Shown here: positions 1-42,559 of the stretch, one piece after another
Numbering within the stretch: the stretch's first letter is position 1
Layout of the letters: the number at the start of each line of letters is the position of its first letter
From: Candidatus Poseidoniaceae archaeon
GTDB lineage: Archaea; Thermoplasmatota; Poseidoniia; Poseidoniales; Poseidoniaceae
Reading direction: 5' to 3'
Length of the DNA: 42,559 nt
Assembly (NCBI GenBank): GCA_030750665.1
Contig: JASMHR010000005.1
Span: 1-42,559 of the forward strand
Notes under the pieces: generated by a model
Database searches by the model: none
What the model was told of the DNA's origin: nothing
What the model saw: only the letters and a program-made list of their open reading frames with translations
Position numbers and translations under genes: made by a program

Positions 1-179
1 TAATCTAACTGTATTTTCAATGATTGGCGAAGTTTATTGTATTGTTTCCCAATGATTAGCCATTGCTAAAATAGCCCCGAACATTAGAGACGTAATTGTG
101 CTTAACTAAGCAGATATGAACGGCTCACTGAATGCCCGACTATACGGTGCAGAGTGAACGCAATCTAGGCTCGATAATC

Positions 180-1805
180 TCATTCGATGTGATTCAGGTC
201 CAAGCGTTTGCGCAGACTGTTCCAATCACTGACCACTGCGTTGACATCGATTGAAGCACCTTGCACCGCTTCCATCTCCTCGTTTCGAGAAGCTGGCATT
301 CGAACCAGAACCTCAATGTCATCGCCGATGATGTTTCCAGTCAACGAACGGCCGCTCTTCAGATGTTCAGAAAGACCGATGCCCACTGTTCGTTCGACTC
401 TTTCTACCTCGATGGCGAATGAATAGGAAGCCCCTTCCATCTCGTTGATGATCGCACTTCTTTCACTAGCGAAACGGGCCTCAGACAACTGGACAATCAA
501 GTCGTGCAAAGGAATCGATGCTTCAGCCACTTCTTCCACAGGTGCGATTTCCTCGATTGCTTCGGGTTCTGGCTCAGGCTCAGGCACAGGTGCGATTTCC
601 TCGATTGCTTCGGGTTCTGGCTCAGGTTCCGGCACAGGTTCTGGCTCCTGAATCACTTCGGGTTCTGGCTCAGGTTCCGGTTCTGCAGCGATTTCTTCCA
701 CCTTCTCAGCGACCTCTTCTACCTTTGAGGCAGCAGATGATGTGGCAGCCGCAGCGACTCCAACTGCGGCAACTCCAGCAGCGACGCCTGCCGCTGCTCT
801 CGCTTTCTTGGCGTCGACCTTGAGTTTGATGGCATCGATTTTCTGAAACAATTTTGATTGGACCTTCATTCTCACTGGTTCTGGTAGAGCACTCAATTTG
901 CTGTCGAAGGTTTCTGTTGACATCAATTTCAGTTCAGCAGCATCAAAATCACCCGCATGTTGTTCAATCACTTCTTGCAGATTTGCGCCCATCTCATCGG
1001 CCATGCTGTTAATCGTTTCTTCATCGAATTCTTCGATGGCTTCCATCATGCTGGGTGGTGGAGTTGGAAGAGCAGAGCCAACCGCATCTTCATCGAATTC
1101 TTCGATGGCTTCCATCATGCTGGGTGGTGGAGTGGGGAGTTCAGCAGCCCCCTCATTTGATGCCCCAACTGTGAAGTCCACTTCAGCAATTTGTTTTGCT
1201 ATTGCTGGGTCATCAGCATCGTGCAGGCGAATCGACCACTCGCCTTCTCCAGGTGAAGGGAATGATAGCTTACCGCTGGTATGCCCTTGGAGATAGAGGA
1301 AACTGACTGTTTCTTCATCGTTCAAGGCTTCACTTCCACTCTGCATTGGCATCGGTACAATTCCTACCCATGCTTTGTTGGCGACAGGCCACGGGGGTGC
1401 TTTGAAACGTAACGATATCTCTTCATCAACATCCCAATTGGTTTTTTCAATGCTCAAACTGGAATCACCATCAGTCATTGAGACTGGAGTAGACATCGTG
1501 GTTGGAGGAGGTATAGTGGTGCCTAGAGTACCGGGATTGAATATCTGAACATTTCCAGCTGCTTCCTGTGCCTTCGCAGCAGCAGCACTGGCGACACTTG
1601 CTCCAACGACAAAAGCGACGATACTGAAACAACATGCTATAGTACTCATCGTTTCTAGAACGTCATTAGTTCCGCCCGAAACCATTCCCCATATCACGGA
1701 TAAGAAGAATGCAAACCCGCCTATTCCAAACCAGATATTCTTTTTCTTCGGGCCCTGCTGGGGGTCGACAAGTGATCCCAACTGGCTCCCCATCATGTAG
1801 CGCAC
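180..1805 (-). CDS. Membrane protein with N-terminal TM segments, tandem 23-aa repeat and Pro-Glu-rich low-complexity region
   Basis: 541-aa ORF; hydrophobic segments IWFGIGGFAFFLSVIWGMV and ACCFSIVAFVVGASVASAAAA; duplicated LPTPPPSMMEAIEEFDE; (EPEPEP)n stretch. Confidence 0.75.
   Translation of the reverse strand: MRYMMGSQLGSLVDPQQGPKKKNIWFGIGGFAFFLSVIWGMVSGGTNDVLETMSTIACCFSIVAFVVGASVASAAAAKAQEAAGNVQIFNPGTLGTTIPPPTTMSTPVSMTDGDSSLSIEKTNWDVDEEISLRFKAPPWPVANKAWVGIVPMPMQSGSEALNDEETVSFLYLQGHTSGKLSFPSPGEGEWSIRLHDADDPAIAKQIAEVDFTVGASNEGAAELPTPPPSMMEAIEEFDEDAVGSALPTPPPSMMEAIEEFDEETINSMADEMGANLQEVIEQHAGDFDAAELKLMSTETFDSKLSALPEPVRMKVQSKLFQKIDAIKLKVDAKKARAAAGVAAGVAAVGVAAAATSSAASKVEEVAEKVEEIAAEPEPEPEPEVIQEPEPVPEPEPEPEAIEEIAPVPEPEPEPEAIEEIAPVEEVAEASIPLHDLIVQLSEARFASERSAIINEMEGASYSFAIEVERVERTVGIGLSEHLKSGRSLTGNIIGDDIEVLVRMPASRNEEMEAVQGASIDVNAVVSDWNSLRKRLDLNHIE
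1018..1133. repeat. Two 47-bp perfect direct repeats with 69-bp period inside the 541-aa ORF
   Basis: TCTTCATCGAATTCTTCGATGGCTTCCATCATGCTGGGTGGTGGAGT at 1018-1064 and 1087-1133. Confidence 0.9.
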
Positions 1806-1835
1806 AAGATGGCTTGAGACTTGAACACTGTTACA

Positions 1836-3182
1836 TCAAGGCCATGTCATGGATGGCCACTTATTCTCATCTCCATGTTGCCATGGCAATGTACACAGGA
1901 TTTCTTCCACTTCTTCCAAACTGGCCAGATCTCTTTCAATCTGGATTCTGTGCAACCAGTTCTTCAGACGTCCAAGGCGCCTGCCTTGTCCCAGACCTGT
2001 TTGCTGCATTAGCCAATTTCCATCAGCCAAGGGTTCAGTATGCCTGTTTCTTGGAATAGTTCTCAGTTTTGTCCGAAGGTCTTCAAATGCACCTTCTCGA
2101 ATATCTTCCCATTCATTCTGCCAGGCTTCGTCGATAGCGAGGAATTCATTGATGTCTTCGCCAACGGTATTTCTGAACAATCTCATCAATCCCTCATCAG
2201 AATCGATAGGTGCGGTCCCAAGCCAAGAATGGAATTCAACCGCTCGAGCAATGAAGGCATTCGGTGCCTTCAAACGTTTGAGAGTAGCGATCATGCCATC
2301 CTTGTCGCGGTCCTTGAGCAATACCGCGAATCTCATCTCAGCAACGATGGAAACAGAAATACTCCGTAATACGCGAATCCTTCGGTCATCTACAGCAGTA
2401 TTGCCGCCGATAATCAAGTCGAGGACGCCGTCTTTAGCCATTCTTGCAAGTACTCTTCCGGCGTCGGGGGCGGATGAAATTCTGCGGAATTCATGCCAAA
2501 TCCTCTCCATGGCTACGTTCTGTAGCATATCCTGCCGTTCCATCATCGCTAATTCCAATTCCAGGTCTGTTCTCCATTCAGCACCATCCCCCTGATCGAG
2601 GAATCGATATGCTCGCATGACTCTGAGTCCATCCTCAGACAGTCTGAGACTTGCTGAACCCACTGCCCTCAATCTATGGGCTGCAAGGTCACTGAGGCCA
2701 GAATGGGGGTCGTAGAGTTCTTTTCTTCCAATATCAACCGCCATCGCGTTGATGGTGAAATCCCTCCTTTCAAGGTCGAGTGAAAGTGAATCCGTCAAAT
2801 CGACCGAGTCAGGATGACGCCCATCTTGGTATCCACTTTCACAACGCAGAGTGGTAACTTCGTGATTGATGCCATCCACTACGACGGTCATCGTTCCAAA
2901 CTGCTTACCAGTGGGGATGGTGTGTTCAAAGAGTTCTTCGATTTCATCAGGTTGTAAGGTGGTCGCGATATCATGGTCTTTTGGTACCCTTCCTCGCATG
3001 GCCTCTCGAACCGCTCCACCTACCAACCAGATTCCGCCGCCTACTGCGGCGATGGTTGAATGGATATTGAGCACAGAAGGGGGTAAATCCTCAACCCAGG
3101 ACAAGCGTTCGGCAGGTATTGGAGCGGGTGCAACATCGGCCGCTAATCCTCTTGGAAGGTCCGACATCGGGCTGTCCTGCAA
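1836..3182 (-). CDS. cca: tRNA nucleotidyltransferase / poly(A) polymerase family protein (class II, bacterial-type CCA-adding enzyme)
   Basis: Motifs LVGGAVREAMRG, DHDIATT, RRDFTINAMAVD, EDGLRVMRAYRF, typical of class II nucleotidyltransferases. Confidence 0.9.
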   Translation of the reverse strand: MQDSPMSDLPRGLAADVAPAPIPAERLSWVEDLPPSVLNIHSTIAAVGGGIWLVGGAVREAMRGRVPKDHDIATTLQPDEIEELFEHTIPTGKQFGTMTVVVDGINHEVTTLRCESGYQDGRHPDSVDLTDSLSLDLERRDFTINAMAVDIGRKELYDPHSGLSDLAAHRLRAVGSASLRLSEDGLRVMRAYRFLDQGDGAEWRTDLELELAMMERQDMLQNVAMERIWHEFRRISSAPDAGRVLARMAKDGVLDLIIGGNTAVDDRRIRVLRSISVSIVAEMRFAVLLKDRDKDGMIATLKRLKAPNAFIARAVEFHSWLGTAPIDSDEGLMRLFRNTVGEDINEFLAIDEAWQNEWEDIREGAFEDLRTKLRTIPRNRHTEPLADGNWLMQQTGLGQGRRLGRLKNWLHRIQIERDLASLEEVEEILCTLPWQHGDENKWPSMTWP

Positions 3183-3254
3183 TGATGTGATGATGATGAT
3201 TTTCCTTCAGGGACGAGCGAAAGGATGTTACTTGAATGCTTACACGTCGACGGT

Positions 3255-3704
3255 ATGTCCGAGCGCGATGTCGAGTTCAGCAGATGGGATTCCACTGAGC
3301 CTGCAGTACATCTAGTGCCACTTGATTGGCTCAAGCCACATGAGGAGATACTTGACAAGAATGTTCGACAACTGGAGAAGATGACACTCCGATGGAAGGG
3401 CTACACCAAGCCATTACTTGTCGATAGCAAGACCGGTTCAATCCTCGATGGGCATCACCGATACAGTGTCGGTAAGAATCTAGGTCTTCGCAGATTGCCA
3501 GCCATGTTGTTTGATTATTTGGATGACGATTCCATCAAAGTCGAGGTCTGGCCTGCTTCAGGACTTGACTCTCTTACGAAACAGGACATCATCGATATGT
3601 GCATGTCAAGTGAATTGTTCTCACCCAAGACCAGTCGTCATATCGTTGAAGCAGAGGTACCTCCGATTCACGTTCCTTTGGATGTATTGAATCAAGAGGA
3701 CTGA
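3255..3704 (+). CDS. ParB/Srx-fold protein resembling the free L-serine kinase SerK
   Basis: WLKPHEEILDKNVRQLEKM...KPLLVDSKTGSILDGHHRYSVGKNLG and C-terminal SPKTSRH; ParB-like N-domain with the PHEE and DGHHR motifs of SerK/SbnI-type kinases. ORF track start 3225; ATG at 3255 preferred. Confidence 0.72.
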   Translation: MSERDVEFSRWDSTEPAVHLVPLDWLKPHEEILDKNVRQLEKMTLRWKGYTKPLLVDSKTGSILDGHHRYSVGKNLGLRRLPAMLFDYLDDDSIKVEVWPASGLDSLTKQDIIDMCMSSELFSPKTSRHIVEAEVPPIHVPLDVLNQED

Positions 3705-5497
3705 TTACTCTGTAGCATGCTTTGCCACAAGCGATTTCCCTTCCCTTCCAACTTGTTTGCAAGTTCAGGTTCACAGGCTATCTTGAATGAGGTCTCCATC
3801 ATGACCCCTTGTCTGTTGATGGTCAGACTTGCATCTGTATCCTGTCTTCCGAGAAGAACAGAATTGAGTTCGGATTTATTCCTGACTCTGAGCCCATCAA
3901 GGGAAATCAACTCATCATCGGGCAGAAGCGAATCTCGCAAGGGGGAATCAGGGAGGAATCCTTGTACGTAAAGCCCACCTTTCTTTGTTGACAGATTCAT
4001 CCCCAACCATCCTTGGGGCTTCTTGTCATCATCTTCAGGAGAGATGAATTCAAGGCCCAGCGAACTCATTGCTTTGTTTAGATCAGGTCGAACATTCTCC
4101 TTGGTCAACCTATCGAGCATCGTTCCCATTCTTGCACCTCCATGCAACGAAGTCAAACCCTTTCTGATATCCGAGTGTCTGACCCCCAACGTCTCGAGTT
4201 CAGGTGAATCGAGTCCATGTCGTTTCCACAATAGTGCGAACAGATTCTCAAGTCCAGTCTGGCCTTTGCTGCGACGCCTCAGTTCGGCGTCTAGGCACAT
4301 CATCACCATCTCTCCTTCAAGATAGTATGAGATGGTGCTCTCACGAGAATATGTATGTGGACGGTAGAGATGTATCCATGCCTCATGGCTGGATGTCGCC
4401 AGTGATTGATGTTCATTCCCTCTGCCATTGTTGAATCGCTTCATCTTGCGTTCGAGGTCTTTGCGCCAATCTTTCTCGCTCCAGACTCCACTCTTCACAC
4501 AGATGATGTCTCCTAGCCAGGAAGTACCACCTTCAAACCACCATAGGAGTTCGCTGTGGACTTCTTTAGAGAGGTCATAATCGATGAATTCTCGCGGTCG
4601 TAATCGTTTGACATTCCATAGATGAAGATACTCGTGCGAGAGCAGGCTCACCAAATCTCTCCATGCATCATCCTGACCACTTTGGATAGCGATTCGTGGT
4701 ACCATGCTTGTTTGTGAGCGAAGATGTTCAAGGCCGCCTCTTGGACCCCCAGTCAGGTGGAGGATGGTCCAATACTCAGTGAATGGTAAAGGCCCGAAAA
4801 GAGCGACGAATTCATTCACCAGAATCTCCATTGCATCTTGAATCCTTTCGATGGCCTGCTCAGGTACTACGTAACCACCAGCATCCCAGACCCTGAGATG
4901 GTGCATCGCTCCAGACATCATTCTACTGTGAGTGGCTTCTGCATTGGCTTCGATGACGCCATCATACAATTCATCCACATCAGGAGGTTGCCAGGTTCGT
5001 TCATTTCCTACTGTCCATACCTTGTGCTTCGGTGGGCTTGCTGGGTGGTCATTGAGTTGACTTGCAGCACTCCAGCCCTCAGGCATCATCAGAGTAACCG
5101 TACAATCATCTCCTCCATCCCAACCTCTTTTTGGCATCATCCAAGTGAAGGTGGGGACCAGATGTAGGTGGCTAGCATCCATATGATTGCTGCGAACGGT
5201 TAGGTCAGGGCAGAGTAATTTGTAGTTGACCAAGATATCTTTCATGCCACCTTTTGGAGGTTTGATTCGATATCCATGAGTCCCGTTCCTGACGATTTTC
5301 GCTCCTCCACTTACAGTGATATCGCGAACATGCCTCAATGGTTCTCTGATGAGATATGAACCAGGGACCCAACGCGGCATCTCGATATCGATCGTGGAGG
5401 AGAAGTTCCCTTGGAGGAGAAGGTGTACATCAAGCAGCCTAGAGGCTGCCTCAAGGCAAGAGGCGCGCTGGTGAATCCTCACTTTGGACATGCTCAA
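3692..5497 (-). CDS. M61 family (glycyl aminopeptidase-like) metallopeptidase with C-terminal PDZ-like region
   Basis: LLSHEYLHLWNVKRLRPREF zinc motif, ELLWWFEGGTSWLGD, PDZ-like GWLGMNLSTKKGGLYVQGFLPDSPLRDSLLPDDELISLDGLRV. Confidence 0.9.
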   Translation of the reverse strand: MSMSKVRIHQRASCLEAASRLLDVHLLLQGNFSSTIDIEMPRWVPGSYLIREPLRHVRDITVSGGAKIVRNGTHGYRIKPPKGGMKDILVNYKLLCPDLTVRSNHMDASHLHLVPTFTWMMPKRGWDGGDDCTVTLMMPEGWSAASQLNDHPASPPKHKVWTVGNERTWQPPDVDELYDGVIEANAEATHSRMMSGAMHHLRVWDAGGYVVPEQAIERIQDAMEILVNEFVALFGPLPFTEYWTILHLTGGPRGGLEHLRSQTSMVPRIAIQSGQDDAWRDLVSLLSHEYLHLWNVKRLRPREFIDYDLSKEVHSELLWWFEGGTSWLGDIICVKSGVWSEKDWRKDLERKMKRFNNGRGNEHQSLATSSHEAWIHLYRPHTYSRESTISYYLEGEMVMMCLDAELRRRSKGQTGLENLFALLWKRHGLDSPELETLGVRHSDIRKGLTSLHGGARMGTMLDRLTKENVRPDLNKAMSSLGLEFISPEDDDKKPQGWLGMNLSTKKGGLYVQGFLPDSPLRDSLLPDDELISLDGLRVRNKSELNSVLLGRQDTDASLTINRQGVMMETSFKIACEPELANKLEGKGNRLWQSMLQSNQSS

Positions 5498-5536
5498 CGT
5501 AACCTCTGAGTTTGAGGCAGACGATAGAACATCCCA

Positions 5537-6613
5537 TCATGGAATCAAGTCTTCATGTCCAGATGAGAACCCAGTCGCACCTGAATCATCATCGGGTGCT
5601 CCGGGTTGTTGCAAGCGTATGTTGAACAACTGCGACAACAGTGGCCACAGCCCCATCAGCCAATCTTTTGCCTCATCCAGCATGACTAGGAGTGGATGTT
5701 CCTCAGGTTCTTCTCCTTCATCATCAAGATGTTCTTTCGTATCATCAAAAAACATCAATTCTGGAGGCGGCAGGTCGGGTGGCAAGGTTCTGAGGTCAGC
5801 GACCAGATTCTCAATATTCAGAATCAGTTCCTCTTCAATGATGTCATAGAGTCTGACAAAGGAAGCGGCTTCTTCCAACATGTCTGCCAAGGTGTCAGGA
5901 CTTGGGATTCCGGGTTCACTGTCTTTGATGTCGACAGGGCCAAAAACAACACTCCCCAATTCTGTATCAAACAATTCAAGACCTTGTTTCTCTCGTTTCA
6001 CCAATCGTTGATTTACTTCTCCACCGAGTGGAGCAACGATGAATCCACCTTCTGACAGAGATTCTTCCAACCATACAGGGATTCGCTTCAGTGAACCACT
6101 GATCAGAACACGATTCAGTTCTGTGGGCAGGTCTTCAGGTGCTTCAGCAAGAGTGGTTATCAATCTGATATTGCAGTTCTTGAGACTGTGAAGACGTTCC
6201 TCAACGTGTTCCAATACTGCTTCTGAAGGGTCGAAAACAGTCACAGTTCCTTCATCTCCAACAACTGCAGAGATAAGCGCCGTGAAATATCCACCTTTTG
6301 CTCCTATGATGACCACATCTTGGCCTTCTGAAAGTTCGAGATGAGACAGCAATGTAGCGACCATGTGTGGTGCCGATATGGTCTTGACACCTCCAGAAGG
6401 GGTTTCGAGGAAAACCAGTGGGCGGTCGTGAAAGAATGGAGTGGGGTCGAAATCGCTGTAGGACCTGACATCGACCTGCATCATCGCTTCTTCGATGATG
6501 CCGTTCATTGGAATCCCGGCATTCTGCAATCTTTCCAGCAGAGACTGCATCGGGTCCATGAGCACTGCAAGAGGATGGTCCCCTTTCAACACTGTCATCT
6601 TTGGAAGTCTCAT
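5537..6613 (-). CDS. Protein-L-isoaspartate O-methyltransferase-like (PCMT family) with ~150-aa C-terminal extension
   Basis: TISAPHMVATLLSHLELSEGQDVVIIGAKGGYFTALISAVVGDEGTVTVFDPS; SAM-binding fold pattern. Confidence 0.72.
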   Translation of the reverse strand: MRLPKMTVLKGDHPLAVLMDPMQSLLERLQNAGIPMNGIIEEAMMQVDVRSYSDFDPTPFFHDRPLVFLETPSGGVKTISAPHMVATLLSHLELSEGQDVVIIGAKGGYFTALISAVVGDEGTVTVFDPSEAVLEHVEERLHSLKNCNIRLITTLAEAPEDLPTELNRVLISGSLKRIPVWLEESLSEGGFIVAPLGGEVNQRLVKREKQGLELFDTELGSVVFGPVDIKDSEPGIPSPDTLADMLEEAASFVRLYDIIEEELILNIENLVADLRTLPPDLPPPELMFFDDTKEHLDDEGEEPEEHPLLVMLDEAKDWLMGLWPLLSQLFNIRLQQPGAPDDDSGATGFSSGHEDLIP

Positions 6614-7404
6614 CTGCTATGGGTAATCAATAACCAAGTTAGAAATAATCCGGCAGCAGCTCCAACGGTACCGCTGAGTGTATTTGCTTGAGCCACATCC
6701 ATGAAGCCTATCGCTCCCATCCCTCCCAAAGGCACTCCAAGTGCGGTCATCTTGAGTATCATTTCTCTTTTTGGCAGGGGAGGTTTTCTCGGTCTCAAAG
6801 TGATTGTACTGCGCTTCTTCCAAATATGGAAATCAGCAAGTATCTCAGGTGTGGAGAGCATAGTCAGGACCGTGGTTCTGAGCCTTGGGATTCTGCTGTT
6901 TGAATCACCACGGCCGCTGATGAAAGTCATTCTTCCAACCTTGTGTCTAACGCTGATACATATCTGCAGTGCAGCCGCTGCACTATCCAACTCCATATCG
7001 TGCAGATCCACGCCTACTCCCAGACCGCGGTCACTCAGGTGAGTCATCACATTCCATTGCCGCGCCCCAGTCGTGATGTCGTCACTGGCCTTTGCTTGAA
7101 TGGGCCCGAGGGTTCGACGAAGAAAGGACAGGCCTTGTTCGACAGGAATCTCAACTCTTATTCTTCGTCCAAGGAAGTTGTAAGAGAGGAAACTGCTCAG
7201 GAAAATCAATCCCCATGCTGCTCCAGCAATCTTGAATCCAAGAATGAAACCCCCTGTGAATGCATGTGCATATATTACTACGATATATGTTAGAACACCG
7301 GTATATGTTGCAAGGATCAGAGCTGTTGCAAAGGCCTGTCCAAAAGTCAGTTGACGCCGTTCCCAGGTTGGTCCCACAACCGACTGATTGGAGGTTTGAC
7401 TCAT
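6610..7404 (-). CDS. Membrane protein of unknown function
   Basis: 264-aa ORF with several hydrophobic segments near the N- and C-termini; 4-nt overlap with the downstream PCMT-like gene suggests coupling. Confidence 0.7.
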   Translation of the reverse strand: MSQTSNQSVVGPTWERRQLTFGQAFATALILATYTGVLTYIVVIYAHAFTGGFILGFKIAGAAWGLIFLSSFLSYNFLGRRIRVEIPVEQGLSFLRRTLGPIQAKASDDITTGARQWNVMTHLSDRGLGVGVDLHDMELDSAAAALQICISVRHKVGRMTFISGRGDSNSRIPRLRTTVLTMLSTPEILADFHIWKKRSTITLRPRKPPLPKREMILKMTALGVPLGGMGAIGFMDVAQANTLSGTVGAAAGLFLTWLLITHSR

Positions 7405-7504
7405 CTTCCTTCAATGAACCCGAGGTGGTTCGATGTATGATACCATTCATTGACAATCAGGGTAAATGCAGAAAAATGATTGTTTGAACCGAGTAGGGGC
7501 TACT

Positions 7505-8254
7505 ATGGTTGAGGACCCTGAACGCGAGCGCGCAGCAAAGGTTGGCAATTGGGTTTTGGGAGTTTCCCTTTTCTTCTTGATTTCATTCTTTTTCGCCCCG
7601 ATGACCCTCAAAGAAGGAAGTGTTCCAGAACTATCGGGAAGGGCGAATGCTTTCGATTATGCATACCATGAAGGGTGGGGCAGTTGGGGAAATGGAAATC
7701 ACAGTGGTGAAATTGGACACGATCAACCTTCCAAGGGGCTGTTCGCATGGTCAGAAGTCAACTTTTATGCAGGCTTCACTTATGCTTTTGGTGACCTCAA
7801 TTGCCACCAGAAACATGAACGGAGTTGGGAGCTTAATGGCAATCAGCTTCCTGTTTGTGCAAGAGATGTGGGGATATTCCTCGGTTTGGCAATCGGAGGT
7901 TGGATATTCTCTAGGTATGGAAAGAATCGATGGACAGTTACAGATTCTTTTCTATCAGTTTTCGGAGATTCAAGATTGGAACCGATATACTTGCGTGGAT
8001 TACGGAAGAGAGCGGCTTGGAGCATAGCGGCATTGGGCGTCATCCCTATCGGTATCGATGGTTTCACTCAGATGCTTACCTCATATGAATCAACCAATCC
8101 CATTCGTTTGCTGACTGGAGCAGCATTCGGAATCATGTTGGCAATTCTGTTCTCTGCGATGTTGTCCTCGCGTCCCAAGGATTACGAAGGTAGACCAGAA
8201 TTGGTCATTCTTCCCGCAGGTGCTCGTTTAGCCAGGTCTGTAGAGGAAGAATGA
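7505..8254 (+). CDS. DUF2085-like membrane protein
   Basis: CHQKHERSWELNGNQLPVCARDVGIFLGLAIGGW matches the CHQ...CaR(c/d)xGi layout; multiple TM segments; ATG at 7505 preferred over 7466. Confidence 0.72.
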   Translation: MVEDPERERAAKVGNWVLGVSLFFLISFFFAPMTLKEGSVPELSGRANAFDYAYHEGWGSWGNGNHSGEIGHDQPSKGLFAWSEVNFYAGFTYAFGDLNCHQKHERSWELNGNQLPVCARDVGIFLGLAIGGWIFSRYGKNRWTVTDSFLSVFGDSRLEPIYLRGLRKRAAWSIAALGVIPIGIDGFTQMLTSYESTNPIRLLTGAAFGIMLAILFSAMLSSRPKDYEGRPELVILPAGARLARSVEEE

Positions 8255-8289
8255 AGCAACATTTTCAGGCTTTCCCGTATCCATTCAAT

Positions 8290-9639
8290 TCATTTTGGAG
8301 GAGGAGTGCTCCACCATACCAGATATTCTTCAACACTACGAGGAACAGGGCAGCCAGAATATCCAGAAGTGAGCATTTGCAGGCGCGCAGTAGTTTCCTC
8401 AAGGAGCACATTTCTACTCTCTTCATCAAGACGTTCGCTTGAAAGAATCCATTTCATCGCCTCAGAAGTGTCAGAGCGGGGGTTCTTCCGTTTCCATTCG
8501 GCAAGATGTGATTGCATGGGCCAAAGAGCGAGAAAAAGCCTTCCCAGTCCTACCCATTCTGCACCGATCTTGAATGTAGGTGCATCTGAGAAGGGGACAT
8601 GTGCTTGTTGTCGATGTGTCCAGCCAATGGAGTCGAACCATTTGATCAATCGTTGTGAATGTCTTTGAGATACTGCTCTTACCGGACCAAGAGTGCGTCT
8701 CAAGGTCGGTATATCGGTGGTCGACATGAATGAAAGTGTTCCCATCAGTGACCAGACAGAGTGGTGGATGTACGAGCCAGCAACATCAGCGTTTCTTGCC
8801 TTCTTCACAACCCACGCTGCGTCAGCTTTGGACATCCAATCAGCAGGTGGGCAATCACCCAACCAATCTTCAACTAGAGAAGTCGATTCAATTGGCGAAC
8901 CAGGGAGTCTTTGTTGGGCTGCCAATCCCTTTACAAGGCGTCTGAGATGATGCCTATCTACAACTTGTGGGTCTACATTCAATGGTGGCGGCCTACTGTT
9001 GAGGAATCCACGCAATGCATTTGCTAATTCCTTGCGCAACTGAGTTTTGCTCCCTTCATTCAGTATCGGTCCAGCGATGGTGCATTTGTCGAAAGGTGGG
9101 GGGGCTGCTCCTTGTTGAGATAGCAATTCATGGAAGCCAGCCCGTATCTTGCTCTGCAATTCATTTGTCTCGAAGTATTCCTTTTTCTGAGAACTTCCCC
9201 TCAGTGTTCCCCTGTTTATTCTCTTCATCGCTAATTCTGGGTCACAATCGACCCATATCACCAAGTCTGGAACAGCGGCTGCCGAGTTCATTCTTGCGAC
9301 CTTTTCGTATCCCAGTTCACCGACACATCCTTGGTAAATTAGAGAGGAGTGGACGTTTCTGTCGCTGATGATCAATTCTCCACGATTCAAGCGAGGCAGT
9401 ATCCAAGTATGTGTATGGTCCAATCTATCCGCAGCGAACAAGGCCGCTTCTTGCAGCGGGGTCTGTCCACCTTCCTTGACCGCAGTCAATGCCAGACTTC
9501 CAATTGGACTGGAGCGTCGTGGTTCATGGGTCGGTGTCACCGCAGGGAAGGGAAAATCAGATGCGACTTCTTTGAGGATTCTGACCGCTTCACCTTTGCC
9601 AGAGCCATCGCCACCCTCGACGGCTATCAGGTACATCAC
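8290..9639 (-). CDS. tmk: dTMP kinase (thymidylate kinase) with long C-terminal extension
   Basis: MMYLIAVEGGDGSGKGEAVRIL, THEPRRSSPIG, AADRLDHTHTWILPRLNRGELIISDRNVHSSLIYQG, PDLVIWVDCDPELAMKRI; ~240 extra residues after the kinase domain. Confidence 0.82.
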   Translation of the reverse strand: MMYLIAVEGGDGSGKGEAVRILKEVASDFPFPAVTPTHEPRRSSPIGSLALTAVKEGGQTPLQEAALFAADRLDHTHTWILPRLNRGELIISDRNVHSSLIYQGCVGELGYEKVARMNSAAAVPDLVIWVDCDPELAMKRINRGTLRGSSQKKEYFETNELQSKIRAGFHELLSQQGAAPPPFDKCTIAGPILNEGSKTQLRKELANALRGFLNSRPPPLNVDPQVVDRHHLRRLVKGLAAQQRLPGSPIESTSLVEDWLGDCPPADWMSKADAAWVVKKARNADVAGSYIHHSVWSLMGTLSFMSTTDIPTLRRTLGPVRAVSQRHSQRLIKWFDSIGWTHRQQAHVPFSDAPTFKIGAEWVGLGRLFLALWPMQSHLAEWKRKNPRSDTSEAMKWILSSERLDEESRNVLLEETTARLQMLTSGYSGCPVPRSVEEYLVWWSTPPPK

Positions 9640-10448
9640 TGACCATCCCCATTCGAGGTCTTTTCATCGACCACGTAATCGGCGAATTGTCGCTTGGCCA
9701 TCATCAGCAATACCATGCCCATCAGGATTAGAATCGGGCCAAAGAAAATCAGTCCCCTGCTGCAAAGTGAAATTCCGGCTAGATATTGGGTTCTGCGGTA
9801 CCTTTTACCTCTCTTCGCTTCATGAGCGGCATACATTCCCACAAAGGCGGTCAAGATAGTGAAAACAGCGACCAGTGTGCTCACTGTCACCGCTCCTGCG
9901 AGAATGGAGTTCCGTTCCTCTTCAGTCTCTGAAAACAGACCACTGCCCTCTTTCATCGTCAATGGAGATTCGCCTGCTTGATCCGGAGTGAAAGTTCGTT
10001 CAATAGTGATGAAACCATCCTTCTCCGCCGTCAGCGTCAATCTCTTGATCGAGATTTCCACAAATCTGTAGAAGCCATTGCTATCGGTTGTGGTATTGTC
10101 CATCTGGGCTCCAGTGATTGCATCCACAAGCACTAATTCAACACCTTCCAATCCTTTTCCTGTCTGATTGTGCAATGCATAGCCGCTAACATCCACATTA
10201 TCATTCGATTTGAAGAGTGATGAACTCAGAAGGTCAGATGGATTGTTGGACAGGAGCATGAAACCGGTCAGCAGACCAAGAATGCTTCCGACCACGATGA
10301 GGACTGCTGCCGCAGTTCTTGTCAGGTCCCGAGTAGCGTATTCATCACGCAACTCCATCAGTCGTTCAATTCGCTTTTCTCTCTCGCTGCGTTTGTGCCA
10401 CACACTGAGTAGACCCTTGCCTTTGGAGTCATCATCATTCGTCATCAT
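9636..10448 (-). CDS. Membrane protein with carboxypeptidase regulatory-like (beta-sandwich) domain
   Basis: DVSGYALHNQTGKGLEGVELVLVDAITGAQMDNTTTDSNGFYRFVEI...LTAEKDGFITIERTF; TM segments on both sides; internal ATG at 10448 minimises overlap with the upstream gene. Confidence 0.72.
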   Translation of the reverse strand: MMTNDDDSKGKGLLSVWHKRSEREKRIERLMELRDEYATRDLTRTAAAVLIVVGSILGLLTGFMLLSNNPSDLLSSSLFKSNDNVDVSGYALHNQTGKGLEGVELVLVDAITGAQMDNTTTDSNGFYRFVEISIKRLTLTAEKDGFITIERTFTPDQAGESPLTMKEGSGLFSETEEERNSILAGAVTVSTLVAVFTILTAFVGMYAAHEAKRGKRYRRTQYLAGISLCSRGLIFFGPILILMGMVLLMMAKRQFADYVVDEKTSNGDGQ

Positions 10449-11481
10449 CAAACACGTCCTCGAGGTTCGGCGCCCTCTTCTTGTCTGCTGGCAGAGCGCG
10501 CCACACCTTGAAGATTCCAATCACCGCGCATGATAGAGCAACTCCTGTCAAGGCGCTGTAGAACAGGTATATCGACAAAGGAGCATCAGTTTCACATTCA
10601 TCATCCAAAGTGCAGGACTGGGGCTTATCAGTTCCAGTTCCTTGCTCAACATCCATTGTCCCATCTGTATTGTTTTCCTGAATTGAGGCTTCAACCAGTT
10701 CCACTTCGTACATCAATGGCCAATTTTTTCCAGTTAACCACATGCTTCCATTTCCATCGATGGAGATGCCGTTCAGTTCCCCCCATGCTCCCTTTTTCAG
10801 TTCACTTGCATTGACGACCATATCCACTTCTCCTGAATCGGAGTCGATTCGAATGATGTCATCGGAAAACCAAATGTTGGCCCAGATACTGCTGCTGTTG
10901 CACTCAAGTTCATTCAGATTCACGATAGCAGTTCCATCCAGAGTGACATTGATAGTTCTAATTATTGAGAAATCCACAGGGTCTCTGAAGTTGATCACGT
11001 CACTACCATCAGACATCACAAGAGCGGTACCATTGTTGCACAAACCCCATCCTTCACCTTGGTAGGAGAAGTTTCCAATCAGAGTGAAGTCGGATAGGTT
11101 CCAGATCAGAGCAGTGTTGTTTTGCCATGTCAGTTGTACAAGTGTATCCCCTACCAACGCCAATCCTTCGCCGAAATATTTGGCATCAAGATTGGTAGAA
11201 CGATTCACTGTACCATTTGGAAACACTTCTCTGATGGTGGATTCTCCCAGCAGGCCCGTACTCTCGTAGAACATTCCTTGATGCCATAGGAGGCCTTGTG
11301 TGAAGGCACCGCTATCGTGACTGATATTTGCTACTACTTCAACTTCCATTTGGCTGACTGTGGAGGCCTCTTGGCCATCTCCAGCAACATTCAACATTGC
11401 CGAGGTGAAAAGCATGACTGCAATCAATTGACTGACACGTTTGCAGTATGCCGTCTTGAGCATGTCTGATGCCTGCTCCAC
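10435..11481 (-). CDS. Glutaminyl-peptide cyclotransferase (glutamine cyclotransferase family), membrane anchored
   Basis: FTQGLLWHQGMFYESTGLLGESTIREV, YFGEGLALVGDTLVQLTWQNN, GEGWGLCNNGTALVMSDGS, LNELECNSSSIWANIWFSDDIIRID, ELNGISIDGNGSMWLTGKNWPLMYEVEL; N-terminal signal and C-terminal TM. Confidence 0.88.
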   Translation of the reverse strand: MEQASDMLKTAYCKRVSQLIAVMLFTSAMLNVAGDGQEASTVSQMEVEVVANISHDSGAFTQGLLWHQGMFYESTGLLGESTIREVFPNGTVNRSTNLDAKYFGEGLALVGDTLVQLTWQNNTALIWNLSDFTLIGNFSYQGEGWGLCNNGTALVMSDGSDVINFRDPVDFSIIRTINVTLDGTAIVNLNELECNSSSIWANIWFSDDIIRIDSDSGEVDMVVNASELKKGAWGELNGISIDGNGSMWLTGKNWPLMYEVELVEASIQENNTDGTMDVEQGTGTDKPQSCTLDDECETDAPLSIYLFYSALTGVALSCAVIGIFKVWRALPADKKRAPNLEDVFDDDE

Positions 11482-11517
11482 CGAGCCTTAAATACCTCAT
11501 TCAAGGTGGTCATTCAC

Positions 11518-11534
11518 GTGACGCGTAGCGTCAC
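11518..11534 (+). promoter_or_regulatory. Perfect hairpin immediately upstream of the metallopeptidase start codon
   Basis: GTGACGC-GTA-GCGTCAC, 5 nt before the GTG start at 11540; TATA-like CCTTAAATACC lies upstream around 11486-11496. Confidence 0.45.
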
Positions 11535-11539
11535 CGTGG

Positions 11540-12607
11540 GTGATTTCTCTGACAACAAAGAATAATGGAAGATTTGGCATTCCAACCGCATTGATTCTTT
11601 TGCTCGTATTCAGCTCTTGGGGGCCGGTGGCGTCAGCGGATGATGGAGTTGATTCTGAGGCGCGGCCAGAGTACGTTCCCCGCGGCACTTGGACAACATC
11701 TTTTGATGACTTCATTCCATCCACTGGTAAGCCGTACATCCTCTTTGAGGAGGACCAACCCGTCTATTCTGCCACTGGCTATCTGAAGCAGGCATGGTGG
11801 GCAGAAGGAAGTCCCGGCGCTGAAGAAGCATCGATGCGTCAGACCTCTGGCAGAGCGGCCAAAGCATGTAATCGGCATTTGGAAGGAGACACCACCACTG
11901 TTCCGGGATATGGTGGCGGAACGGTAGGAGTCACGGTCGAGAGAGCGACTAATAGTGTAGCATTCATGGTTCAGGATGGATTATCATTATCTTCAACGGT
12001 TCTTTCTAATTGGGAGTCTGACTGGGATAACACGATTTATCCAATATTGACCACATACTTCGGCAAGGATCAAGGAAATGGCATTCCTGAACCTCCTGAC
12101 GTAGATGGAAATTGCCAGATTCAGGTTGCTATCATCTCAGGGGATGGTGCGTATGGAACGGGTGGATATTTCAACCCAGGTCTGGCTCAATATAGAGAGA
12201 TAATCTTCGTTGATCACGCCGATGCTTCATTGTCATGGAGCAAAGTCATTCTAGCGCATGAATTGCAGCATTTGTTGCACAATGCTGCTGATTCCCAAGA
12301 GAATCTGTGGATCGACGAAGGTGCTGCTGATATGGCTGCATACCTTTGTTTTGGGGCCAGCAGTACACTGACTGGGCACTCCAATGCCTGGACACAAGAT
12401 AGTGGAATAAGCGTGCGCTGGTGGAACCAGAGAATTGCAGATTATGGCGGCGGTTTCATCTTCTTGTTGTGGATGGCTGACCACCTTGGTGGAGGGCCAG
12501 CAATCAGGCAATTGGTTGCAAATACACAGACCGGTGCGGCAGGAATCCTGACTCTTGCTCAAACTCCCCCTCACACCGCGGGATTTATTCTTGGCACCAC
12601 GTTTTAA
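11540..12607 (+). CDS. Secreted HExxH metallopeptidase, N-terminal part (truncated by in-frame TAA; continues at 12611)
   Basis: Signal peptide GIPTALILLLVFSSWGPVASA; VILAHELQHLLHNAADSQENLWIDEGAADMAAYLCFG; stop TAA 12605-12607 in the same frame as the next ORF. Confidence 0.82.
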   Translation: MISLTTKNNGRFGIPTALILLLVFSSWGPVASADDGVDSEARPEYVPRGTWTTSFDDFIPSTGKPYILFEEDQPVYSATGYLKQAWWAEGSPGAEEASMRQTSGRAAKACNRHLEGDTTTVPGYGGGTVGVTVERATNSVAFMVQDGLSLSSTVLSNWESDWDNTIYPILTTYFGKDQGNGIPEPPDVDGNCQIQVAIISGDGAYGTGGYFNPGLAQYREIIFVDHADASLSWSKVILAHELQHLLHNAADSQENLWIDEGAADMAAYLCFGASSTLTGHSNAWTQDSGISVRWWNQRIADYGGGFIFLLWMADHLGGGPAIRQLVANTQTGAAGILTLAQTPPHTAGFILGTTF

Positions 12608-12610
12608 GAG

Positions 12611-15600
12611 GTGTTTGCAAATTTCACATTTGCAGCGACTCTGGATACTTCAAGTGGAATCCATGGGTTATCGAATATTGCAATGACGGACCTTTGTAGC
12701 GGTTCTGCATTCTGCAAAATACAGCCAGCGGCTACGAATAATGATTGGACCTCGATGTGGGAATCCAAATCCAACACCATCGAAGGTTGGGGAGTTCAGG
12801 TCTTCAAGTTTGAACCGGGCAGTTCTCCTGCTGCTCCCTTGACCATAAGATTGACCGCCGATGCAACTGGAATGGAAGGGAGGTTGCTCTCTCGAGCCAC
12901 CGCAGATGGTCTTTATTCAATCGAGGAACTTTCATTCAGCAATATGGTGGCCACTGCCATGGTTCCAGGATTTGGCAACATCACCGATGAGGTCCATGTC
13001 ATCGTTTGGTATGGAAGCAATCTGGGAGATTGTGACTATACCTCATGCGGAGCAACATACCCAACAGCGCTTCTCGATATTGAGGCCGCTCGCATCACAT
13101 CACCCGCCAGTCTAGCCCTTGGTTCAACGTTGATGTCTGACAGAGACAACGATGGTGATGATGATACCATGGCTTTGCCCTTCAGCGTCACTTCAAATGC
13201 GTTCTTTGAGGATCTCAATATCATTGCAAGCGCTATCGATAGCACCGGTCAAACAGTGGACACTATGACCACGGGAATCGAGGCCGGAGGAGGTGTTCCT
13301 TCACCGGGAGTCATCTATTGGACTCCACATACTACCGATGATTATACGATTTCATTGGTGATGAAGGACCTGCTTGGCGATATCATCGATAGTTCAGTTT
13401 CAAGTAGTCAGGAAGTCTTCAACATGCAACCATTGCCCAATGCTTCAGTCGATACTAATGCCACCTTGACTTGGCTCCCTATCCAATTCAGCGGTTCAGG
13501 CACGGATTATTGGGGATTATCGGACGACATCAGCACACTTCCTCATGATGATGAGCCGACCGCCTATCTGTGGGATTTTGGTGACGGTAACGTCTCCACC
13601 TTGAAATCACCTTATCGTGGCTACCGAGACGAAGGAGTATACTTCGCCAATTTGACTGTACAGGATCAAGGAGGGGCATGGAGTCAGATATATCCGAATC
13701 TGATTATTGTTGCAGATATTCTATCTCCTATCATCAAGGTCCACGATGGTGCCGGTAATGAAGTGGTTTCAAATGATGATATTGAGGTGTTCACAGATCA
13801 AAGGATTCAGTTCTCCACTTTGCAGACCATTGACAATGTGCCCAATGAGAATATCGAGTTCAATTGGGATTGGGGAGATGGAGAGACTGAAGGAGGAGTG
13901 GGACATACTGTGGTCAGTCACGAATGGAGTGAAGGTGGAAACGGTAATGGAAATGCCCATCAGGTCATGATAACAGCATTCGATGGAAAGAACACAGGTT
14001 ACTTCAATTTCACTGTCAATGTCAAGAATAGATTGCCGAGGATGATCTTTGATGAAGCATTGGTGGTGGATACCTACACCTCTTTGCCGATGCCGATTCT
14101 GTACACTGATGACGATGGAGAACTTGTGAGTATAGATTGGCTATTCGTAGGAGGGGTTGCTCTGAACGAAGCCAACGTTGACCGCGACAGCGATTTTTCC
14201 TCTACCAGTAGCAACGAATGGCAACCGATGGTGGCTTGGAATACTCCTGGGGACAAGACTGTACAAGTGACCGCCACAGATGATGATGGAGGCCAGTCTT
14301 CCGTTTCATTGACAGTTCTAGTCAAGAATCAGTTGCCAGTTGCTGATGTTGACACAAGAGAACCGGTGACCCTTGGTGCCAGAGTCGTCGATTTCCGCCA
14401 AGAGGATGCCACTGTAGATATGATATACACTTTCGATGGAAGCCACAGTTTTGACCCAGATGGTTCCCTTCCCGATTCATCTATTCTGTCATTTGCGTGG
14501 TATTTTGAGGATGGAACAACCTCCAGCAAGTCTCTGGTCTCATATGGCTTCAGCACTCCTGGGCAGCATTCAGTGACGCTCATTGTGACCGACGAGTATG
14601 GCCAGGCTTCCGCTAATCGCACATTGAACATTCAGGTGATGAATCCGGTACCAGTGATCGAGGTCCAGATTCTTGAGGCATGGAGCAGTGGAGAATTAGT
14701 GAACATTGAGACACCTCGTGGTGATGGTTTCACACCAGATAATTATTCACGCACATTCGATGATGCCAATCGTACTCATGCATCAGTTAGTACTTTGCTG
14801 TATTTTGATTCCAGTGGAACCAGAGATGGCGACGCAGTATTCGCTAATACCCACACCCCATTCAACAGCAACAGCAGTGACTGGAATGGATTGGTTGAGT
14901 ACATCTGGGATTTTGGAGATGGTAGTCCTCATTCGAAGGAGAGTCACCCTTGGCATTCCTACTCATCTTCAGGGACTTATATCGTGAGTCTAACTGTGAG
15001 GGATGCCTTTGAGACAGGTGACACGATGAGCATGTTGTTCACCATCATCGTCGATTCTCCTCCCGAGTCTGATGGAATCATGGAGGCTACCGAGATAATA
15101 GTCGATGAATTGGCGATATTCCATGTTGATGCCAGCGATGCTGAGTCAAGCAGGAATTACGACATCTATCGCGACAACAATGTTGATGATGGCTCTAACA
15201 ATGACCATGACCATATCATTCCAAAGAGTTTGAAGATAATGTGGGAGTTGGATGATACCATTGATGAAAATGAAGACTCTGATTTCGCTAATGATTGGAT
15301 ATTCAGCAATGATGGAGAGTCTGCAACTAGAATCACTCACATCTTTGACCATTCAGGCGAAGTCACAATCAGGGTACAGGTCTGTGATGGAATGGGAAGC
15401 TGTGTCCAAGATTCAATATTGATCCAGCCTGCTGAAGGCCCGGAGAAGACTCCGACTTTGTCTGATTTCAATTGGCAGGATGCCAAGGGTTGGATGTCAG
15501 ATGCGGGGGGTGAATCCGCTTTCGTTCTAGGATTGATATTCCTTGTTCTCATCTTAGGATGGCTGGTGATGCGCACTCCTGTTGGTTTGGATGAAGAGGA

Positions 15601-15769
15601 AGCAGCAGAAGCCGCTGAAGCATATGATGTCCAGAATGTTGAGGCTGAAGGTGGAGTTCTAGGAATGGACCAGCATGAGCCACCACCCAAACCACGGATT
15701 CTCTCCAAAGATGATCGGAGAAGTAATGATTCAGGATATGTCAGACCAGTCCGCGCCAGAAAGCGCTGA
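12611..15769 (+). CDS. C-terminal continuation of the metallopeptidase: multiple PKD domains and C-terminal TM anchor
   Basis: Same reading frame as 11540-12607; PKD-like motifs PTAYLWDFGDGNVSTLKSPYRGYRDEGVYFANLTV, VEYIWDFGDGSPHSKESHPWHSYSSSGTYIVSLTV; C-terminal TM FVLGLIFLVLILGWLVM; no signal peptide of its own. Confidence 0.85.
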   Translation: MFANFTFAATLDTSSGIHGLSNIAMTDLCSGSAFCKIQPAATNNDWTSMWESKSNTIEGWGVQVFKFEPGSSPAAPLTIRLTADATGMEGRLLSRATADGLYSIEELSFSNMVATAMVPGFGNITDEVHVIVWYGSNLGDCDYTSCGATYPTALLDIEAARITSPASLALGSTLMSDRDNDGDDDTMALPFSVTSNAFFEDLNIIASAIDSTGQTVDTMTTGIEAGGGVPSPGVIYWTPHTTDDYTISLVMKDLLGDIIDSSVSSSQEVFNMQPLPNASVDTNATLTWLPIQFSGSGTDYWGLSDDISTLPHDDEPTAYLWDFGDGNVSTLKSPYRGYRDEGVYFANLTVQDQGGAWSQIYPNLIIVADILSPIIKVHDGAGNEVVSNDDIEVFTDQRIQFSTLQTIDNVPNENIEFNWDWGDGETEGGVGHTVVSHEWSEGGNGNGNAHQVMITAFDGKNTGYFNFTVNVKNRLPRMIFDEALVVDTYTSLPMPILYTDDDGELVSIDWLFVGGVALNEANVDRDSDFSSTSSNEWQPMVAWNTPGDKTVQVTATDDDGGQSSVSLTVLVKNQLPVADVDTREPVTLGARVVDFRQEDATVDMIYTFDGSHSFDPDGSLPDSSILSFAWYFEDGTTSSKSLVSYGFSTPGQHSVTLIVTDEYGQASANRTLNIQVMNPVPVIEVQILEAWSSGELVNIETPRGDGFTPDNYSRTFDDANRTHASVSTLLYFDSSGTRDGDAVFANTHTPFNSNSSDWNGLVEYIWDFGDGSPHSKESHPWHSYSSSGTYIVSLTVRDAFETGDTMSMLFTIIVDSPPESDGIMEATEIIVDELAIFHVDASDAESSRNYDIYRDNNVDDGSNNDHDHIIPKSLKIMWELDDTIDENEDSDFANDWIFSNDGESATRITHIFDHSGEVTIRVQVCDGMGSCVQDSILIQPAEGPEKTPTLSDFNWQDAKGWMSDAGGESAFVLGLIFLVLILGWLVMRTPVGLDEEEAAEAAEAYDVQNVEAEGGVLGMDQHEPPPKPRILSKDDRRSNDSGYVRPVRARKR

Positions 15770-15857
15770 AACCGATTTTCATCTTCAGTTCACACTCCCT
15801 CTCTATGGCCAACCATGATGTGCTTCATGCCGCACGTTGGTGTTCATCGGGTAGGGT

Positions 15858-16820
15858 TTGGTGAGGTCGATGAGGAAGGCGACGTTTTTGGCAACCTTGT
15901 TGACTCTACCTTTGGTCATGTTCATTTCTGGCGAAGCTGCCATAATTGGAGTTGCAGAAGCGGCAGGATGCAGTGTTTCCAGTCAAGATAGTACTGAATG
16001 GGATACACACATCAGCAATGTGAGTATTGAAACCACCTTCATGGGCATGTGGGATGAATGGGGAGATGAAGACCGCGAATTCGATGATCAGGGTGAGGTA
16101 GAGTTGGGATCGAAGAAATACACAGGCCCATTATCGCCATTATTGTCTGGTTTTCACTCATCATTCAGTGTAGGAAATGGCAGTGGCGGCGGAGTGAGAA
16201 TGAATTTGACCACCGGAATGAGATACACATTCTGTCTGACTATCGACAATGCCAATGCAGAGAGTGTTCGAGAACCTCCAGTAGATGTCTACCTTTTCCT
16301 AACACATGATTATGATATGTACGCCACACAATACTACCTCTACGATGATGAAATGCAATTTATGGAGGACCTTGAGGAGAATATCCCTCCAGAATGGCGT
16401 GGAGGATTGTGGAGGGGATTCCGCGATGTCCATGACTATGAGAATGTCCGTGAAGCAGAATTCTCAGTGGTTCTTGACAAACTCGAGACTTCAACTTCTT
16501 TGTTCACTGGAGAAGGAACCATCTATGAGGAATTCGTGATTCTTGTCGATGCCATCAATAATACACATATCGACGATGCTCCAGAACCTCATTCAACCTC
16601 ATTGGTTGATTTGACGGTCATGGTGGAGGAAGCATTCATCCTACCAACTTGGACGGTACCATTGACCTGCATGGCACTTCTCATTATGTTGGCAGCAGTT
16701 CCAGTGATCATGCACTTCAAACACTCCAAGGCAGGGCTGGATGGCTACAAGGTGGAACTGGTTCCAAATCTCGAACAGAAAGGAGACGCCGTCGGAGCAA
16801 TTGATGAGCGGCAGGGTTGA
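15858..16820 (+). CDS. Secreted/membrane-anchored protein of unknown function
   Basis: N-terminal signal (MRKATFLATLLTLPLVMFISGEAA) and C-terminal TM (VPLTCMALLIMLAAVPVIMHF) with cytoplasmic tail. Confidence 0.7.
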   Translation: MVRSMRKATFLATLLTLPLVMFISGEAAIIGVAEAAGCSVSSQDSTEWDTHISNVSIETTFMGMWDEWGDEDREFDDQGEVELGSKKYTGPLSPLLSGFHSSFSVGNGSGGGVRMNLTTGMRYTFCLTIDNANAESVREPPVDVYLFLTHDYDMYATQYYLYDDEMQFMEDLEENIPPEWRGGLWRGFRDVHDYENVREAEFSVVLDKLETSTSLFTGEGTIYEEFVILVDAINNTHIDDAPEPHSTSLVDLTVMVEEAFILPTWTVPLTCMALLIMLAAVPVIMHFKHSKAGLDGYKVELVPNLEQKGDAVGAIDERQG

Positions 16821-16823
16821 TGC

Positions 16824-17705
16824 TTAGTATTCCAACAGAATCCAAGCATTCCTCAGGTCTTTGATGTTGACCAGTCCTCTGTCCCCTAGATGAAAGTCAT
16901 CTTGAAGAGTTGCATAAACCAAGGATTGGTCTAGAACCGGAGCATGAATCCTTGTCCAATCCCCGCCAGGGCCAAGACCCATTATTGTGAAATCATGCCC
17001 TTCGCCTTTCATTTCCCACGATGCTTCGACCAATTTCAGGCTCTCTTGTTGAGAATCTGTGGTCCAACACATCTTGATGGTGTTTCCTTTGTCGCTAGAA
17101 TCGCTGACCAGTTTGACAATATCTTCGACCGGGGGGATTCCATCGCCATGTATCGAAGCGATGACCTTGGCTCCAGAATCTGAAGCTGCATCGAGTAATT
17201 TCTGTCGGGTTTTTTCCTCAATCGATAGTTCAAGGTCGATATATGAAACTTCGCTGTTGATCGCTTCTAAGAGAATAGAACATCTTTCATCTTCATCACC
17301 AGGGTAGAAACCGCCTTCGGATGTTGAGCGGCAAGTGAAGACGACCGGTAGGGGGACTCCGCCTTTCAGTTCCTCAATGATTTCGGAAACATCGATATCT
17401 GAAGTAGAGCGCTTCTCCCAAATGGATTCTGGAGGCAATAGTGGTCTTGAATCTCTATTTCCTCCCTCTTCTTGTTCACTGGTTTCAGGAGCGATGAGAA
17501 ATAGCCGGTCAAACCTGACCTCTACCATATCAGCGCCGTTCAGATTTGCTCTAGCGGCTTCGTCAATGACCTCCTTAACAGTACAGCCATCAAGGGAGAC
17601 GCACACCAGCGGGTCTTTCATCGAGCCGGCGACCTGACACTCATCCTTAACCATGTCGTGCTGACTTAACCGCTTATCACTGCTACATTCTTCATACTCC
17701 ACCAT
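16824..17705 (-). CDS. aroD: 3-dehydroquinate dehydratase, type I
   Basis: ADMVEVRFDRL, PVVFTCRSTSEGGFYPGDEDER, YIDLELS, KVIASIHGDGIPP (catalytic His), NTIKMCW (Schiff-base Lys), GLGPGGDWTRIHAPVL. Confidence 0.87.
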   Translation of the reverse strand: MVEYEECSSDKRLSQHDMVKDECQVAGSMKDPLVCVSLDGCTVKEVIDEAARANLNGADMVEVRFDRLFLIAPETSEQEEGGNRDSRPLLPPESIWEKRSTSDIDVSEIIEELKGGVPLPVVFTCRSTSEGGFYPGDEDERCSILLEAINSEVSYIDLELSIEEKTRQKLLDAASDSGAKVIASIHGDGIPPVEDIVKLVSDSSDKGNTIKMCWTTDSQQESLKLVEASWEMKGEGHDFTIMGLGPGGDWTRIHAPVLDQSLVYATLQDDFHLGDRGLVNIKDLRNAWILLEY

Positions 17706-17722
17706 GGCGATTCACAGGGTAA

Positions 17723-19822
<2,100 letters not shown>

Positions 19823-19831
19823 GGTGATAGT

Positions 19832-22555
19832 ATGAGCGACGAAGAATTACCTCCGAACCCTACTGATAATCAGATTCGACATACTGTCGATCAAGAGATG
19901 AAGACATCATACATCAATTATGCAATGTCAGTCATTATTGGACGAGCATTGCCCGAAGTACGAGATGGACTGAAGCCCGTGCATCGACGAGTGCTCTTCG
20001 GTATGCATGAAGCGGGACATACCTCTGACCGTTCATACTCTAAATCAGCGCGTTCTGTTGGAGAAGTGATGGGTAAGTATCACCCTCATGGCGACCAATC
20101 AATCTATGATACCATGGTCAGAATGGCGCAGGATTTCAGTCTGCGATATCCATTGGTCGATGGTCAAGGAAACTTCGGCAGCATAGACGGAGATCCACCT
20201 GCTGCTATGCGATATACCGAAAGTAGACTCGATCGATTGGCAAAACACATGCTGGAGGATATCAAGAAAGATACAGTGAATTTCCAACCTAATTTTGATG
20301 ATTCCGAACAAGAACCCGAAGTCCTGCCAGCCAGACTTCCTAATCTTCTCTTGAATGGAAGCGATGGAATTGCAGTGGGAATGGCTACCAAGATTCCACC
20401 TCATAATCTTCGTGAGGTTGCTTCCGCAGTTCATCTGCACGTTGAAAGGATTCTGGAGGACGGAGAAGATGCTGGGGATGCAGAAAAGCCTCCGAATATC
20501 GATGTTGGAGAATACATGCAGATATTGAAGGGTCCAGACTTCCCAACAGGTGCAACCATTCACGGTATTGATGGAATTCGTGATATGTATGAGACTGGAC
20601 ACGGTAGATTCCATGTTCGTTCTCAGTGTGAAGTGTATGATGATGACAAAGGCAAGCGCATCATCGTCAATGAGATTCCTTATCAGGTGAAGAAAGCGGG
20701 GATGTTGGAGGCGATAGCAGATCTGGTCAGCAAGGAGGTCGTGAAAGGCATCAGAGACATCCGCGACGAGTCCAGCAAAGAAGGGATTCGTGTGGTCATC
20801 GAAGTCAAACAGAATGCGGATCCTCATGCAGTATTGAACCAATTATTCCGCTCCAGCCGACTGCAGGAATCATACTCTGCCAACATGATGGGAATCATCA
20901 ACCGAGAGCCTGTTCTACTGAATTTACGCCTTATTCTACACACCTATGTGCGTCATCGAGAGGAAGTGATTCGTCGTCGAACACAATTCGAACTTGCCAA
21001 GGCAGAAGCCCGTGCACATATCTTGGAGGGCCTGGTCAAGGCCCACCTGAGGATTGATGATGTCGTTGCAGCAGGAAAGGGGGCTGAAAGTCGAGAACAT
21101 TTCGAACAGATTCTGCGCGGTGAGATCAAGTTTGAAAAATTGGCAAAATTCGATTTCACCGAGCCTCAAGCCAAGGCCATTGCTGAACGCCGCCTATATC
21201 AGCTTTCGAAAATGGATACAAAGAAAGTCGACGATGAATTCAACGAACTCAAGATTTCAATCGCTGAATACAACTCCATCCTGAAAAGTCGTCGCCGCCA
21301 GTTAGAGATATTGCTGAGCGAATTGGATGAAATGGTTGAGAAACACGGTGATGAGCGTCGTACCAACATCGATCCAATGCCGCTGTCTATGGACAGAGAG
21401 GACCTTGTGGAGGAGCGAGCCATCGTCATCTCTCTTTCTGAAGATAATTACATCCGCCATCTCCCAGTAGAGTCATTTCGTGTCCAGAATCGTGGCGGTA
21501 AGGGTTTGAAGGGAGTTGCAACAAAAGATGAGGACTTCCCGAAATCCATCCTGACTTGTTTCAGCAAGGACCGCCTCCTGATATTCACTGATCAAGGGCG
21601 CGTATACGGTCTCAAGGCATGGGAGACGCCACAAGGTAGCCGACACAGTCGTGGAAGTCACATCCGTAACCTCATTGAACATCTGCGAGAAGAAGAGAAA
21701 GTCGTCACTATTCTACCGATCTCCAAGGAGATACAAGAGAATCCAGAAGGGCATTATCTGATATTCGCAACTCATGAGGGTATTGTCAAGCGTACAAGGC
21801 TTGGTGAATATACGCGAATCAATCGCAATGGTAAGTTTGCCTTGAAATTCAAAACAGATACCGACACGCTTGTTGCAGTACGTGAGGCCACAGATGAGGA
21901 CCATGTTGTCCTGGTTTCAAAATTTGGTCGTGCTTGCAGATTCAAGCCAAGCCAAACCAAAGAACTCGCTGATGGTTCAACCGGTTATACTGTGAAGGTC
22001 CAGGGTCGGGTGACTGCGGGGGTTCGAGGAATGAAATTGAAAGACGACGACAGTGTTGTTGGTATGATTGCTACTTCGAATGAAGAGACACAAGTACTCA
22101 CCTTGTCGAAATTCGGCATGGCTAAACGGAGCAGATTGGGCGACGGAGAAATGCATTACATTCTCGATGAGGATGGTGAAAAGGTGTGGAATGAAAAGAA
22201 TGAGAAATTCTCTCAAGAACGCGACGGATATCGAAAGACCAGCCGCGGGGCAGGCGGTGTTCAGACCATGAAACTCGATGAAAAAAGCGGTGATGAGATA
22301 GTTCGCGTCCACACCATCCCAGACCTTTCTGACCAGATATTCCTTTTGACCAGCAAGGGGATGATGATTCGAGTACGCGCTGACCAGACCAAGGAGACAA
22401 CCGGCAAATCAACCAAGGGGACACGGGTCATGGAACTTCGAGACAAAAATAAGGGCGGATTCCTCGATGAAATCATTTTCTCGGCCCGTCTGCCAGCAGA
22501 ATTGGTGGATGATGAAGACCAGATGCGAACAGAGAATGGTTCTGAAGAGGAATGA
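19832..22555 (+). CDS. gyrA: DNA gyrase subunit A
   Basis: [44 protein letters not shown], active-site [10 protein letters not shown], GyrA-box-like QNRGGKG, C-terminal beta-pinwheel repeats. Confidence 0.97.
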
Positions 22556-22626
22556 TTCATCGCCGGCGAATTGAAGTCTGAGCACTTCTTCTCGGCATCT
22601 GTCGGAGCGCGGCGGTTGGTGTTTTC

Positions 22627-23880
22627 ATGCAGGAAGGAGATTTGATTCACGACTGGAACATCATCGATTACAAAATTACTCGTAACCCTGATGAGCACCC
22701 TCACGGAGTATGGTTCGACGATGAGACTCTGCGCGACGGGTTGCAGAGCCCAAGTGCTCGCAATCCCACGATTGAGCAGAAGATTGAGTTGCTCACATAC
22801 ATGGAGAGGTTGGGAATGCAGAAGGTGGATCTTGGTCTTCCTGGGGCTGGACCTTTTCACATCGACCATATCGATGCAATGTTGACTCATATCAAGGAGA
22901 ATGATTTCTCAATCAGGCCTGGTTGTGCTGTTCGAACCGTAATCAGCGATATTGAACCGCTGGTCGAATTGCAGGCCAAGCATGAGATACAGATTCAAGC
23001 CAGTGCATTTCTAGGTACCAGTCCGATACGTCAGTATGCAGAAGGCTGGACCATGGAGAAACTACTCTCTACCTTGGATAAAGCAGTGGAATACGCTGTT
23101 TCAAATGATATTCCAGTCATGTTCGTGACCGAAGACACCACTCGCTCTAAACCAGAGGATATCAAGGCTATTTACAGCCGCGCGATAGAACTGGGTGCAG
23201 ATCGAATCTGTGTTTGCGATACCTGTGGTCATGTGACTCCAAATGGCACGAGGAAACTGCTGGATTTCATCCAGACAGAAGTCATCCCAGATGCAGGAGT
23301 CAAGCGCAGAGACATCGAGATCAATTGGCACGGCCATCAAGACAGAGGCTTAGGTGTGGCGAACAACCTCGCTGCTGTTGAAGCCGGTGCTGATGTGATA
23401 CATGGGACTGCATTGGGTGTTGGTGAAAGAGCAGGCAACGCGCCTCTTGACCAGACATTGGTGAACCTGAGCCTGATGGGTGTCATCGATAATGATCTGA
23501 CACTCCTCAATGAGTATATGCAGAAGGCACACGAATATGTTGAGGTTGCTCTCCCCCGAAATTACCCTGTATTTGGTGAAGATGCATTCGAAACTGGAAC
23601 TGGAGTCCATGCAAGTGCAGTCATCAAAGCGATGAAGAAAGGAGACCATTGGCTCGCTGACCGCGTTTACTCCGGCGTTCCTGCCAGTGATTATGGCTTA
23701 CAACAGAAGATTCGTATCGGTCACATGAGCGGTCGTTCAAACATTGTTTGGTGGTTGAAACAGAACAATATCGAGGGTGATGATGACTTGGTTGCTCATC
23801 TATTCGAAGTGGCCAAGGGCCAGCGTCGTCTGATGTCTGATGAAGAAGTATTGTCAGCAATATCAGAATTCCAGAAGTGA
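22627..23880 (+). CDS. 2-isopropylmalate synthase/homocitrate synthase family (DRE-TIM) enzyme without C-terminal LeuA regulatory domain
   Basis: DDETLRDGLQSP, HGHQDRGLGVANNLAAVEAGADVIHGTALGVGERAGNAPLDQTLV, ETGTGVHASAVIKA. Confidence 0.85.
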   Translation: MQEGDLIHDWNIIDYKITRNPDEHPHGVWFDDETLRDGLQSPSARNPTIEQKIELLTYMERLGMQKVDLGLPGAGPFHIDHIDAMLTHIKENDFSIRPGCAVRTVISDIEPLVELQAKHEIQIQASAFLGTSPIRQYAEGWTMEKLLSTLDKAVEYAVSNDIPVMFVTEDTTRSKPEDIKAIYSRAIELGADRICVCDTCGHVTPNGTRKLLDFIQTEVIPDAGVKRRDIEINWHGHQDRGLGVANNLAAVEAGADVIHGTALGVGERAGNAPLDQTLVNLSLMGVIDNDLTLLNEYMQKAHEYVEVALPRNYPVFGEDAFETGTGVHASAVIKAMKKGDHWLADRVYSGVPASDYGLQQKIRIGHMSGRSNIVWWLKQNNIEGDDDLVAHLFEVAKGQRRLMSDEEVLSAISEFQK

Positions 23881-23909
23881 ACATTCTCGATAATCGCGCA
23901 ATCAACTAG

Positions 23910-25331
23910 TCAATCATTACGCGGTGTGGCTTCCCCCGATTCGGAGTCTCCGGTGAATGCATGTTGCCATTCTGCATCGACAGAACCTCCAGACCATTCT
24001 CCTTCCAATGAGATTTCATCGACGTCTACCTCCTCTCTCCAAACTGGTTCTTCGGTGCTTCCAGATACAACGAACATCATGTTTTCATCAACCTGTGTTC
24101 TTACCAGTTCAGAATGTTTCTCCAGAGGTAGGAAGTGGCCAACCGGTGTCCCAGCAGTAACGTGCGGATTTGTTGCAGTACAAATCATCAATCCGTCTCC
24201 GGGGGCAATCACGTCAATGGTCAGACCAGGTGTCGCTGGGTCTGAGACTGTAGCCACGACCTCTCCGGATTCAACAAAACTTGAGGCTCCAACATACATA
24301 TCCAACAATCCACCTTCAGCAGCACGTAACCAGGTAGAACCTGATGCCAGAATTCGGAATCTTGGTCGACTTGGATTTCCTGGAATGACATGAAGAGAAC
24401 GAAGGATGTTCAAAACTCCATGAACCGCAACCTGAACGGCTTCATGGTCCAGATTGTCTGCCCCCCCTCCTTCGTATGTCATCGCCCCGATTCCTTCTTC
24501 CATTGCACATCTACGGAGGGAACCTTTTGGCGGCTTGGAGTCTAGAATCACTTCGATTCCAAAGGCCTTGGCAATGATGTTAGAAGGAGGGTCTGCAAGA
24601 TTCGCCCTGACCTGTGGCATATTCGATCTACCTTTTGCAGCACTATGGAGATCGATGAGATAATCAGTATCCTTGATGATGTTGTTCCACATTCTGTGTG
24701 CCACTCTTGAGGTTGTGTTTCCTTTGGCCTTACCGGGAAATTCTCGATTCAAGTCTCTTCCATCAGGAAAATATCTCGATTTGTTACGATATCCTGGAAG
24801 GTTCATCACTGGAATGAGTCTTATCGTTCCCGCTACATGGTCTGGGTCAAGCGGCCGTCCGGGGTCGGTCATCGAATTACTCAATATATGGGTACAGGCG
24901 CTTGGGCCGGTCAATTCGTCACCATGAATCCCACCGGTAATGGTCACAGTGGGCCCGGGTCTCCGCCCGTGGATGATGGTTACGGGAACTGGCCATGATT
25001 CACCTAGGTCGACTTCTAGAAGGTCGACCATGATGGTTCGCATCTGTCCGGGTTTGACCCTTTTTCGCATCACTGTGTGGCTCTTCTGCCCAGAGGACCG
25101 GTCCCATTCATCTCGTATTCCAGCATCGTGCTCCTTCAATGCCTGTTTGATTTCTTTTCTTCTATCTGCGGACATTTCATGGGCAACTCTGACCGTTTTC
25201 TTTACCCTTGTTTTCTTTTTCTTGGATTTTATTGGAGCCTTCTTACTGCTTTTCTTGGCAGTTTCCACTCCTTTGGGCGCCTTCACTGGCTTGTCTTCAT
25301 CGGGGTCTTCATCCGAATCGGCGCTCAGCAT
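23910..25331 (-). CDS. Succinylglutamate desuccinylase/aspartoacylase family (M14-like) protein with Lys-rich N-terminus
   Basis: TVTITGGIHGDELTGPSACTHIL, GRDLNREFPG, DYLIDLHSAAKGRSNMPQVRA; N-terminal KKSSKKAPIKSKKKKTRVKKTVRV. Confidence 0.85.
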   Translation of the reverse strand: MLSADSDEDPDEDKPVKAPKGVETAKKSSKKAPIKSKKKKTRVKKTVRVAHEMSADRRKEIKQALKEHDAGIRDEWDRSSGQKSHTVMRKRVKPGQMRTIMVDLLEVDLGESWPVPVTIIHGRRPGPTVTITGGIHGDELTGPSACTHILSNSMTDPGRPLDPDHVAGTIRLIPVMNLPGYRNKSRYFPDGRDLNREFPGKAKGNTTSRVAHRMWNNIIKDTDYLIDLHSAAKGRSNMPQVRANLADPPSNIIAKAFGIEVILDSKPPKGSLRRCAMEEGIGAMTYEGGGADNLDHEAVQVAVHGVLNILRSLHVIPGNPSRPRFRILASGSTWLRAAEGGLLDMYVGASSFVESGEVVATVSDPATPGLTIDVIAPGDGLMICTATNPHVTAGTPVGHFLPLEKHSELVRTQVDENMMFVVSGSTEEPVWREEVDVDEISLEGEWSGGSVDAEWQHAFTGDSESGEATPRND

Positions 25332-25414
25332 GATGCGGGGGGGGATTGATTCAGCAATGAATCCTACTCTGCCATGTTGTGACAGTATTCATGTTCCGAG
25401 GACCACAGCAGTGT

Positions 25415-25885
25415 GTCATGGATGAGCCTGGAGTACAGCGAAGATATGCCCCCTCATCGATATGTTTCGGATGCGGTCCTGCGAATGAAAAGGGATTGAG
25501 GATAGATTCTCATCGAATTGATGGAGGATTGGAGATGGAATTCACTCCCAGTCTGGAGCATCAGGCCTTTCCTGGGATGATCAATGGTGGAATCATCGGC
25601 ACATTGCTTGATTGCCATGGAAACTGGACTGCAGCGGTTGCGATTATGGACCAACAGGGACTGGAAGAACCACCCTGCACAGTGACCGCCTCTTACAGCA
25701 TTAAATTGCGTCGACCAACCCCCTTGGGTCATCCCCTTCTCATCAGAAGTCAAGTATCTGAAATCGATGGCGACAAGGTCAACATCGAGATGACATTGGA
25801 AGCCGAAGGTAAGTTGTGTGCAACGGGAAAGGGTCTGTTCGTGGCGGTAAAGGAAGGCCACCCCGCATATCATCGCTGGACTTGA
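25415..25885 (+). CDS. Hotdog-fold thioesterase (PaaI-like)
   Basis: CFGCGPANEKGLRIDSHRI...FTPSLEHQAFPGMINGGIIGTLLDCHGNWTAAVA...TASYSIKLRRPTPLGHPLLIRSQV. Confidence 0.8.
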   Translation, partial: VMDEPGVQRRYAPSSICFGCGPANEKGLRIDSHRIDGGLEMEFTPSLEHQAFPGMINGGIIGTLLDCHGNWTAAVAIMDQQGLEEPPCTVTASYSIKLRRPTPLGHPLLIRSQVSEIDGDKVNIEMTLEAEGKLCATGKGLFVAVKEGHPAYHRWT

Positions 25886-25930
25886 TTCGAGTCGATAGGA
25901 TTGAAGAACCGTGACCGATGATGCTGTGGC

Positions 25931-26515
25931 ATGCAGACGACCATCGACGATTGGCCCTCTTCATCAGACGACGACATTGTTCCCGTCGCTGAATCTGTAG
26001 ATCTTTCAATCGAATGTCTTGTCCAGTCTGTACTTGACTGGATGGCTGCACAGAGATATTTCACCAAGAATGAAGTTGAGTCTCTTAAGCGGGTGGAAAT
26101 AGGATTGTTACGTCGCAACGCAACTCAGAAGCACGGGGTGTGCAGGTATCACCGAGACACAGATGTGAACTCCCCAGCATTGGGCCCTCGTGATGTGAAA
26201 TGTATCGATATCCATCCGGGATTGTTGACAGAGAAATGGTGGAATTATGGTCAGAAGGTACTGTATCATGAGTTCTTGCATGCACTTGGACATTTTTCTC
26301 ACAACAGCGATTTTCGTAGACTTGAAGATGCTTGGGATGGACCTGACAAGGAATGTGGACGATTATTCACCGAAGTCATGAGAAGAGCCAATGCATCGTG
26401 GTTATGGATTTGTGATGGATGCCACAAGGAATTTCCTAGACGCAAGCGAGGAAGGGGAAAATTTCGTTGCAGGGATTGCAATATTGTATTACGGGATGTC
26501 GCAGTCTCCAATTGA
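25931..26515 (+). CDS. SprT-like zinc metalloprotein with C-terminal zinc ribbon
   Basis: VLYHEFLHALGHFSHNSDFRRLEDAW (HExxH...H) followed by WICDGCHKEFPRRKRGRGKFRCRDCNIVL (CxxC...CxxC). Confidence 0.78.
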   Translation: MQTTIDDWPSSSDDDIVPVAESVDLSIECLVQSVLDWMAAQRYFTKNEVESLKRVEIGLLRRNATQKHGVCRYHRDTDVNSPALGPRDVKCIDIHPGLLTEKWWNYGQKVLYHEFLHALGHFSHNSDFRRLEDAWDGPDKECGRLFTEVMRRANASWLWICDGCHKEFPRRKRGRGKFRCRDCNIVLRDVAVSN

Positions 26516-26560
26516 CAGTACACCGATAGGCTATCATGCTGAGTATTCAAAGGGCTTTCC

Positions 26561-28597
26561 ATGCGAAGGTCGCTGAACAGTCATTCAGCCCTTCCATTTT
26601 GCATCTTGTTTCTGCTGCCGATAGTTGCAGGGATTCCATTGGTTGATGCAGAGATTGGTGTTGGAGATGATGAAGGAGTTCTCAATCTCGCCTGTGTTTC
26701 TGATGATGAATGCAGCCTTACAAATATGGTTTCAGGCGAGGAGACGATTGGACGTCAGGAGAATGATCCAAGCCCATTGAACCCGAAATTAGTGGTTCTT
26801 GAATTTGAGATGTCTCCACTTCAGGAGCAATTGGCCTTGATACCGGATGAACTCAGGATATTGGTGGTGGATCTGAGAATTTCCGAGGACCTGCTCGGTT
26901 GGACTCAACCTGATCTTGATGTCGTTCTCAAGATCGGTCCGAGCGAGAATGCTTGGACAATACCAGGAGCAGGGGCCGGTTTGCAGTCTCAGCCCGACTC
27001 GTATACATTACAGGATGAGGAACTGGACCTCTCTGAAGGAAGGTTGCTCAATCCTGGTGACATTGTCAGATTGAAATTGTCATTTCAACTCGATAGACCG
27101 GCGACCTGGGAATTGTATCTCAGGGGAGATAGTAGTATTGAGATGGACATCATTTGGTCAGTCAATCCTGCTCATGCTGATGTCGATGAACCTTCATCTC
27201 AGCAGCAACCAAAACCAACTCAAGAAGTAGAGATTTGGCACGATGGAGCATTGGTTGGGGATGACCGAGATTGTTGGGTGATGACTCTTGAGAGGCATGA
27301 GAGATTCAATATCATCATCATCTGGGAAGTGGTTCCCATCGAGGTGGAACAGCCACATGACGCTCCTGACCTAGTAGGTCCTGGGAGCAGAAACACTCCT
27401 GACCCTGAGATGAAGACCAGTTTTGATGGAGAAACGCTGTCGGTGACCTTTCAGTATCGTGGTCTCGATGATGGTGAATACACGCTGTGCTGGTCAGGGG
27501 CGGATGATAGATTCCAGACCTATTCATGGATGGGGCGATTCGTCTTTGAGGGATTGGGACCTAATTCTCCAGATCAGTTTAGTGGAGAAGCGACTTGGGA
27601 TTCGGAAAAAACAATGATGGGAGATGTGGAACAATCGGAAGAGATCGATAAAGGTGGTTTCATCTCTTTGGCCTTTGGATTGATGTTGTTGATTGGAGTC
27701 ATTGGTTCCGCAGCTGTGCAACCAAACTGGAATTTGACCCGTAGATTGATGTTACCTCTTTCAGGGTTGTTGATACTGTTTGGCGGAATCATTCATCCAG
27801 TAATGATGTGGACAGAAGCAATGCCAAAAGAAGGTGCCATGGATATTGATGAGTTATTGCAACAGCGCCTTGAACAGATCTGGCAGGTGAACAGCCCAGG
27901 GACTCCTGTTGCAACGATGTCTGAACACATTGGTTCAACGTTCGGAATTCTAAGTGGGGAGAATCTATTGTTGGACATCCAAGTGGATTCGGCTGCACCA
28001 TTGGAGGATGGCCGATTCCAACTACATTCACCGGAACTGGATGGAATCAGAATCGATAGCCTGATTTTCAACCATCTCAATTCTGTCGGGGCGGGTCACA
28101 ATAATGAAGGCCAACTGTCTCAACGTTCAGTCAATTTCGTATTATTGGCTGGAAGTGCACTGGTTCTGGATCTGTTGATGTTGGAAACCTTGTTGGTGGT
28201 GGAAGAGATTCCCTCGATGGGTATTCTCCATATTGATTGGACGATGATTCGAGCAGGTTCTTCAGGAAATGAACTGAATCCAGCGTGGACAACTCGTCCT
28301 GATACCATCGAATTGAAAGATTGGAGTCGGATTCAATATTCGCTATTCCCAGCATTGATGACGATATCATACTGTGATTGCGGTATGGATCAATTGGATT
28401 TCAATTGGGTTCCATCCACAGTTCTAGATGCGGAGGATGTTCCAAATCCTCAGGGTTTGGATACTCCACTTGGGCTTGGTTCAACAGCGAACTGGCTGAT
28501 GACATTTGGAGTACTTCTGATTCTGGTCACCGCAGTGGTTGAAACCAGAAGGCGTTCAGCGGCCAGAGAACTGGCGGCAGAATTCCTTGCGGACTGA
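26561..28597 (+). CDS. Large membrane/extracytoplasmic protein of unknown function
   Basis: Signal peptide ALPFCILFLLPIVAGIPLVDA, several TM segments (LAFGLMLLIGVIGSAAV, LMLPLSGLLILFGGII, TANWLMTFGVLLILVTAVV). Confidence 0.72.
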   Translation: MRRSLNSHSALPFCILFLLPIVAGIPLVDAEIGVGDDEGVLNLACVSDDECSLTNMVSGEETIGRQENDPSPLNPKLVVLEFEMSPLQEQLALIPDELRILVVDLRISEDLLGWTQPDLDVVLKIGPSENAWTIPGAGAGLQSQPDSYTLQDEELDLSEGRLLNPGDIVRLKLSFQLDRPATWELYLRGDSSIEMDIIWSVNPAHADVDEPSSQQQPKPTQEVEIWHDGALVGDDRDCWVMTLERHERFNIIIIWEVVPIEVEQPHDAPDLVGPGSRNTPDPEMKTSFDGETLSVTFQYRGLDDGEYTLCWSGADDRFQTYSWMGRFVFEGLGPNSPDQFSGEATWDSEKTMMGDVEQSEEIDKGGFISLAFGLMLLIGVIGSAAVQPNWNLTRRLMLPLSGLLILFGGIIHPVMMWTEAMPKEGAMDIDELLQQRLEQIWQVNSPGTPVATMSEHIGSTFGILSGENLLLDIQVDSAAPLEDGRFQLHSPELDGIRIDSLIFNHLNSVGAGHNNEGQLSQRSVNFVLLAGSALVLDLLMLETLLVVEEIPSMGILHIDWTMIRAGSSGNELNPAWTTRPDTIELKDWSRIQYSLFPALMTISYCDCGMDQLDFNWVPSTVLDAEDVPNPQGLDTPLGLGSTANWLMTFGVLLILVTAVVETRRRSAARELAAEFLAD

Positions 28598-29257
28598 TCA
28601 ATCGAGTTTTCCGAGGACATCGTCCAGCATCTGCTTCTCATCGCTGTCCAGTTTTTCATCCTCTAGAGCCTTCTTGATCTTGTCACAGTCTTCATCGGAG
28701 AGTCCAGCCTTATTTGCAGCATCTAGGATGAGAGCGAGTTCATCCTCGGAGACACTTCCATCCTTGAGTGCAGCGTTGATTGCCGCTCTGGTGGCGATTG
28801 CGGCAGCCTCTTTATCGGTCATTCCAAGAGCGGACTGGATAGTCTTGAGTTCAGACATCTCCTCTTCGGAGAGAACACCATCTTCGTATGCCTTTTCGTA
28901 TGCTTCAAGCAAGAAACTGCGGTACTGCTGAGGGTGAAGAAGGACGTCTCTGATCAATCCATAATCCACAGAATCCTGTTTGCCGGATGCATCCAGCATC
29001 ACGATGGAGCGGCGAACCTCCTTGACAGCCATATCCTTGAGGCCGTGTGCAGCCCAAACCATACCTACTGAGATGACGATGGCAGCGAACCATTTCATGA
29101 CCTCTTCAGAGATGATTTCACCAGGGTAGATGATGTAGTAAATACCGATGACCATCATCATGGCTCCAGAGAAAACTTCGACCCAATCATTGAGGTCAGG
29201 TTCTTCATCAAAGACAGAAAGCCGGCGCTCAATCTCATCCATCGCGTGGTCGTCCAT
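28598..29257 (-). CDS. Membrane protein with TerB-like C-terminal helical domain
   Basis: Two TM segments, then repeated acidic motifs DGVLSEEEMSELK, DGSVSEDELALIL, AGLSDEDCDKIKK, EKLDSDEKQMLDD; start set at ATG 29257. Confidence 0.65.
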   Translation of the reverse strand: MDDHAMDEIERRLSVFDEEPDLNDWVEVFSGAMMMVIGIYYIIYPGEIISEEVMKWFAAIVISVGMVWAAHGLKDMAVKEVRRSIVMLDASGKQDSVDYGLIRDVLLHPQQYRSFLLEAYEKAYEDGVLSEEEMSELKTIQSALGMTDKEAAAIATRAAINAALKDGSVSEDELALILDAANKAGLSDEDCDKIKKALEDEKLDSDEKQMLDDVLGKLD

Positions 29258-29401
29258 ATTCACCCCCACAGTATAGGACCGCCTTGAGGTTATTGGCCGC
29301 AACAGTTGTTTCAAGAATCTTCAGAATTCCTTGAAATTGCCTTTCATAAGGGGATGTAATGACCGGTTGGCTTTTGGACCCTTGACATCACTCAAGAGCC
29401 C

Positions 29402-31870
29402 ATGCCGGAGCCTTCCAACGCTGTGCAGGACCTCGACCTTCCCGAGGTGGTGCGCAGACATGTCATCGAAGGATGGGGAATTTCAACTTTGCATCCACCT
29501 CAGGTTGAAGCGATGCCAGCGGCGTTACATGGTCGTAATCTGTTGCTATCAATCCCTACTGCTTCAGGAAAGAGTCTAGTTGCATTCTTGGCGATTGCAA
29601 GGAAATTATTGGTCGAAGAACCAGGCAGTCGAGCCATCTACATCGTTCCATTGAAGGCGCTGGCAAGTGAGAAGGTCGACGAATTGAGAGAATTGGGCAA
29701 AGCCATTGGCTTGGTCGTAGGCATGGCAATAGGCGACGCCAGTCGAGAGACGCAGAAGATATCGGATGCCGATATCATCGTCTGTACCTCCGAGAAATTG
29801 GATTCTCTTTGCCGAAGTAGACCTGAGGTCATCAGTGGCACTAGCATCGTCATCGCTGATGAGATACATCTGGTCAATGATAGGTCGCGTGGACCCACCA
29901 TGGAGGTCAATCTCGCAAGATTGAGACTTCATCATCCAAATGCCCAGATCATCGCTCTTTCTGCTACAGTTGGGAATCCTGAGAAGATGGCTCTTTGGCT
30001 CGATGCTGAGTTGGTACAGTCGGAGTGGCGTCCGGTAGCACTGGAACACGCTACTCTTGCGGAGAAATGGCTGGAGGTCAGACATCGGATTTCATATCAA
30101 CAGTCTGACCCGTTACCGCCACCCAGACAATTGGAAGGTCCTAAGACGCACATAGCTTGGTGTGCATTGAATGATACCATTTCAGAGCAGGCCCAGATGC
30201 TCATTTTCGTTTCAACTAGAAGGTCTGCTGAGTCTGAGGCGCGCAAACTCTCAGAACGTAGTGCGGCCAAAATTGCGGTCGACCCTGAACGGGTGAAGAA
30301 GTTGGCCGCTTTGGCGGATGTTTTGCAGAAAGAGAATGATAGCGCCATTTCAGACCGATTGGCTGCAGCAGTCAGAAAGGGTGGGGTTGCATTCCACCAC
30401 GCTGGATTGACTTATACTCAGCGAAAGGCAGTGGAAGGGGCTTTTAGAGATGGAATATTGTACTGTATAACCGCAACTCCAACATTGGCCGCAGGTGTTA
30501 ATCTTCCAGCCAGAAGGGTGTTGGTCAGAGATCTGAAGCGTTGGGACAATGGAATCAACACTTGGATATCTACAATCGAGGTTCAACAGATGATGGGTAG
30601 GGCAGGTCGTCCGCGGTATGATCCCAAGGGTGAATCTTGGTTGGTCTGCAAAGGCGATGACCCATTGTTGGAGGCTGACGCTGTAGCGCAACGCTACATC
30701 CACGGTCCTCCCGAACCAATAACCTCCAAACTTGCTGCAGAGCCACCTTTGAGGATGCACCTATTGTCAGTCATCGCCACAGGCGGATTGAATGATAGGA
30801 CTTCGATACGTCGTTTCTTCAATGCCACCTTTCTCTCTTGCACTCAAGCATCAACATTGATTGATGAAAGAATCGACAAGACACTTGAGTGGTTGGTTGA
30901 AGAGAATTTCATTCAAAGAACTGGAATCGATGAATCGATTGAGGTTCCAATCGACGATGAAGAGGAGAAATGGGATGATGAAATGCCCATATGGGCCAAT
31001 AGTGCAGTGGAGGTACTTGGGGTGGATATTTCTCAGCATCAGCCCACTATCAGTGTTGAGCGACGAGTGAAAGCCGGAGGATTGGGTTTTGAGAGAGCAG
31101 ACAGCATTGAATCCGAATTCGTGCAGCAGGTGAATTCTCAAGAATTCCCTCAGATGACATACGAAGCGACACGATTTGGACACCGAGTTTCTCAACTCTA
31201 TCTCGATCCAATGAGTGCAACGATCATGAGAGAGGGATTGCGGAAAGCGTTGACACGTTTGACAGATGGTGAGGGGCTCAGTTGCTTTGCATTGATGCAT
31301 CTGATATCTGCAACTCCTGATTTTCTTGTCATCTGGGCAAAGCGGAGTAAAGACGACCTTTTCGTTAAGACAGCCATGGAATCTGATCATTTCCTCAGGC
31401 ATGAGCCTCTTGAGGACGTGATGTTGGCCTTGACACAATCCGCTTGGACTCTGGAGAGATGGATTGAGGAGGATGGCATACGTTCCATCGAGAAGGAGAT
31501 GAAAGTTGCACCCGGTGACCTCAGGACCAGAATCGAGTTGATGGAATGGTTGCTGTATTCTGCAGGTCAGTTAGTCATCAACGATGAGGAGGTGTCTGCA
31601 GAGGCGATGTCGAAAGTGGCAGAATTAGTGGCATTCATAGATGCTCTCAAGCAGAGAATAAGCCACGGGTGCAAGGCTGAAATGCTTCCATTGGTGAGTA
31701 TTCGCAATATTGGTAGAGCACGGGCGCGCGACCTGATGAATCTTGGTTTGCAGAATCCTGCTGAGATTCTAGAATTGACAGAAGTGGATCGAAGTAGATT
31801 GTTGGCCATCAGAGGTTGGGGTCCAAGGGTTCTAGAACGCATCATCAGAGATGTAAGGCGAATCAAGTAG
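29402..31870 (+). CDS. hel308: Ski2-like ATP-dependent DNA helicase Hel308
   Basis: IPTASGKSLVAFLAI (I), ADEIHLV (II), ALSATVGNP (III), TPTLAAGVNLPARRVLVR (V), QQMMGRAGRPRYDPKGE (VI), C-terminal HhH VSIRNIGRARARDLMNLG. Confidence 0.93.
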   Translation: MPEPSNAVQDLDLPEVVRRHVIEGWGISTLHPPQVEAMPAALHGRNLLLSIPTASGKSLVAFLAIARKLLVEEPGSRAIYIVPLKALASEKVDELRELGKAIGLVVGMAIGDASRETQKISDADIIVCTSEKLDSLCRSRPEVISGTSIVIADEIHLVNDRSRGPTMEVNLARLRLHHPNAQIIALSATVGNPEKMALWLDAELVQSEWRPVALEHATLAEKWLEVRHRISYQQSDPLPPPRQLEGPKTHIAWCALNDTISEQAQMLIFVSTRRSAESEARKLSERSAAKIAVDPERVKKLAALADVLQKENDSAISDRLAAAVRKGGVAFHHAGLTYTQRKAVEGAFRDGILYCITATPTLAAGVNLPARRVLVRDLKRWDNGINTWISTIEVQQMMGRAGRPRYDPKGESWLVCKGDDPLLEADAVAQRYIHGPPEPITSKLAAEPPLRMHLLSVIATGGLNDRTSIRRFFNATFLSCTQASTLIDERIDKTLEWLVEENFIQRTGIDESIEVPIDDEEEKWDDEMPIWANSAVEVLGVDISQHQPTISVERRVKAGGLGFERADSIESEFVQQVNSQEFPQMTYEATRFGHRVSQLYLDPMSATIMREGLRKALTRLTDGEGLSCFALMHLISATPDFLVIWAKRSKDDLFVKTAMESDHFLRHEPLEDVMLALTQSAWTLERWIEEDGIRSIEKEMKVAPGDLRTRIELMEWLLYSAGQLVINDEEVSAEAMSKVAELVAFIDALKQRISHGCKAEMLPLVSIRNIGRARARDLMNLGLQNPAEILELTEVDRSRLLAIRGWGPRVLERIIRDVRRIK

Positions 31871-31928
31871 TCCTGAATCGAGATGATGTTTCGGTTGGAT
31901 TGATGTGTGAGTGACCTGACAGACGGGT

Positions 31929-32486
31929 ATGGACGAGGCAGCACCGTCGCCATGGTTTCCCTGCTGGAGGCTTGCCTTTCATGCCTCGGTTGACTCTGCC
32001 AAGGAAATCGCAATACATCTCAACGAAGTTGTGGGTGATGGTTGTTGGTGCCTATTGGGTCCGGGTGCTGTTGCTTCTGAACGCCAATTGTGGGCTGCCT
32101 GGGCCGGTGTCAGGGATAATCAGAGGAACGAGACGATGAAAGCACGTTCTGTCGAGGTTGAATACATCAGAATACTGGCTGGAACCCATAACATCGCTCA
32201 AGCCTTCAATCGTGTTGGGCTTCAAGAAGGAGATATGGAAGCCTGGCTTGCTTTCATTCCTGATTCCGCATCCATTGAAGGAGAAGACCAGATTCTCCCA
32301 TCTCTTGATTGGAAGGAATTGCAGTATGAAGCGGCTCGTCTAGCTAATTCAGTCGATTCAGATATCCTCGCTCGCAGGCCGAGTCTCGATCTACTCGATG
32401 GTGAGCGTATGGGTTTGGACACTTCATCAACGATAACAGAAATGACGTTGTTGGCAGCCATCTCAAATTCTGATTCTACCTCGTAG
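31929..32486 (+). CDS. cgi121: KEOPS complex subunit Cgi121
   Basis: SVEVEYIRILAGTHNIAQAFNRVGLQEGDMEAWLAFIP resembles the Cgi121 core; lies next to hel308. Confidence 0.75.
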   Translation: MDEAAPSPWFPCWRLAFHASVDSAKEIAIHLNEVVGDGCWCLLGPGAVASERQLWAAWAGVRDNQRNETMKARSVEVEYIRILAGTHNIAQAFNRVGLQEGDMEAWLAFIPDSASIEGEDQILPSLDWKELQYEAARLANSVDSDILARRPSLDLLDGERMGLDTSSTITEMTLLAAISNSDSTS

Positions 32487-32522
32487 GCGTAGGTTCAAAC
32501 ACTGTGATAATATCGACGAATC

Positions 32523-33971
32523 ATGTCAGCAGCCAGCGGTGGTCGGTCGGATACCGATACTTCTCTGGATGATGGAAGACTCATGGATCAAGAGATGGCA
32601 ACAAAGGCGGTTGAGAAGGCCATTGAGTATGGTGCATCTTATGCTGATATTCGTTTGGTTTCCAATCAGAACACCTCTATTTCGATGCGCGATGGCAAGG
32701 TTCGAAATGCCATCCCTGGGCACGATGTAGGGGCGACGTTGCGTTGTTTGGTAGATGGTTCATGGGGAGTATATTCCACCTCGGATGTGAAATCTATCAC
32801 CTCTCAAGTGGAATCGACAGTTCGTCTAGGAAGACAGGTTGCCTGTAGAAGAGCGAGTGACCAGCATGAAGTCAGATTAGCAGAGGTTCCAATCAGCACA
32901 ATGGATGTTCATTGGCGTCCACAACAGGATATTCGCTACGTCGATATTGAGGAGAAGGTTGGAGTATTGGCTGAATTTGATTCATTGATTCGAACTGATG
33001 ATAGGATAATCTCTGTCAATACCGGTTTCAGCGATGAGCACGTCCACAGTGAACTGATCAGTTCTGAAGGGATGGACCGAGCATGGTCTTTCCAGAGGAC
33101 TTGTACAAATGCAATAGTGACAGGTAGGGAGGATGGTGATGTTGCATCATATCGAACTCGTGTTGGTGGAGTTGGAGGCTATGAAGCGATTGAAAAGGTC
33201 GACATCCAAGAGGTGGCTCAGAATGCGACCCGTTCAACCATCAGGATTCTCAGTGCTGAGCGTTCACCTTCTGGTCGTATGAGTCTGATCGCTGACCCGG
33301 ACCTCACTGGAGTATACATCCATGAGGCATTGGGCCATCCATGCGAGGCCGATCTTGTTGCAGCCGGAGATTCCTGTCTTGATGGAAAATTGGGTGAACT
33401 CATTGGTAGTTCAAAAGTCACTGTGATAGATGATCCAACTTGGGAGGGTGGACACGGTAGTTTCCCTGTTGATGATGAGGGCTTGGATACCGCATCGAGA
33501 ACTCTAATCGAGAATGGCAGGTTGCTAACATATCTGAATCATCGCGAGAGTGCAGCGCACTTCGATATCGAGGTCAACGGTGCAGCAAGAGCACAGGATG
33601 GTCTACATCACCCCTTGGTCAGGATGTCCAACACCATGATCATGGGGGGGGCGCATCAAGACCTCGACGAACTGCTTGAGGATGTTCAGGATGGAGTTTA
33701 TGCTTGTGGAACACGGGGAGGGCAGGTCGATACTGGACGTGGAAGTTTCCAATTTGCCGCTCAAGAAGCCTGGCGTATTCGTGATGGTGAGTTGGCGGAA
33801 CCGTTGAAGGATGTAAGCGTAAGCGGGATGACCTTGTCCATCCTCAAGAATGTCGATGGTCTGACCAAGGATGCTGAACTAGCGAGCCCAGGATTCTGTG
33901 GTAAGGGACAGGTCGTACCTGTTGGAGATGGTGGTCCCTCGATGCGAATCAAGGATGCCTTGGTAGGTTGA
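32523..33971 (+). CDS. tldD: TldD metallopeptidase
   Basis: IHEALGHPCEADLV (HExxxH), GSSKVTVIDDPTWEGGHGSFPVDDEG, NHRESAAHF, CGTRGGQVDTGRGSFQFAAQEAW. Confidence 0.92.
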   Translation: MSAASGGRSDTDTSLDDGRLMDQEMATKAVEKAIEYGASYADIRLVSNQNTSISMRDGKVRNAIPGHDVGATLRCLVDGSWGVYSTSDVKSITSQVESTVRLGRQVACRRASDQHEVRLAEVPISTMDVHWRPQQDIRYVDIEEKVGVLAEFDSLIRTDDRIISVNTGFSDEHVHSELISSEGMDRAWSFQRTCTNAIVTGREDGDVASYRTRVGGVGGYEAIEKVDIQEVAQNATRSTIRILSAERSPSGRMSLIADPDLTGVYIHEALGHPCEADLVAAGDSCLDGKLGELIGSSKVTVIDDPTWEGGHGSFPVDDEGLDTASRTLIENGRLLTYLNHRESAAHFDIEVNGAARAQDGLHHPLVRMSNTMIMGGAHQDLDELLEDVQDGVYACGTRGGQVDTGRGSFQFAAQEAWRIRDGELAEPLKDVSVSGMTLSILKNVDGLTKDAELASPGFCGKGQVVPVGDGGPSMRIKDALVG

Positions 33972-33990
33972 GAAGACTGGAGATGAGCCG

Positions 33991-35400
33991 ATGACCCTTA
34001 TGCCTGAGGATTCTTGCGATAGATTGCTCGATGGCTGTCAATCCATTGCCGCTGCTGCTGCCGCATCAGATGCCACGATGTGGGAAGTTTTTGCCATCCA
34101 GTCATATGGTCTTGAGGTCGAGATTGAGAGGGGCCGAGTAAGTCTTGCTGGAGGTGGCGGAGATGGTGGCTATGGTATCCGAGTTCTCAATGATGGTAGA
34201 ATCGGTTTCGCATATTCAGCAGGCCTTGATGGAGCACAACAGATGATTGAGGAAGCATTGCGAGCAAGTACTCTTGTTCCAGCGATTGAAGGTATGGAAT
34301 TACCAGAGGACAAAGGCTCTTCAGAGGTTGATGGGATGTGGGACCCTGCAGTCGATGCAACAACCCCTGAGGAATTGATGCAACAGGCTGATTCTTTGCT
34401 TCAACAGGTCGGAGAACTTGACTCAAGAGCGATGGTGGTTGGTGGTGGAGTTGCTGTGAGCAGCCACGCAGGAGCACTTCTCACCAGTCAGGGAATCTCG
34501 AGCACTGGAATGGTTTCCAGTCACGGCTTGGGAATTCAGGTATCCATCGATGAGGATGACCGCATCACCAGTGGTTGGAGTAGCCAGCAGTCACGTTCTC
34601 TTCTACAGGATTTCTCACCGATGTGCGAAGAAGGAGTGGATTGGGCTGTGGCGACTCGAGATACCATTGAGGACGGTGGTGCCATCATTGAAGCCCCGGT
34701 GCTATTCACTCATAGGGGAATCAGCAGTCTATTCAGTAACATCTTCTGTTCTGCTTTACGAGGCGAGAAGTTGGCTCGCAAGGAATCTGTATGGTCGGGC
34801 AAGGAAGGCAAGAAGGTGATGGCAGACCATCTTTCTATCATCGATGATGGAACATTGGATGGTGGTTCTGGTTCTGGAACAAGAGATGGTGAAGGAACTC
34901 CCACGCGCAGCACCACCCTGATCGAGTCAGGTGTCCTTCGTACAGGTATCTGGTCCACCAGAGATGCCGCTGAACAGGTGGAGAAAGGAAATATCGAGAC
35001 TGCAGAGAGCACAGGAAATGCCAGTCGCGGAGGGCATCAATCACCTCCAGTCACTTCGATGAACAACCTATTGCTCTCCTCTTCCGCCAAACGAGATACC
35101 AGAGAGGTATTGATCGAGGAGATGGATGAGGGATTCATCGTGCAGTCGGTCATGGGTGCGCACACCGCCAATCCTTCAAGTGGTGATTTTTCTGTCACTT
35201 CATCTTCCATTCTAAAGGTCGAGGATGGTAGTGTGGTTGGGGCGTTGAAACAGGCGGGAATTTCTGGAAATCTTCCCTCAGCATTCAGTGATGAAGTTTC
35301 TTTGGCCCGAATGGATGATGTGAATGCGATGTGGGCCGGAGGTTCCATCATAATTCCAGATGTCATGTTGCGGCAGGGAATAAGAGTCAATCCTTCTTGA
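33991..35400 (+). CDS. pmbA: TldE/PmbA-family protein (TldD partner, lacks HExxxH)
   Basis: TldD-like N-terminal pattern (GLEVEIERGRVSLAGGGGDGGYGIRVLNDGRIGFAYS) and C-terminal TANPSSGDFSVTSS...; directly follows tldD. Confidence 0.9.
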   Translation: MTLMPEDSCDRLLDGCQSIAAAAAASDATMWEVFAIQSYGLEVEIERGRVSLAGGGGDGGYGIRVLNDGRIGFAYSAGLDGAQQMIEEALRASTLVPAIEGMELPEDKGSSEVDGMWDPAVDATTPEELMQQADSLLQQVGELDSRAMVVGGGVAVSSHAGALLTSQGISSTGMVSSHGLGIQVSIDEDDRITSGWSSQQSRSLLQDFSPMCEEGVDWAVATRDTIEDGGAIIEAPVLFTHRGISSLFSNIFCSALRGEKLARKESVWSGKEGKKVMADHLSIIDDGTLDGGSGSGTRDGEGTPTRSTTLIESGVLRTGIWSTRDAAEQVEKGNIETAESTGNASRGGHQSPPVTSMNNLLLSSSAKRDTREVLIEEMDEGFIVQSVMGAHTANPSSGDFSVTSSSILKVEDGSVVGALKQAGISGNLPSAFSDEVSLARMDDVNAMWAGGSIIIPDVMLRQGIRVNPS

Positions 35401-35414
35401 TTTGGTTTCAAATC
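35399..35414 (+). terminator. Possible stem-loop terminator after tldD-tldE
   Basis: GATTTG-GTTT-CAAATC perfect 6-bp inverted repeat overlapping the tldE stop codon. Confidence 0.3.
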
Positions 35415-35577
35415 TACAGCATCCGTAGCCACATTGTTCAAAGACCCTCGACAACCGGTGTCAGGCTCCAAGGGGGAGTAGGAGTGCCAATACTAACACA
35501 TCCAGCACAAGAGCCTGCCACCTGCAACTGCGGGTTGGTCGATGAAAGAGAGAATGCCGATTCGCAGAGGTTGTCAC

Positions 35578-37278
35578 ATGTCTGATGATCCAGAAATGGA
35601 TGCGGCCGTGAAGCAGGTTCTGTCCACGGTCTCGGACGCAGATGAAGCAGCGGTCAGGGCTGAGTTTGAGAAGTATCAGAAGGAGTTTCTCATTCCACCT
35701 TCAGATGCTATGCGTTCAGTTCTGAGGAGATTCCAAAGTGAAGGCAGTACTCCTGCACCTTCCCGCGAAGGGGGATTCCGCTCTGGAACCACTCCACTGA
35801 AGAAGGTGTCTCGACTTACTGAGCTGACCTCGGAAGATCGTAATGTCGAGGTCACTGTGGAGATTGTGACCCATAATGTTCGAACCCAGATGGTTCGTGG
35901 TCAGGAAAGGGAGATTGCCTTCGGAATGCTTGAGGACAATCCCGATTCTACTGGTGATGGAAAGCGCACTCGTTGGTCATTCAAGGATTGGGGTGGTAAC
36001 AAAAATCTCATTCCAGGCGTGGTTGTACGAGTTGAAGGAGCCTCGGTGAACGAGTACAATGGAGATTTGAGTCTCAATATCAATCAATCAAGCCGCGTTG
36101 TGGTACTCAAGGAGAGTAGCACTCCACACATCAATACTGATGAGCCGCTTGCCTTGGATGAGGCAGGTAAGATTGAAGGAAATGTTTGTGTCATCGGCAG
36201 AGTTCTGTCTCTGCGTAATGATGCCATCAAAAGAAAAGATGGCGGTACCAGCGATGTGGTCAAAGGAAGACTGGGTGATGATTCTGGGTCGCTGGGATTC
36301 ATCAGTTGGGAGCCTTTCACCCACGAAGTAGGGAGCCTTGTCAAGATTGAACGTGGACAGATTCGACGATTCCGGGACAATCCCGAACTCAATATCGGCA
36401 GATACACCAAGGTGGAGGTCTACCATGATTCGGGATTCTCTGATATCGAGAGTTTGAAGCATAGTAGCCAAGTAGATATCGCCTCTCTGCGAGACGGTGC
36501 AAGAGATGTTGATGTAGTGGTTGAATTGGTGGATTGGAGTGTTCGCAATTTTACCAATCGAGAAGGTGAGGAGGGGACTGTCTGGGAAGGAAATGCAGTT
36601 GATCCCACTGGCCGTTGCCGGGTTTCATCATGGAGTGAGTTACCAATCGACTCCTCGGCTCTCCCTATGTGTTTGACCCTCAGTAAGGTGCATATTCGAT
36701 CTTGGCAGGGTGTTCCACAGATAACCATCAATACTCCTGATCAGGTCGAGATTCAAGATAAGACTCCATGGGAATCAATTAATCTCGACAACCACATGGT
36801 GGAGGTCGATTTCAGCGAACTTGTCAGCGGCTCTTCAAGGGCAGGTATCAGAACCACGGCAACAGTCATTTCAGTCCGTGATGATTGTGGAATCATCTTG
36901 CGTTGCCCTACTTGCCGGCGGGTGCTTAGAGATGGTTCGTGCATCGAGCATGATGTGGTTGAAGGAAACAAGGACCTTCGTTTACGCCTGATTCTCGATG
37001 ATGGAGTATCAACAGCATCAATGTTCGCTAATAAGGATGCTACAGAAACATTCCTTGAGAAATCAATCGCTGAAATCGAAGCAGAGGTATCTGACAAGGG
37101 ACAGAGCGGTTTCGTGAGTGAATTGCGACAGTCTTTGCTCGGTCATAAATTGCGCATTGATGGGAGATCCAACGCTGATGAACAGGGTGTGATGATATTT
37201 GCTGAACTGGTTGAACAGGTAGAGGTTGATGCTGTGTTGGCAGCGACTGAAGTTCGAGCCAAGTGGGGGGTGGTATGA
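35578..37278 (+). CDS. rpa: Replication protein A (OB-fold ssDNA-binding protein) with zinc-finger
   Basis: OB-fold-like repeats, CPTCRRVLRDGSCIEHDVVEGNKDLRLRLILDDGV; overlaps downstream COG3390-like gene; ATG at 35578 preferred. Confidence 0.85.
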   Translation: MSDDPEMDAAVKQVLSTVSDADEAAVRAEFEKYQKEFLIPPSDAMRSVLRRFQSEGSTPAPSREGGFRSGTTPLKKVSRLTELTSEDRNVEVTVEIVTHNVRTQMVRGQEREIAFGMLEDNPDSTGDGKRTRWSFKDWGGNKNLIPGVVVRVEGASVNEYNGDLSLNINQSSRVVVLKESSTPHINTDEPLALDEAGKIEGNVCVIGRVLSLRNDAIKRKDGGTSDVVKGRLGDDSGSLGFISWEPFTHEVGSLVKIERGQIRRFRDNPELNIGRYTKVEVYHDSGFSDIESLKHSSQVDIASLRDGARDVDVVVELVDWSVRNFTNREGEEGTVWEGNAVDPTGRCRVSSWSELPIDSSALPMCLTLSKVHIRSWQGVPQITINTPDQVEIQDKTPWESINLDNHMVEVDFSELVSGSSRAGIRTTATVISVRDDCGIILRCPTCRRVLRDGSCIEHDVVEGNKDLRLRLILDDGVSTASMFANKDATETFLEKSIAEIEAEVSDKGQSGFVSELRQSLLGHKLRIDGRSNADEQGVMIFAELVEQVEVDAVLAATEVRAKWGVV

Positions 37279-38219
37279 TGCAGGCAAGCAATTCTCGACG
37301 AAGCCGCAGACAACCAGCAATCCGTCTTTTGGCACAGGAATTCGGTGAATCATCGATGTCAGAGAAGGGCCCCGGGGAGTTCGACCCAGGATTTGTAGTC
37401 ACTAAATTAGGTACGCGGGTCAACAGATTGTTGGTCGCTGGTCTGCTTGAAGGACTTGCGCCAATGGAGACCTCTGGAGGGATAATGTGGCGAGGTCAAC
37501 TACGAGATGCTTCAGGAGTTCATCACTTCTCTGTTGGACATTTTGATAGCGAGGAAATACAAGCATATACCGAAGAATTAGCAGCGTTACTTGAATCTGG
37601 CGATCCTTTGTTGCTGATGATGGTTGCAAAAGGTCGTTGCTATACCACTGAAGAAGGAGCGGTGTATACCAATATGCGTCCGGAGGAGATTGCAGTTATT
37701 GACCGTTCAAGATATGCAAATTGGCTGGTTGAGGTGAGTGAAGAGACGATGAAGCGTATCACCGACCATGATGCAGCAGCAGCTCTAGCACCTTCACGTC
37801 AAGCATATGCGGAAGCAGGTATTGCAAGCAACATGATTGAAGGATTATTGGCGGCAAGAGAATTCTATGGCGACATCGATACCGAGGTCTACCGCTTGAT
37901 GGTCATGCGGGCCTTGGATATTGCAGAAGGCAAGAGAGAGGTCAGTGAATCTACTTGGGACAAGAAGCCGACAGCGACTCTCGATATTGATAGAGTTGAG
38001 TCTGGAGATGATACAGATGATGGTTCACAGTCATTGAGTGAAACAGTGGTTTTAATCGTTGAACAACTTGATGATGGAAAGGGCGTGGACCTTGAAACGG
38101 TGTTGGCTGCATGCGATTCCAGAGGTTTTGACAGGAAATTAGCAGAAACGGCAGTGGATGACCTTGTCAATCAGGGCACATTGTCAGAACCGCGATTCTC
38201 TTGGTTCAAACTTTCTTGA
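37275..38219 (+). CDS. RPA-associated protein (RPA41/COG3390-like)
   Basis: ATGA overlap with rpa; OB-like region GLAPMETSGGIMWRGQLRDASGVHHFSVG...YTNMRPEEIAVIDRSRYANWLVE and C-terminal winged-helix-like region. Confidence 0.75.
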   Translation: MMQASNSRRSRRQPAIRLLAQEFGESSMSEKGPGEFDPGFVVTKLGTRVNRLLVAGLLEGLAPMETSGGIMWRGQLRDASGVHHFSVGHFDSEEIQAYTEELAALLESGDPLLLMMVAKGRCYTTEEGAVYTNMRPEEIAVIDRSRYANWLVEVSEETMKRITDHDAAAALAPSRQAYAEAGIASNMIEGLLAAREFYGDIDTEVYRLMVMRALDIAEGKREVSESTWDKKPTATLDIDRVESGDDTDDGSQSLSETVVLIVEQLDDGKGVDLETVLAACDSRGFDRKLAETAVDDLVNQGTLSEPRFSWFKLS

Positions 38220-38227
38220 GACTTTTC

Positions 38228-38244
38228 AGGCCCCTATGGGGCCT
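38228..38244 (+). terminator. Putative stem-loop after the rpa operon
   Basis: AGGCCCC-TAT-GGGGCCT perfect 7-bp stem, 3-nt loop, 9 nt after stop codon. Confidence 0.35.
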
Positions 38245-38307
38245 TGTTCAATCGTCAATACCTTCAAGGGCGAGTTGAGGGGTGTCAGGTCCGAGGGTGG
38301 CACACAT

Positions 38308-38661
38308 ATGGCAGGGCAGGACTTCTTCATTCGACCAGCAACGGGCATGACAAGCGATGATTGGATACGGTTAGAGGAGTGTGATATCAGCATTTCAATA
38401 GCGCGAAGAATGACGCGTACTGTTACTCATGGAGGCGAAGGAGACGACCTTATCGATGAGGGTGCAGAAAGTGCAGTCTATACTATCCGCGGAGAAATGA
38501 ATATTGAGATATATCGCAAGGTTGTTGAGATGTTCCGCTCCGGACAACCGTATATTCACGACCCATTTGAAGAGAGGGATGTCAAGGTCGTATTCAGCAA
38601 ATTGGATTATGATGGTTCAAACGAGGAATTCGTTTTTGAGTTGATTGAGGATATTCGTTGA
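38308..38661 (+). CDS. Small conserved-looking protein of unknown function, first gene of a Tad-like cluster
   Basis: 117 aa MAGQDFFIRPATGMTSDDW...; stop overlaps start of next gene; ORF track start 38158 overlaps the rpap gene, so ATG 38308 preferred. Confidence 0.65.
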   Translation: MAGQDFFIRPATGMTSDDWIRLEECDISISIARRMTRTVTHGGEGDDLIDEGAESAVYTIRGEMNIEIYRKVVEMFRSGQPYIHDPFEERDVKVVFSKLDYDGSNEEFVFELIEDIR

Positions 38662-39245
38662 GAGTGATTTCAGTGGCAGCACAAGACGAGGACAGAGAAC
38701 TTCTGTATGTCATCAGGACCATGGAGGTCATGATGGGTTCAGGAATCGGCCTCGAAGGTGCAATCACATCAATTTCACGAGGCGGATATGGCTGTATCTC
38801 CTCGGATTTCCAGAAGGTGATGGTCAATACCCGTAAGGGCAAAGGTTTGGTCGAGGAGTTACGTCGTGTCCAAAAAAGGGCTAAATCAGATGCCTACAAA
38901 CGCCTTTTGAACACAATGATTGAGAATATTATCTCCAATACTGATATCGTCAAGACCTTGAAGAATCAAGGTGGTCGAGAAGAGGAGAAGCGAACTGAGA
39001 AGGTAGAGAAATACATCGAGGAATTAAGTGGTCTGCCTGAGACCTTGCTCTCAATAGGAATGATTTCGCCAATCATCCTCGCAATTCTTGCTATCACTCC
39101 ACAGATGATGGCTGGTGCTGGTGATATCATGCCACTACCAGACGCAGATGCAGTTGGATCAATTGTCAATGGCGGCCTGTTCTTCACTGTCGTGATGATG
39201 GCGATGATAGGCCTGAAGGCACATACGAAGGACCCAGGGTTGTGA
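38658..39245 (+). CDS. Type II secretion system F / TadB-TadC-like platform protein (first of two)
   Basis: T2SF-like pattern VIRTMEVMMGSGIGLEGAITSISRGGYGCISSDFQKVMVNTRKGKGLVEELRRVQKRAKSDAYKRLLNTMIENI followed by TM segments; TTG start overlapping upstream stop, or GTG at 38664. Confidence 0.8.
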   Translation: MRVISVAAQDEDRELLYVIRTMEVMMGSGIGLEGAITSISRGGYGCISSDFQKVMVNTRKGKGLVEELRRVQKRAKSDAYKRLLNTMIENIISNTDIVKTLKNQGGREEEKRTEKVEKYIEELSGLPETLLSIGMISPIILAILAITPQMMAGAGDIMPLPDADAVGSIVNGGLFFTVVMMAMIGLKAHTKDPGL

Positions 39246-39249
39246 ACAG

Positions 39250-39978
39250 ATGATATTCTATTTCTTCGAGGTTCTCAACGACCATCCTCTGATGTTGTTA
39301 CTGCTCAATGTTGGTCTTGCGGGACTTGGAGGGGCTTTACCACCAATCATTGAGAGGGCTCGCAGACGAGGACTTGAGAATTCTCTTCCAGAGGTGCTGG
39401 AAGGACTATCCGACAGTATTGGGGCAGGCCAAGGTCTGCAACAAGCCATCATGAAGGTCAGCGAGAGTCGTTCAGACTTGTTCGGCAAACTATTGCGAGA
39501 GACTCTGGATGTGAGTGCAGTGACCTCCTTTGATGCAGCGTTGGCGGATTTCGCCATGAAGACTCGTTCCAAGCAGATTCAGAGGGTCATCAATCTCCTA
39601 TCCACCGCCGAGGAGAACGATGCACCAATTCAAGAGATATTGTTCCGAAGCAGTCTAGAATATGAGAAACTCAATGATCTTGTCAACAAGAGGGAGAATG
39701 ACCTAATGGGTCAGGCGATTCTCATCATCTTGTTCATTTCCGTCGGCCTACCTGCACTCATCGCCTTCATTGTCGGTCTATTCGCACCTGAATCTTCAGG
39801 ATATGCGGTCGACGAGGTCAACAGCGCCATGGTACATTTCTTTGGGGCTGCATCGGGAGTGGCAGTGTTGGTCTCCGGGCGAATGCTTGGCCGAGCAAAG
39901 GATTACTTGTGGTTGATACCACTGTGGATGTTCGCATCGATGGCCGTATACAAATTCGGCTACATCATGATAATCTGA
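39250..39978 (+). CDS. Type II secretion system F / TadC-like platform protein (second of two)
   Basis: LPEVLEGLSDSIGAGQGLQQAIMKVSESRSDLFGKLLRETLDVSAVTSFDAALADFAMKTRSKQIQRVINLLSTAEENDAPIQEIL; TM segments at both ends. Confidence 0.85.
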   Translation: MIFYFFEVLNDHPLMLLLLNVGLAGLGGALPPIIERARRRGLENSLPEVLEGLSDSIGAGQGLQQAIMKVSESRSDLFGKLLRETLDVSAVTSFDAALADFAMKTRSKQIQRVINLLSTAEENDAPIQEILFRSSLEYEKLNDLVNKRENDLMGQAILIILFISVGLPALIAFIVGLFAPESSGYAVDEVNSAMVHFFGAASGVAVLVSGRMLGRAKDYLWLIPLWMFASMAVYKFGYIMII

Positions 39979-39991
39979 AGGAAGTGAGAAA

Positions 39992-41230
39992 ATGGCAGAA
40001 GAAATACTAGCACAATACGGGAATGTTACCATATATGCAGAATCGAACCACCCGAGTCCAGTCTACCACGTTGAGGGCGATGTCCCACCAAACCCATATG
40101 GTAAACTTCAGGCTCTCTTTGAGGATGACAATCTGGAAGAAGTGATGTATAACGGAGGAACACAGTGTGTCAAGGTCGCACATCGAGACTTCGATATGTG
40201 TAGGACCAATATCTGGATTGAGGATGAAGAAGGCCTGGCCATCTGCAAGAACATTGCTTCGTTCACAAACGTGCCATTGGGAGACGGTCCAGGAATGGTT
40301 CCTATCTTCGACGGCAGACTTCCAGACGGAAGCCGTGTCAATGGAACCATCCCACCGGTCAGTCCTGATGGACCGACCCTGACCATCCGTAAATTCATGG
40401 AAGACCCATTCACAATGGTCAATCTCATCAAGTTTGGAACCGTCAACCTTCGCCTTGCAGCCATGATGTGGGTATGGATAGAAGGATTGGACTCTAGACC
40501 TGCTAACTTCGTCATCGCTGGTGGAACCGGTTCAGGTAAAACCACAACTCTCAACTGTTTGGGAATGTATATTCCTTGGCACAAGCGTCTGCTCACTGTC
40601 GAGGATACCGCTGAATTGCAGGTCTACCACGACCATTGGTTGAGAATGGAGACACGACAGGAGAGGCCAGATGGAACCCCTGAAGTGAACATGATTGACT
40701 GCCTCAAATCGAGTCTGCGTATGCGCCCTGACAGGATAATCGTCGGAGAAGTGCGTGGACCTGAGGCTGCAACTCTTCTGACTGCGATGAACACAGGCCA
40801 CGATGGTTCATTCGGAAGCCTGCACGCAAACACCGGTGCAGAGACGGTCACCCGTCTCATCAATCCACCAATGGATGTTCCACCAATCATGCTGACTGGC
40901 CTTGACCTGATCATCATTCAAGCCAGACTTCACGTCAAGGGTAAGACCGCTAGAAAGATAGTGGAGGTTTCAGAAGTTGCAGGTATGGAAGGAGACAAAC
41001 CTAGACTTAATCCAATCTGGAAATATGACCCCGAAGCGGATGAGATTGTAGAAACCGGTATCCCATCAAAGATGAAGGAAACCATCTGCAAGGCAGCAGG
41101 AGTCACACCAGCGACCTTCGAGCAACATGTACAGCAGCGTATGGGAATCCTGAACGACCTGTTGAACAGGGACATTACAGACATCGGTACCGTCACCCAG
41201 GTCATTCAAGGATTCTATTCCTCACGATGA
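39992..41230 (+). CDS. Type II/IV secretion ATPase, TadA/FlaI-like
   Basis: VIAGGTGSGKTTTLNCLGMYIPWHKRLLTVEDTAELQ, RMRPDRIIVGEVRGPEAATLLTAMNTGHDGSFGSLHANT. Confidence 0.95.
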   Translation: MAEEILAQYGNVTIYAESNHPSPVYHVEGDVPPNPYGKLQALFEDDNLEEVMYNGGTQCVKVAHRDFDMCRTNIWIEDEEGLAICKNIASFTNVPLGDGPGMVPIFDGRLPDGSRVNGTIPPVSPDGPTLTIRKFMEDPFTMVNLIKFGTVNLRLAAMMWVWIEGLDSRPANFVIAGGTGSGKTTTLNCLGMYIPWHKRLLTVEDTAELQVYHDHWLRMETRQERPDGTPEVNMIDCLKSSLRMRPDRIIVGEVRGPEAATLLTAMNTGHDGSFGSLHANTGAETVTRLINPPMDVPPIMLTGLDLIIIQARLHVKGKTARKIVEVSEVAGMEGDKPRLNPIWKYDPEADEIVETGIPSKMKETICKAAGVTPATFEQHVQQRMGILNDLLNRDITDIGTVTQVIQGFYSSR

Positions 41231-41244
41231 TTAATGGTGGCAGC

Positions 41245-42559
41245 ATGAAAACCGAGAAAACACTGCATCTTCGTTCGCTCGTTCTAGTTCTGCTGATGTT
41301 GACCAGTTTTACAGTTCCTCTGCTCAGTCCTTTCGAACCATCCGAAGATACAGAACTTGAGAATCAATCCCAGCGATACGAGACCACTACATCCGATACA
41401 TCAGTGGCGATGATGTTGAAGGACATACGTTTGGGTTCCCCAGGCAGTAGTGTCAGCCAGATTCGGGTGGTTCCTGGGCCTAATGGTATCGGCCATACAG
41501 CATTTTTCAAAGCGAACAATGGTACTGGTGGCGATGAGCTATGGAAGTCTGATGGAACCCCAGAGGGTACTATGCTAGTCAAGGATATCCGCACTGTTGC
41601 AGGAAATACTGACATAGACAAAATGACAGTAGTTGGTAGTACACTCTTTTTCAGAGCAAATGATGGTAACAATGGAACTGAACTGTGGAAGTCTGATGGA
41701 ACCAGTCAGGGCACTGTGATGGTAAAGGATATCAATTCTGGGTCCAACAGTAGTGCTCCTGAATTTTTGACAGCGGTGGGTGACTTGCTTTTCTTCAGGG
41801 CGATACATCCTGACAGTGGTTGTGAATTGTGGGTTAGTGATGGGACCAGCAGTGGCACGTTCCTGCTCAAGGATATCTATTCAGGAGCGCATCCCAACAA
41901 TGGATATCCTGAGAGTTTGACTGCAGTTGGCAATAATCTCTATTTCACAGTATATGATGCCGGCTATCAGCTCTGGAAGAGTAATGGTACTACCGCTGGA
42001 ACTACGCTGGTGAAGATTATTGCTTCGAGCAATGGTCGTGCGACTGAATTGACAGCGGTGGGTAATACACTGTTTTTCAGTGCACAAAACCCATCAGCAG
42101 GTACATCGACAGGAGATGAACTCTGGGCAAGTGAAGGTACAGATAGTAGCACGTGGATGGTCAAGGACATCAATTCAGGAACATCCAGCAGTTCTCCCAA
42201 GGAACTTGAAGCAGTTGGTAATACGTTGTATTTCAAAGCCAATGACGGTAGTAATGGTGATGAACTATGGAAGAGTAATGGAACCGAATCTGGAACGATG
42301 ATGGTCAAGGATATAGACGGTGCATCATCGTCAAGTTTGGGCTCTTATCCTGATCTAACGGCGGTGGGGAACCTCTTGTTTTTCGATGCGGATGATGGCA
42401 CTGGTAAAGGGACTGAGTTGTGGAAGTCTGATGGCACATCAGTTGGTACGGTGATGGTCAAGGATATCAGATTAGGTTCAGCCAGTAGTGATACAGGGTA
42501 TTTCAGTGCCTCAGGCTCAACATTGTACTTTGATGCGAACGATGGTATCAATGGGCATG
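41245..42559 (+). CDS. Secreted ELWxxDGT-repeat (beta-propeller-like) protein, 3' end beyond window
   Basis: Manual translation from ATG 41245: MKTEKTLHLRSLVLVLLMLTSFTVPLLSP (signal) then seven ELWKSDGT-like units (codons at ~41536, 41680, 41824, 41968, 42118, 42262, 42415); open at window end so missing from ORF track. Confidence 0.88.
   Translation, partial: MKTEKTLHLRSLVLVLLMLTSFTVPLLSPFEPSEDTELENQSQRYETTTSDTSVAMMLKDIRLGSPGSSVSQIRVVPGPNGIGHTAFFKANNGTGGDELWKSDGTPEGTMLVKDIRTVAGNTDIDKMTVVGSTLFFRANDGNNGTELWKSDGTSQGTVMVKDINSGSNSSAPEFLTAVGDLLFFRAIHPDSGCELWVSDGTSSGTFLLKDIYSGAHPNNGYPESLTAVGNNLYFTVYDAGYQLWKSNGTTAGTTLVKIIASSNGRATELTAVGNTLFFSAQNPSAGTSTGDELWASEGTDSSTWMVKDINSGTSSSSPKELEAVGNTLYFKANDGSNGDELWKSNGTESGTMMVKDIDGASSSSLGSYPDLTAVGNLLFFDADDGTGKGTELWKSDGTSVGTVMVKDIRLGSASSDTGYFSASGSTLYFDANDGINGH

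Follow-up and report, generated by a model that had tools for sequence, protein, structure and literature searches.

A TAA codon confined to one draft genome interrupts a predicted M30-like secreted peptidase gene conserved across the Poseidoniales

The window, a stretch of 42,559 nucleotides, is contig C101 of the Poseidoniales (Marine Group II) genome G000, which comprises 1.70 Mb in 145 contigs and is 71% complete. Two ORFs, at 11540-12607 and 12611-15769, share one frame and are parted by a single TAA, at the coordinates given by an earlier sequence-only reading. The first starts at GTG 11540, encodes 355 amino acids and is closed by the TAA at 12605-12607. The codons GAG GTG follow directly, with the frame unchanged and open as far as the TGA at 15767-15769, so that the read-through translation has 1,409 positions and a single interruption. 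The second ORF can be called mechanically from GTG 12611. The features of the locus are listed in Table 1.

Table 1. Features along the interrupted gene, with positions in the window.
Feature	Position	Strand	Basis
N-terminal ORF: start, signal-peptide-like segment and most of the M30-like zinc peptidase domain	11540-12607	+	ends at TAA
Signal-peptide-like N-terminus, residues 1-33, ...TALILLLVFSSWGPVASA	11540-11638	+	read from translation
HELQH zinc-binding/catalytic motif, residues 240-244	12257-12271	+	translation; ortholog alignment A1
Glu260 of WIDEG, probable third zinc ligand	12317-12319	+	invariant in A1; aligned to lugdulysin WLNE
Tyr302, aligned to lugdulysin catalytic Tyr315	12443-12445	+	invariant in A1 as Y288
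In-frame TAA, codon 356, start of last catalytic-domain helix; sense codon in all relatives read	12605-12607	+	
Second ORF, rest of one gene: last catalytic helix, beta-sandwich region, PKD domains, C-terminal hydrophobic anchor	12611-15769	+	
Top-scoring PKD domain, one of three stretches	14405-14638	+	PF18911, E=8.5e-46
C-terminal hydrophobic segment FVLGLIFLVLILGWLVM, probable membrane anchor	15521-15571	+	read from translation

The gene is transcribed divergently from a neighbour on the reverse strand (10435-11481). The region between them, 11455-11534, is far better conserved than the genes, identity being 97.5% in L063 (80 bp) and 100% in L064 (52 bp) where the flanking sequence has about 70%; this conservation was observed in the same genus only. 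It contains CCTTAAATACC, possibly a TATA element common to both directions.

The distribution of protein parts agrees with the sequence-only reading: the signal-peptide-like N-terminus and HELQH lie in the first ORF, and the PKD domains and C-terminal hydrophobic segment in the second, whose N-terminus is not hydrophobic and which has no signal peptide of its own. The peptidase part matches no Pfam family at its cut-off. A profile of 36 orthologs, when compared with lugdulysin (PDB 7bb8), the M30 zinc metallopeptidase of Staphylococcus lugdunensis, gave a match with E=1.5e-12 over positions 92-366. H226, E227, H230 and Y288 are invariant in alignment A1 and aligned with lugdulysin E242 and Y315; the HExxH motif, the downstream Glu and the catalytic Tyr of the two proteins align, although overall identity is low, at about 20%. 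In a fold search with an AlphaFold model (mean pLDDT 70) of the protein from L063, where the gene is intact, 7bb8 was the top PDB match (E=2.1e-10, TM 0.59 on target). The sequence relationship across the catalytic domain, the HExxH motif with its catalytic Tyr, and the fold all point to family M30, and on these grounds the orthologous gene is predicted to encode an M30 (hyicolysin/lugdulysin)-like peptidase. Unlike lugdulysin, the archaeal protein is extended by a long beta-sandwich, PKD domains and a membrane anchor, and the copy in the window is cut off inside the catalytic domain. The intact product is best described as a putative M30-like zinc peptidase that is secreted and anchored in the membrane, and its gene is conserved throughout the Poseidoniales. 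In the literature, a search for lugdulysin gave nothing but unrelated uses of the string M30.

The sequence-only reading had placed the break between the peptidase and a PKD/anchor half; this proved incorrect. The HExxH motif and the catalytic Tyr are both upstream of the TAA, but the lugdulysin profile match runs past it into a helix with an invariant Asn-Phe. In the L063 model the last catalytic helix comprises residues 341-354 and the TAA maps to residue 342, while the beta-sandwich begins only at about residue 384. The first ORF is thus an incomplete peptidase domain, and the break is not at a domain boundary.

We then consider the junction in other genomes. When each half was searched separately, the gene was present in 57 of 58 relatives, and no stop was found inside either half in the matches from these 57. 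Scanning GTDB genomes, with one genome per species, yielded 80 loci; the named relatives are archaea of the Poseidoniales (Marine Group II). An open frame crosses the junction in 79 of them, 74 of the ORFs have both their ends, and the TAA site is free of stops in all 80. The one locus that is not spanned, L136, has frameshifts at other places in the gene. An order-wide search found matches in 276 of 293 genomes, and among the matches listed the stop occurs only in the genome of the window. Five of the 80 loci (AG-/AH- names) look like single-cell genomes, and the intact state therefore rests on more than metagenome assemblies. The intact orthologs (for example L062, L063 and L064) have the same domain order as the window gene and are unbroken wherever their contigs extend across the junction; most of the full-length copies have about 1,370-1,450 codons. 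Orthologs from the same genus also have the same neighbouring genes, with 69-94% identity to the gene halves. Because both parts match one unbroken ORF in relatives, the adjacency of the two ORFs is beyond chance; one ancestral gene has been broken by an in-frame TAA, as the sequence-only reading supposed, and the outcome that it named as contrary, orthologs consistently present as two genes, was looked for in the relatives and did not occur. No other copy of the junction was found in a pattern scan of viral contigs or in a phage collection.

At the TAA site, members of the genus and of one neighbouring group have Glu, whereas more distant loci have Asp, Ser, Gly, Ile, Asn, Val or Arg. Four relatives from the same genus have GAG at this site. 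The TAA is therefore two bases away from the genus codon, and not the single base change that had been suggested.

The ortholog at L136 (locus 5369-9533) contains several frameshifts, seen in this genome only, which are probably sequence errors.

Constraint was examined on both sides of the TAA. Relative to the closest relative, G001, dN/dS is 0.048 upstream and 0.108 downstream; a control pair of genomes from the same genus gave 0.143 and 0.099. When changes were polarised with G003, 28 amino-acid and 73 synonymous changes fell on the window branch, compared with 38 and 76 on that of G001, so there is no excess of amino-acid changes on the window branch (p=0.46). The 1,053 codons downstream of the TAA contain no second stop; had the second part evolved neutrally ever since the split from G001, about 29-37 would be expected. 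Either, therefore, the TAA arose within about the last tenth of the branch from that split, a limit that uses the upper bound of three events, or it is unreal. The gene resembles a pseudogene in that its orthologs are intact and the interruption is confined to one lineage, but dN/dS, the branch test and the stop count reveal neither relaxed constraint nor further decay, and any inactivation must therefore be very recent. An old pseudogene is rejected for the lack of decay.

The sequence around the stop is unusual in one respect. Of 15 changes specific to the window at sites invariant in the genus, 4 lie within codons 345-364 (P about 0.02): N345H, N346T, the stop itself and I364F, at 12569-12633. 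Several of these require two base changes within one codon. The cluster may represent chance, a local mutation event or a poor local consensus, and hints that the sequence is locally unreliable.

A survey of 1.06 Mb of G000 found 62 pairs of ORFs in the same frame with coding-like composition on both sides. Most resemble neighbouring genes in which a start lies just past the stop. Ten with less obvious starts were scanned, and no Pfam domain is clearly split by the stop in any of these; one of the ten, L195, contained nothing recognisable. The survey is coarse, in that proteins without a known domain would escape it. A reference-based survey against G015 matched too few genes (42) to be informative, and its three in-frame stops are apparently in antisense ORFs. 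The terminators of 588 long ORFs in the 1.06 Mb are TGA in 493, TAA in 51 and TAG in 44; in G000, TAA is uncommon but normal as a terminator. General recoding of TAA was considered and rejected on this usage and on the absence of a second domain-splitting stop.

We consider that the locus holds a single gene with one very recent nonsense mutation, present in this genome only, and we put the probability of this reading at roughly 0.55. If the TAA is real, translation would stop at codon 356. The exported fragment would keep the HExxH motif and the catalytic Tyr and would lack the last catalytic helix and the whole anchor; it would probably be misfolded or lost. The second part has no export signal. 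Given these deficiencies in both parts, the allele would most likely mean that the sampled strain has recently lost the function, and the TAA would then exist in the living population.

The strongest rival attributes the TAA to an error of consensus, assembly or low coverage in this metagenome-assembled genome, with the gene intact in living cells. We regard this as a serious possibility, although somewhat the less probable. It is consistent with the draft state of the genome, with constraint that is normal on both sides of the TAA, and with the cluster of odd substitutions nearby; moreover, easy loss would not be expected of a gene that almost all genomes of the order possess. Against this, the rest of the frame is clean over 1,409 codons, and an error would have to produce two base differences from the genus codon, a distance that counts against a nonsense mutation as well. 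The 1.06 Mb survey found no other stop that clearly splits a known domain, which suggests that gross sequence errors are uncommon here. Sporadic nonsense alleles and consensus errors in draft metagenome-assembled genomes likewise present as a single genome-specific lesion in a gene that is otherwise constrained, and the frameshifts in L136 are comparable; the window gene is distinctive only in the small cluster of substitutions around its TAA. What is seen here is either a recent mutation of an ordinary sort or an error in the sequence, and calls for no new mechanism.

A real gene fission, in which the second ORF is translated from GTG 12611 by reinitiation soon after the TAA, is very improbable. 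The GTG lies one codon past the stop, but relatives have one ORF, the break falls on the first residues of a catalytic-domain helix, the second part has PKD domains and an anchor but lacks an export signal, and a scan for promoter-like sites near the junction, which covered bacterial promoters only, found none. Two genuine genes are rejected, since the relatives are single ORFs.

Least probable of all is programmed or tolerated readthrough that yields the peptidase in two forms, one short and secreted, the other long and anchored, and equally so its variant in which a lineage-specific stop is tolerated through partial readthrough and frees some soluble peptidase beside the anchored form: the frame is open and constrained on both sides of the TAA, but every relative read has a sense codon at the site, so that there is no conserved readthrough element, with the stop conserved in 0 of 80 loci and seen only in G000 among the matches listed; the RNA near the TAA folds scarcely better than shuffled sequences (z-score -1.16), which is no sign of a stimulatory structure; the short product would lack part of the catalytic domain; the 1.06 Mb survey gave no second case; and TAA is an ordinary terminator here (51 of 588 long ORFs). 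Readthrough is thus rejected on the comparative evidence and the lack of RNA structure; among the options that the sequence-only reading offered, recent nonsense mutation and sequencing error remain live and programmed readthrough is unsupported.

For annotation, we propose that the two ORFs be entered as a single gene with an interruption, and that the second should not be taken as an independent protein. The M30-like secreted peptidase is found in nearly all Poseidoniales genomes searched, yet its catalytic domain lies below the Pfam cut-off. Because no Pfam model reaches its cut-off for this domain, Pfam-based surveys of extracellular peptidases in the Poseidoniales (e.g., PMC6336850) may overlook the M30-like peptidase.
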